A program made the translations under genes and the position numbers. Positions 1 to 64,000 of a stretch of 64,000 nt of DNA are shown here, piece after piece. Source of the stretch: Brachionus manjavacas (Eukaryota; Rotifera; Eurotatoria; Ploima; Brachionidae); assembly GCA_019054805.1 (NCBI GenBank), contig JAHQIY010000002.1, positions 5,704,001-5,768,000 of the forward strand. The letters are read 5' to 3'. A model generated the notes under the pieces. That model did no database searches and had not been told where the DNA came from. It saw only the letters and a program-made list of their open reading frames with translations. Positions within the stretch are counted from its first letter, which is position 1, and every line of letters begins with the position of its first letter.

Positions 1-520
1 AATGACATCCCAAAAAGAAACAATAAAATAATGAATACACTCTGCTTTTCGTAGATGATCTAGTTACATTCTTTATTTACAAAAAGGGGAACCTAAATAA
101 ATACACCGACGAACTAGAACAACGGGTTATTAAATGTTAAATGAAGATATCAGTTGAAAAGTCGTGTTCAGTAGTCTTTTCTAGTTAAAAAAAAAGGAAG
201 TGATAATCTTAATTTAAAACTTTATGGAAACAGAAAAGTGAGCTGAAAATAATCAAGTTTCTTGGTATTAAATTTGTAATGTCTTTTTAATTTTCTTTTC
301 ATTTTATTTTATTTGCTCGAATTTATCGACATGTCGGTATGATACATAACGTTAAATAATCTTTTTAATGTTATAAGACACTGTCATTAATTCTGAATAC
401 CCAGGTATAATGACATATCGTTAAAATCGAGCAATTACGTTATTTTACTTTATTTTGATTTTTTGTTTTTATTCCATCTATTCTGAAGGATCTCTAGTTC
501 GGTATAGAAAACAAATAATT
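1..520 (+). mobile_element. 3' relic of a non-LTR retrotransposon (family L1x), cut by window edge
   Basis: The first 50 bases read LLFVDDLVTFF, matching the FADD-type reverse transcriptase motif C of the better copy at 14587-15578, followed by WKMKISVEKS-like sequence interrupted by a stop codon. Homology then fades. The characteristic 3' tail, TTCTGAAGG...TAGTTCGGTATAG followed by an A-rich run, is recognisable near 480-520. The element is dead: stops and internal loss are visible. The 5' part lies outside the window. The label L1x is only a local name for this family. Confidence 0.7.
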
Positions 521-589
521 AAGCCTCTTGATTCTGACACAAATTAAATCTTTTTGAAACCAAAATGCCAATTCAAACTTGAAGAAGGA

Positions 590-860
590 TGCCATCAGAG
601 AACCATATTGAAGAATGTATTATTAAACGAAGAAAGCAAGAAATTGGTTCTATAGGAATTTTTTCTCTATTTAATGGAAGGCTTAATTATCACAAAAATG
701 TTGATATTAAAGGAAATAATTAACTTCCGTCTATTGAGAGATGATGAGACCTTCATATTTCAGAAAGACAATGTCTCCTTGTCATCGTGCCAAAATATTG
801 AAGTCTTATCTTGGTCAATAAACAGACCAGATCTGAATTACATGAGCTGAAGGTAATGTC
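590..860 (+). mobile_element. Decayed Tc1/mariner-like transposase fragment
   Basis: Short stretches in different frames resemble the catalytic half of a Tc1-type DDE transposase: a GSIGIFSLFNG-like segment, then FQKDN or PCHRAKI, then RPDLN near 820-845. These match the family order GSVMVWGCFS, QDNAPCHRAK and SPDLNPIENLW. Frameshifts separate the pieces and no terminal inverted repeats were found. It is an old relic with no coding capacity. Confidence 0.45.
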
Positions 861-1931
861 CCATGTGAAATTTTGATCTAAGAGAATTAAAAATTAAGCC
901 AGAAAAAAATTGTCTCAAAATCACTACCTACCTCATTCTATGACAGTTCAAATCTTAATAGAGGCCAAAAAATTCATGCTTTTTTTAACTTTTTCACAAT
1001 GCTGCAGTACTATTTTGTCGTTCATGATATTTTGGAAATTTAATTAAGTAAAGGTGGACTCGCCAAAGAATTTATTCTTTTGAATAAATTTAAATAAAAA
1101 AAAATCAAAATTCGGTTTAAAGTGAAAATAAGATTAATTGCAGAAAAAAGTATTCAAGGAATGATAATTGAAAAAATTTATGAGGGAAATAATATCAAGA
1201 AAATTTAAAAATAAGTCACATATTTTTATTTAAATATCTTTACTTTTTGAATTTAGAACCTGATTAAAATTATTATTTTTTGTCATGAATGCTGGTATTC
1301 CAACACCTTTGATTGCTTTAATTACATTTTTTTTACTAAATTTAGATCACAGGGCATTAAATAACATCCTCTTTCTGAAGAATCGGTATATTTTTTTCAA
1401 TAAAATTAAGCCAAAAAAATGAAAATAATTAAAAAATATATTTTTTTTTTTAATAATTGATTTAATTAAGCAATTTTTTATTTTTTCTTTCAATAATTTT
1501 TTATTAAAATTTCCATTTTTTTAAGATGACACCCCGTGAATTTGGCTGTTGAGAATGATTTGAATTGCATCAGACATTTGAAATGATTCTTTAGACGAAA
1601 TTATGTGATTTTATTAGAAAAAATTGATTTTTTCTAATTTTAATTTTTTTTCTAATTCAGTCAATTAAACTGTTAAGAATCCAATTTAAATATACCATTT
1701 TATTTTAATTAAATTAAATAAAGTTAGATTCTATGCAACTAAAAGTAAACAAATCTTTACAAGACACATCCTTGAAAAGGCAAAAAGAGGAAATAGAAAA
1801 TTCAAAATTAATAACCAAATTTAAATATTTTGATTTAGATCGTTAGTTTTTTGTAATCAAATGAAATCGATTTTTTCAAAATATTCCACATTATAGAGAG
1901 TTTAAACAAATTTTTCCAAGTTAGCCTAACA
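861..1931. other. Intergenic, AT-rich; nothing recognised
   Basis: Long A/T runs with no convincing open frame or element. The last ~150 bases upstream of 1932 could hold the 5' UTR or an upstream exon of the EF-hand gene, since TTTTTCCAAG just before it could act as a splice acceptor. Confidence 0.4.
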
Positions 1932-2985
1932 ATGCTCACAATTTTCAACCTGAAAAAATTGATGCAAAAGCGTCGCCTTAGCCACAACGCTTTGAAATTG
2001 CCAGTAGTCAATGAAACACCCTTGATTCACCACATATATGATAATCCAAACTGGAACTTGAATGTATGGCCCATGAATTATGACGAAAGCAAAGCTATGT
2101 TTAAAATTAAAAAGACTGATTCAATTGATCAAGTCGATCTATTGATAAATCTGACAAATTTTTTCCTGCTCAAAAAAGAATTCCAAGATTTTGGGTGTCG
2201 CATTGACTACGAATCTTGCCATCATATTCCTCGATCTTTGACTTTTCCACTGGCAAACTCGTCAAGCAATTGTTCTAGGTGTTACTATTCATCAATCCAA
2301 CTGTATGTGGCTCAAATATTCCGCTCAATGGACACAGATTTTGATAACAGGCTTAGCGTTGGAGAATTTCGACGTGGTATTCGAAATTTAATAGATAACA
2401 TTTTTTATTATGAAGAAACAGCGGACAGCCAGGAAGAAATCACCCTCTACAGGCGAAAAAATACAAACAAAGTTCAAATAGACGATAAGCTTTTAATTAA
2501 ATTGTTCAAAGACTTCGACTTTAATCATGATGGATTTATTGATTATTGTATTATTTAGATATAGTTAAGTTTTTAAAAAAGTAAATTGAACATTTTGAAG
2601 GTGAATTTGTTAAAGGATTTCAATTGCCCATGTGTCCGAAGCGGCTCAGTCTTTTGAATGCAGCTTTTGAAAAATTAGACTGCAAAACCCGTGATAATAT
2701 AATTGATGTTGAAGATGTTAAATTTTGGTTGATTAGCAGTTCTAATAATAAGAAATTGAATGAAGGACGATTGAATCAGGTATCATTTTAAATTTTGATT
2801 TTGAAAATTTAATTTAATTCGTTCAAAAGAGTGCCATGATATGGATGAGCCAATTTTGTAGAAATAGAGATAAAAATTCGCTGATTGATCGCGATAAATT
2901 CATTGAATTTTATCAAATTTTGTCCAGCACAATTATTAGTGATGCTTATTTTGATCTAATAATTCGGTCGTCTTATAACATTTGA
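1932..2985 (+). CDS. Calcyphosin-like EF-hand calcium-binding protein
   Basis: Three exons, 1932-2547, 2601-2779 and 2830-2985, joined by introns of 53 and 50 bp, give a 316-residue protein. Two canonical EF-hand loops are visible: DTDFDNRLSVGE around residue 135 and DFNHDGFIDYCE around residue 198. The first intron interrupts the second loop and splicing restores its position-12 glutamate, which supports the model. The C-terminus (FYQILSSTIISDAYFDLIIRS) resembles calcyphosin family ends (YYAGVSASIDTDVYF...MMR). The N-terminal ~110 residues are less conserved and recall the longer CAPS2 subfamily. Calcyphosins are cytoplasmic Ca2+ sensors, several linked to cilia. Upstream exons may exist. 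A second family member is at 41823-42443. Confidence 0.85.
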
Positions 2986-3179
2986 TTGAAAATGACTTTA
3001 ATATTTTTGTTGAATAAAAATATCTCAAACTAATAAAAGATAACTAAAATGGTTCATTTCTTGCTTTGATTTTCAAAAAATATTTAGCTAATGGTATCCT
3101 TTTTTATCAATATCATTCAAAATTTTTATTTTTTTAAAATGATCTTTGAAACTAATCACTTGACCATCTTTGTCTTATT

Positions 3180-3537
3180 TATTTATTATTTATTTGTTTA
3201 TCTGTGCTGAGCTAAAGCTCCTTCAGATTAAAAAAAATAGAATAAAAGTAAAGTAAGTTAAAATATAAAATAAAAAATAGCATGAAAAATTAATGACAGG
3301 TGCAAAATGTTAAAGTATTGAAAAGATCAGGAAAAAAAGAAGAAAAAGTAAGGAAGCAATTACAAAATGGAGTCAAGTATTCGATATACCCTGATTCGAA
3401 ACCCGCTTTGTATTCTTCCACCAGTCTGACAATCAATGGAATACAATGGCTCAGTCCTGCCGTAACTTATCTCTCACTCAACTCAAAAATTAGATTCGAG
3501 ATTGCTAGTAATTTAGGTTTGTTTAAGACTTCGTGAT
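3180..3537 (-). mobile_element. 3' end of L1x-family LINE, minus strand
   Basis: Read on the minus strand, 3537 down to about 3350 encodes ISNLIFELSERYV...GLSHCIPLIVRLVEEY, parallel to the C-terminal coding end of the copy at 15170-15360. It ends in the family tail TCTGAAGGAGCTTTAGCTCAGCACAG (about 3205-3230), then A-rich repeats. The copy is 5'-truncated to roughly 360 bp. The open frame on the plus strand across this interval is only an antisense shadow. Confidence 0.8.
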
Positions 3538-6500
3538 GTAAAATGCTGGAGGGGGTGTCTTATTTTAGATTTAGAATAGATCCAACTGCTGAATTTTAAA
3601 TTACCTGTATTTTTTAGATATTAGTTTTTCAGAATGAGTTAAGACATGGGAACGTATAATCCAGAATGGATCCAACTAAAGATTTATTAAGGTTTCCTAA
3701 AGTTTAATAATTTAGAACCCATTTTTTTTGCAAACTTCGTCCAAATTGAACAAAATGACCATCGAATCCCACTTTTTTAAAACAAATTTATACTGTTGAC
3801 AAGTAATTCCGTCCCACGCACCTTTAATTTTGTAAATTGATAAAATAATGTCTATTTTTTATAAATTCAGTAATAATTTTTAGATAATCAATTATTAGTC
3901 ATTGTCAAGTATTTATTTTAGATTATTTTTAATATCAAGGTGCTAATTTAGGGATACCATTTTATTTTTATTCCTTATTTAAAGGTTTATTAAAAAAAAA
4001 AATTACTGGGTTTCTAGGAGAAAAGCTTTATCAGTTTCTCCAAATGATAAATGTCCTTTACAGAAAACCAGCAATTTTTTTCTTTGATTTAAAATCAATT
4101 CCTTGATTTTTATTCTTTATAATTAAACCTATTACTCAAGGATCTTTCTAGTTTTGGACTAATTAGTATGATGACCTGTCTTGGTAACTGCTTTAGCGTA
4201 TCATACAGAATTAAATAAATTTTTAAAATTAAGCTTTTGATTGATGAGCAATCGCATTTCAGAAAAGATCAACAGACGGTAGATACTTTTATTTTTCTAT
4301 ATCAAATAAATTTAATTTAGAAAAAAAAAGAAAAAATATTTTATTTTTAAATCATTGATTATTAAGAATTATTTTCCTAAAATTTTTTTAGAACAACACC
4401 TTAATTACCCATTTTTAGACTTTAAGAAAAATTATTTATGAAAAATTAAAAAATTATTAAAAATTTCATCAACGTTAAATTTCAAATAACTTCAGATGTT
4501 CTTACTAACAACTTCTTTATTTATTTATTTAATTTCACTCAGACAGAGGCCGAAAATTTTTGAAAAAAAATTAAAAAAAAAATCACGAAATATTTTACAA
4601 TTTTTTTATTAATTTGATTTGTTTAAATGAGATTTTTTAGGTAAAAAAACAGATAATAAAGATACTCAAAATTTTTTAGTCTTGTATAAAATCTAATAGA
4701 TGATTCAGTTAATTTAGCACACTATTGTACTTGAGTAGCACAAAGAGCTTAGCAGTATCGCCGTTAGTTTATTAAACTCTGAATGAAGTTGCCTTAATCT
4801 CGTTTCAAAAAAAGGCTTTGTTTAGAAATGCTTTTAAATATTTATTTAGATATTTTATTAAATATGCTTTGTTTAGATAAGTCCTAAGATATTCACTACT
4901 TTTTTCGTTAAGGAATTCGACGTCTTTGATTTTAGCTAAAATTCAAAAAGCAGACTTTGAAATATTATTCAGTAATTTCCAATTAAAAATATGTAAAATT
5001 TAACGTAAATTAGACATCAAAATTTTCAAATGGGACTCACATTGTATTGCTAAAATCTTAATAAGTAGTAAATTATTGATTAATGTGTAAAAAAATTGAT
5101 ATTTAACAGTGTAATTTATCAGAAATGATATGTGAAAAAATACCAACTGTCATTTAGATTTATTTTGAAATTACAATGATTAAAAGACACAAGGAAAATA
5201 CTTGTTTTTATCAAATTTTTACGTCATTTTACGTCATTTTACGAACAATAACGTAATTTGTTTAAAAATATAAGAAATTGCTTACTTTCATTAAAAAGTG
5301 AGTTTTTTATTTTTTTTTTTTAAATGACTCTAAAAATTTCAATTATAGGAAACAAACAAAAATAAAAAAAATTTAAATTTAATTACGCAATTACTTATAA
5401 AAATATAAAAATTAAAAAAAAACTAGTTATATTGAATAGCTAAAACAAAAACTCAATTATTTTATCTTTTTATTTTAAATATTTAAAATTTTTAGTTTTT
5501 CATTTGTTTTTGTGGATTGTTTGTTGGTTTTATCTGTGGAACCACTGATCACCATTTTTAATTACAACATCTATTACCTTCAAAAAATCTGATGAGAACA
5601 AAGCAAAATTCGGTTAAAAACTTTTTTAAGACCGTCTAAACATATTTCGCATTATCTTAAGTCAAAGATCATTGAAACTCATTTATTTTTGGCACCTTTC
5701 TGAATCTGATTTAAAGCATGATTTTGTAACAAACTTTTTCATTTCATACCACAACAACTGAATTTCAGATCTGGCATGTGTGGTAGGAAACGAATCTAAA
5801 CAACCAATTACCAGAGTTGTTAAAAAGTCAGTCCAAGTCTGGACTTGAATGATAATATTTTGTTTAAATTTCTAGATAAATTTATTTTTTTTAAATTAAT
5901 AAGATTTTTTAACTTTATAGTCGAATTGCTCAAAAATAACAAACAATCTGATGACCTGTGTTTTGGGTCATATCTTGATGCAAAACAAAGTCAAAATCAT
6001 AGTATAACGCAACAAAAAGAAATGAAAAGTGAGAATAAATCCATGAATCGTTGTATTTGAACAACTTAGATCAATTTTTAGTTCTAGAAGTAAAGAATTA
6101 AAATTTAGCGCTTATTTATCAGTTTTAATATGTAAAATAGTTTTAAACAAAATTATTTGGGAATTTTTTTTATAAAAAAATAATTACTAATTTTAATCAT
6201 TATCAAAAATTACCTTATTTTACATTTCAATCTTTTTTTATGTAAAAATACGAAAAAAAAGTGTAAAAAAATATTTTAGTATATTGTTTTTTTTCTTTCC
6301 TTTAAATTTTTAGATTCCTAAAAAAACAACAAAAACGCAAAAATTCACTTTTTTCTTCAATAAGCAATTTTAGTGATTTTTCATAAAATTACGTAATTTT
6401 ACGTAAAATTATGTAAAAAGTGGTTTTTGCATTGTATTTTTTAACCATTGTAATTGAATAGTTTTAGTTGTTTGTGAAGATTAAAAAAAAAACTTAAAAA

Positions 6501-6811
6501 ACTTTTTTAAACATTCAATTTAATTTTTTATTCTTCGCTGAAGCAAGAATTTATCACTATCACAGTTTTCCCGTCAAAGAGCAGCAAACTTTTAGTCATT
6601 GAAGAAATTAAACTGAAAGAAAATCGAACATCATAAATTAATTCGAAAGTTGTTCTTAATTTGTGTAGAGAAAAAACTCAAAAAAGTAGTCGGCAGCAAC
6701 GCTGGTGAAATATTGAAGCATTTGAGTTAACAACTGTGACAAAGATAGAGTTGACCGCCTCTTTCCATTTGTTTTTATTTTTTTTAGAATGCTATGAATT
6801 TTTTAATGGAG
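3538..6811. other. Intergenic, AT-rich; one weak exon-like stretch
   Basis: Mostly low-complexity A/T sequence. At 5771-5847 a 26-codon stretch follows a TTTCAG acceptor-like site, and at 5923-6060 a second stretch follows TTTATAG (VELLKNNKQSDDLCFGS...). Their reading phases cannot be joined by an obvious GT donor, so no gene is called. Short direct repeats of ACGTCATTTT occur near 5221-5245. Confidence 0.35.
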
Positions 6812-7026
6812 AATTGTTTAGTTTTCATTTTTCGATGACAATATTTAAATTGTTTGAAAAAAAATTTTCGATATTAAATTTTAGTTTGTTTTGAGCTTGG
6901 ACATTCAGTTATGTGCAGTAATTATTTTGATAAAGTTTGCAGATTTTACTACTAAATTTTCTTAACTGAAGAAAATATCTGCATTAATTGACAAACATTC
7001 GAAAATTGTATTTGATTATTTAGAAT
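6812..7026 (+). repeat. Left copy of a 215-bp direct repeat flanking a LINE fragment
   Basis: This 215-bp unit is repeated at 7299-7513 at a constant offset of 487 bp, with only a handful of substitutions and no net indel. It encodes nothing recognisable. A LINE fragment of about 272 bp sits exactly between the two copies. Confidence 0.9.
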
Positions 7027-7300
7027 GCTTGAATTCATTTTCAGAAAATAAAATCGGAAAGCTACAAGCAATTCAAAATACAGCAGTCAGATTTATTTTT
7101 AAGTTAGAATATGATACTTCCTCCAACATCGTGCATCACGAGACTTTTAATAAACTTAAATTACTTACAGAATTGACTTTTTAATTTGAGTGAGAGATAT
7201 GTTGGGACAGGACTGAGTTATTCTATTCCATTGATTGTCAGACTAGTGATGGAATAAAAAGAAGCTTTTGAATCAAGAAATATTAACTTACCCAACGCAA
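7027..7300 (+). mobile_element. L1x-family LINE fragment, near-identical to 10645-10918
   Basis: Encodes the C-terminal coding end of the L1x LINE (NSFSENKIGKLQAIQNTAVRF...) with stop codons. It is almost base-for-base identical to 10645-10918 and shares the same stops and the same altered TTGACTTTTTAATTTGAG stretch that differ from the copy at 14587-15578. Both copies therefore descend from one already defective sequence. Confidence 0.88.
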
Positions 7301-7513
7301 TTGTTTAGTTTTCAATTTTCAATGACAATATTTGAATTGTTTGAAAAAAAATTTTCGATATTAAATTTTAGTTTGTTTTGAGCTTGGACATTCAGTTATG
7401 TGCAGTGATTATTTTGATAAAGTTTGCAGATTTTACTACTAAATTTTCTTAACTGAAGAAAATATCTGCATTAATTGACAAACATTAGAAAATTATATGT
7501 GATAATTTAGAAT
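7299..7513 (+). repeat. Right copy of the 215-bp direct repeat
   Basis: Aligns end to end with 6812-7026. Divergence from the left copy, about a dozen scattered substitutions, is greater than between the enclosed LINE piece and its twin at 10645. Confidence 0.9.
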
Positions 7514-8817
7514 TGTAATCATAGTGATTCTTTAATTTTTTTAAATTCTTTGTTAAAGATTTAAAATTACAATTTTTGTTTCATAATTAAATTTTTTTTA
7601 AAATCTTAATTTTAAATTTAACTTTAATGAATGAGTTAAATTTTTTAGTTCATTTTTTGAGCATTAAAGTAGTTGGGTTAACTAAATTTGATTTCAATTT
7701 TGCCAGTTCAGTTCAGTAAATTTTGAATAAATGATATTGATATTGATATATCAATTCTGTGAAATGCTTATTTTTGTATCAAATTTTTTCAGTACAACCT
7801 TCTGTAATTACCACTTCATAACATGAAATCCAAAAAACATGATATCGGTGATAAAAAATAAATTCTAATTTAACTGTTTACACTATTTGAAAGGATGTAT
7901 CCTAATTTTTGACAATAATTTGGATATTTCCTCACTAAATTTATTTCTTAAATTGCTGGAAAATTATATTTAATCAATCGAAAGAAACAAAAACATTTTA
8001 AATAAAGATTAAATCAAAAAAATTTAATTAGCTAATGGTCAAAAGAAAAATTAAGTTCAAAACATTTAACACATCAGCTACAATATTGAATAAAAAAACT
8101 ATTAAAAACTTTTCTGTCTCTCAGAGCTTAAAAATAGATTAAGAAATATTGATTCAGTTAAAACCCAAAACATTTCTATTATTATTTATGAATCATTTTA
8201 TTCTGCATTTTTAAAGAAATAAGTGCCATTCTTTTTACTTTTACTATTTACTGGACTAAATTAGGGAGCAGAAGTTATGAGGGAACAAATAAAATGAAAG
8301 AAATCGCCTAAAGCAACTTCCACATTAATTGTTTTAAATATATTTTAATGGAATTTAACCTCAAGTAAAACAGAAAATTAAGTCAACCTAAGTAGCTATC
8401 TAATTGAAAAACAATAAAAACAATTAAAAAAAATATATTCATTCTGTCAAAGCGTAGATTTAATAGTTTTAAGATAATTTAAAATTTTTAATTTCTATTA
8501 GTTTTGGAACTTTTTTGGTGTGGAATCATCTGAATATATCGATTGCCTATTTTAAAGGTATTATTTTAAACCTCAATTAAAGTAATCCTTAGTTATACGA
8601 TTTGGCTTGTAATCGCCATAAGAATAATGTTCCATAATTAAAAGTTATTTTTAATCTTAGTACTTTGTTTTAATCGGATCAAATAATTTTCTAATTTGTT
8701 TTCCAAATTGTATAAAACGACTTTTAGTTTGAAGAAATTTTTTTTAAACTATCAATAGCTTAATATTAAAAAAAATTTTAAATAAAAGAATTTTTTTAGA
8801 TTTCAAAGAAAAGTAGA
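7514..8817. other. Intergenic, AT-rich; nothing recognised
   Basis: No open frame or repeat was supported. A TTTTTTTAG acceptor-like site at about 8793-8801 suggests that the gene at 8818 may have a non-coding first exon further upstream. Confidence 0.35.
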
Positions 8818-9243
8818 ATGAAAAGTCCACTTATTTTTTCGATTGCATTGATCCTAGTCCAAATGAGCCGAACATCATGCTATGGAACACATAATGAACC
8901 AGGAACGGTTGACATAGGTTCTATTGAAGCAGGAACTAAGGAAGCCAGAGAGGTGACAAAAGAAAACTTGGATAAATTGCTATCAGCATTGGCTATTTTG
9001 GACCAAAAATTAAAGCATAAAGAACAAATGCCAGAGAAACTAATTGAAAAGCCTAATTTAATGAAAATTCGCAAGAGTTTATCTGATGGAAATGATTTAT
9101 TTGAGATGGAGTTTTGTTCAGAATGCTTTTTGAGTCAGGCCGATACTGATGAATGTTTATATTGCCATCTTAAGTATTTGTATAAAACATCAAAAAGAAC
9201 AAAACCTTCATCTAAATATTGGTACACCAGAGCTGGCAAATAA
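8818..9243 (+). CDS. Secreted Cys-pair protein, candidate neuropeptide or hormone precursor
   Basis: Single-exon frame of 141 residues starting at the first ATG. Residues 1-20 form a clear hydrophobic signal peptide. The middle is helical and charged. Near the C-terminus are two Cys pairs, C100-x2-C103 and C113-x2-C116, then a KR dibasic site at 126-127 and a final segment TKPSSKYWYTRAGK. The terminal Gly-Lys before the stop would yield an amidated peptide ending YWYTRA-amide after carboxypeptidase and amidase processing. This architecture is typical of prohormones, but I do not recognise the family. It could instead be a small secreted Cys-rich protein. Codon use is normal for the window, and the absence of introns is compatible with its size. 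Confidence 0.7.
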   Translation: MKSPLIFSIALILVQMSRTSCYGTHNEPGTVDIGSIEAGTKEAREVTKENLDKLLSALAILDQKLKHKEQMPEKLIEKPNLMKIRKSLSDGNDLFEMEFCSECFLSQADTDECLYCHLKYLYKTSKRTKPSSKYWYTRAGK

Positions 9244-10180
9244 GCTTACAAATTCGTTTAAATGTTTTGATTATGTATTTATTCGTGTTTGTTATTTTTA
9301 TTAAAAAATTTCGATTCATTCAAATTTTTTATTTACTCTTTAATTTTAAAAAAATCAAAGTAAAAAAATTACCTTTCAATTCTTAGAGTATTCTTCTAAA
9401 ATTTAAAATCAAATTAAAATTTTTAAAGAAAAAAATTGAAAAGATGGTTTAAAGATTTTGTTAATAAAAATGGCTCAAATTAGTTTTTAGCTAAAAATTG
9501 ATTGAAGATTGCCTCAATTCATTAGAACAACTAGAAAAGAATAAACTTTTAGTAATTATTAAAAATTGAAATTAACTCTTAAAAATTTTCCATTAAAAAT
9601 CGCTGCAAAATCTAAAAAAAAATTTTTGAATTAATAAAATACCAAATTGATACAAACACTTAGTTAAATGCTTACATTACTTTCATTGATAATGTATATC
9701 GGGTCTTCTTGTCTTACACTTTAGAGCAGCTTTTATAATGATTAAATAAATTAAATATTAACTAAATCTTCTAATATCTACAACAGAATTATCAATTATA
9801 AAATTAAGATCAAGGATGGTATATTTGTTTTATTCTTCTTATACTTATTTTTGTTTGAAAAAACAATACATTTAATTTCAAGAACTAAACTACTACTCAA
9901 ATGACAAAAACGTCATATTGATTGATGTATATTCAAAAAAAAAGTTTAACTTCAAGTAATCGCTTTGGATTTGGGATGTCAAAATTACTTTATCTTAAAG
10001 AAAGCCACGAGATGAAGTACTAGAAAAGTTATTTTTGTAACTGTATTTTAAATTCATTAAAATGATAGTTTATTAATTTTAAATTCATTTAAGCATTAAA
10101 TTATATAAAATTCTGAAAAATTATCTAAAGTATTGATTTCAATTAAATTTGAGTTTAAATAAAAATTATCTAAAATATTG
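9244..10180. other. Intergenic, AT-rich; nothing recognised
   Basis: 3' flank of the secreted protein gene. Near 10123-10180 a short motif, AAATTATCTAAA(G/A)TATTGA, occurs twice just before the SINE. Confidence 0.35.
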
Positions 10181-10472
10181 AGCCCGTATTGCCGAATGGT
10201 TTGCGTGTAAGTCATGCAAGCAGAGGATCGAGGGTCCAAAACCCGCTGAGAGTGAAAAAATCTTCAAAATATATCTGCAATACGGGGCGAATGTTTAAAC
10301 CTCTTTCATCATAAAAATAGGAGGACCAGTTTCGACTGGGTTATAATTGCGGTGAAAATGATCATCTCGATGCAGTAGCCTCTGTGTCAGATCGGAGCCG
10401 TTGCCCAAAAAGGTACTTGGAAAGGAGATGAGCGCCTCCCCAATATCCACTAGGATAGAATAGGGGCAATTA
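10181..10472 (+). mobile_element. tRNA-derived SINE, full-length copy 1
   Basis: The 5' end resembles a Ser/Leu-class tRNA: AGCCCGTATTGCCGAATGGTT contains a box A-like GCCGAATGG, and GGATCGAGGGTCC at about 10226 is box B-like. The tRNA head is followed by a unique body containing TTTCGACTGG and CGATGCAGTAGCCTCTGTGTCAG and ends in GGGGCAATTA. Two further copies, at 23599-23799 and 47888-48132, lie on the minus strand and carry different internal deletions, so this copy best represents the family. A target-site duplication is not clear here. Confidence 0.85.
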
Positions 10473-10494
10473 TTATTGATTTAAATTACTATAC

Positions 10495-11150
10495 TAGTAT
10501 TTTAATATACTGGTAGATGAAATTAAAGAACGTTGCAATAAAAGGCTAAATATTATTAAGATACTGTAAAACAAAAAATGGGGTATTAATCAAATACATT
10601 ATATAAATCCTTAGTCGGATCAATTTTAGACCATTCTTTTTCTTGCTTGAATTCATTTTCAGAAAATAAAATCGGAAAGCTACAAGCAATTCAAAATACA
10701 GCAGTCAGATTTATTTTTAAGTTAGAATATGATACTTCCTCCAACATCGTGCATCACGAGACTTTTAATAAACTTAAATTACTTACAGAATTGACTTTTT
10801 AATTTGAGTGAGAGATATGTTGGGACAGGACTGAGTTATTCTATTCCATTGATTGTCAGACTAGTGATGGAATAAAAAGAAGCTTTTGAATCAAGAAATA
10901 TTAACTTACCCAGCTCAATTGTGTAATTGCTACCTTACTATTTCCTCTTTTATTCCTGAAGCTTCAAATATGAAAACATGTGTCACATGTAACACCCTAT
11001 TTCAATATTTGTCTTATAGCTTTCTTTTCTTTTTTATTTTAGCTTATTTTACTTTATTTTTATTTCGATCTTATTTTATCTTACTTTATTTTTATTTCTT
11101 ATTTTATAATTTATTCTGAAGCAGCTCTAGCTCGGTACAGAAAACAAAAA
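10495..11150 (+). mobile_element. L1x-family LINE 3' fragment
   Basis: Starts 23 bp after the SINE. It encodes degraded VDEIKERCNK, NKKWGI, VGSILDHSFSCLNSFSEN and downstream sequence parallel to 14904-15378, with frameshifts and stops. It ends with the family tail TTATTCTGAAGCAGCTCTAGCTCGGTACAG at about 11107-11136 plus an A-rich run. Positions 10645-10918 are near-identical to 7027-7300. The 77-codon frame at 10886-11119 is an artefact of the 3' UTR pyrimidine-rich region. Confidence 0.85.
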
Positions 11151-11209
11151 AATAAAATCTATGACCTTTTAAAATTTACACTCTTAAATAATTAAAAATC
11201 AGTTTAAAA

Positions 11210-12060
11210 ATGGGTAAAATAAGCAAAATAAAATCAGATGCCAGATAATTGGCCTCCTAAAAGATAAGACTAAAAGTAATAAGGAACTAGCTAAATTAGT
11301 GGAAGTATCAGAAAAATGTGTGAGGACCACAAGAATTAGTTATAATGTAATCAACAAGGCCTGGGAGACCAAGAAAGCTCACCTATAGGGACCAGAATAG
11401 TTTTTTAATACAAGGAAAAAAAAATCTTTCAATAAGAATTTGGCCACTGAGTTTAATTTTAAGCTTATAAATGTTAAGGAAAAAAGAGGACGAGTAAGGA
11501 GATTTCTAATTAGTAAAGGAATAGGAATTTACACAGATATTAAAAAAACATTAGTGACTGCGTCATATCAAATCAAAAGATCAAAATGGTGAAAGATTGA
11601 ACTGGAAAACTGAAAGTTTGTAAATGGTAATTTTTGGTGACGAGTCCAACTTTGAGGATCAAGAGTTTTAGTCAAAAGATTAAAACAGGAAAAATACGAT
11701 CAAAAATTAGTAATGCCAACTCTAAAAGATGGTGGAGGTTCTGCAGGAATAGGGATTCATCAGTAATAAACGTACAGGATTTTGTCGTATATTTGAGGGG
11801 TGAATCAATCAACATGCCTAATGGAAACATTCGAAAAAGGATGGGATGGGGCTCCAGCATCTAGAGAAAAGTTAATAAAAGAGTGGTTTCATGAGAAAAA
11901 ATGCTCTTTTACCATGGCGTGCCAGATCACCTGATCTTAATCCTATTGAAAATTTATGATCATCTCATGATGCTAAATTCGTAGAAACAAAGTTGACGAA
12001 TAAGTTCAATGGAGGTTCAAGGGTTAGGTATCAAACATTTACCATTTTGATCCAATAACT
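11210..12060 (+). mobile_element. Decayed Tc1-like DNA transposon
   Basis: Pieces of a Tc1-family transposase run in order but in shifting frames: STRPGRPRKLT near 11345-11380 (the GRPR hook between the helix-turn-helix and catalytic domains), FGDESNF at about 11633-11652, MPNGNIRKRMGWG-like sequence near 11815-11850, and WRARSPDLNPIENL at about 11915-11960, a hallmark of the family. Many frameshifts and stops make it inactive. No terminal inverted repeats were identified by eye, so the ends are approximate. Confidence 0.8.
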
Positions 12061-12459
12061 AAATTATCATATTGCGCGATGTTTGAGAATCAAGAGTGAT
12101 TCTTTGGGTACAAAAATTTTTAATTTAGTCTGTTAATCAAAACAAAAATAAATGTAAATAATTTTTTGTTCAAATTTTCATTTTGAAAAATCTACTGAAA
12201 AATAAATTTTTTTATATTGATTCAATAGAAAAAAACAATTTTTTTAGGAGAAAAACTATAAACACTGTTTCATCTAAAATGATTTTAAAATTGCATTATT
12301 CATTATTGGAAAATCAAAAAGTTTTTTTTCTTTTTTTAAATTTTTCTTTTTTCCATTAACATGGTACATATTTGATAAATGATTTAATCGATTAGTTAAA
12401 TTTACATTTTTCTTTATTTCTAATGGTTCGAGATTTGCTTTTTTTGAAAGTATGTCATC
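12061..12459. other. Spacer; nothing recognised
   Basis: AT-rich, with A-rich and T-rich runs between two transposon relics. Confidence 0.35.
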
Positions 12460-12700
12460 CATCTATCCAATTTAACTTCAAAAGTATTTTCGATTCGAAA
12501 TTAACGATATCCTGCGATAGGCAATTCCGAACATTAACAATCCGATTTATTTGGAAATAATAACGCTGCATTCAACTCTTAACTTCGTTTTTTATCAAAT
12601 GTATGTCTCTTAAATTTATTTCATTTATAAGATGAACAATTTCAAAGCCATTTATGATATTAAAAATCTGAATTTAATCTCCTTTCATAGTCTTATCTTC
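12460..12700 (-). mobile_element. C-terminal relic of a CR1-like LINE, minus strand
   Basis: Minus-strand translation gives INGFEIVHLINEINLRD, then YYFQINRIVNVRN and a final NWIDGW, allowing frameshifts. This matches the extreme C-terminus of CR1/jockey-type pol proteins (pattern KILNGLE...F.NRV.N.WN.LP...V.A.S.N.FK..LD.W), also seen in the LINE at 24095-26509. It is 5'-truncated and frameshifted. Confidence 0.6.
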
Positions 12701-13589
12701 AGATTATTTTATCTAAAAAAATCAAGTTTCTTGGAGTACCCATATTTTCGGAGTGCAGTGATTATGGTTTTGAGAAATTCACTACAAAATGAAAAAAAGA
12801 TCAGAAAAAAAAATTTGAATAACTTTTTTTCTAAAGGTTTAAACTTAGTTCTGTAAATGTAATATAGTGCAACTTTCAAAGTTGCATCAAATATCAAAGC
12901 CTGCTAAATTTGCAGAGTTATGCAGAAATTAAATTTCAATATAATCGAGCGTGGTGCATTTTGCATAGATTCTGCACACCATTAGCAGACTTTTACAGTT
13001 GATGCAACTTTGAATGCTGCACCATGCTGGATTTACGGAATTTATTTTAAACTTTTAGATAAAAAGTTATTAAATTTTTTAATACTTTGTTCTGTTCTTT
13101 TGTACTAAACTTCACAAAACCAGTGATTATTTAATTGCTCTTTTCTGAACCTTTTCTATTTTGGAAGTGCCACTTTTTTAAAAACGGCTCTAGTGATGCG
13201 AGTTTTCTCTTTAGTTTAGAAACTAAAAATTAGTAAAAACAATTTAACTAGAAATAGGTAGACTAGTTTTTAGTTAGCTAAATTTTTTTTAAGGCGTAAA
13301 ATGTTGCTAATATAATTGAAAATGAGCATTTAAAACAAAACTCAGTTTTTTATAATTTAGTTTTTATATATTCAATCAAAACATAAATTATAAGTTTTGT
13401 TTATCTTGTATTGTAATTTGCCAGGAAAAATTTTGGATTATCATAAAATGGGCATTCAAATTAATTATTTGGGGGACAAAATAAAGTTTTTTTGGGTATT
13501 AATTTATTGTCCAAATTTTTTTTAAAAGAAATTAAAAATGAGTACATAAAAATTATTAATGAGAATGAAAATTAATCTCTAAATACCTA
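12701..13589. other. Intergenic; nothing recognised
   Basis: AT-rich spacer. Short copies of TGCAACTTT/AAAGTTGCA occur at 12868-12885 and again near 13003-13015, but no gene or full element is visible. Confidence 0.35.
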
Positions 13590-13599
13590 TATTAGCTTG

Positions 13600-13920
13600 T
13601 TTTGCTAATGTAGAACAGTCCCTTTCTTTTTTGTCCGATGGGAACTGATTTAGCTTTTAATTGAGGGTTAACTTCTTTAAATCTACTGGCGACTAAATTC
13701 TTGCATATAAACTCTCTTTGAAAACAAGGACAATTGCATTTAGCCATTTCCAATTTTGACAATTCTCTCTTTCAAGATACCATTATTAAATGACTTTACA
13801 AAATGATCAAAAATGGAGAATTATCCAAAGAACAAATAATTGTACACCTTCAAACCATCCAGAATGCATATTAATCCATTCCTTAATAATCGAAAAATTC
13901 TTTAATGGTTGAATTAGTCT
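13600..13920 (-). mobile_element. MULE-type transposase relic with SWIM zinc finger
   Basis: On the minus strand, an open stretch ending near 13606 encodes LSKLEMAKCNCPCFQREFICKNLVASRFKEVNPQLKAKSVPIGQKRKG (shown here as consecutive motifs CNCPCF, FICKNLV and VPIGQKRKG). This fits the SWIM finger CxCx(n)CxH and the following basic tail of MULE transposases, but the final His ligand is Asn here. Just upstream, IKEWINMHSGWFEGVQLF resembles the conserved WxEG segment of the same proteins, in another frame. The element is inactive and only its C-terminal part remains. Confidence 0.6.
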
Positions 13921-14586
13921 CAATGAATTCAATTAATTTTTACCAAAATGTTCGATTTTAATTATTTCAAGCCAAGATTTAAAACCTTGATAGAATTTTT
14001 ATTAATTTCTTTAAAAATCATGATTTTAAGCTATTTCTATTAAACAATATTTAAAAATAATTTAAATTTGTGATGAAAATCCGGTACACTTCTTTACATT
14101 TATTTAAATAAAATTAAAAACTAAAGCTACTTTTAGTAACATTTTTGTATTGGAAAATAAAGTAAAAAGAAAATGATGAATCTTAAAAGCTAAAAATTTA
14201 ATTTAGCAGACATTAAGAAATAAACATTGCCAACAATAGGCCAAAAACGTCAGTGTTGTAACAAAAAAATATTATGAGAACTTGTTATATCACAATTGTT
14301 TTTTTCTTATCTAAATTTTGTGGACATTATATATTTAGTACATACATTGCAATTTTCCAATTGTATGTTAAAATATACAATAATGGGAAAGAGAAAATAT
14401 AAAGAGCCAAAATATTTTAATAAACTATTTTTTGTATTTACCAAACATGCTCTACAAGGAATGAATAAATAAAAAAAATAAAACACAGTACCACCAAAAC
14501 CTTGCAGGTCCAGAACATAATTAAAAAATTAACTTTTTTAACACAGATTAAAATTTCAAAAGATTGATTAAATTTTTAAAAAGAAA
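13921..14586. other. Spacer; nothing recognised
   Basis: AT-rich, without supported genes. The LINE to its right begins abruptly at about 14587, consistent with 5' truncation on insertion. Confidence 0.35.
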
Positions 14587-15578
14587 ATGATTCTTGAATT
14601 AAAAAGAAACAAAACAAACTGCCAATACTCTCTTCTTTTTGCAGATGATTTGGCTACCTTTTTTACTTTTAAAAAGATAGGAAATCTTGAAAAAGTGATT
14701 AATAAGTATCTAAAAGAAGTTGAAATATGGCTTTTCAAATGGAAAATGAAAATTTCTATTGAGAAATCATGTTATATGATCTTTGAGAAAAAACTAAAGT
14801 TAAAATTAATCTTGACCTTAAAATTAATAATAGTAATTTAAATAAAGAGGAAAAAGTTAAATTCTTAGGAATAACATTAGACTCAAAACTTACTTTTAGC
14901 CCAATGGTGGATGAATTAAAAGAGCGTTGTTCAAGGCTTAACTTAATAAAATATCTTTCAAATAAAAAATGGGGTCTAAAACCAAAAACACTAGGTAATC
15001 TTTACAAATCCTTAATAGGATCAATTTTGGATTATTCTTTTCCTTGTTTAAATTCATTCTCAGAAACTAACATCAAAAAAATACAAGTTATTCAAAATTC
15101 AGCAGTTCGATCTATTTTGAAGCTAAAATATGATACCCTCCAATATTATACACCAAGAGGCCTTCAATAAACTTAATCTCCTAACAATTTCGAATAGAAT
15201 TTTTGAGTTGAGTGAGAGATATGTCAGGGCAGGATTGAGTCATTCTGTTCCACTGGTCGTCAGACTGGTGGAAGAATATAGAGAAGGTTTCGAATCAAGA
15301 TATATCGAATATCCAACTCCATTGTGTAATTGCTATCTAGCAATTTCCTCTTTTTTTCCTGAACTATCAGATATATAAACATGTCCTAACTCTAGTTATT
15401 TAAACATATAGTTCTTAATTTTCTTTTTACTTATTTATCCTTTTTTTTTTTTTATTTATTTATTTTTTTTTTATTCTATTTTACCTTATTTAACTTTATT
15501 TTATTTCATTTTTTTTTTTTTTTTTTTTTTTTATTCTGAAGGAGCATTAGCTCGGTACAGATAAACAAATAAATAAAT
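14587..15578 (+). mobile_element. L1x-family LINE, best-preserved 3' copy
   Basis: Three overlapping open stretches (14587-14841, 14904-15170 and 15130-15378) in two frames encode the end of a non-LTR reverse transcriptase. LLFADDLATFF at about 14629-14661 holds motif C (FADD instead of YADD), followed by KWKMKISIEKS, then the thumb/C-terminal region (SLIGSILDYSFPCLNS, IQNSAVRSILKL, FELSERYVRAGLSHS). Frameshifts near 14850 and 15150 disable it. The T-rich 3' UTR ends with TTCTGAAGGAGCATTAGCTCGGTACAG and an (AAAT)n tail. The clade is not assigned; the layout is jockey/I-like. It serves as reference for the copies at 1, 3180, 7027, 10495 and 27000. Confidence 0.88.
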
Positions 15579-15580
15579 AA

Positions 15581-16490
15581 ATTGAATAAAATATCAGCTC
15601 GGATAGAAATCTTCATTCAGAGTCTAATTATAACTTGATTTTTGTTAAATTTTTAATTGAAACTACAGGTAGATTCAATTGATTTTTTGCCATAAATTAA
15701 ACAAACGTCGACTTGAAATAAGCAAGCACTGCGAAACACTAATGATGTTGCTGTTTTTTTTTTCTGAAGATAGAAATGAAATCAATTAAAAATAGTTTAA
15801 GAAATTTACTTTTGTTAAACTATTTTAAATGTTGAATAATTAAACAAACTTTTAGTTAAAGTCAGTTGATCAACAATATCTAGTCTTGAATTCAATTAAA
15901 ATCCTACTGAAACTTTATTTGAGCATTTAAAAAACCCATTAATTAAAAAACACTTTTCAATTCTAATCGTATATAACATCAAAGTCTATCTAATATAAAT
16001 AACAATTGAAGTTTTATAGATGTTTTTAATTATTTGGTCACGCTTGAGCTGACAAAGCTAATATTTGGTCAAATAAACACAAGAAATACTTTTTTATTTT
16101 CCAACAATTTATTCAAAATTTTTACAAAAATGTTTTAAGTATAGGACTGTTGATCGAAAAATTAATTCGAAATGCATAGAAAAAAATACTGCTATCTAGG
16201 TTATACAATCAAAATACCGGAAAACTAGATCTCTTATATAAATCGGTCTTAAAACAAAATAATAAAAGAAAAAAAAAACTAAATTTTGCTTGAAATTTAC
16301 ATGGAATAAGAAAAAAAAATCTATAAACTCTTTTCAAAAGAAAAATAATTTCTTTTACAACTTTTCGGGCTTAAACAGAAAGTGTGAAAAGAGTTTGGAT
16401 TAATTAATTGATTAAAATAATAAAAATTGTTAATATTTAATCTAAATATTTTGAGCATTAAAAATAAAAAAATTGAAAAAAAAATTTTTT
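15581..16490. other. Spacer and probable 3' UTR of the PIM-like kinase
   Basis: AT-rich; no frame supported. The part nearest 16490 is presumably the 3' UTR of the minus-strand kinase. Confidence 0.35.
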
Positions 16491-17485
16491 TTAATGCTTA
16501 TCGTGACGCTTGAGCCATGCCGAATTCAATAGTTGGTGCAGATTAAATCGTTTCGTAGCGTTCATTTGAAAGCAGCTGTCCAAAAACTGGAGCAAATCAT
16601 TGGAAACATTGGAATAGGGCAGCGGAAACTTTCCACTTATAATTTGAGATTTCGACCTGAACGGGTATTTGCCGAATACTGCAAAGTAGAAAGTGACACC
16701 AATGGACCAGGCCGTAGCAGGCTCGGACTCGTAATATCCGGACAAAATCCACTCGGGCGGCATACACTCCAAAGTACCTTGGAACTCTTTGAAGGACTCG
16801 TTGCGGCCTCGGAAGTTGGCCGCCGAGCCAAAATCAATTATTTTTATCGAGTAGTCCTCGAGATTGACGAGAATATTCTCGGGCTTTATGTCTCTGTGCA
16901 CAATGCCTTTGGCAAAAATGGCCAAATTAATCTTGATCAATTGGATAAACAAGCGTTTTAGGATCGATTGACTAAAGCTAAATGGCTTTCCGTTTGCCAA
17001 GTCGAACAATGTCATGCACTTGTTCAGCTTTTCCATAACAATAACAAAGCAAGTGGTCTCCTCGAAGTAGTCATAGATCTTGACAATGCCAGGAGTGTCG
17101 CGCAATCGAATCAGACACTCGATTTCGAATGGCAAGTAGGAATTGCTGCGCGACGACGGATTGTGCATTGAGGAAAAGTGTTTGTTGGACCAGTTGACTA
17201 TGCCCGATTTGGGAATCAGCTTGATGATAACTGGCAGACCGTCGTCAGACCGTATTCCTTCGTACACGCGGCCGTAGCCTCCAAAACCGATCGATTTTAT
17301 CAACTTATAGGTGGGCTTTTGCGACGGCTGAACAGCAAGAGATGAAAAGGTGTCCGCGTATGAGCCATGCGTGCTGTTCGAGTTAATTCGATCCTCAAGA
17401 GAATTCTAAAATGAGAAAAAAGTATTTTTTTACTTTTTTATTTTCCAAAACTGAATTTTACCGATTTAAAGTTGTATGAGAACAT
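16491..17485 (-). CDS. PIM-like serine/threonine protein kinase
   Basis: Two exons, 17462-17485 (MFSYNFKS) and 16491-17405, with a 56-bp phase-0 intron, encode 312 residues, close to vertebrate PIM1 (313). Kinase landmarks: Gly-rich loop GFGGYGRV (48-55), VIIK lysine K70, alphaC Glu E102, HRDIKPEN (178-185), DFGSA (199-203), and MPPEW (223-227) in place of APE, a PIM hallmark. PTYKLIKSIG and YEGIRSDDGLP also match the PIM start (QVGPLLGSGGF...SGIRVSDNLP). PIM kinases are constitutively active, need no activation-loop phosphorylation, and promote survival and growth. The hinge reads MEKLNK and lacks the proline of vertebrate PIM hinges (ERPEP). The exon is clearly richer in G+C than its surroundings, as is usual here for conserved genes. 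Confidence 0.92.
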
Positions 17486-20400
17486 TTTGTTGTTAGATGG
17501 CTTTCTTCGCGAAATCATAAAAATATCGGTTCTGGAATGATTCTATATGAAGCTGTTCTATCTAATGATCTAAAATGTTGGCAAAAATTATTTTATTTTC
17601 ACAATTTATATTGATTTAACAAAATAAAAAAGCATTTTAATTGCATTGATTGATTTATTTGGCAATCTTTTCAATTGTTCAATAAGTCTTGATATGCTCA
17701 ATAGGTATAGCATATATATGACTGTTTATACTTCTAGCTTACGTAACCAGAAACGATTAAGAAGAAGAAAAAAACAAAAATTGCCAAAAATTAAAATTCT
17801 CTTGATTATTATCTATTGCTCTGTACGTGGGTGTTGTTGCTGCATGGAAAAAAATTTGCTTTCCAACTCGTTTTTAAATACTACCAACCAGAATGTTTAA
17901 CAAATGTGTACCTATTCAAGTGTAAACATAACTTGATCAAAATCTATTCAAATTTGAGCAAAAATTAGAAAAAAAGATTCATTTATCTCGCTCAAATCTG
18001 CATGCTTGATGCCGAATCTAATCACCTATCTTTTCAGGTGCTTTTTGTTTCCAAAAACTCGGCTAATTAGACTCTTTTTTTACGGGAAATTAGGCATACA
18101 CTAGAATATTTTAATTATCTTAGCCATAAATTACCGGTGCATGGCAAATCACGCCGACACAATTACAAAATTGACCACTGATGCTAAATAGACCATGACC
18201 AGGCTATTCTGCACAAGTCCAATATTTCGGTGGACAAAATTGGAAAAAGTTGACTAACAAAAATTAATGCCTTTGAAAAAAACGAAAAAAAGATGACTTT
18301 AGGCAGAAATATAAATAAGATTGAGATTGAACAAAGCAAGAAACAAAGCTATATCATAAACAAAATAGTTGAAATTTTGTAAACAATTAATAATGATACA
18401 AGCCATCTCTAACTAAATCTAAATATTGATTTTGGTTATTTTGGAATTTTCTATCAAAAATTGGATAAATCAAAATGAATTTTTGCATTTTGCTTTCGAA
18501 ATTTTGTGTGGATTTGTTTCCTTTTAGCGTCGAATTCGGTTCATTGATCCAATTTTTGAATTTTAAGCATGTTTAAACTAAAAAAATTCTAAGAATTTTT
18601 GAGAATTCCCGCTCCTAGTCCTAAAGGAATTTTGTTAAGCCAAATCTTGTATCATTTGTGACAAGTCGATTGATGATTACCATGCAAAAATGTCTAGCCA
18701 ATTGTCATGTTTTGACACCATTAAATGGCTCCAAGTTGAGACAAGAGAGCTTTTCAAATAAAAAAAATTGTTCTAAATTTTAATCCATTTCGTGACCGAA
18801 TTTTTATTTAAAATAAACTCTAAATTAAAATTATCTCTTTTTTAAATGAATCTTGAAAAATTTTTAATTAACTAAAGCCCAGGTTTCGCTAGTCTTTAAG
18901 TTAACACTTACGCAAATATGTCTACGGCTTTTGACATATATCGTAACACTCGAATGGATTCGGCATGTGCCAAAAGTTTGAACATTTGATAATTGAAAAC
19001 TGTGTGGGCAAATAATTTCACAGTTAAGTTATTTTACCAATTGTATGATGCTAAAAAATAATATAAAGACAATATTTTGTTTATACAAAGTCTAAAGGTG
19101 TATTTTTGGTGATTTCGTAATAAAAGTTACAAAAGACTTTTTTCTCACCTAACTTTCATGCAAAGATTTTAAAAGCTTGGTTACCTAACTCAATGGGAAC
19201 GAGTTTTAAAAAAAACCTGCTAATAGACCTTCTTGTGAAAATAATATTTGACTTGTATTGGTATATTTTTTTGTAACTTTCAAATCTTCGAAAATAAATA
19301 TGAATTACAGACCTAAAACACGTTGTTTCAGTGACATACACAGAAGTTTCAGTTGAACAAATTTTTCTAATTAAAAAACTTGAGAATGTAAAACATACAA
19401 ATGCACCCAAAAATTAAGTCATCGAATAAATAAAATTTTAATTTTAATAATTTAAAGCAAAAACATTGAAATTAATCTAAATCTTTTAAAAATTTATTTA
19501 TTTTTCCACTTTAAATTAGGAAAAATTCAAATATTTAATTTCCTATGGAAGGTTCTCCATAAATTAAAAATTTTCATTTTCTTCATTAAATTAGTTAAGG
19601 TAAAATGCATTTATAAAAAAATATTCAATTTTCTTAAGTATTTATGTGGCTAGGCATTTTTTTTTTATATATTTTTTTTTCAAACGATTGCGCTGTAATA
19701 TCTAATTCATTTGATTTAACTCAAAAGCCATGTTTGACTAAACTTGGTATACATGTTTTTAAACGAATGTCTAAAAGCTTCAATCATTCTTAATTTAAAA
19801 GAATATAGATCCAATAAATAGGTAATTTCAGTCCTTATTTTTAGCAAAATTTTGATCAATAAATTAAAAAAATTAAGTCCTAAAACAGAGTCCAATTAAT
19901 GCAATTTAGATTGATTCTGATAAAACTAAATCAAATATTCAAAAAATATATTATGTAGACTAGATAACAAATAATTTACATAACCTAAAATCTAATCTAA
20001 AAAATTGACCCCAAGCGTATGAAAACAAACTCTGCAGAAAAAAAATAGGCTTAAATAAAACAATTTCGACTTGTCAATTTTTTACATTTTAAAATTAGTC
20101 AGGTTAAAATTTTGCTCTAAAATACATGATCTGAAAAATAAAAAAATAAAAAAAATGATCCTAATTATACATTGTCATAGTAAGATTTTTATAAATCGTT
20201 CGTAATTTTTGAGTACGATTTGGAATCGGAAGAATTTTTGGAAAAAAGTGATGAGCGATTGAAATGAGCGATGAGCTTTCTCTACGTGTATTAGCCTAAG
20301 GACACAAATTTAATCATCCAAAAATTACAAGTTTCATTCTAAGACTAAAATATTGTAGGAATGAGAAATTTGTATATTTATAATTTTTCTTCAAGAACAT

Positions 20401-20570
20401 AATTTGCTCTTGCTCTCGGCTCTTGACAAAATTTTTCAATGATTACCTTAAATTTTTCGAGAGTCTTCTCTTAAATAGCTAAAATCTGAATCCATAAAAA
20501 AGAAACTTATTTAAATAATCAATTTATTAATTAAGCAAAAACAAAATGAATATTAATCATTATTTTTATT
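17486..20570. other. Intergenic; nothing recognised
   Basis: Upstream region of the kinase and downstream region of the MRH receptor. Some stretches (17.9-18.3 and 18.6-19.0 kb) are less AT-rich, but no open frame with a recognisable protein was found. An 84-codon minus frame at 19156-19410 lacks an ATG start or any homology. Confidence 0.35.
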
Positions 20571-22263
20571 CTAAATTGAATCATATTTAAGCAATTTTTC
20601 TTTTTTGCTTCGACATGTGATAAATTTCCACACGAACACAAACCCTTCCTTTTTAAAAAAAATTGAAATAAAAATTCAAAATATGTTAGATGAATACTTA
20701 CTAAGGCAGAGAGAGCTGTAAAGCTCCAAAATTGATAATTTGGAATTCTATTTAGGCCAGTTTCATTTTTTATAAACACTTGAAAAGCAAACCCGAATGC
20801 CAAGTAAAGACTACCGAAAACTAAAATCAAAATTATCAGGACAGTTCCAGTGCTTAAACCGCTTTTGTTGGAGCATGCTCCTTTGTAAGGAACGGTCATT
20901 TTAAGCTTAATTGTAAATTATTTTATTTAATTATTTAATATTAGTCAAGAAAAATATTAACTTTGCAGGTTTTTTCAGAAACGGGTGTAAAATGACTTGG
21001 AAAAGGAGCAATACCAGGCTCGTTACCTTCCGGTATTTTCCACTCAACTGCCTTATTGCATTCAAACTTAACTTCGATTTCAACTTTACAAGGTTGACCT
21101 GTGAATGGATTTATTATTTCTTCTCCATCAGAATACTCAGCCAAAAAGCCGTTTTTCTCTATTAAAACATATTAAATTATGAGTAAAAACCTTAATTTTC
21201 AAATACTAAATGATGTAAAAGGATCTTCAGTGTATCCGCCAGCTACCACTGATTTTGGCGGTATCAGATTGTATTTTAGACATACACTAGAACCGACACA
21301 TCCATTCAAACCTTTTTTTGCAATTATTTGATTAAAAGAAAAAAATATTTTTTAAAAATTTACTTTCAATGGGTTTACAAAAAGCCATATACAATTTGCA
21401 GGTATTGGTTACATTTGATTCAATATAACAACCATCAGTAATATCAAATACCCAATATGGAGGACTTTTTTTTACATTTGAAATAAAATTAAAGGTTAAA
21501 TATTTAAAATACTCAATTAATGGTGTTATATCGTATCCGTCGGGTTGCTTGCAAATCTTAGCTGGTGTGGGGTTTATTGGTGTAGTTGTAGTTGTCGGGA
21601 TAGATGGACTGGTTTTGGTTGTTGGAGGGACAATTTTATGACATGCACCAGCATAATCAAATTTAAGATAATACTAGAATAAGTTAGATTATTTATTGAT
21701 TCTTTTAATTATTACTTGACAATTTGTCGAATCTAATTTAGATTCAACTGGATTAGGAGCAGCAGCTGTTCCCGAATCTGGTATCCAAGGTTGATCACTG
21801 TTGCAGTCAAACTCCATTTTTATAGACACATTGCATTGCTTTCCTTTGTGGGATACTTTTGGGCCTTGGAAGTCGGCAAAAAATCCATTTGTTTCTTTAG
21901 GTGTAAAAGGGTTTTGGACATAATGACCAATTTCTAACGGATTAGTAGATTCTGATGAAAACTGACAAACGCTTGAATTTAAGCAGGTAGTATTTTCAGC
22001 TTGAAAATTTAAAAAAAAAATTTTTTATCTTTTTAAGTTCAAATTTACTTACTTGGTGGCAAAAATTTACAAAACGTAAAATAAAAATGGCATGGTGATT
22101 CTGTGCTCTCAAGGCAATAGCTAGATTCCAAATCAAATTGCCAAACCGTAGGTATAGTTAAATTTGTGATATCATATCCATCAAGGCTCGGACAATCAAA
22201 ATGTTGAGCCCAAGAAAATGATACTAATGATATAATACCGATTAAAGCAAAAAGTCTTTTCAT
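20571..22263 (-). CDS. Type I membrane receptor with two MRH domains (mannose-6-phosphate-receptor/Atg27-like)
   Basis: Eight exons on the minus strand: 22053-22263, 21716-21999, 21513-21673, 21364-21464, 21207-21311, 20962-21158, 20702-20905 and 20571-20648. Introns are 42-56 bp; all phases agree; product 446 residues. A signal peptide (1-20) precedes two tandem Cys-rich MRH-type domains (24-176 and 206-364) with parallel Cys patterns (CPSLDGYDIT / CKQPDGYDIT), joined by a Thr/Pro linker. The end, GLSTGTVLIILILVFGSLYLAFGF (TM about 370-397) then IPNYQFW and a short cytoplasmic tail, matches cation-dependent M6P receptors and Atg27. The tail ends in YDSI, a YxxPhi endocytic/lysosomal sorting motif. 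Neither domain has the sugar-binding Arg just before the FxC motif, so M6P binding is doubtful. Likely a Golgi-endosome sorting receptor. Confidence 0.87.
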
Positions 22264-23581
22264 TTCGAAAAAATATAGAATTTTTGATTGCAAAATATTT
22301 ATTATTAACTTAAACTTGTGATTTTAGAAATGTGATTAGGTAAAATCCGCTTCAAATTATCTTATTTTATCAAGTTGATTAGATAATTTTAAATATAACA
22401 TTTAAAATTCTATATACTAGTTTAATTTTAATTATTTGTTTTAAAATTAAATGTGTAAAAACTACTATTTAGCCCTTTTCAGAAAATTTTTAATTCGCTC
22501 ATTACATCATTTGAAATTTTCTTTTCCATTTTTACTTAATTTTAATCAGAGTTGGCCAAAAGTAAAATTCAGATAGGACTTAGAATTTGATTATTTTTAA
22601 TCTATATATGTTAATTTAGAATTGAATTCTAAAATTTTTCCGATTATGACCACTGAATTCAAAATTATTTAAATAGCGATGACTAAATTTTAACATTTAA
22701 ATAAAATAAATATGTTTTTAATAAAAAATCATCTAAATTAGAAGCGTCTGTAGTTCAGGACAGAACCCTGGTTTAGGGTTTCGGATAAGCAGAAGGTTAA
22801 AGTTTTTTTTTATTAAATTAGTCTTAAATTTAATTATGGGTTTATTTTCATTAACATGGCAGATTTTTAATCAAAATTTGATAAAAGTTTATTTACGAAA
22901 AATATAGGTCATTAATATTTCCCTGCTAATTAAAATGTATTTTATTATTTGAATTTAGTGAAACATATTTTGTTTCATGTTGTTTCATCATCAAAGTTTA
23001 AAAAGCTCAATTTTGTCAATTTAAATTAATGAAAAAGAATTTTATTTTTTTAATTTTTGGAAGATTTTTGGAAATTTATGAAAATTCACAGTGCCTTTGA
23101 AAATCGCTTTATAAATGCAAAAAATTGACTTTTTCTTTAATTTTTTTGTAGTGAATTTTCCATAGTTTTTTGTATTTAACGCTACCAAAACCAAGTTTTT
23201 TGTGCTTTTAGTGAAGCGTTACATTTACGGTATTTTTTTAAAGAAAAAATTTTTTTGAAAATAAATCAAATTAATTTTTGCAAAAATTTAAATGAATAAA
23301 AATATTATATAGCTGAGATATTATAAAAATATTATATAATATTATATAACTATATAGCTGAGTGCGAAAATAAATAACCTTCCAATTTTAAATTCACAAG
23401 TCTCAAGTCGAGTCCAAGTATTTTTTTTTAGAACTTTTTTTTTCAAAAGTCCGAGCCAAAGATTTTAATTTTAATTTTATTAAAAAAAGTCCAAAGTCGG
23501 ACTTTGAAACTAACTAGGCAACTTAAATGTTGGCCTTAGATGCATTTTCCAAAGTGAAAAGTTACGTATCGTTGTCTGCAG
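22264..23581. other. Intergenic; nothing recognised
   Basis: AT-rich promoter-side region of the MRH receptor. A small local repeat, TATATAGCTGAG, occurs twice within about 23306-23362, among ATATTATATAAT repeats. Confidence 0.35.
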
Positions 23582-23592
23582 CGGAATAATTT
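23582..23592 (+). repeat. Target-site duplication, left, of SINE copy 2
   Basis: CGGAATAATTT, repeated at 23806-23816 on the other side of the SINE. Confidence 0.7.
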
Positions 23593-23598
23593 AATAAA

Positions 23599-23799
23599 TA
23601 ATTGACCCTATTCTATCCTAGTGGATATTGGGGAGGCGCTCATCTCTTTTCCAAGTACCTTTTTTGGCAACGGCTCCGATCTGACATAGAGGCTACTGCA
23701 TCGAGATATATTTTGAAGATTTTTTCACCCTCAGCGGGTTTTGGACCCTGGATTCTCTGCTTGCATGACTAACACGCAAACCTTTCGGCTATACGGGCT
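23599..23799 (-). mobile_element. tRNA-derived SINE copy 2, internally deleted
   Basis: Minus-strand copy starting AGCCCGTATAGCCGAAAGG at 23799. It keeps the tRNA-like head, with box A and box B-like parts, and the 3' body ending GGGTCAATTA. Relative to copy 1 it lacks about 100 bp in the middle: the join falls between CAAAATATATCT and CGATGCAGTAGCC. Flanked by 11-bp direct repeats. Confidence 0.85.
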
Positions 23800-23805
23800 C
23801 ATTCA

Positions 23806-23816
23806 CGGAATAATTT
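23806..23816 (+). repeat. Target-site duplication, right, of SINE copy 2
   Basis: CGGAATAATTT, identical to 23582-23592. Confidence 0.7.
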
Positions 23817-24094
23817 GCTTGGTAAAATTAATACATTTTTTTTAAATCTTTGTTCCACATCTTTTCAAAAAATAAGAAAACTAATTTACTCTACAAACTA
23901 AAAAATACTCTACAAACTTTAGGTTTGTGATATAATAATCCTTAAGATAATATTTGTAGTTTAAAAAACTATCAACGTCCTGTTTTCAATTTTTTTTAAT
24001 TGAGTATTTTTTAAAAAGCACCAAACGAAAGTAAATTATCACACATTAATTATCACAATTGTCAAAATTTTATAAGAAGAAAACAGTTTTTCGT

Positions 24095-26509
24095 GTGTAG
24101 ATCGCATCGAACATAAATTCAGCGAGACGCTAAGCGACACTTTTCTATATCAGCATGTAAATGTTCCAACATTTCAAATGTCAAACGAAAAAGCTGTCAA
24201 CAATTTGGATTTGATTTTCACGACTATGTCTGGCAATGTGTATGCAATCGATACAAAATTTATGCTTGGTAACATTAATAAATAACATCTGGATATCTTT
24301 TTCAATTTTGTACTCAAAAACAAGGTTAGTAAAGAATCATATATTATTGAAAAATTTATTAATAGTAAAGCTGATTTTGAAAAAATTTCTGATTTTTTAT
24401 CAAATATTAATTGGGTGCACTTATTTGAGAATCTAAATATTCAGGAAATGTACAATGAGTTTATTTTCTATGTCAGCGAAGCTAGTAATCGATTCATTCC
24501 AGTGACGAATGGCTCTAAAAAGAAAAGTATCTCAAAACCTTGGATAAAAGATGATCTCAAGATCTTAATTAGGAATAAAAAAAATCTTAGATACAGGAAC
24601 TGTTCATGTAACTGGAAGGATATGAATCTTTATAATGATTACAAAAGTATCTGTAAATTAGTTTCTTCGGAAATAAAAAGAGCCAGACTAACTTATGAAC
24701 AAAATTTAGTGGATAAAGCTAAGAAGAATCCAAAATTATTATACAAATATCTAAATGATCAACAAGAAATCAGAGAATCAATCAAAGCATTAAAGAAGTC
24801 AGACAATGAAAATAAATGTTTTCAAGATGTCTTTGTTATTGAACAAGATGGGGAGCTTCCACCTTTTGTAGCTGAACTTAATGAAAACTGTTCAGAATAT
24901 ATTGACTTTGAATCAAATGATATTAGTTTTGAAGTTGTTTAAAAAAAAATTACAAGACCTTAATCAAAATAAATCACGTGGTGTTACATCCAAGACAAGC
25001 TACATCCGCTTTTGCTAAAAAACTTTGCAAGCGCCTTTACTGTTCCTTTCACTTTAATTTTCAGAAACTCTTATCTAATAGTCAGCTTCCAATACAGATC
25101 AGCAAATATTACTTTATTGTATAAAATATGTGAAAAATCAACGGCCAGCAATTATCGTCCCGTGTCTTTAACTTCAATTCCGTGCAAAATAATGGAAAGC
25201 ATAATAAGAACCAAAATGGAAGACTATCTTTATAAGAACAATATTATATCTAAAGAACAGCATGGATTTGTCAAGAAAAAGTCATGTACTTCTAATCTTA
25301 TGGAAACTCTAGATTTCATATCAATGATTCTAGACAAAAGTATTCCTGTTGATGTAATTCAGCTAGATTTTGCAAAAGCATTTGAAACTGTTCCGCACAG
25401 ACCACTAATAGCTAAATTGAAAGCGTATGGCTTTGATGGTCTGACACTAAAATGGATTGAAGCTTTCTTGAAAAATAGAAGACAACGAGTTGTTCAAGGT
25501 GAAATTTTGTCGGATTGGGTTGAGATTTTTGGCGGTGTACCACAAGGATCAGTGATTGGTCCACTTTTGTTCGTTTTGTTTATCAATGATCTACCAAAAG
25601 GAATAGAGAATATTGTCAAAATGTATGCAGATGATACTAAAATATTCTCGCAAACGGTATCAGAAATAAACGCAGTGAAACTTCAATCAGATTTAGATTT
25701 AATTTTCAAGTGGACTCAAGATTGGCTTCTTCTCTTTAACACACTTCAATATGTGTGGTTATGCATTATGGTCATAAAAACAAAGAATTCACTTATTTTA
25801 TTAATGGTAAACAGTTATCAACGTCTGAAACCGAAAGAGATCTTGGAGTTATCTTCAATACAAATCTCAAATGGAAAAACAAGTGATAGAGGCTACAAAC
25901 AAAGCAAATCAAATGTTGGGTCGCATCAGGAAATCATTCGCTCGTTTTGATTGTAAGTTATTTAGATCATTGTATTTAACTTTTGTTCGTCCTCTTTTGG
26001 AGTTTTTGGTGCCTGTAAGGTCTCCAATTCTAAAGTATGACTGTGAGAATGTTGAAAGGATTCAATGCAGAGCTACGAAATTTGTTTCTTCAATTAGAAA
26101 CAAACCGTATGAAAGCAGCAGATTGAAGGCTTTGAACATTTCAAATCTGGTGTAAAGAAGAAAAAGAGGTGATGTAATTCAAATATACAAGTTCATGCAT
26201 GGAATAGAATTGGTTTAAAAAGCAACAATTTTAATGTCACAAAAAACCAAGGAAAAAGTCATTGCTTCAAATATCACAAAGAAATTCCGGGTCTCCAACA
26301 TAGAGATAACTTTTTTTTTCAGCAGAACCGCTAACATATAGAACTCGCTGCCAAATCAACTAGTTGAAGCCCCCAATGTTAACAGCTTTAAACCAGGCAT
26401 TGATTGCTGGATGAGCAGAAATCAATCACATCAGCTGTCTTAGTGTGCCTTATTAGCACACTCGCTGGCTTGCCAGCTACAGTCAAAACTACTACTACTA
26501 CTACTAAAT
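24095..26509 (+). mobile_element. CR1-like non-LTR retrotransposon, 5'-truncated and frameshifted
   Basis: Begins inside the apurinic endonuclease domain (FSETLSDTFLYQHVNVPTFQ, 24110-24170, and NNLDLIFTT), then the linker typical of CR1 pol (24415-24942), then a reverse transcriptase (25012-25950) with NYRPVSLTSIPCK, motif A LDFAKAFETVPH (Glu for Asp after AKAF), motif B GVPQGSVIGPLLF at about 25534 and motif C MYADDT at 25621-25638. The C-terminal part continues in another frame at 25871-26155. Frameshifts at an A-run near 24945 and near 25865, plus stops, make it inactive. The 3' end holds two small hairpins (GTGTGCCTTATTAGCACAC; GCTGGCTTGCCAGC) and a terminal (ACT)6 microsatellite. It is the longest element in the window. 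Confidence 0.92.
26492..26509 (+). repeat. (ACT)n microsatellite at LINE 3' end
   Basis: Six ACT units directly after the two 3' hairpins of the LINE, probably the 3'-terminal repeat used in target-primed reverse transcription. A short (TAG)n run with CAG at about 50683-50697 may be the same tail in the opposite orientation. Confidence 0.75.
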
Positions 26510-27420
26510 GAATTATTTTAAAATTAAAAAAGAATTTTCAATATTTTTTTCAGATTTTAAAATAAAAATTAAACTCATTCTATTTCACTAAAGAGTTTAA
26601 TTTCAAATATGAAAATGCTTGCAATATTTACTTAAAATTATTTTTTTATTTGAGACTGAAAAAATAATTTGAAACATCGCACTTTTTTAATGTTTTTTCA
26701 AAAATTGGATTCATTTTGTAATTCAAACACAAAAAATTAAACCATATTTATTTATAGTTCAAATTCAATAAAATACGTGTACCTAATTTCAGGCGTAAAA
26801 ACATGCCACTCTCTTTAATTGCTTTATTAACCTGCATGGCATCTCCTACTATTTGTATTTTACCCTTTTGCTTTTTGAGATGGCATAAATCCGTGAATCA
26901 ATTCATTGCGCTAAATTAAACTTAAAATAGATTAACCTTAAATTACTGGAAGTTAAATTAAAGATTAGGATAAGGACTAGATTTTGATTTTATGTTTTAT
27001 TTTGAAGGAACTTTAGCTCGGTACAGTTATAAAAAACAAAAAAAATAAAAAATTGGGTTTGGAGAAAAAAGTAGAATATTCCTTAACTCTAAAATAAAGC
27101 GAATTAAGATTATAGATTATAAATCAATAAGGTAAATTGCATTTTTAAGTTATTTTGCTAAACTCAAAATTTCAGATTTGAGATGCCCAATTTATCTTCA
27201 TTTGAATTTTTTGCCCAAATTTTTTCTAAATAAATGATTAAATTTAATTTCAAAAGTTTTTAATCTTTTTCTTAGTTTTACCCTAATTTCGCATCCTAAA
27301 ACCAATATCACCCACATTAATGCTATTTTTTTAAAAAGTTGAATTTAGATTAGAATTTAGAATTTTAGAATAAATGTTGATGAAAGCTATGAATCCTAAA
27401 TATCAAAGTCCAGAAAAAAG
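26510..27420. other. Spacer containing an isolated L1x LINE tail
   Basis: AT-rich. At about 26990-27045 only the L1x 3' tail is present, TTTTGAAGGAACTTTAGCTCGGTACAG followed by A-rich repeats, without upstream coding sequence: a severely truncated insertion on the plus strand. Confidence 0.55.
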
Positions 27421-27493
27421 TGATCGCACCAAGGATCGAACTTGGGACCTCCTGTGTGTTAGACAGATGTGATAACCACTACACCATGCGATC
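27421..27493 (-). tRNA. tRNA-Val (anticodon AAC)
   Basis: 73 nt, no intron, no encoded CCA. The acceptor stem GATCGCA/TGCGATC pairs perfectly. The D arm TGGTGTAGTGGTTATCACA, the anticodon stem TCTGT/ACAGG with loop CTAACAC (anticodon AAC), and the T arm CCAAG-TTCGATC-CTTGG are all regular. Box A and box B promoters are intact (TGGTGTAGTGG; GTTCGATCC). This is a standard eukaryotic nuclear valine tRNA. Confidence 0.96.
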
Positions 27494-27622
27494 GTTTCAA
27501 AATTAAAAATAAAATTTTACAAATATAATAGAGTTAAAATTTATTAAATTTAATTTTTGGAAATTTATAAGTTTAAAAAAAAGTAAACAAAAAAAAAACT
27601 AAAGAACTAAATAAAATTTGGT

Positions 27623-27931
27623 CTAGTTTAATTGATTATTTATCCATTGTTGCAAAAGGAATCTATATAAGATATTGTCTAATTTATTGGAATCTCGTAA
27701 ATCAGTAGATTCTTTTGAATTGATATTTTCAGTTTTTGAATTGAATTTTTTACCTAATGCTAGTAATTGTTTGAGTTTCAGAATATCATCGGATTTTTCT
27801 AAGTTTTCGAGACCTTTGAATGATCTTTTACCGTTTCTTGGCAAATAAATTCCATCATTTGAACTAAAAAATTGACCATTTGATTCAATTATAATAATTG
27901 TAACCATTATAACAATAAAATATAGTTTCAT
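27623..27931 (-). CDS. Neuropeptide precursor with N-terminal LPRN-amide peptide
   Basis: 102-residue single-exon frame starting at ATG 27931. Signal peptide 1-19 is followed directly by QFFSSNDGIYLPRN (20-33) and the amidation/cleavage site GKR (34-36), so the predicted product is a 14-mer with pyroglutamate and C-terminal Asn-amide. The remainder is a Lys/Asn-rich spacer without other dibasic-amide sites. One peptide immediately after the signal peptide is also the layout of AKH/GnRH-type precursors, whereas the PRN-amide end recalls neuromedin U/PRX-amide peptides; neither assignment is secure. The gene at 28861-29229 encodes a clear paralogous peptide. Confidence 0.82.
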   Translation of the reverse strand: MKLYFIVIMVTIIIIESNGQFFSSNDGIYLPRNGKRSFKGLENLEKSDDILKLKQLLALGKKFNSKTENINSKESTDLRDSNKLDNILYRFLLQQWINNQLN

Positions 27932-28860
27932 TTTTCTAAATAAAAATTTAATGAAATTTTATCAACTAAATTCGGTAGAAAAAAAAGGCTATTAATGATT
28001 GAAATCGTAAGCTTAAATTCTAAAAGTAATGACTTGTTTTGGATTTTTTAAACTCAGCTCTATTTTCACCTTTATTTATATCTTAAATATTTAGATTTAA
28101 AATCTATCACCTTAATAGCTATGCTTTTTAAATAAAATTTTTCATAAATTAATTAGATTTTAAAATATCGTTTTCTAATATTCGACTTGCAAAAAAAATT
28201 ACGCAAAAAATAAAATTAAAAAAAAATTGAAAACCCTTTTAAATAGTATCAAATGAGATTTGGTTCAATTTTCGTGAGGGAAGATTGATTAAAAAAACAT
28301 AGAATATTCTGTTGGCGGCTGTCGCCATGAGATAAGATAGACAATTTAGATTGTCTCCAAGTTCTTATTAAATTGTTTCTATGACTAGGAAAGAATATTA
28401 GTTTTATATTGAATTTGATTATTGCTTAAACAAGCTTAAAAGACAATTTTTTTCATCTTTTCCATCAGGGTGCCGGCTCAAAAGTTTAAAGCTGGTCTAC
28501 AACTATTCATTTAAACTATTCTTAGCTAAATAAACTTATCAAATTTGTGTGCATTTTTTAACAATTTTTGACTAAAAAAGGAATTTATACGCATTGAAAA
28601 TAAATGATGGATGACCAGATTTTTAAAAGGTTTTGGTTTGATTTTTTAAGGCGAATTTGTTTTAAAACAAAAAATCAAGACGAAAGTAAGAACTATTTAT
28701 TTTTCAATGCTTAGACGATTATATCCCAAATGATTTATTAAAATGGTACAAAATTTTATTAAAAATTAATGAATTAGGTTAATTGAAGCTGATAGACAAA
28801 AGCACATAAACAAAATCAATTAGGTTTTTGTGTCCATTTTGATGTTCCCTTTAATGGAAA
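27932..28860. other. Spacer between the two neuropeptide genes
   Basis: AT-rich promoter-side sequence of the 27623 gene and 3' flank of the 28861 gene; no further frame. Confidence 0.35.
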
Positions 28861-29229
28861 TCATTTTTTTAGGAAATATTTTTTGTACAACTCTTTGGGA
28901 AGAACCAAATTTTGTTGGTTTGAAAATATTTCTTCACTTGACTCATTTTCATCATCTTCAAAGTCTGAAAGCCTTTTTGAGAATTGCTTGTAAAATTTTC
29001 TCATTGTTGATAGTTTGTCTAATTGACGAAAATCGTCTCGACTCACCGAAGAATCGCTCTCGACTTGGGCCGAGGACAAAGTCGACGGTTTCAATTTCAA
29101 CAAATTGTACAAATAGGATCGTTTGCCAAGGCGGCCTACAGTGATACCATCCGTAGCGCTGAAATATTGAGCGTTGATGTGAGATACTATTAGAAAAACA
29201 CCCAACACAGTAAGACAAAAGTTTTTCAT
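28861..29229 (-). CDS. Neuropeptide precursor with N-terminal VGRL-amide peptide
   Basis: 122-residue single-exon frame from ATG 29229. Signal peptide 1-20, then QYFSATDGITVGRL (21-34) and GKR (35-37), predicting a pyroglutamyl 14-mer with Leu-amide. The peptide aligns without gaps to that of the gene at 27623: Q-aromatic-F-S-x-x-D-G-I-x-V/L-x-R. The spacer contains a further KR (about 84-85) and an acidic stretch and ends in KK. The two genes are 0.9 kb apart on the same strand, a tandem duplication. This copy is richer in G+C than its partner. No family name is assigned. Confidence 0.85.
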   Translation of the reverse strand: MKNFCLTVLGVFLIVSHINAQYFSATDGITVGRLGKRSYLYNLLKLKPSTLSSAQVESDSSVSRDDFRQLDKLSTMRKFYKQFSKRLSDFEDDENESSEEIFSNQQNLVLPKELYKKYFLKK

Positions 29230-29999
29230 TTTTGAATTTTTTCTAAAATTAATAAAAAAATTATACCTTATTAAAAAATAACTTCTTTTAATGATATTTC
29301 TAATTTATATAAGAAACTGTTTTTTTGAAAGCGGAAATTTTCTATTTATAATTAAAATTGATAGAAATTTCGTCTGATTTATCAACAGTTCCTATAGCTC
29401 TTCAAGTTTAAATTTAAAATTTGTTCTCTTGGCTAATTCATTTCCTCAAATGATTCTTAACAACTAATTAGATTTAATTAAATTTAAGTTAAGTTTATTG
29501 ACGCTAGAGATTAAAAAATTTGCTGTGCCGGAAGAAATATTCAAGAATTTTCCTATTTGTTTATTGTGAGAAAAAGATTTTGTAGGAAAATGATTAGCTT
29601 CCTTAACGCGCTACTTTAAAGATTTATTTTTATTTCGATATTTTAAAAAATTGATTATGGAAAATAAAATGCTCTTTAATAGGTATAAAAGCAAAATTAG
29701 TTGTATTTTATGATTTATTGGCAAAAAATAAGTCTAATTTAACACTATTTTTATTATCTTACTAAAGTTTACTACAAATATGAAAGTAAAATTTGATTAA
29801 AATAAACGAAATTTAATCAACTAGACTCCAAAGAGACAAATTTCATTATAGCTCAAAATAAAAAATTCTTCAGTCTTTATGATGAAAACTTGAATATATA
29901 TTTTGATCTGAAAAAAAGACTGAAAAAAAATTTACTCCAAAAAATGATATTATTTGAGTTATGTTAACTCCCTCTAAAAAATTAAATTAAATTTATCAA
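29230..29999. other. Intergenic; nothing recognised
   Basis: Promoter-side region of the 28861 gene; AT-rich, no frame supported. Confidence 0.35.
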
Positions 30000-30290
30000 A
30001 CAAATGATTAGCAAATGTTCCGTTTTGTCAAAGCTATTTATTTGTTCCGTAATCACAAAGAAAAAGCAATTATATTTATTAAAAATTTATTAAAACTATT
30101 ATTTATTAAAAAAGTGTATTTTATTGTTTCAAAATGCTGGAGTTTTTGTTTTGGATCCATTTTAAAGAAGCTAAAATATTTCTAATTAATTTGATTGAAG
30201 TTTTTCGTAATTTACCAAGCATCTTTTTCGTCTGCTTTATTCAGCATACCAAATGCTGTATTGTCAACAAAATAAAAAAATTTAAAAAAA
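30000..30290 (-). pseudogene. Relic of a duplicated TMEM181 3' end (last exon plus 3' flank)
   Basis: Minus-strand 30280-30210 reads VDNTAFGMLNKADEKDAW-stop, parallel to the last TMEM181 exon at 37111-37178 (ADNPTFAMLNETDEEDVV-stop). Homology continues into the 3' flank: TTCAAAATGCTGGAGTTTTTG at about 30127 versus TTCAAAATGCTGGGGTTTTG at 37023, and TTCCGTAATCACAAA near 30045 versus ATCCGTAATCATAAA near 36979. No upstream exons of the gene are recognisable here. The 70-codon plus-strand frame over this interval is a shadow. Confidence 0.75.
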
Positions 30291-31261
30291 AAATACCTGG
30301 GAATAGAATTTTCATATGTCAGCAAAATTCTATACAATCGTGCTAAATTGTGAGTTAAAATTAAGGCGATTGAATTTTGTTAACAGAAAGAATTTATGGT
30401 TTGTTTTTAAAAGTATTAATCACAATCTTTGGTATTTGAATTATTTTTTTAATTAACTGAAATATTGATAAAAATTTAATAAAAAAAAATATTCAAAAAA
30501 ATTTTTTAAATTGATTAAAATATAAAAATTGTTTTAAACAGTTGCCAAATATAAAATTTTTAATAGATTTTCGTCTTTCTTTAATGATGGTGATGATTAA
30601 ATTTGGAATTTTTTAGTTTATTTGAGTATAAAAATTTTGCTTTCTAAGCTTTTTTGAACTACTAACAAAAACTAGAAAAATTATCTCAAATATGCTTTCA
30701 AAACTTTTTATTTTAATGTTTTTTTAAATTTTTAAAATTGAACACGTTGAATAAGTCTCTTTCAATTTTTTTTGATGACAATACAAATTAATCAGAGTTT
30801 TGAAGAAAAATAACTGATAATTTGTTTTGATTCTTACAAAAATTAATCATTTATTTTTAATATTGCATGATGAGATAATTTTAAAGTCAATCGAAAATTG
30901 ACGATGTCATCGTGACTTTTAAAGTGAACTTTTCCAGTTTATAGTTTAAAAGTGTTCATATTTATTGATTGCATTTCATTATATTTTGCCTGATCAAATG
31001 TTTTTCTAATAAGTTTATGACATTTTCTTGTTTAAAATTTCTCCGTAAAAAATAAATGCTTAAATCTTGATTTTTTAGATTTTTCATCTTAAAATTATCA
31101 ATTAATCTCTTTCGTTGGAAAGAAATCATTTTGTCACTGAATTTACTTATCATTAAAATAAATTTAGTCTATAAATTATTTATTAAATATTAAATTAACA
31201 CTATTTCTATTAAATTTAAGTTAAGTTTATTTTAGTTATGTTGATAGCTGAAATATATTTG
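30291..31261. other. Intergenic; nothing firmly recognised
   Basis: AT-rich; missing upstream exons of the TMEM181-like relic were searched for here on the minus strand and not found. Confidence 0.35.
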
Positions 31262-31319
31262 CTAATGAAATATATATGAAATATTTTGTTCAGAAATAGA
31301 ATTTTTAAAATTTTTTTTA

Positions 31320-31546
31320 AACTTCATTATATGTGAGAAGATCGCAAAGGTTATACAAGACAGATGCAACCAAACAAGATTGATTAAGAGGAAAAAATTA
31401 ATCAAAGCCGGCAAACATGCGTACTCTGAGTTTAGCAGCCCCATCATCCTACCTAATTTGTAGGATGATGGGGCCGAATAGAGAAGTTGTGTTGCCTTTT
31501 GCTTAGTAAATTAAATTTACAAAATTAGAAAAAAAAAAAAAAAAAC
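31320..31546 (+). other. GC-richer coding-like island with perfect hairpin and poly(A) run
   Basis: From about 31331 one frame reads CEKIAKVIQDRCNQTRLIKRKK and on to SSPIILPNL before a TAG, about 43 codons, in a patch notably richer in G+C than its surroundings. The stop lies inside a perfect 15-bp inverted repeat (31438-31452 and 31460-31474). A run of about 18 A follows near 31530. This could be the tail of a processed retrocopy or an unknown retroelement; I do not recognise the protein. Confidence 0.4.
31438..31474. repeat. Perfect 15-bp inverted repeat with 7-nt loop
   Basis: GCCCCATCATCCTAC, loop CTAATTT, GTAGGATGATGGGGC. It is unusually GC-rich for this window and would form a stable hairpin in RNA or single-stranded DNA. 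Confidence 0.9.
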
Positions 31547-32267
31547 TATAATTTAATTAATTATCATTTAAATTAAAATTTTCCAATTTAAAAATTTTTA
31601 TTTTCTTTAATCATTATTTTATCGTAGATTTTTTATTTCAATAAAATATTATCAAAAAGTTTATGACAAATAGGGTTGTAAATTACTGGAACCGATTATC
31701 AAAATTTCGCTAAATTAATTCAAAATTTGACATATGGCAAGTTTTTTTTTCTATTTAAATTTTTTTAAATTTTGAAATTACGTTGTTTAATTAAAACTCA
31801 ATACTTAAGCATGTTAAAATTTGAAATATAATTACGCAATTATTTTTAGAAATGTTTAATACAAAAAAAAACTTGCTATATGGTTTATAGAATTGAAAAT
31901 GGAATGAAGGCAAAAAACTGCCACAGCCATACGGCTTTACTCGGCATTCGAGTCAAAGTTTTTTTTACTGCTGCTAGTAAAGGACCAATTTCAAATTCAT
32001 AAAAAAACAATTGCATAAAAAAACCTTTCAAAATATTTTATTTATATTAATAAACGGTTTTACTATTATTTTTCAATTATACTATCTAGTTTGGAAATAA
32101 AAATGGAAAAAATCACAATAATAAATAATTATTTAAAAAAAATTAAAAATTAACTTAAATGTTTAGAACTAAAGTCAAGGGAAAAGGTTATAGCTTTTAA
32201 ACATGAATATTAATTTTACCTTGCGAGATCTTACATGTGGATAACTTTTGATTCTTAAGTTTTAGTG
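31547..32267. other. Intergenic; nothing recognised
   Basis: AT-rich, no supported frame. Confidence 0.35.
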
Positions 32268-32600
32268 CACACGTGAAGCAATTAAGCTCGATGCAATACT
32301 AAATAGTATTGGTCAGCTTAAATTGGATCTTAAGCGTCATTTTTACTCACGTGACGGAATCTCGGACTCTATTGAGCTTTGTTTGAATAACTTAAGATTT
32401 AAATCTTTTCAAATACTTCTAAATGAATTAATAAACCAAATTAAGTCAGTTCACTCCTTCTGGTCCAGGAAGGTTTTTATAAATAACTATACATTTTCTT
32501 CTATTTTTATTTTTTTTTCTTTATGCAAAACTAATTTTATTTTTACTTTACTTCTCCTGATGGAGGTTAATTTGAATTAAATAAATAAATAAATAATTAA
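32268..32600 (+). mobile_element. Probable 3' end of an unidentified non-LTR retrotransposon
   Basis: A frame of about 75 codons from about 32270 reads TREAIKLDAILNSIGQLKLD, then RHFYSRDGISDSIELCLNN and SFWSRK, followed by a pyrimidine-rich 3' UTR, the motif TCCTGATGGAGG and a terminal (AAAT)n tract at 32578-32597. The plan (coding end, T-rich UTR, short hairpin-like tail, A-rich simple repeat) parallels the L1x elements, but the sequence is different. Family unknown. Confidence 0.5.
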
Positions 32601-33187
32601 GGTTTTGAGAATCTGTTTATTTCTGTAAAATGACTTTCAGGCGTTGTTTTCAAATGAGATTGATTATCAATTATCATATTCCGTCACTCTAGTCGATATA
32701 CTCATTGTATTCTTAATTTTAATCCGGAACCATTATTTAGGATCGAATTCCTTTTTCAAAAGTTATCCCACGCAATATCTTGCAAGGGTTTATGATTTAT
32801 TTTACCAAGAATAGAAATAAAGAAATAGAATTTTTAAATTTTTTTTTAATTTTCTTATATGATGTCATAATATTGAATAGCGGTAGGACTAATAGATACT
32901 GAAAAAAAGAGTTAAATTTCAAAATTGAAAGCATCTAAAATCGCAATCAAATTAAAAAAAAATGACACTATAGCATTTTAAAAATCTTTTTTTTTCGATT
33001 CTTGATAGTTGAATTAATATTTTTAAAGCGAACCTTAAAGTATCGTTGTAAAACATATAAAAAATCGAATTTAAATTTTTAAGTGGTCTGATCAAGTTTT
33101 TAAAATTTTATTATTTAAGTCGTTAACAAAAAATTAAAGCTTTTTTTTTAGAAATGATCAAAATTAAAAATAAAAGATTAAAATTTT
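32601..33187. other. Spacer and probable 3' UTR of the deaminase-like gene
   Basis: AT-rich, no frame. Confidence 0.35.
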
Positions 33188-34630
33188 TTATATTTTTTGT
33201 TTTTTAGTATCATCTTCTAAATTATCATCATTTTTTCTTTTTTGTCGTTTTTTTAGACAAACAAAACTTTTGTTTGTCAAGTCGAACCCGTGATTATTAA
33301 TTTCAGATTCTTTTCTATAATAAAATTCAATAATTGAATTAATTCTGAAATTTGTGTTTAATTTCACCTGCTCATACATATTTTGCTTTAAATATTCATT
33401 TTTTTCGTTTATGTTTGGCCAAATTTCATTTTTAAACAAGTTTTTAGATAAAAAAATTTTATAATTAGCAAAAACTTGACATAAATCATTTTTATTTTTA
33501 AAGACCCTACTCAGATCCATTGATATTAGTTTTTTTTTCAATAAACGCTTCCAATAAATATACTGATTATCGATCCATTCATCTGAATAGGGAATTTCTT
33601 CACTATAAACTTTATTATCCTCTTGATAATTTTTGTCTTTTAATAAATTATAAACGAACTCTAGTTCTTGGCTCAGCTTTTTGTAGAACAAATGAATCCG
33701 ATCAGATTGGTATTTGATTACTTCGTGGTCAAATCTTGGCAATTTCCAAAATCGACTACTGCACATATTATTTTTAGCTCCGTAGTATTTAAGGCCAAGA
33801 TTTTTCAGCACCAGATTGCATAGAACACAGCAATCGCTTGATATGCTGACATAATTGTTGTTTTGATCAATTTCATTTAAGTATTTTGAAACTAGTTGAA
33901 TTTCACAGTGTAAACCATAAAACGGTGTGTTATTCGGATCCAAAATTATAAGTTCAGTATCTTCAAAGCAGTAAAAATCTTTCATAAAATAATAGAAAAC
34001 AGTAAGGTAGAAATAAAATAAAGCCGAATCTCGGAGTGCATTCTGTGTTTTTTCATCTAAATCAAGAAAATTCACGGTCCAAATATTTTCCATATGTTTT
34101 GCCCATTGTTCAAAAACTTCACTTCCATCCGAACAAAATTCTACTTCAGCACCTAAATTTAATTTTTCCAAGCAATAATTTAGAGATTTACTTAAATTTG
34201 AAAATTTAAAATTTAAAATATCTAAAAAATTTGCTTCAATATTTGTTTTGTGAATCAAATCCTTACTGTCTATTTCATAACCAATTAGACTAAATAAATC
34301 TTTACATCGCTGTTTTAATTTTTGAGCATTTTTGTTTGATGTTATTATTAATTTTTTAACTTTTTGAATTTTGTAATCAGACGAAAAATTCAACTTGAAA
34401 TAAACAGCACAGTGTATTGTTACTTGGTCTTTATCAGAACTTTTCTTGATATTTAAACATCTTGTTAACGAGTCCATAACAAACAAGTCTAATCGTTTGT
34501 TGTAGTCTACGTGTATTGATTTATCCTTATCGTTTAAATTTATGTTATCATGTTTAAATGTTTTGATTAAACTTTGAATTTTAGATAATAAATAGTCAGC
34601 ATATTCGTTTTTCTTATTCCGGCTTTGCAT
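33188..34630 (-). CDS. Putative OTT_1508-like nucleic acid deaminase
   Basis: Intronless 480-residue frame from ATG 34630. Residues 241-243 are HCE within YGLHCEIQLVSKYL, and C268-V-L-C271 lies in ISSDCCVLCNLVLKNLGL: the zinc ligands (His, Cys, Cys) and catalytic Glu of the cytidine deaminase fold. What follows, SSRFWKLP (291-298), matches the ending of the OTT_1508-like family (pattern HAEIQLL...SSK..CFLC.LF...HG...Y..W.LP), known from fungi, some protists and Orientia and related to deaminases of bacterial polymorphic toxins. The N-terminal 240 residues are helical with no other domain seen. The C-terminus is strongly basic (KKRQKRK...KKQK), compatible with nuclear import. No signal peptide. 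Substrate unknown. Lack of introns among intron-rich neighbours suggests transfer or retrocopying. Confidence 0.75.
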   Translation of the reverse strand: MQSRNKKNEYADYLLSKIQSLIKTFKHDNINLNDKDKSIHVDYNKRLDLFVMDSLTRCLNIKKSSDKDQVTIHCAVYFKLNFSSDYKIQKVKKLIITSNKNAQKLKQRCKDLFSLIGYEIDSKDLIHKTNIEANFLDILNFKFSNLSKSLNYCLEKLNLGAEVEFCSDGSEVFEQWAKHMENIWTVNFLDLDEKTQNALRDSALFYFYLTVFYYFMKDFYCFEDTELIILDPNNTPFYGLHCEIQLVSKYLNEIDQNNNYVSISSDCCVLCNLVLKNLGLKYYGAKNNMCSSRFWKLPRFDHEVIKYQSDRIHLFYKKLSQELEFVYNLLKDKNYQEDNKVYSEEIPYSDEWIDNQYIYWKRLLKKKLISMDLSRVFKNKNDLCQVFANYKIFLSKNLFKNEIWPNINEKNEYLKQNMYEQVKLNTNFRINSIIEFYYRKESEINNHGFDLTNKSFVCLKKRQKRKNDDNLEDDTKKQKI

Positions 34631-37110
34631 TTTGTCACAAAAAATTGTGCTAATTTCACAGTTAAATTGAATATTTAAATTAATTTTTTGGGCTTATATT
34701 TTAGTTGTTAAGAATGATGCATTTTCGTCTTTTTTTTTATTAAAATCTTAATATGTTATTATCTGAATATTTAAATTTGAGAAAATTACGAAATAATTAA
34801 AATCTTCCATTCTAATTGAAGAAATTTTTTATTTCCATAGTTACCTTGATAAAAATAAGATATAATATCAAAAAAAAATCAAAACTAGAAAAAAGAAGAA
34901 TATCTCTATTTCAAAATTTTGAATATTTTCTTATTTCAATTAAAAAAAATTCAATTATTAACAACAACTTAAGATTTTTTTTCTTTTTGTTAGAAAAAAT
35001 GATTAGTTTAGATAAAAAATTATTATCTTATTCAAATTTTAAAGTCTAAGTCACAATTAATATTTTTTCAAATTTTGATTTAAATGCCATTTTAATAATT
35101 TCTTTTTTATATGCTTTCTTCTACTTCAGCCCATTTATAATAGAATTAAATTGAATTAAATTTAAATGTAAAAGTGTATGTTTCTTTTTAAGGCCAGTTT
35201 AAGTAATTTTGAATATGTGCTAAAAAATCTACAGTTTTGAAAAAAGGTTATCTTTGATAAAATTTTTCGTCAGAAGCTAGTATCCAAACTAAATATTATG
35301 GAGCAAAAGGTAAATTGTTGAACAACAGGCAAGCTCAAGTTTTTCATGATTTTAAGACAACTAAATTATGCGTATTATCTGAAGTTAAAAGGTTCTTGCG
35401 ATCTTCCTAAACTAATTGCAAAAAACTTCAAGATGATTTGGGCCTTGCATTGGAATGGAAAAATATTTGGTCGATTGAATTCAATTTAAAAAAAAGTGAT
35501 GAATCTAAAAAAATCATGAACAATCAAATTTTAGACACATTTTAGAAGGCTTGGACAGAGCTAAAGGTTAAATAAACAATTAATAATTCGATTTGCAGAC
35601 AAATTTTCTCATTTTCTAAATAGGGTTGAATTTCCTAAATCTCCAAATACGAATTATCAATTACGTAGCAATATACTTTTTTCTGTAGAGTGTCTTAAAA
35701 TGACAATGGCCTAAAACTTAGAGGTGGTCAAAAGAAAATTTTAATTTTTTGATTTCTAAATTTAGAATTTTTGAAAAAAAAAGCAAAAACAATTGTTAAA
35801 TATTTCCTACTTTAATTTCAGCTTTTAACTTAATATCTTGATCCAAGATTTTTTTAAATTCCATTTTGTTGACGAGCTTTTTTTCTTAAAAATTTTTAAT
35901 TTCTAAATAAAATATTCGATCTTTAACTCTCAACAGCCTAAGGTGTTATTTCGACCCTTTTTGATGCTTTTGTTGCTCTTTACTTTACATATTTTATAAT
36001 TTGGCATTTTTTAGCAATCAAATTTAAAATTAAAAAAATATTATAATCCAAAAATTTTTTTATTTTCTGTAAAAAAAAAATTTACAATTAATTTAAAAAA
36101 ATGGTTTTTTTTGGAATCATTTTTTTTTGGTAAAAATAAATTAAAGACCAAATCGTTAAAATTTCAAATTCTTCTTTAATTAAAAATTTATATCAACAAA
36201 ATTCAAAAAATTGTATCAACTAAACTAATCATATTTCTCAAATGAAAACTCTGATAATGAAGAAACTGAAGAAACTAAAATTTTTTGGATAAAAATAGAT
36301 AAAAATTCGAAAAATGGAATATTCAGTTCCTAAAATTTCATTTGTAAAACAAGACATACTAGATTTTATCGGTTTACTTTATAAAAGAGGTATTGATGCT
36401 CAAAGGTTCCTCTAAAAGCAATTAGGTCAAGAATTATGGAGCAAGGATGATTGAAAAATTTATGACAAGAAACAAGATTTGGTGAATAAAATCGTACAGT
36501 CTAAGACTCCTTTTATTCTGATTGTTTCTAGAAAGTGCTTAGCAAGCACTAAACCTGATTCAGCTCCATCATCTGCAAAAAAAGGTAAAATTAAGATATC
36601 TAAGAAAATCGAGATTTATTTGTGAGAAATGCAAAAAATTTAAATTTGATCCTTGTGGAGCGCAAAAATTTGAAAAATCAATTTTTCAAAATTGTTCCGA
36701 TCACAGACTGAGGATTTAGATAAAATCATTATTTTCTTTAGATAAAGAAAATTTTTCAATTTTTTTTTTTAATTTTGACCAAAATGTTGAAATAATTTTT
36801 TCTGGAAGAATAACAAAAAAGCGAGTGTTAAACTCAATATTTAATAGTTTTCCAACAGATTTTTAATTATTGTTTTTTGTATTCTCACAAAAATAATAGA
36901 ATAATAAAAGTTAATTTATTTAAATTTTATTAAAATAAATGATTTCCAAATTTCCCATTCATGAAAGACATTCATTTAATCCGTAATCATAAATTTTTCT
37001 ATTCAAAATTTTCAAATATGCTTCAAAATGCTGGGGTTTTGTTTAAAGGTTCCATTCTGAAATATCCGGAATTTTAATTAATAAATTTATTAGACAGATG
37101 TTTAGAAATC
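34631..37110. other. Intergenic with decayed coding-like fragments
   Basis: Two interrupted stretches on the plus strand look like former coding sequence: near 35415-35560 (KKLQDDLGLALEWKNIWSIEF, NLKKSDESKK), which recalls the post-YADD region of LINE reverse transcriptases, and near 36370-36615 (IGLLYKRGIDAQRFL, KIVQSKTPFILIVSRK). Both contain stops. Below 37110 lies the TMEM181 3' UTR. The 77-codon frame at 34816-35049 is low-complexity and not called. Confidence 0.4.
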
Positions 37111-40100
37111 TTACACCACATCTTCTTCATCTGTTTCATTAAGCATAGCAAATGTTGGATTGTCAGCATAGTCAGAGTCTTTTTAAATTAGATAAAATGA
37201 CTTGTTTAAATTAGCAAAAATTTGAATCTACCTTTTGAAGCATTTTTTGCCGGAGAGTAAACATAAGCCAAAGTATGCATGTAAATATTAATTATTGAGA
37301 ATAGTGCGCAACATTCGGTCGTATTGCGGTAATTCTTAGTAAAGTTTTCGAAAAGACTCTGTTTAAATGAATCACTTTTAAGCCTCATTAATGCTATTAT
37401 CAATAGTGAGAAAATCACTATTAGCATCATAATCGAAGCAAATTTTATGCGAATTCCTAAAAAAAAATTAGACTAGAGGAAAATAATCGCATAGATCTAT
37501 TTACCAAAATAGGGCATTTTTTTCAACTCAGCAACAGCTCTAACCATTAAATACAACAAAAATAATAAGTAAACTATCAAAAAAAAGAAAAGTAGAATCC
37601 TGAAGACCTATGATTGAATTTGATTTTATTTTTAAAAATTTTCTTTTTAACAATCCAACTTACAAAATAATAATTCTCATCTATTGATAAATTGTAAGAA
37701 GGATCATTTAGTGATCTGAATCGCTGCCAAAGAAGCAAAAATAGAGAAATCAGCCATATTGAGAATACAATTACGAATTTTGGTATGTAAAAAGTCGTGA
37801 AATTTCGATCATTCTTTGAATTTAACAATTAATTGAAAATTTAGATTTTTTTTCAAATCATACATGTCTAAATCCATGGAAAATACTTAACCAAAAAACC
37901 ATTAACAAAGCTAAAAATGTCGATTGAAATACGGCGTCTAATAGATGTGGTATCCAACTATCTACCAACACGATCAACGGAAGTAGAGGGTCTTGAAAAA
38001 AATAAAAATTAAATATTTAAAAAAAAAAAGTGTTGAAAGATTTAAATAGGTGTTTTTTGATGCAATAAAAAAAACTTTTTATTAGCAAACGGAACAGCTA
38101 AAAAAGATTAAAAAGCTATACTGTTGTTTTTTAATTTGAGAATTTCCAAATCTCACAAGCTAAGATAATTTCATGGGTAAATTATATGATTTCGAAACAG
38201 AAATTTTAAATCTTTATCTTTATTAAAAATTGTACAAGACTTTTTTTTTGGCAACTTTAGGAACATTTTTAAGGTTAAAGGCAAACCTTAAAAGTTAAGG
38301 ACTGTACATTTTTTTTATCCCTGTCTCAAGAGCTATGATTTCTCTTCTAACTCTAGAAATGAAAAAATCGGCTTTTATCATTTTAATATATTTAGATTAT
38401 ATTTTTATAAGACCCATGCTATCTAATTTAATTATTGAATGTTTTTTCAAAAATAAAAATTAACTCATTTTAACTAGGATAAATTTCCTTTAAAAAACAA
38501 ATTAACTAAATTGAAGTGTTTTTATTATGCATCAAAAATTTTCGTCTATTAATTAAAAAAATCAAATTTACTATTGAAGAATATCAACGATCTGAGAAGT
38601 ATAAAAATCCATTTCTGTTCAATTGACCAGTCTCGTAAAGAAAATTTTTTTAATGAATTAGTATAAAGTATCTTTTAAAAAAATGTTATTTTAAAATAGA
38701 TAGTTTAGCTTAGATGTGCACTTACCAAAACGATTAATGTGATAAATAAAAATGTAAATCGATACCAAAGTTCTAGTTTAGTAAAAGACGGATTGTAACT
38801 ATTGAACTAAAAAATTTAAAAAAAATGATGAAAATAATTCAATTTTTTATTTACTTTGAATAAAAAATTTTCTATATTAAAATTTTCCAAGTCATCTATA
38901 TTTAAAAATTTCAGTTCGAGGCGATATTTTTCATTGTGAAGATAATCCAAGTGAAGTATATTGAACACATCACAAATCTTTAGATAAAATGATGCTAAGT
39001 AAAAAAACATTTAAAATAAAAAAGCCATGGTTGATTTTGGATGAATAAAAATTTATTTGATTTTTAATTTGTAAATTTTTAGAAAGCCATTAATTAAAAA
39101 CATATTTTTTTAATAAAAAGCATTCTTCTACTTTCTACAAAAGACAAAATCATTTCAGGTCTGGAGTATTATCAAGTTTAGTAAATAAATAACAAAAAAT
39201 TTCACATAAACAAAATTTTTGAGAGATCATTTGAAATTTTTAAGAGTCACAATTTAATAAGCTCTGCTAAATTGATAGGGAGATGGTTGATACTGATTTT
39301 GGTAACTAGCCGAGTATCCTGTGCTTCCATATCGGGTCTGAGTTTGCTGTTGCGGTGGATAAACATTAGTATAGTTGTATTGAGCGCTTAAAGCTTGTTG
39401 CTGCTGATCTGGTTGCTGACTGTCTTCGTATTGAACCGGTGCAACAACAAAATTTTGCTGCTGATTTAATTGTGTCTGAGATCCTTGTGACAATCTAGTT
39501 TCAGATAGATTAGCCTGGTATTGCCGAGAAAGAGTCTGCTGGGCTTGAGATGAAGTAGGCTGAGTTTGGTAAGTGTAGGACATGGCTGGATCGGCAGCGT
39601 TAGAAGCTGGAGCAGGTAGAGCTTGAACAAATTGTTGCTGATGACTGCTTGGATACGATCTTGAGGCCACTCGAACCACTAGTGGATTTATCAATGGCTT
39701 TCTGGGCTTTCCAATGATGGTTCTGTCTTTGTACTGAGCTGGTGGAGTCCCTGGTCTTTCGATTACCAAATTGACTACATCTCGTTGAGGCTTGACAACA
39801 AACACCCGTTCTACAATATCAGGAGTTGGAGTTGGTAATCTACGGACTATTTGTTGCACTTTTCCCGGAGCACCAGGGACTGTTATTACTTGTCGTTTGA
39901 TGACCGGCTGTCTACGCTGACTCGTAGCAGCCTCATAAGCAGCTTCAATTTGAGGAGTCATGTCCTCGTTTCGGGGATAGGCGCTTGGCTGATTGTAGCC
40001 ATAGGCATCAGTAGTATATGTCTGAGCGCCGTATGAACCAATGTTAGCGCCGTATCCCTGATAACCTGTGTTGTATCCACTGTTACCGTATCCAGCTACA

Positions 40101-41501
40101 GGAAGGTTGGAGCCAAAATTTTCACTTTCCGATGTAGTTGAGTATGTAGGTCCATTGTAGTAGTTTGGCTGTGACGACATTCTATAGGCTGATGCACCGC
40201 CATAGCTTGCTAGACCTGCCGATGGTGGGTATGCTTGATAAAATTGTTGAACACTTGTTTGCTGAGGGATCGCGAATTGTCCGTAATAAGCCATGGTTAT
40301 TTAATTTGGATGACGTAGAAAAGTTGAATTTTACAAGACTAAATTAATTCTTAGGAATTTATCTTATCTCTAATAAGCAAGATTTAGGCAAAGTCAGCTT
40401 GTCTCTTGAATAAGAGATTTCAAATTTTTTTTATAAAGAATAAAAATATCACAAAAATATTTCAACTTATTTTTATATTTGAAATTTTTGTAATTTTTGC
40501 GTCTAGTTTTTTTAGTCAAAACATTTTCGAGTAGTAATCAATCAAGCGTTAAGCAATTTATTTTAACTTTAGTTGGTACTCGAGCAAAGTTACATTTGTG
40601 AGACTGAAAAAGACATAGACGAGCTAAAACAACAACAACCGAAAAAAAGAGGGCATAATAATTAAATTTTCCAAAGCATGACCAAATCGTACATTGACTT
40701 GGAAAAAAATTCATTTGTGACACCATAATTCAATGGTCTAAATTAACTAGTTTTTAATTTTTCAAAATAATTTTCTATTATCTATCTGTCCGACTTATAT
40801 CAACTTAGCCTAATTTCCAAAACTCAATTTGTCAAAATTATATTTTTTTAATATTATGTATCTTTTGTTTAGAGATATTTGTAAAGCAGCCAACCATGGC
40901 TATGAGACAAAATTAACCGAGTTTTTTTTAAATTCATTTCACATGCAATTTTGCTATTTCATTTAACTTACCTCATTTCTACAGTGAATATTCCGCGAAC
41001 GATTCAAAAATTCCAACTGCTGGTCCTCGGCAGTGAGATGCCGAATGCTCAGAGTAAACTGCTTGATAAATTCTTCTTTGCGACCTTGGATAATCGGTTG
41101 ACCTGTCAACCATAATTGTTGATGAAATTTTCCTAGATTAGGCGATTCGAAAATAATTGCGCTTGGCTAAATAAATAATTTTAAAATCCAAATCTTTCAT
41201 ATTTTTTTAATACCTTTAAAATTTCTTCTCTAGTCAAATTAGATGCAATTGTTGTGAGCATTTTTGGACCTATGTAGACAATTTAAAAAAAAATGGATTG
41301 AAATTTTACAGCTTACCAAACATTCCAATGGTAGTGGTGAGAAAAAAAGCACTGAAAAAACATATAAAAACTATCAAAATTTGATGCTTTTGCATCGAGT
41401 ACAAACGCAGTTTGATTGATCTTTAATTGAAAATGTGTATTGCCGAGAATTTAGTGACCTAAAGAAACTTACACTCCGTAATCGGAATAGATAGACTTCA
41501 T
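37111..41501 (-). CDS. TMEM181: TMEM181 homologue, seven-transmembrane GOST-type protein
   Basis: Twelve minus-strand exons: 41473-41501, 41317-41420, 41214-41269, 40972-41166, 38855-38977, 38726-38806, 38572-38671, 37864-37991, 37664-37813, 37505-37607, 37232-37456 and 37111-37178, all in phase; 453 residues. Similarity to animal TMEM181 is continuous: LRLYSMQKHQILIVF near the N-terminus (first TM), the luminal domain with QQLWLTGQP, then YNPSFTKLELWYRF, FSLRDWSIEQKW, FYIPKFVIVFSIWL, NDPSYN, HTLAYVYSPAKNAS and the acidic tail NPTFAMLNETDEED. TMEM181 belongs to the GOLD-domain seven-TM (GOST) group with TMEM87 and Wntless, at the Golgi or plasma membrane; its cellular role is poorly known. 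Most introns are about 45-60 bp, but intron 4 is about 2 kb and contains another gene (39254-40294). Confidence 0.93.
39254..40294 (-). CDS. Gln/Tyr/Pro-rich protein with conserved core, nested in TMEM181 intron
   Basis: Intronless 346-residue frame from ATG 40294, on the same strand as TMEM181 and wholly inside its intron 4. The N-terminal ~120 residues are Tyr/Gly/Ser/Gln-rich (repeated YG, GYN and YQ) and the C-terminal ~130 are Gln-rich; both look disordered. Between them, residues about 128-210 are a regular Pro/Val/Arg-rich core (QVITVPGAPGKVQQIVRRLP, TPTPDIVERVFVVKPQRD, VVNLVIERPGTPPAQ, GKPRKPLINPLVVRV) with the look of a conserved domain. No signal peptide or TM. I cannot name the family; a cytoskeletal or RNA-granule scaffold is possible from composition only. 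It is distinctly richer in G+C than the surrounding intron, as expected for a functional gene. Confidence 0.8.
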   Translation of the reverse strand: MAYYGQFAIPQQTSVQQFYQAYPPSAGLASYGGASAYRMSSQPNYYNGPTYSTTSESENFGSNLPVAGYGNSGYNTGYQGYGANIGSYGAQTYTTDAYGYNQPSAYPRNEDMTPQIEAAYEAATSQRRQPVIKRQVITVPGAPGKVQQIVRRLPTPTPDIVERVFVVKPQRDVVNLVIERPGTPPAQYKDRTIIGKPRKPLINPLVVRVASRSYPSSHQQQFVQALPAPASNAADPAMSYTYQTQPTSSQAQQTLSRQYQANLSETRLSQGSQTQLNQQQNFVVAPVQYEDSQQPDQQQQALSAQYNYTNVYPPQQQTQTRYGSTGYSASYQNQYQPSPYQFSRAY

Positions 41502-41822
41502 TTTAACTCCTTTTTTTCAAGGATTAGAAAATTTTATTGATGACGATTGAAATTATAATTCAAAAATTCGAACATTTATTTAAAATGAATGCAAATACTT
41601 TTGAAAATAATATTATAAGAAAATTTCTTTGCTTTGTCACTAGAAATTGTCTGTTTTTGTTACCTTATATACTGACGCCTAAAAGCTCGAGGCAAGGTCC
41701 AAGTATCTTTTTTGATCACTTGAAACTGTCATTTAATTAATATCTTAAATTAGGAACAGTCCGAGATAGAGAACTAAAATGTGTTTTAAGTTTTTATTTG
41801 AAATTGAATTAAAAAAAAAAGT
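41502..41822. other. Spacer between TMEM181 and the CAPSL-like gene
   Basis: Both neighbours are on the minus strand, so this 320-bp stretch must hold the TMEM181 promoter/5' UTR and the 3' UTR of the EF-hand gene. No motif stands out. Confidence 0.4.
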
Positions 41823-42443
41823 CTAAATTTTCCAGCTTTGTCGCATCATGCAATCAAAATAGATATCAGTGTCAATACTTGCCGATACACCGGCATAGTA
41901 ATCTAGAAATTCTTCGAAAGTAACCTGACCATCTTTGTGACTGCTTGCATCAAAATTGTCCAAAAATTCACGAAATATTTGCGCCTCGGTCATTTCACCA
42001 CTCAGATATCTGGGATGTTTATTCACTTTATATACACCCTTCAAGTCTTCTATAGTAACCACGCCATTTCCAGTTCTATCCATACGCTGAAACGCTTTCA
42101 TTATCAAACTAACTCTAAATTGATTCAATGGAGGCTTAAAAGTTAACTTTAAAGTAACAAAAAAAATTAAGTAATTTATTTTTACTCTTATTTTGATTAA
42201 AAACTCTTCATAGTCTAGTTGCCCACTCTGATTTCTGTCAAATAACCTAAACAATTCATTTGCTTCATCGGCAGTTATTTTTAAATTGTGATCCAAAATT
42301 CCCTTGGCAAACTCGTCAAAAGTCAATGTACGACTTCGATTATCATCGATTTGTCGAAAAAATTGTCCTATTTGTTTGATTCCATAAGGACCCCGTTTGA
42401 GAAGTTCATACCTAAATTTTGTTATTATTGGGTGTTCGCTCAT
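41823..42443 (-). CDS. CAPSL: Calcyphosin-like protein (CAPSL type), EF-hand Ca2+ sensor
   Basis: Two exons, 42186-42443 and 41823-42134, give 189 residues from MSEHPIITKF. The 51-bp intron (42135-42185) is a multiple of three without stops, so the unspliced frame stays open; removing it yields FLIKIRPPLNQFR, which matches CAPSL FLLTLRPPMSRAR. EF-hand loops: DDNRSRTLTFDE, DRNQSGQLDYEE, DRTGNGVVTIED, and a fourth with an insertion (DASSHKDGQVTFEE). The ending YYAGVSASIDTDIYFDCMMRQSW is almost the family consensus. Calcyphosin-like proteins are cytoplasmic and often expressed in ciliated cells. Upstream in-frame codons before the ATG (from 42458) lack a start. Confidence 0.95.
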   Translation of the reverse strand: MSEHPIITKFRYELLKRGPYGIKQIGQFFRQIDDNRSRTLTFDEFAKGILDHNLKITADEANELFRLFDRNQSGQLDYEEFLIKIRVKINYLIFFVTLKLTFKPPLNQFRVSLIMKAFQRMDRTGNGVVTIEDLKGVYKVNKHPRYLSGEMTEAQIFREFLDNFDASSHKDGQVTFEEFLDYYAGVSASIDTDIYFDCMMRQSWKI

Positions 42444-43360
42444 TATTACTCTTGGCAAAATGTAGAATATTTTTTTTTTTGAAAAGAAGTTTTTATTTTA
42501 GTATTTTATTATTCTAAAGTTTGTAATTAACCATTAGCGAAAATGTTTACCATAGAAACAATTAAACTCGGAGAAAATTTTCATCGTTCTTTTTTTTACA
42601 AAAAATAAAAATAAATATGTAATAAATGATACATAAATATTAATTGAAGTTAGTTTTATGACTAAAAAAACTTTTAATTCATTAAAAATCAATAAAATGA
42701 ACTTTTTTTTCCAAATTCTATTATGAACACAAGGTATAGGATTTGAATTTCAAAGCACCTACCAACAATTAGGGTAACTTAATAACCTCAGAACGAATCA
42801 TGTAATCGGGGAAATTTTTAGAAATTTTTTATGTCATGATTAAACGTGAGTCAAGATCTCATGGTTTTAAAATTATTTGTCAAATAGACTTTAATATTTT
42901 ATTTAATTAAAATGTTAAGCATACATTTTAAATTTTATTGTTTATTTAAAAAAAAATCATATTCTACCTTTTTCAAGAAATCAAAAAATTAGTCGAGGGA
43001 AATAAAATTCAAATTTGTTTGTGCTTAAGGATTAATAATTAAATTTGATTATTTTTTTCAATATTTTTGATTAAAAAATTTCAATTTTTTATTCAAAAGT
43101 TAAAATTTAACAGACTTTTATTAAAAACTCAATTTAGCTCTTAAGAAAAAATTTACAGGATAATATGATTAAAATATTTATCTTTAACTAAAGTAATAAT
43201 CGATTGAAAATATCAAGTTTTAATTTAACATAAACAATTATTTATTACTAATCTCTAGTTTACATCCAAATTAATCTTGGATAATTTTTGTTTTGTCACT
43301 AAGTCAAAATCGACTTAAAATTTTAAATTTAGTTTTTGCAAAAAAAGAAAAACTTATATT
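42444..43360. other. Intergenic; nothing recognised
   Basis: AT-rich spacer between two minus-strand genes. Confidence 0.35.
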
Positions 43361-43903
43361 TTATTTACAAATTAAAAATAAAACATGGAATAAAAAAATA
43401 ACTATTATAACAAATAAAAACTGTTTTAGATTGTTGGAGTTGGCTGTGTTGATCAAATGAGTGGATACATAGTTGGGAAACAACGATGCACATGCCTCTA
43501 AATTTTTATGCACCCTATGCTGAAATGCGTGGACCCGGTCGTGAATGAGCTTAAAATCACAATCATCACTGCCTTCAAAATTAGGCTTTAACAAGCAATA
43601 AGAGGACTTTTTGAGCGGAAAGCACTCGTTTGATACTTTTTGTATATGGTGGTTGTTGGTGGTGTCCATAAGGCAATTTTGAAAAACATAATTACAATAC
43701 TCATTACTAAACTGGACTCGTTCGAATATAAAATCATACATTGACATTACTTCAAACTGGGCGGTTCGCTCGAAGAATTGGCGCGGTACAATCGAATAAT
43801 AGTCTGGGCTGTATAAAATGCCGACTGATTTTTTTCTCAAACCATTAGATCCAACTGTTTTTAATAATAAAACTACGACTAGATTTAGTAAAAAAAATTT
43901 CAT
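43361..43903 (-). CDS. Small secreted Cys-rich protein, probably GPI-anchored
   Basis: Single-exon 180-residue frame from ATG 43903. Residues 1-19 are a signal peptide. The ectodomain has six cysteines (70, 77, 94, 103, 115, 138), suggesting three disulfides. The C-terminus, after the small polar segment NTANSNN (about 152-158), is a hydrophobic run LKQFLFVIIVIFLFHVLFLICK reaching the last residue, the pattern of a GPI-attachment signal, though a C-terminal TM anchor cannot be excluded. No family recognised; the three-disulfide GPI layout is loosely reminiscent of small extracellular receptors or co-receptors. Its G+C is higher than its flanks, supporting it as a real gene. Confidence 0.7.
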   Translation of the reverse strand: MKFFLLNLVVVLLLKTVGSNGLRKKSVGILYSPDYYSIVPRQFFERTAQFEVMSMYDFIFERVQFSNEYCNYVFQNCLMDTTNNHHIQKVSNECFPLKKSSYCLLKPNFEGSDDCDFKLIHDRVHAFQHRVHKNLEACASLFPNYVSTHLINTANSNNLKQFLFVIIVIFLFHVLFLICK

Positions 43904-46900
43904 TTTCGTTGTAAAAATCGGTTGCCAAAATTAGCCAGTTAGCTAAGAAACCATTAGATTCATCTAAAATTCAATTGAAAAAAAAAATTTGAAATGAAAA
44001 TTATTTAGAAAAATGTCATTTTTAGACTACACTAGGATTAGTAATTGTCGAAAACAAGACAGCAAAATTAAACCCGACTCAACATGATAGCGATCATGAA
44101 AGCAAAAAGCAATTTTCTAAAATTTACCTAAATTACGTAATTTTTAAATAAAATTTAAAGTAAATTTAAATAATTTTACCCATCATAAAAAAGCGACCTT
44201 TTTTTTCTTAAAAATAATATTATCTTCAAAAAGCTATCATTTTTAATTTCAACTTAAAATTATGTAATCGAGTTTTTTGTTTTTTTTTTATGTTGAACAA
44301 AGCAATTACTAGGCACAAAATTACCTCTTTAGTAGAAAATTACAATTTAAAAAAATAAAAAGATAGAATTGATGAAATGTTATTAATCTATCTTCAGACT
44401 GAAAGGTGCATTCATTCATAAAATTGTTTATTGATTAATCTTAAAGTTATCGTTTAATTGCAAATTAGACTACGAGTTCTATTCTGATGGGAACGATTTA
44501 CGAGCTATCTAAGCAAAAAATGCTGCACAGACTATTCGTATTCCGAGTAAAATAAACAAATATGAAAGCTATTTGCTGATTCTTTCTACTTTTTCGGCTA
44601 AGATAAATAATTTAATATGATTTCAAAATCTATAGAAAATTAGATTAATTTATTTCAGCGGTGTGCTTTTTTTCTCATAGCCGAATTATTCATAGGTGAT
44701 CGATCACTGATAGTGCATCTGATGCCAGCAAAAAAAGAAAAAAGTTTATTAAATAATCAAATGACAAATTAGTTGCAATATCCTTGAATGCTAATGACAC
44801 TGCTAGATCTGCTACTGATTCTGTACAAAAGGTATTTAATTTTGATTTCGGAGAATAGAACATATCCAAATAAATAAAGCATAATCTTATCATTTATTTA
44901 TTAAATAATCATATTAAATTTTGTTCGCTCATAACAAATATTAGATTTCAATAGATAGGAAATATTCACTTGAAACAAAATTTGGCTAAAGAATAGCAAT
45001 TTAATAAAAAAAAAGAAGATAAAATCGCTTTGTTTATCGACTTGAATTGCAGTGGAATTTTCAAGAGAATATTTTTGACTTATTAATCTTGAGGCAGCTC
45101 GCTCGCTATTTGGACCCGGGATTAAGAGTCTTATCGACTAAATTTATTAAATCCTTTTTCTAGAAATTTAATAAATTGCTTTTCGATGATAAAAATGTCT
45201 GATGTTTCTTATTCAAATCTAAATTTAATTAGGAAAAAATATTCCGATTTTGAGCTCTTATTTTTCACTAAAATTGCTAAGACTAGACTGCAATTTGGGT
45301 TTATGACCAGGCTCGTTTATCGACCTTATTTCTAACACCTTATTATAATTAAAAAACAAATATTTGGAGCATACATATCAAGCTAAATAAGTTTGCTTTT
45401 TGAAATTTTATCTTTTTGAAAAAATTTAAATTTTTACCGACAAGACCAGACGAATGCAAATTAGCTCTAAAAACCCGTTTAAATACATTCATCAAGCGTT
45501 CATTTTGAAAAATTCAAGCATCCGTGTCCTAGCTCCAAATGATCCAGTAGTTTACAAACTAATTTTTTTTTAATTATATTAACTTTATTTAAAAAAAATA
45601 CAAAAAATTTTCATTTTGTTTTTAATTGAAAATTTTTCATTCTAGTAATTTTAAAGTAGAACCCAACTTAAAATGAAAAAAATTTTAATTAAAAGAGAAT
45701 AAAATCTCGTTTTTTGATTAATTTGAACTTCTTTTTCACAATGAATAATTTCAGTAATTAAAAATAAAACTTGTTAAATTAGAGAGTAAACTTGAAAAAA
45801 TCAACTATTTCGATTTTTTTTTATACAGATGAATAAAATTTTAAATAAATTTAATTAGTACAAAAAAAATATCTCAAATTTGAGAATAATTATATTTCGT
45901 CTTATTAAACTCTTAATTTGAATAACTCAAAAAGAAATTAAACATTAATTATCTAATTTATTCTTAGAATTTATAAAATTTTACGTGGTACGCATTGTAC
46001 GAAAATATATACTTTTTCTCAAAGAGCTATTAAAGGGTTTTTTTGATTAGATAAGACTTCATTGAACCGCTGTTTTACGAACAGTAAAGTCTATCTTTTT
46101 CACTTTTTTTAAAAGTTAAAATTTGAAATAAAAATGGTGTAAAAAGCTTTATCTATCTAATATTTATAAAAATAAATTATTTGCCTTGTTAAATTAAAAA
46201 CAAAAAAGAGCTCAGGTAATGTTTGAAGAATTGAAATTTCAAGCTATCAAAGCTCCTACTTGCCATTATTTCACTCGAAAAATATATTATTTCAATTAAA
46301 AAGCTATTAATCGATCCCAGTGAATGAAACTGGAATCAATAGTAATTCGATATTTTTTTGAAACAATTAAGCTAAAAGTTATTTGCTTTATTTATCTTTG
46401 GTTCGAGCATATGCCAACAGTAGACACTGATATTCGATACGAACAAAATGGTGACAATAATTTTTTGTCTTGAAAATTTTCAGTCTTTTGTTAGAATTTA
46501 CAAGTTTAGACTTAAATTATTTATCAGTTTCTTTCAAGCGATATTTTAGTGAATAAATAAAATTTTTCAAACTCATATCAACAAAGGTGCATACAAATGA
46601 TTGTTAAATATTTGATCAAAAGATTTTTAAGGAACTGTTCATTTCCAAAAGCATGTCATCAGCTGAATAAAAAGTGTTTTTGGGTCACATAAAGATTAAA
46701 AATGACCACTAAAGAGTAATATTTCTAAAATACCACTTGACGATCAAAAATCATATTTGTTTACCTGCTCCTCAAATATTTAATATGAAAATAAGTTTAG
46801 AGACAACAAATTTTAATAGAAAAAATTTTCTGAATTAAATTTCAACATTTATAAATTGATTCTGAATTTTGAATTTTTTTTTAAACAATTTTTAAAATAA

Positions 46901-47871
46901 AATATTGATTTTTAGAATTCATTTTTTAATTTTAAAAGATTAGGCTTGAATTTCTTTTGTAAAACAAATCGATTTTTTTAAGTCTAAAACTATAATATCA
47001 AAGATTCAGTGATTAATGCGTATAACTATGAATTTAATTGAAGATCTAATAATTGAACCAAAAAATTTGAAATCACATCTTAAAGACGAAAATAAAAAAT
47101 ACAAAAATTTAAAAATTAAACATTAATCAAAATTAAATGAATGAATGCCTTTAATTTATGCAATTTTTTTAATGTGTTAAAGTTACATAATAATAATTGT
47201 TTCATTTAATTAAAAATCAATTTTATTTGATCATTTTTTCTAATAGAAAGGGTTTATTCATTTAGATAATTTAAGTTTAAAAATAAGAATTTTTAACTAA
47301 ACATTCTAAAAAAAAAAATATTTTTTTTTCTTTATTATATTCATCTGTCTTTAAAAATAATTAAAAAGGCTAAAAATTTGTGTAAGTGTCTTCAAACTAT
47401 TTTGTAAATATCTCTCCTTAATAAAATTAAAGTCAATAACGAAGTTAGATTCAAGAGTTTAAAATTTTAAATTTTTTTGAATCAAATTAGATCCAATATT
47501 GCCAAGAGTATGTTTTTATTCAGAGTCCTAATAAATTACAAAATGGGCTTTAAAGATTGAATAAAAAAGGTTCAAATGATTTTATAATCCTGAAAAATTG
47601 TTTTGCTTTATTATCACAATTAATAAATTAAGATTTTCAACTGAACAATATTTGACATAAAATGAAGCTTGTATTTTCGGGCAACGAATTCTTAGCAGTA
47701 AGAATTCACCGTTTGAAATTAAGAATGGATTAAGAATGATTTCAAAACTGTAAATTATATGAATATTAAAAAATTAACTTATGGTCTTATGCGTTGGTCT
47801 CTCACGAAAAATGGGACCAATTTGATTTTGATAATTTTATAATGAATATCTGGATAAAATTCAATAATTGA
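43904..47871. other. Gene-poor interval; nothing firmly recognised
   Basis: About 4 kb of AT-rich sequence. Near 44720-44860 a short plus-strand stretch (NDKLVAISLNANDTARSATDSVQKVFNFDF) looks like decayed coding sequence, interrupted by stops and without assignable homology. No RNA gene or repeat was found. Confidence 0.35.
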
Positions 47872-47887
47872 CTAATAGTTCTGTTTA
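47872..47887 (+). repeat. Target-site duplication, left, of SINE copy 3
   Basis: CTAATAGTTCTGTTTA; the partner at 48133-48148 differs by one base. Confidence 0.88.
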
Positions 47888-48132
47888 TAATTGCCTCTAT
47901 TCTTTCCTAGTGGATAATGGGGAGGCGCTCATCTCCTTTTCAAGAACCTTTTTGACCAACGGCTCCGATCTGACACAGAGGCTACTGCATCGAGTTGATC
48001 ATCTACACCGCAATTATTATTCGGTCGAAACTGGTCCCCCTATTTTTATGATGAAAGAGGTTTAAACACTCGCCCGGTATTGCAGAGATATTTTGAAGAT
48101 TTTTTTACCCAAACCATTTGGCTATACGGGCT
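47888..48132 (-). mobile_element. tRNA-derived SINE copy 3, deleted in the tRNA head
   Basis: Minus-strand copy beginning AGCCCGTATAGCCAAATGG at 48132 and ending GAGGCAATTA at 47888. It retains the central body missing from copy 2 (TTTCGACCG, GATGATCAACTCGATGCAG) but lacks about 60 bp that in copy 1 contain the anticodon-like and box B-like parts. Clean 16-bp target-site duplications define the ends precisely and show retrotransposition. A 65-codon open frame across it is not a gene. Confidence 0.92.
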
Positions 48133-48148
48133 CTAATAGTCCTGTTTA
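48133..48148 (+). repeat. Target-site duplication, right, of SINE copy 3
   Basis: CTAATAGTCCTGTTTA, one mismatch to 47872-47887. Confidence 0.88.
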
Positions 48149-48328
48149 AGTGATCAATATTATTATTAATGATTAATGATACTTTCAGATTCTACTATCA
48201 ATGTTAATAATTATAATTTAATTTTTATTTTTTTGACCGATTGAAAAAAGTTTTGTTTATTTAAATTTATGTTGTAATTAATAAAATAAAATGTCCAGCT
48301 CGCTATTTCAATATATTATCAGTATGTA

Positions 48329-48865
48329 TTCATAGAAAAAATTTTAATAGAAAAAAGACAATTGGCAATTAGTAAATCCGTAGAAATTTATAGTAGAATT
48401 TTATTTATTTTTTTTATTTAATTCTTTTTCAAGGCCTTTTTTATTCATATTTTATTTTTTTTTTCGATTAAGCATGTTGTAGATTTAAAAAAATAAAGCC
48501 AAATTTATTTTTTTTTTCTCTATTTTTCTAAATCTTTATTATTTATAATATTTTTAAAGATTAATAAATGGAAGAAAATTTGCTTTCTTGGAAAACTTCA
48601 AAAATCAAAAAAATACTTTAATCTAGTCAAGATCATACAAATAATCCTTCAGCAATTCTAAGACCCCTAAATTTTCGAAAAAAAAGAAAAAAAAATCTGG
48701 CTTTATTTTTTAAATTTTTTTAAATTTACAACATGCTTAAGTATCGAAAAAAAATTAAAATATGAATAAAAAAGGTTTTGAAAAAGAATAAAATAAAAAT
48801 ATATATGATAAATTTCTACTATAAATTTATATGGATTTTTTTCTATGTAAAAATTTTCTATGAAA
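48329..48865. mobile_element. Foldback (long inverted repeat) element, non-autonomous
   Basis: Left arm about 48329-48530 and right arm about 48680-48865 are imperfect reverse complements over nearly 200 bp. Matching landmarks include CATAGAAAAAATTTT versus AAATTTTCTATG, GAAATTTATAGTAGAA versus TTCTACTATAAATTT, TTCTTTTTCAAGGCC versus GGTTTTGAAAAAGAA, and GCATGTTGTAGATTTA versus TAAATTTACAACATGC. The 150-bp centre is unique. The arms have drifted apart, so the insertion is not recent. It encodes nothing; likely a foldback or MITE-like element mobilised by a DNA transposase. Confidence 0.8.
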
Positions 48866-49149
48866 CATTTCGACAAAAAAATTAAATTATAACGTATAAT
48901 CTAGTAAAATTAGTTGTCTGATATCAAGAAATTAATTTTGAACCTTTTTATGGAAATGGAAAAAAAATATTAAAATGAAGAATAAAGCATATAAAAATAG
49001 AACTTCACATAATAAAATTTTTTTTTATGAGGATGTCTTTTACCTAATTAACTAATTAATAAAGGAACCTAACGTTAATAATTTGAAAAAATTTATTATA
49101 TCAGTAAAGCCATTATATAGGATATTAAACACGCTAGAAAATGTAAAAA

Positions 49150-49660
49150 CGCAAAAAAATTGCTCGAGTTGAAGAATCCAACGCTGGTTCAGAGATCTTT
49201 CAAATTTATTTTTATGACCTACCAAACCAGAAAAAAAATATCTTGTATTTGAATAAATTTGAAAAGACTTTTCATAATTTGAAATCAAAATTGAAAAAAA
49301 GCAAGACATTTTTGTTGAGATCAAAAATAAGCTTAAAATTCTATTCACCGAAGATCTCTTTTTGTCGATAAGAAAAGCATCTCAGGTCATTGGCATTTCA
49401 TAAACCTTTGTCGTGATATCCTATAGAAAGAATTAAAGCTTAAACCAAACAAGTATCAGAGCGCCCACCAACTAATACCACTTGATTATGAAAAACGGAT
49501 ACAATTTGCTCAATAGAGCCTCCCCGATAACCAGATTTCAATTAGAGTGATTATTTTCTTAAGAGCTATTTTTAGTCCAAAGTATATAAGTCTTTACAAT
49601 ATATTTTGAATACTATTCAACTGTTTTTGGATCCCACTTTTTCAAAATTTACAAAAAATT
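49150..49660 (+). mobile_element. Decayed mariner/Tc1-type transposase fragment
   Basis: Plus-strand pieces in shifting frames read SIRKASQVIGIS near 49370, LKPNKYQSAHQLIPLDYEKR near 49440-49500 and, after a frame change, DNQISIRVIIF. This matches the DNA-binding domain and linker of invertebrate mariner/Tc-like transposases (pattern SxRxxSxxIGxSxxSVxxI...LKPYKxQxxHxL...D...R). The catalytic part continues only as traces to about 49660. The minus-strand frame 49052-49348 is a shadow. Confidence 0.6.
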
Positions 49661-50203
49661 ATCTATTTTTTATTTAAAAAATGGAGGTCATAAATGAAAA
49701 TAAATTAAACTCACCATTAAATTCCTTTTTAATTTAGCATTATATTGCTATATTAGACCAAAAAATAAGTTTTGAATAGTGATTTTTATTCAAATTTGAA
49801 ACTGGTAAAAATAAAAATTTGCCTGTAATTGAAAATAATTTACAGAGCAATTTTAACCCTAATTTTTTTACTAAACTTAAATTTTTAATCAAATCTATTT
49901 CTTTTCTGCAATTAGAGCTGATAAGCCGATTCAATAAGACCAGTTCTTGGAAAACAAACGATTTTAAAATCAAACCGATTTCGAAAATTGAAAAATCAAA
50001 TTTGTTTCAAAACAAATTTTAAGCTGTCTGACTTCATATTAATTTTGATTCATTATTCAAAGAACTTTGAAAAAGGTTATAATTTTTAATTTTGAAAATA
50101 CTTTTTCGCAGTACATAAAATCAAAAAATTAATGTTTGTGAATATTTTAAAAGCGGTTCGAAAGTTTAAATTTTTTTCTAAACAAACCTGGGATTTTGAA
50201 ATT

Positions 50204-50249
50204 TTTGTTTATCAATCAGTTTTTATAATTTGACTGATTGATAAACAAA
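50204..50249. repeat. Perfect 17-bp inverted repeat
   Basis: TTTGTTTATCAATCAGT at 50204-50220 and its exact reverse complement at 50233-50249, with a 12-nt loop. Confidence 0.9.
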
Positions 50250-50510
50250 AGAAAAAAGTTTAAATGTTTTATTAACTTTTTATAAATTTATAACTTTATT
50301 GGAAAAAAAATTATATTTTTAAATTAATTTATTTAATTGTAATAAAAATTTGCGTTTTCGTTCGTTAGCTTTTTTGAGAATAGTTTTTAACCACATGCTT
50401 TAATTCTAATTATTTTTCAATTTTTTATTCAAAATCGGTGTTATATTAATTATTCTACGGCACACTATTTTTCATTAGATGATCACTGGAAAAAGAAAGT
50501 GATCAAATTT

Positions 50511-50548
50511 TTTATTTGTATGACCAATTTATTTGGTCATACAAATAA
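50511..50548. repeat. Perfect 17-bp inverted repeat with 4-nt loop
   Basis: TTTATTTGTATGACCAA at 50511-50527, loop TTTA, and its exact reverse complement at 50532-50548. Confidence 0.92.
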
Positions 50549-51734
50549 ATTTTGAACGTCAAATAAATTTTAAAGTCAAATACCTGTTTTATTTGGAAGA
50601 AATTCATTTATTTATCAAAATTTTTAACGATAATTTAACATTAGTTCTTTTTTTGGTGAATAAAATTGAATTGAAATTTTAGTAGTAGTAGTAGCAGTAT
50701 AGTTTTCAGCTTTTAATAATTAATTTCTATATCTAAATAGAAAAATAGATTCACAATTTTCGATTTTGCACTGAAAATTTTTTTTATCAATAATTTAGAA
50801 TTTAATTTGAAATTTTTTAAGCTTTTAGAATATGTTTATTTATTTAAACTCGTAAAATTCCTGATATCAGATTTACTAAAATTAAGGTCGATTCATATCA
50901 AATTACCTATTAATTTCTAAAACAAATTTACATTTTAGATGATAATGAAAAATTTTTCCTTAAATAAAATAAAAAATTCTAAAACTTAAAAAGTTTGTTT
51001 TAAAAAATTGAATTTTGACTTAATCGACAAAGTTTTAGTTCAAGAAAACTATTGCCATAATTTTTATTTCAAAATTTAAAGAATAACAAAAATAAATTTT
51101 TTTTGAAATCTATTTACATTTTTCAAAGTTCTTTTTTTTCAAATATTGTGGTATGTGGCTTTATAAACATTGGTAAAAGGCCATATTAACTTTAAATCTA
51201 ATGAGAGGATTAGAATGTTGGTTCAAGCTAAAAGCATTATGTAATACAATTTATAAACTTTGTCCAATCTTATTTAATTTTTTTGAATGTAGAATATTTT
51301 GGTTTATGTTTTCGGTCATAAATATTTGTCAAGTTGAAAGCGATTCTAAAATTTGAATGAGAACAATTCTAAAATTTAATCAGGGATTAAAACATTAGTT
51401 CTTAAAATACCATGGTTTCAATTTACCATCATAAAAGAATCTATGAAAAAACCAGAATTACCCGAAAACTAATCTTAACCCAACACATCCTTGAAACAAA
51501 GATTAAACTCAAAGTTAATTCAAATATTTTACTTAGATCATGCTTCTAGATTAAAAATCTAGTTTAAGTGCAATTAAAGAATTATTATTTGTTGTCTCAA
51601 ACTGCCTTAATTACCAAACTATAATTTAACAACAATGTAAAACAAGGAAATAGCTTCATCTAATCTTAAACTAATATAACAACTTGAACAAAAATATTTT
51701 AACAAATGATGGTTTATTCGGATCTTTTTACATA

Positions 51735-53684
51735 ATGAAAAATAAAAAGTAAGCTTTGGATAACTTTCTTTTATTGGAATTAAATTAATTATTAATCAGA
51801 ATCGATTTTATCCTGTTTGCTTTATTGATCAATTTAGCAAATGGCAAAACAATTAAGTGGTACGGCTACTGTCATTTTGATTCATCGAACAGCCAGGCAA
51901 GTATAGACAGTCTTAGTTGCGGCAAGTGTTCCAAGGAATACGATGAGACCAGCGAGGCTCGAATAGACCAAGCCAACCTTAAGCTTTCTTTCAAGTACCA
52001 AACCAACAGGTTTCCCAATGAATACTATTGTTCATTCTACGAGAAAAACTCGTTTTCCAAAAGAGAACATTTGGTCGATTCGCTAGAAGAAAGTGTGCCT
52101 CTTTTGCCATACTTGGACTCAAATTGGCTAACTGAGCATCTAGGCTTTTTAATTGACAGAAATGAAATCGCCACTAATATTAACAGCTCCATTAGTTTAA
52201 CAGGTTTGATAGAAAGGCTAAAAATAATTGAAATTATAGATTTTGGCATAGAGACCATAGATAGCAAGGCTTTTTCCAAATTTAAAAGCTTAAAAGTCTT
52301 ACGTTTGCCTCACAATGATTTAAGCGCATTTAATTTTGCCTCTTTTACTCAAGAAGATTCTAACGAGGTTGAGTTTAGCTCAAATCTGATCGAGCTAGAC
52401 CTGTCCTCTAACAAACTTTCGAACGTAAAAATAGAGAACTTTATGTATTTAAATAGTCTCAGAGTTCTAAATTTGTCATGCAATTTGCTGAGTATATTTG
52501 ATTTGCATTTGATAAATGTGATAAGTCCGCATCTACAGGTGCTAGACTTGTCGGATAATTACTTAAAAAAATTCAAGTTACTGGAGAATGATCTGTATTT
52601 TTCGTCCAAAATGAAGAATCTATCAGCTCTTTCTCTAGTATCGAATCTAATCTTAAACGAGCTCATGTATCTTGATCTAAGTAAAAATTTGCTCACAGAC
52701 TTAGCTCATCTATTTTCTATTGATATGTCAGCTTTTAATGAAACAAAATATTGTAATTTATCTGCTAAGTCTAAACTAGAACTTGATAGAAAGCAAAGAC
52801 CGATTATTTATGTGAATTTAGCTGATAATAATTGGCATTGTGACTGTTTGAGCTATGAATTTGTGACCAGCGTCAACAAAAACTTACATTCTTTTGACCC
52901 ATCTGATTCATGCTATTTGAATTTTTTGATCAAAGAAAACTCAAATCTATTCAAAAATTTAAAAATTGATAATTTAAATTGTTCAACAAAATGTGAAAAG
53001 CGTAAATTTTCCAATGTAGATAGGTTTAATTCAACCATCACAGCTCAGACTACAACTCAAGCTGCACTTATTACCACAAGCTACACAACTACCACTAAAA
53101 TATTTAGATCGAGTAAAATTCCCTACAGTTATGATATATCTTCAACTTTTTATTGGATATGTTCTCTTTGCATTGCCATTGTGTCCATATCTTGTTTGTT
53201 TGTAGCATGGTACTTTTGTTGGAAAAAGTACCGCTTGTATCGAACTGAAGGCGAGCCAAATGGTGACTCGAGCTCAACGAATTCTCGTATGCATCCCAAT
53301 CAGTACACTCAGAGAAGAAATTTGTATTTTCTGACAAATCGTCTGAATAGCCAATTTCCGATGAACAGTAATTGGCGAAATAGGCCTATTGCTGATCCGA
53401 GTCTTTTTTTTATTTCCTTGAACCAAAATACAGGAATATCAGAAACTGTTTTTAACAATATTGCTTACATAAATGACGATCCGCCCAACTACTATGAGGC
53501 AATGATGGTTAAAAATGGAACCAATTCTACAATCAATCAAGCTGGCGCCAGCGGAAGCGTAAATTTAAATGATTTTTTGCCTATAGATGCACCATCAATT
53601 GAATATATTGGCGAAAATTTGGCTGACATACCTGAAGAAAGTGAAGGCACAAATCACAGCTTTAGACAATCGACTGAAGTTTAA
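51735..53684 (+). CDS. Leucine-rich-repeat single-pass membrane receptor with PPxY tail
   Basis: Exon 1, 51735-51748 (ATG plus 14 nt in all), is joined through a 51-bp intron to 51800-53684, giving 632 residues. The first ATG lies in exon 1, and splicing creates MKNKKIDFILFALLINLANG, a proper signal peptide, which decides the start. After a Cys-containing N-terminal region come about five LRRs (about 145-310; LKVLRLPHNDLS, LIELDLSSNKLS, LRVLNLSCNLLS, LQVLDLSDNYLK, LMYLDLSKNLL), an LRR C-terminal cap (NNWHCDCLSYEF, about 345-400), a Thr-rich stalk, one TM (about 455-478) and a roughly 150-residue tail. The tail carries DPPNYYEAM, a PPxY motif (566-569) that binds WW-domain proteins such as NEDD4 ligases. 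Role: cell adhesion or receptor signalling; orthology unclear. Confidence 0.88.
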
Positions 53685-56600
53685 GAAATTATTTTTTAAG
53701 CTTTATTTAGACACTGCATGATTTATGCTCACTATGAAATTTCTTTAAATGGGTGATAAATATTTCTATGGTAATTTTTAGTTTGTTGTCTTTTTATTTT
53801 GTTATTTAAGTGTTGACTAAATTCATTATATAAATAAATTGTATTGACAAAAACATAATTATCATGAAAAACTTTTTTTCTTTTTTTTAACTCATTTATT
53901 CTATTGAGTGAAAATCGCGTCACAAAACGTAGATTATAATTAAAAGTTAAAAAAAGAAATAAAGTAGAAAAACTTTATTTGAAACCTATAAATTTAAAAT
54001 CAATTTTTATTTTGTAAGAATTTAAAAATAATTTTTAATAATTGATATAAATTAAATTTGTTTGTCTAATCAATAAAAAAATAATAATAGTCTTCGAATA
54101 TGGATTTATAATTAGTTAGAAATTCTTGTCTATTTGGTTTCGTCGAATTCAAAAGGTTTCAAAATTTATTTTAATAAAAATTTTTAGCAATTCAGTTTTT
54201 TTAACTCAAAACCCAAGAGCTTGAATTTTAAGAAAGCTATCAATTTTTAATCAACACAACCTTGAGCCGTTGAAAAGTAAATAGAGGAATTTCGGCACAT
54301 GACAAGAGAAGAAAAAGTACTGACTTGATTCAGACTTAAAGTTTAATGATTAATTATGATAACTGTGATGTTGAATTCTATTTTTCATGAAAAAAAAGGT
54401 CCCGGATGCCTCAGGCTTAAAAATTGAATCATACTTATTTCATCAAGCATTTCTAAACAAAATTTTTAATTCAATTGAAACAAATACATTCTTAGATCTA
54501 GTTAATCGTATTAAGACTAATTAGAAATTTTTTTGAAAAGAAATTCTATTCTCCAAAAAAGATTATTTCTACTAAAATAAAAGATTCAATATTTTTTTAA
54601 CAAAATTTGATACTAGGACAAAACTGCTGGAATACTTTTAAAAAAGGAAATGTTTTTCCTTAGGAAGCAAAAATTAGAATCTAAAGTATTTTATGCTAGG
54701 TAATTATTCATTTATTTCACATAGTTATAAAACTCGATTAAAAATTGCATAAAAGACGAAAAAGAAAGAATACGGCTTCTCTTAAACCTTATAGATTTGA
54801 TATAAATTCATTTTTGTGTTTTTGAATTTATAAAATTGATAACGCTTGTTCATTTTAGACAGTATGATTCAGATTTTATGAAATTAACTGACACCATTAA
54901 TCATTGATGCCATCTGTTTAAATTTATCACATTGTTATATTTATTCCTATTGATACTTTATTTTATCTAAAAAAGAAAAAACTTATTTCGAATCAATAAG
55001 CTCAAATAAATATAAAGTTAAATAATAATATGATGAATTTTATTGTGTACGATCAGAGCCTGAGAATAGATTATTAAAAAATAACAAATTTGTTTTTTTT
55101 TAATGAATATTTTGCTTCATTAGTATTTTTCAGTATTATTTTTTCTCTTGAGCTAATAACTTTTTTCAAATGATAAAATAAAATATAATTTCTACAAAAT
55201 TCAAGCCTGGTGCATTTGAAGCCTCAGGTGAAAAAATCAACAACAGGAACAAAGATTTTTAGCCATCATGATCAAGTGATATAAGTAAATCGAGTGAATT
55301 TACATAAAAATTTTGAGCGTAAGTAGTTTCATGCGTCTAATTTCGGAAATTTTTTTGTTTAAAGCTAGATCGAAGTTGATTTTTAATCCAGGTTTTACAC
55401 AAAATAAGTTAAATCATTTGTTTGTATTAATTTTCGATTTAACTTTTTAGAAAGTGTGTAATTTCAAACTAGAGTAAAATCACGTCTTATTTATTGCAGC
55501 TTTTTAAATTAAAGATAAGTATTAAGAAAAAAAATAGTTTTGAGAATAAGACAGATTAATTATGGGATAATTTTTGATTCACAATTAGGCGCCTAATGTC
55601 TGAAATTATTTAAAACTTTGTGCCGAATAGAATTAGATTTAATTGATCATCTTTTTTATATAATGATAAATTAAAGCTACGTTACTATCAAACGGATAAA
55701 TTATTTAATAATTAGAAAATTTTCAGCCTTTGATTGTCTATATACTGAGAATTAATCGAAAATTCAATTACTAAAAATGCTTGAATGAGCAAAAATATAA
55801 AAAAATTGATTTATATTTTTTTTCTAAGAAATCATTAGCACAAAATTTTAAGTTTTTTTATTGAATTTAATGCCATTTTTATCATATTTGGGGTTATCGA
55901 GTCAAGGTTTGACTAAAAATCGCTGCAAATCCAGCAAAGTATGTTTACTTTAAAAGCTATGATCAATTTAACAAATTATTAGGTTTTATTTTATTTTTAT
56001 TTATTTGTTTATTTAGAAAAGTTCAGGGTGTTCCTCTAGAAAATCTAAATGGATTATCGTTAACCTACTGATTGAAAAAATAGCTTAAAAAAACCAATTG
56101 ATAAAAATACTTATATTATTTTGATCTATTCTTCAAATTCAGTATGTTCAGTTTGTATCTTAGTTATCAAAATGGTGTTTTAGGCAAAAATACTGAATAA
56201 ATCCCTTCATCTTTTGGGAAAAATATTTTCCAAGGACTTTTAAAATTATCCCCACAAAAAATATTTGAGTTTTAAATTTTGAATAAAATAAAAAAGATAA
56301 TTAGAGAAACATATTTAATTTGAAATTTTCCAAATATTTAAGTAATATTTTAAGTCAACTATTTGAAATATAAATTATCAATTAAATTAATTTTAAAGAA
56401 AGTTTTAGAGGAATAAAAATACAAAATTTTTTTTTTCTTTTTTTTCTTTTTATTTGAAATTGTTAACTTAAGTTTATTTTAAAAAATCTATTAATCGAAT
56501 AATTGATTTTTGAGTCTTAAAATATTCTAAGATTCAATTAGAAACAATTTTTCGATACGAAACTTTTAATTTACTTTATTAGCTCGTAAGCCAAAACATT

Positions 56601-57626
56601 AGTACGATCTATTTTTATTTTAAATGTATTGATTGACATTGAATAATTTAACAGATAAAATATTTAGGATATGAATGTAAACGAATATTTTTGGTTATTG
56701 TGGTTTAAATTTCAAATTTAATTTTTATTTTAAAAGAAGATTATTTTCTTTTAACATATGTCAATAATAAAAAAAGAAATATAATATTCAAAAATTAAAG
56801 AAAAATACTAAAAACCATGTTAAAGTATTGATTTATTTTAATTTAGCAAGCTGTCTGACTTCAACCCGGAACTAGTTACAAAGAAAATATCAAAACATAT
56901 TTTTGGAATTAAGTCAATAAAGTTCTAAATTTTTTTCTAATAAAAAGTTGAGATTATTTCATCCAAATATTTTAAAAACAGAATTCTTAAAAATCACTCA
57001 ATTAAAATATTTATCATGATCGGCAATTAAATCTTATCAGTTAAATAAACTTTTTTTTTGTTCAAATTTCAAAAGATAATTTTGTGATTTGCATGCTTGG
57101 AATAATTCAATACAGCGATTCATTTGTCAGGAACGAAAAATAACTTAATTAACAATTTGAACAAGTTAAATGCTTTTTTGTATGACATGGTTCTCTTTTC
57201 CCTCTCAAACAAAGTTCCTTCTTTAGAAAAAGTTTTATATTTAATTAAATATCATCATTTACTAACATAAGTAAATCGAAAATTAAAAATTAATATTCAC
57301 AAACAGAAATTTATATATGAACAAGCCTTGAAATGAAAATTTAATTAGCATCAAAATTTTTATTTTTTGTCGACAAAAAAATTTAGAATTATTGAGAACA
57401 ATTCTCATTAGATTGGCACCAAACAATTTCTTATTTTACCAAACTAATTTTCTTTTTCTATTTATTTTAAACATTTTTAATTATTAAATAATTTTTTTAA
57501 AAGTTAAAATAGACCTCCAGTCGATATGCTCCTGAGTAATCAATGTATTTAATTATCTAGAATACCTCAAACGAGCTCTGATGATTATTTTTCTATCATT
57601 TCAAAATTTCACTTATTTTTTTGTAA
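53685..57626. other. Gene-poor interval between LRR receptor and channel gene
   Basis: About 4 kb of AT-rich sequence. No RNA gene, element or convincing frame was found; the two plus-strand genes on either side must take their 3' UTR and promoter from its ends. Confidence 0.4.
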
Positions 57627-60600
57627 ATGTTCAAAATAATTATTCTTATTCTTATTTATTTGGTATTAACCGTGCAATCCGAGTCCGATTTTCGAGAAGA
57701 TATCATTAATCTAGATAAAGAACAAAAGCTTATTGACAAACTTTTAAAAAAGTACGACAAAAAGTCAAGACCCTCCGGCACTTTGAGTGTCAAATTTGCC
57801 CTAAATTTAAACCAAATAATAAATTTAATCGAAAAAGATCAAATAATGATACTAAATGCGTTCATTGATCACGAATGGACTGACAAACGTCTCACATGGA
57901 GTAAAAAAATAAATAAAAAAAAATTTAATTTAAATTTTTTTAAAAGATCCTTTAGACTTCGGAAATATTTCTATCATTCGGTTATATGGTGACCAAATAT
58001 GGACGTAATATTTGATGCTGTAACATGAAAATTTAGATTTTAAATTAAATTCTAGACCAGATACCTTTGTTTACTCCACAGCTGACCATAGCGGATTTTT
58101 GCTTCCTCAAACCGGGGCATATTTTGTTATCAACTATCAAGGTGGGGATATTTTTTTTTAATCAAAATTAAAATTTAATTTGCTCATCAAATAAAAGTTG
58201 AGTAAGTTTTTTTTTCACTCAAGGAGTTATATTTTGGCCAAATCCTTTGACACACATGCGAGTCAGATGCCGAATGGGAATTTTATGGGTAAAAACTTTA
58301 TTCTAAAAATTTTATTAAAAAAATTTTTATTTTAAAGTTTCCTTTTGATGAACAGCTTTGTATTATAGCATTCGGAAGTTGGAGCTATACCTCTAGTTAC
58401 TTGAATTACACTTTAATGAACGAAAATCCGGTGATTGAAAATTATACGGAACATAACGAATGGTCACTGATTGAATATAAACCTTTTAGATATGAAATAA
58501 AATTTTCAAATTGGATCGAAGATGACACATTTACAGAAATAAGATACAAAATTTTGATAAGGCGAAAGCCATTATTTGTCATACAGAATTGTGTTTTTCC
58601 GGCAATGATGCTTTGTTTGTTGACACTGGTTTCTTTTTTTATTCCTTTTGCTCAAGCAATGCAGATCGGAATAAGCATCATGCTCTCATTTTCAGTCTTT
58701 AAACTGCGATTGAGTGACGATGTGCCAGTTCAATCTGACTCAATACCGCTTATCAATATTTACTTTACTTTGTGCATGACTTTTTCGCTAACAGCTATGG
58801 TATGGTTTTCAATAGTAAATTTGTTAAAAGAGCGTAAAAAAGTTCCAGATTTTTGCAAGATGTTTGTCCTCAAATATGTTTGTTATGTAATGTGCATTAA
58901 ATTAGATAAAAAAAATAACCAAAGTCTGGATCAGGAAAAACCAAGCATGCAAATCAAAAAGAATACAGTTTTTTTATCGAAAAATTCAAAAGATAAATTT
59001 CCAAGAAAAACCATTGACAAAAAAACAAAAATTAAACGTAAAAGTATTTAAAAGGTTAAATTAATTCATTTTTTTATTATTACTATTTCGATTTAGATAA
59101 TGAAGATGAATATGGATTTGGATATTACAAAAAGTGTTCAAATCAAAATATTAATGAAAATTTTGATTTTTCTCAGGTGCCTAAAGTTATTTGGTTACCT
59201 CAAAAAAATCAAATTACCTCAGGTATAGTCTGAATTTCGTCTAATCAATAGTTATTTATTTTAATTAAATAAACTTTAAAGAATAAATAAATTTTTAAAG
59301 TTAGCGCTAACCTTCGAGATTTATCTCTAATAGTTAATTGCATGATATTTTTCTGTTTTGGAAGAAAAATTCATATAACATAAAAGGACTTGTCAAAATT
59401 AGCAAAAATTGAGCAAAATTTTTTACCTATTTTAAAAAAAACTGGTTCAGGTCAGATAAGCTTTTTTGGTAAATCAAATGAACAATTTAAATAAAAAATT
59501 TAACAACTATCGCTAATTATACTCATTTTTTTAGTAAAAAATAGGAATTTTCTATAGAAAATATGTATAAATAATTCTTAGATAAGTTTTAAAAAAAAAT
59601 TTAATGCAACTTATCAAAAAATTATTTCTTGTTAAGATCTCACAAAGCGATGAATATTTTTTAGTAGATAAAAATCAGGTTTATTTAGAGAAAATTTGAA
59701 ATTTTGAATCGTTTTGGTCATCTATAATTTTATTTAGTTAGTTAGTAGATTTTGATGTGCCATGATAATAAGAAATTCTGAGTCCATCACTGCTTTGTGG
59801 CAGTGTGGTGCTTTAGCAGGCATTTCCATTGGATTCATCTAAAGCCACCTTGAAGACTTTGATTGATTTGAATTTACAACACAATCAGGCAACCTATTCG
59901 TTTGTGAGACCACTCTGTTCGAAAAAAACATGTTGAACGCTACAGCACGTGTAAAATAGCTTCTCAGTTTGACAGTTTCCTGCGCATTTTCATACTATTG
60001 CTTCTTTCTCTTTTGGCATAGATAATGGAATTCTAGTAAGTTTTGCATTTTCTAATCTACTTGCTGATTTAAACATTGCAATCAAACCTCCTCTCACTCA
60101 CCTTTCACCCAGCAAGCGCATTTCATAGTCCGTACCTCTCAAAATCAAAGGTATTTTTGTGGCACGTTCCTGAACTTTCTAAAATGCATTCACATCCGTT
60201 TTTTTACTTGGATTCCAGACATGCACTACAAACTCTAGGTGTGGTCTTACCATAGAAGTATATAATTTTGCCCACAAGTTTATTTCTCTACCGACAAACG
60301 TTCGCTTAACCATTCCAAATATCTTGTTTGCCTTACAACACGCACTTTTTACTTAAATTGTCCACTTTGGAATGATACCATCACACCTAAATCCGTCTCG
60401 TAACTAGCAACATCCTCCTCGTTACTTATATTTCCCATTCAATATTCCAAAATGCATCACTTTACATTTTTTAGCACAAAAATCCATGTCCAAACTTTTC
60501 AACAAAGAATTAAACTAAGAATTCCAACATTCATTTTGTAATAAATTTAATTCGTGTTTTAAGCTTAAAAGACTCATGAATATTTCTAATAAAAATTATT

Positions 60601-62722
60601 TTAAAATTATGAAATTAACAGTATTTCTAACTGAGAATTGGTAAATTTATTTGACGTATTTTTGGGAAGTTAACAGAATCGACCAATTGTCAATGAACCC
60701 AGTAAAAGCCAATATGGGCAAAATTGGCCCGGAGGTAAAAGTTATATTTTAGTAAGCCAATAATTATATCTTTTTTTGGAATTTGATTATTCTCCTAACT
60801 TTCATGCTACGATTTATGGCTTCCTTGGTAAGTCGTTTCCACCTGCTTGTTGTAGCTTATTCTTATTGTTATGCCATATAATTTTTATCTCGAAAATTAC
60901 ATAATGTAATTTTTCTAGATTCATAGGATTAACCAAACTATGATTATCGGTAAATTAATCAACTCGGTAAACAATTAAAATTTTAATTTATCAAAATAGT
61001 ACGTAAATGATACGTTTGGTTTTTTTTTACTTAAATATGTTCTAAGAATCCACAACTTTTTTTTTCAAATTAAGTATGAAAAAGCTTATTGCCAAAAAAA
61101 CAAGCTTTTTCATAAGCATAGTTAAAAAAATTTCAGTTTTTTTTTATTTGAAATAAAATTAATTTTTAAATTTTCTTGATTTTAGATAATAATTGTTCTC
61201 TCTAAGAAAAAAATCTTTAAAAAAATCTTTGTGCAGCAAATGAATATATAAGACAATTTTTTCTCAAATCATAAACACAAAAATTTTTGTGAAGAAAATG
61301 AGTTTGATTTTCTTTTCCATTTTTCTTTATTTAAACCATTTTTTGAACACTTTTCTATTTTCTGTTATATTCTAAAACCAATTTTATATAAGGTTCGCCC
61401 GTAGCTAAACTACAGCACAATTTGAACTTCCAGAATCTGGCTTTAAAATATTAATCTGCATACTTGAAAACTTAGAAAAACGGTTTTTTAGTGTTTAAAA
61501 ATTTTTGACAGCACCTCACCAAAAATTAAATTACGAACAAAAGTTGATTATCTTTGAGCTAAAATATGTGCAAAATTGATAAAACTTATAAATTGGTAAT
61601 TTTCACTATTTTTGTGATTTGTTCGCGGCTTACCATTTAAACCCCTTTTTTTTTACAGAATCGGAAATCGTACAAAATTCTAATCAAAAAAAAATTTGGT
61701 TTAGATGGTTAACTGCGGACTAGATAGAGTGAAAAATACAAATTTTTACTATTTTTTTGGCCAAAATATTGGTCAACTGGGAAAATTATAAATCAAATTA
61801 ATACATTATTTTGTAAATGAGACTATGCGCTTTCAGAATATGTACATTATTTAGTTTTATCTATTAGACAAAAAAAAGAAAATGGCAATTTTTTTTCGAT
61901 TTTTGCCACATAATATCTTCATCATATTGATCGGCCTTGTTCAATTTGCAGAACATTCCGAATAAATGTAAAAATTAAAATTTAGTTTTGTTCAGAATTT
62001 ATTATATTAAATAGGAAGGATTAGAGATTTTTGCTAATTTGTTCGGATATCAAAGTGTTTAAAATTTAAATCTTAAATAAATTGCATTCTCATTTTTTCT
62101 TCAGTTTTTTTATTTGAAGGTTTTCTTGGTTTAGTTTATTATTTGAATAAACAGGGTTCGTTTTTTTTGAAATTTTTTAAAGCTTTATAAAAAAATAGCT
62201 ATATTTAAAATTTATAATTTTTTAATCTTAACAAGATTTTTTTTGCAAGATAATAAGCATAAAATGAAAGATAATAATTGGGAAATGTTAATATCCAAAA
62301 ATACAAGGAATCATTTGAATATGAATAGTTTGAACACTATTACGACCCGAAGTACGCCTTTAACAAATTTAAACGATCGTAATATCTGCCTTGATTCATC
62401 AAGATCATCATCTGCCAATAGTAAAAGTACCCAATTAAAAAACATATTTGATGAATCAATTTTGATCAATAATGAATTTATTCCATCAAAAGCCAAACAT
62501 CACTCAAGATCCAGAACACTTCATCAAACCAGTTTAATTTTGAATGAACCTATTAGTTGTAATAACAAAAACTTGAAAGAACAACTATCAGAACAAAAAA
62601 TTATAAAAATATTGAACAACTTTGTATTTTTACTTTTTTTGATTTTTATAGTTGCTTTACATTTAATTAGTTTAATAATTTTACCATATTTTATTAAAAC
62701 ACCCTTGTCTATTGAGGATTAA
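57627..62722 (+). CDS. Nicotinic-acetylcholine-receptor-like Cys-loop ion channel subunit
   Basis: Seven exons: 57627-57900, 57947-58004, 58056-58141, 58224-58288, 58338-59043, 59097-59222 and 62250-62722; all phases agree; 595 residues. Signal peptide, then the pentameric channel fold: HEWTDKRLTW (loop D side), RLYGDQIWTPDTFVYSTAD (loop A), Cys-loop C155-x13-C169, GSW (loop B, W176), then IRRKPLFVIQNCVFPAMM (M1), M2 at about 269-288, M3, a long cytoplasmic loop, and M4 in the last exon (LNNFVFLLFLIFIVALHLISL). No vicinal Cys pair in loop C, so a non-alpha type subunit; the loop D NVW tryptophan is Phe. The M1-M2 link is AQA instead of GEK, and M2 has Lys at 15' and Arg at 17'. Introns are 46-82 bp except the last, about 3 kb. 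It acts at the plasma membrane, presumably in synaptic or muscle signalling. Confidence 0.9.
59780..60520 (-). mobile_element. CR1-like LINE relic inside the last intron of the channel gene
   Basis: The minus strand shows, from right to left, LDMDFCAKKCKVMHFG (the post-YADD segment), KANKIFGMVKRTFVGR, AKLYTSMVRPHLEF, VVHVWNPSKKTD, KVQERATKIP and VRGGLIAMFK, the invariant order of CR1-type reverse transcriptase C-termini. Stops and frameshifts are frequent. It is better in G+C than its flanks, suggesting it is younger than most relics here. Together with unidentified sequence it accounts for part of the intron's unusual length. Confidence 0.82.
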
Positions 62723-64000
62723 TTCACTTTTTAATGTGTCATTTGTTTGATCATACAATAAATAATTTTTTTTAAATTTATTTAACGTTAGTTTTAATTT
62801 TCTGAAAATTATATAAAAAATAATAGAGATATTTTATGTGCCTAAAGACTTTTTTTTTTAAATAAAATTTAAAAGCTTAACAATATTTATTCAAAATGCT
62901 GTATAAAATCTTTAGTGCCGTCTATCCCAATTATTCCTAATTAAAATGAACATTTTTATTTTAATCTTAGCAGCTTTTCGATAAAACTGAATAAAAATAT
63001 TTTAAAATTTGACAGTTTTGAAAGTTTTCGCATTGGGTAATTAACAAAAATGCTATTGATCCGCAAATACCAAACGATTATAGTTTTAATAAATATTTTT
63101 TTTTAATTAATAAATAATCTAATTTATCTAAAAATGTTTATATTTTTAATCGATTTTTAATTTCCTAGATTAGACGAAGCATTTTTTTATAATTTATAAT
63201 TATTTTCTCAGAAAGCAATACTCAACTTGCGATTGTCTAAATGTATCAATAACTAAATATAATTATCATTGTTAAGAGAAACTGCAAAATACGAGCGTTT
63301 TTTTTTAAAACACTTGCAAAAGACTCCAAAAAAAGACTCAGTTAATTAAAAAATGTCAGTCTTTCAGATTTTTTTCAAAATTAATTAAATTTTTTCTATC
63401 ATATCAAAAAATATTTTAGAAATAAAACCAGCTTCTGTAATAAAATCTAAGAATTAAAATACAAAAAATGAACTTATTAGCTACTCAAAGCGAAGGTGGT
63501 ACATAGTATTTTTTGTTTAAAGAATTATCAAATGTTTTTCTTATAAAATTTCTATTAATTTGAATGATGTTTACTAAATAAGTTCTATTCCTTTTAAACT
63601 TGATCATAAATAAAAAAAAAATCAGCTAGAATTTATTTTGTATTACATTTTTTATATACCAAGTATAAAATTTAATAAAATATTTTTAATTTTTCAATCA
63701 ATGCGTATTTTAGTCCATCAACCGAGTAATTTCGAAATTTTAAATACAAATTTGCATAGCTTCTTTTGTAAATAGTTAACCACGTCAAAAATACGATTTT
63801 TTTTTTCATTTTCTTTACATTTTGTACATTTGACTGAAAGGAAGTTTAATTTGAACATGATTTTCATTAAATTATATTTTTCGTTATAATAATATCTAAT
63901 AAAAATTGAGATTTTTTTATTTTCCTGTAAATATTTATTTTACGGAAATGTTTTTTTCCAAAGAATTTATAAAATGATTTTTTGTCTTCTTGTAAGATCA
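62723..64000. other. 3' flank of channel gene; nothing recognised
   Basis: AT-rich to the window edge. No frame, RNA gene or repeat was supported. A polyadenylation-type AATAAA occurs at about 62758-62763, about 40 bp after the stop codon of the channel gene. Confidence 0.4.

What the first reader, a model, noticed from the sequence alone, without database searches (positions are those of the whole stretch)
33188..34630. Animal-genome OTT_1508-like deaminase, intronless and apparently intact
Seen: HCE at 241-243 and CVLC at 268-271 with the downstream W-x-LP element, in one uninterrupted 480-codon frame with a basic C-terminus. Known: this combination marks the OTT_1508-like deaminases, related to nucleic-acid-modifying toxins of bacteria and found mainly in fungi, protists and some bacteria. 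Inferred: a laterally acquired or lineage-expanded nucleic acid deaminase, possibly for RNA/DNA editing or defence against mobile elements, which are abundant here.
Basis: partly seen in the sequence, partly recalled or inferred. Interest (0 to 1): 0.88.

Follow-up and report, generated by a model that had tools for sequence, protein, structure and literature searches.

The report
Rotifer gene for OTT_1508-like deaminase
A rotifer (microscopic animal) chromosome carries one intact, conserved gene for a nucleic-acid-editing type of enzyme that is otherwise studied in fungi, where it drives an antiviral RNA-editing switch; what it edits in the animal is untested.

Summary
One 480-codon frame (33188-34630, minus strand) carries H241-C-E243, C268-VL-C271 and W295-K-L-P298; Pfam OTT_1508_deam (PF14441) matches above its curated cut-off (34.9 against 27 bits, E 1.5e-8). 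The 114-Mb genome shows this one copy only. Five relatives were found. One is Brachionus plicatilis BpHYR1_030046, whose gene model is fused to a neuropeptide-like gene that lies about 4 kb downstream here (91% over 112 aa), so the gene belongs to a Brachionus-like chromosome and is not contamination. All six proteins keep the catalytic residues; 36 of 60 positions in residues 241-300 are invariant. Fungal-type relatives share only this core; flanks show no detectable similarity, and one reverse profile test failed. In Neurospora, relatives (OLD) are A-to-I mRNA editors of an antiviral switch (PMC12754623). Most likely the rotifer protein is an active, probably nuclear RNA deaminase. Adenosine as substrate and a defence role are inferred; the fungal neighbour gene was not found.

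The parts
33188..34630 (-). OTT_1508-like deaminase gene, 480 codons plus TAA stop, one uninterrupted frame
33737..33913 (-). PF14441 deaminase core, residues 240-298
   Evidence: searches (34.9 bits; 38.7 bits), cut-off 27
33902..33910 (-). H241-C242-E243: predicted zinc-ligand His and catalytic Glu
   Evidence: invariant in 6 of 6 sequences; roles recalled from the general HxE...CxxC deaminase signature
33818..33829 (-). C268-V-L-C271: predicted zinc-ligand cysteines
   Evidence: both invariant in 6 of 6; 24-25 residues between E and the first C in all six
33737..33748 (-). W295-K-L-P298 element
   Evidence: W295, K296 and P298 invariant in 6 of 6; paired with W-x-LP of the fungal-type set in the full-length hhalign run, (the core-only alignment stops before it)
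34301..34483 (-). N-terminal conserved block, residues 50-110, no Pfam family above cut-off
   Evidence: 21 of 61 positions invariant; no detectable match to fungal-type N-termini; Pfam
33575..33592 (-). PYSDEW motif, residues 347-352
   Evidence: invariant in 6 of 6
33191..33253 (-). basic C-terminal tail (possible nuclear localisation signal), residues 460-480
   Evidence: basic cluster in the last 50 aa of 5 of 5 proteins examined (P0001 left out because its model is fused); each expected in about 19-28% of shuffles

Best explanation
It is a vertically kept rotifer gene for an active, zinc-dependent nucleic-acid deaminase of the OTT_1508 type. H241, C268 and C271 hold a zinc ion and E243 activates water, as in HxE/CxxC deaminases generally (inferred from the conserved signature). 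The protein is probably brought to the nucleus by its basic tail and binds its substrate through its own conserved N-terminal half. It most likely converts adenosine to inosine in selected RNAs, as its fungal relatives (OLD) do. Shown here: the gene, its single copy, family membership of the core, conservation, and a neighbourhood shared with B. plicatilis. Inferred: catalysis, RNA and adenosine as substrate, nuclear location, and any link to a virus or stress response.
For: PF14441 above cut-off in the window protein and in 5 of 5 relatives. It is the only PF14441 match reported in the six-frame genome, although seven PF02137 and ten PF00383 matches are. Predicted zinc and catalytic residues are invariant in 6 of 6; 36 of 60 positions in 241-300 are invariant against 2 of 124 in 357-480, the latter lowered by the fused P0001 tail and by gaps. 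Profile-profile match of the core to 40 fungal-type proteins over 40 columns, from HxE through CxxC: 88.6% probability, E 2.6e-6. The rotifer profile matches 116 of 120 fungal-type proteins at E up to 10 against 3 of 600 shuffles, though weakly (best 14.5 bits; the 12 rows I saw all lie on the core). B. plicatilis gene model joining this gene to the same neuropeptide-like neighbour. OLD proteins edit A to I in mRNA (PMC12754623, parts 1 and 2 of 3).
Against: No structure could be predicted. The reverse profile test failed: with a full-length profile of the fungal-type set the best score was a shuffled sequence (7.8 bits), the best rotifer-type protein seen scored 3.2 and the window protein -0.4. 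The full-length profile-profile comparison gave only 15.3% probability, E 0.0017. Flanking regions are not detectably shared with the fungal-type set, so substrate recognition may differ. No zinc-finger partner and no convincing UAG-interrupted gene were found in the window. The genome already has ADAR/ADAT1-type matches, so an A-to-I role would be an extra one. No expression or activity data.
Confidence: 0.55

Rival explanations
1. It deaminates cytosine (to uracil) in RNA or single-stranded DNA and acts as a mutator against viruses or transposons, like the APOBEC enzymes of vertebrates.
For: The HxE/CxxC site does not by itself tell adenosine from cytosine (recalled); a reverse-transcriptase stretch and two dispersed repeats lie near the gene.
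Against: The functionally studied OTT_1508-type enzymes in the papers I read are A-to-I RNA editors (PMC12754623). One copy only, whereas mutator families are often expanded (recalled).
Confidence: 0.2
2. It is a housekeeping modifier, for example of one tRNA or of a nucleotide pool, without a defence role.
For: One copy, a neighbour shared with B. plicatilis, strong conservation of the core across six sequences; ADAT-type tRNA editing is called the ancestral state of eukaryotic A-to-I editing (PMC13327615, section 5).
Against: Identity to the window protein falls to about 40% in the most distant members and the C-terminal quarter is nearly unconserved, which I judge more divergent than expected of a tRNA editor; PF00383 and PF02137 matches are present besides.
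Confidence: 0.18
3. It is a domesticated remnant of a bacterial effector or toxin gene without enzymatic activity today.
For: Several eukaryotic deaminase families are traced to bacterial toxin-related systems (PMC13327615, section 5, citing Iyer 2011, which I could not read); the frame has no intron.
Against: The four predicted catalytic residues are invariant in 6 of 6, which a dead enzyme would not be expected to keep.
Confidence: 0.05
4. Contamination, or cargo of a mobile element.
For: The gene lies between two different dispersed repeats.
Against: It sits at about 5.7 Mb in a long contig; the B. plicatilis gene model joins it to the same neighbour; one copy is seen in the genome while each flanking repeat stretch has 40 further matching pieces; its base composition is AT-rich like its flanks.
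Confidence: 0.02

Closest known systems
PF14441 proteins P0001 (Brachionus plicatilis BpHYR1_030046, 'hypothetical protein') and P0002-P0005
   Same: Relatives along most of their length, 38-72% identity in the alignment, same catalytic residues, same PYSDEW and N-terminal block
Fungal OLD (OTT_1508-like deaminase) of the OLD-ZAO antiviral editing system
   Same: Same deaminase domain with HxE...CxxC (OLD as described in PMC12754623; window protein). In fungal-type PF14441 proteins fetched by motif, HxE, CxxC and W-x-LP come in the same order; these are not the Neurospora OLD proteins themselves
   Different: HCE here, HAE in the fungal-type protein shown; N- and C-terminal regions not detectably related to the fungal-type set; no zinc-finger neighbour and no convincing UAG-interrupted neighbour found; one copy
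OTT_1508-like deaminase of Leishmania mexicana (LmxM.32.1760)
   Same: Same annotated domain name in another eukaryote group (passages of PMC12315365)
   Different: Sequence not compared here; in the passages seen only its expression change is reported
ADAR / ADAT (PF02137, PF00383)
   Same: Deaminases with a zinc site; the HxE...CxxC motif is said to be conserved in Tad2 and ADARs (PMC12754623)
   Different: The window protein matches neither family at E up to 10; separate matches of both exist in this genome

Membership tests
OTT_1508-like deaminase (PF14441) | Match to the curated profile above the gathering score | tested here: met
   34.9 bits against 27; 5 of 5 relatives also above it
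OTT_1508-like deaminase (PF14441) | HxE ... CxxC zinc-deaminase signature | tested here: met
   H241, E243, C268, C271 invariant in 6 of 6
OTT_1508-like deaminase (PF14441) | W-x-LP element after the cysteines (recalled as a family feature) | tested here: met
   W295 and P298 invariant in 6 of 6; paired with fungal-type W-x-LP
OTT_1508-like deaminase (PF14441) | Deaminase fold bringing the four residues together | not testable with these tools
   structure prediction switched off
OLD-ZAO antiviral editing system | Adjacent zinc-finger transcription factor gene | tested here: not met
   two short C2H2-like matches in 64 kb, neither in a listed open frame of 90 aa or more; a simple pattern scan that would miss spliced or unusual fingers
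OLD-ZAO antiviral editing system | Neighbour transcript with an editable premature UAG | tested here: inconclusive
   one frame of 150 codons or more with one or two internal TAG, 16455-17168 (+), antisense to the kinase; ten controls gave 0 (nine) or 1 (one); introns not handled
OLD-ZAO antiviral editing system | A-to-I activity on hairpin RNA and induction by virus | not testable with these tools
   needs an enzyme assay and RNA sequencing of challenged animals
ADAR (PF02137) | A_deamin domain | tested here: not met
   no such match at E up to 10

The most novel reading that the evidence does not exclude
Rotifers own a third kind of animal RNA editor besides the ADAR/ADAT and APOBEC kinds: an OTT_1508-type A-to-I enzyme with its own N-terminal RNA-recognition half, used as a regulated switch in response to viruses or stress, in parallel to the fungal OLD-ZAO module.
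Probability: 0.25. Interest if true: 0.9.

Novelty: new member of a known kind. Interest (0 to 1): 0.62.

Why it matters
[quoted passage not shown] A conserved PF14441 gene in rotifers means that at least one animal group carries the deaminase family behind the newest fungal editing system. Brachionus is a laboratory animal (recalled), so the substrate can be tested directly by matched DNA and RNA sequencing and by gene removal.

Tried and rejected
Virus and prokaryote collections were scanned with the rotifer alignment: 27 and 594 pattern matches, none confirmed by tblastn. The patterns used lie outside the catalytic core, so this says little about distant bacterial relatives. NCBIfam (five proteins) and PADLOC (three proteins) gave no match at E up to 10. 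PHROGs gave weak, inconsistent matches (three proteins): window protein E 0.38 and P0004 E 0.33 to families of unknown function, P0005 to a head-morphogenesis family at E 0.002 in residues 313-389, outside the core, and to another family at E 4. I rejected these because no family is shared between the three. A PDB sequence search gave one match at E 0.18 to an ATPase subunit outside the core. Sub-threshold Pfam lines (a glycosyltransferase at E 0.081; Imm41 at E 0.018 for P0001) were not pursued. A repeat search around the gene gave only AT-rich, low-identity families and pairs among those listed. The fungal full-length profile did not separate rotifer-type proteins from shuffles. N-terminal and C-terminal regions compared between the two sets: no match (E 0.45 and 0.47).

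Papers: Iyer 2011 is not held and is recalled only; Honda 2025 was seen only through PMC12754623. Seven paper searches were made. The term OTT_1508 is in five held papers and PF14441 in none. Of the five, PMC12754623 was read in parts 1 and 2 of 3, PMC13327615 in passages and section 5, PMC12315365 in passages, PMC10711317 and PMC5640708 in the listing only. None of what I saw describes a rotifer or other animal member. PMC3701536 and PMC11342252 were looked at in passages and did not bear on the gene.

Full report
What is there. The frame 33188-34630 on the minus strand encodes 480 aa from ATG to TAA. The stop-to-stop frame is 501 codons; 20 first-order Markov resamples of the window had at most 151. 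Pfam finds OTT_1508_deam (PF14441) at residues 240-298, 34.9 bits against a cut-off of 27, E 1.5e-8; the only other line at E up to 10 is a sub-threshold glycosyltransferase match.

Where it is. The window lies at 5.70-5.77 Mb of contig 2 of a 114-Mb assembly of 61 contigs. Of ten neighbouring open frames scanned with Pfam, six matched a family: two EF-hand proteins, a kinase, a reverse transcriptase, an LRR protein and a neurotransmitter-gated channel. Two neuropeptide-like precursors are my reading by eye of signal peptide plus GKR sites. The best relative is Brachionus plicatilis BpHYR1_030046 (84% identity over 81% of the query). The tail of that database protein is 91% identical over 112 aa to the product of window ORF 28861-29304, the gene about 4 kb downstream. 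The B. plicatilis model is thus most likely a fusion of two neighbouring genes, which incidentally shows the same neighbourhood in a second Brachionus assembly. For practical purposes this excludes contamination. I infer that the host is Brachionus or very near it and did not identify it further.

Copy number and surroundings. The protein and the Pfam profile each find one place in the genome. The downstream flank holds a dispersed repeat (32284-32606; 40 further matching pieces at 74-96% identity, 40 of 214 candidates scored). The upstream flank holds another (about 35891-36191; 40 further matching pieces at 66-79%, 40 of 52 candidates scored, one of the 40 pieces lying elsewhere in the flank). 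The gene itself is not repeated, so it is not obviously cargo of either.

Conservation. Five relatives were found with the rotifer query at E up to 10, among the 7987 candidates scored. Four of them were found again with the core region alone, among 32 candidates; P0005 was not. All five carry PF14441 above cut-off. Only P0001 is named; 'rotifer-type' for the other four is my inference from similarity. The six sequences align from the first Met, which supports the start codon and fits a gene without introns, though I could not check splicing in any of them. H241, C242, E243, Q245, C267, C268, C271, W295 and P298 are invariant in 6 of 6. Invariant positions: 36 of 60 in residues 241-300, 9 of 12 in 345-356, 21 of 61 in 50-110, and 2 of 124 in 357-480 (the last count is depressed by the fused P0001 tail and by gaps). 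The E-to-C spacing is 24-25 residues in all six. The pattern is what an active enzyme would keep. Nucleotide sequences of the relatives were not available, so dN/dS was not computed.

Comparison with fungal-type members. With a motif query of my own I obtained 120 listed proteins of 401; all 120 listed rows carry PF14441, and the named ones are fungi by their genus names. Forty representatives were compared with the rotifer-type set. The catalytic cores align: hhalign 88.6%, E 2.6e-6 over 40 columns from HxE through CxxC; full-length 15.3%, E 0.0017, with HxE, CxxC and W-x-LP paired. The rotifer profile matches 116 of 120 fungal-type proteins at E up to 10 against 3 of 600 shuffles, best 14.5 bits. 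In the other direction the fungal-type full-length profile fails: its best score was a shuffled sequence at 7.8 bits, the best rotifer-type protein seen scored 3.2 and the window protein -0.4. N- and C-terminal regions show no similarity. So membership rests on the broad Pfam model and the core, and the rest of the protein is the rotifer-type group's own as far as these comparisons reach.

Mechanism. In Neurospora, OLD proteins with this domain convert UAG to UIG in the transcript of the adjacent zinc-finger gene zao in connection with virus infection (PMC12754623, parts 1 and 2 of 3 read). By analogy the rotifer enzyme most likely deaminates adenosine in RNA. Basic clusters in the last 50 residues of 5 of 5 proteins examined suggest a nuclear protein (each occurs by chance in 19-28% of shuffles). 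The fungal genomic arrangement was looked for and not seen: two C2H2-like matches in 64 kb, neither in a listed open frame, and one TAG-interrupted frame, antisense to a kinase. Membership in OLD-ZAO is therefore not claimed. The genome has PF02137 (ADAR/ADAT1-type; three separate places, seven matches) and PF00383 (ten matches) besides, so this would be an additional deaminase, not a replacement for a missing ADAR.

Print. The searches OTT_1508 and PF14441 listed five and zero papers; nothing I saw of the five is about a rotifer or other animal member (two of them seen in the listing only). PMC13327615 (section 5 read) says that the bacterial OTT system is not found in eukaryotic lineages other than through its similarity to fungal OLD; the rotifer gene, and the Leishmania annotation in PMC12315365, speak against that as a statement about the domain family. 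B. plicatilis BpHYR1_030046 bears a precomputed PF14441 label, so the sequence is public but, as far as these searches show, undescribed.

Verdict. Observation confirmed; family confirmed at the level of the catalytic core; function inferred. A new member of a known kind in an unexpected lineage, worth a direct editing test.

Noticed in passing
window 32284-32606: Dispersed short repeat about 320 bp long with 40 further matching pieces at 74-96% identity across many contigs; 40 of 214 candidates scored.
   Followed up: partly
window 35891-36191: A second, more diverged dispersed repeat, about 300 bp, matching pieces at 66-79% identity.
   Followed up: partly
window 27623-27958 and 28861-29304, minus strand: Two neighbouring neuropeptide-like precursors (read by eye), each with a signal-peptide-like start and a DGI...G-KR site; the second is 91% identical over 112 aa to the tail of B. 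plicatilis BpHYR1_030046.
   Followed up: partly
P0001 (Brachionus plicatilis BpHYR1_030046): Public gene model joins the deaminase to the downstream neuropeptide-like gene and lacks the deaminase's C-terminal part; probably an annotation error, a true frame break not excluded.
   Followed up: partly
window 24286-26155, plus strand: Reverse transcriptase (RVT_1 in 24973-25947) with neighbouring and overlapping frames that look like a broken retroelement.
   Followed up: no
window 39254-40300, minus strand: Long open frame (348 codons stop to stop) for a Tyr/Gln-rich protein without a Pfam match at E up to 0.01.
   Followed up: no
G000 C1:5119314-5120335, C5:3129053-3129781 and C5:3637955-3640066: Three places with ADAR/ADAT1-type A_deamin (PF02137) matches in this genome; the last has stop codons inside one or two matches, which may be introns.
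   Followed up: no
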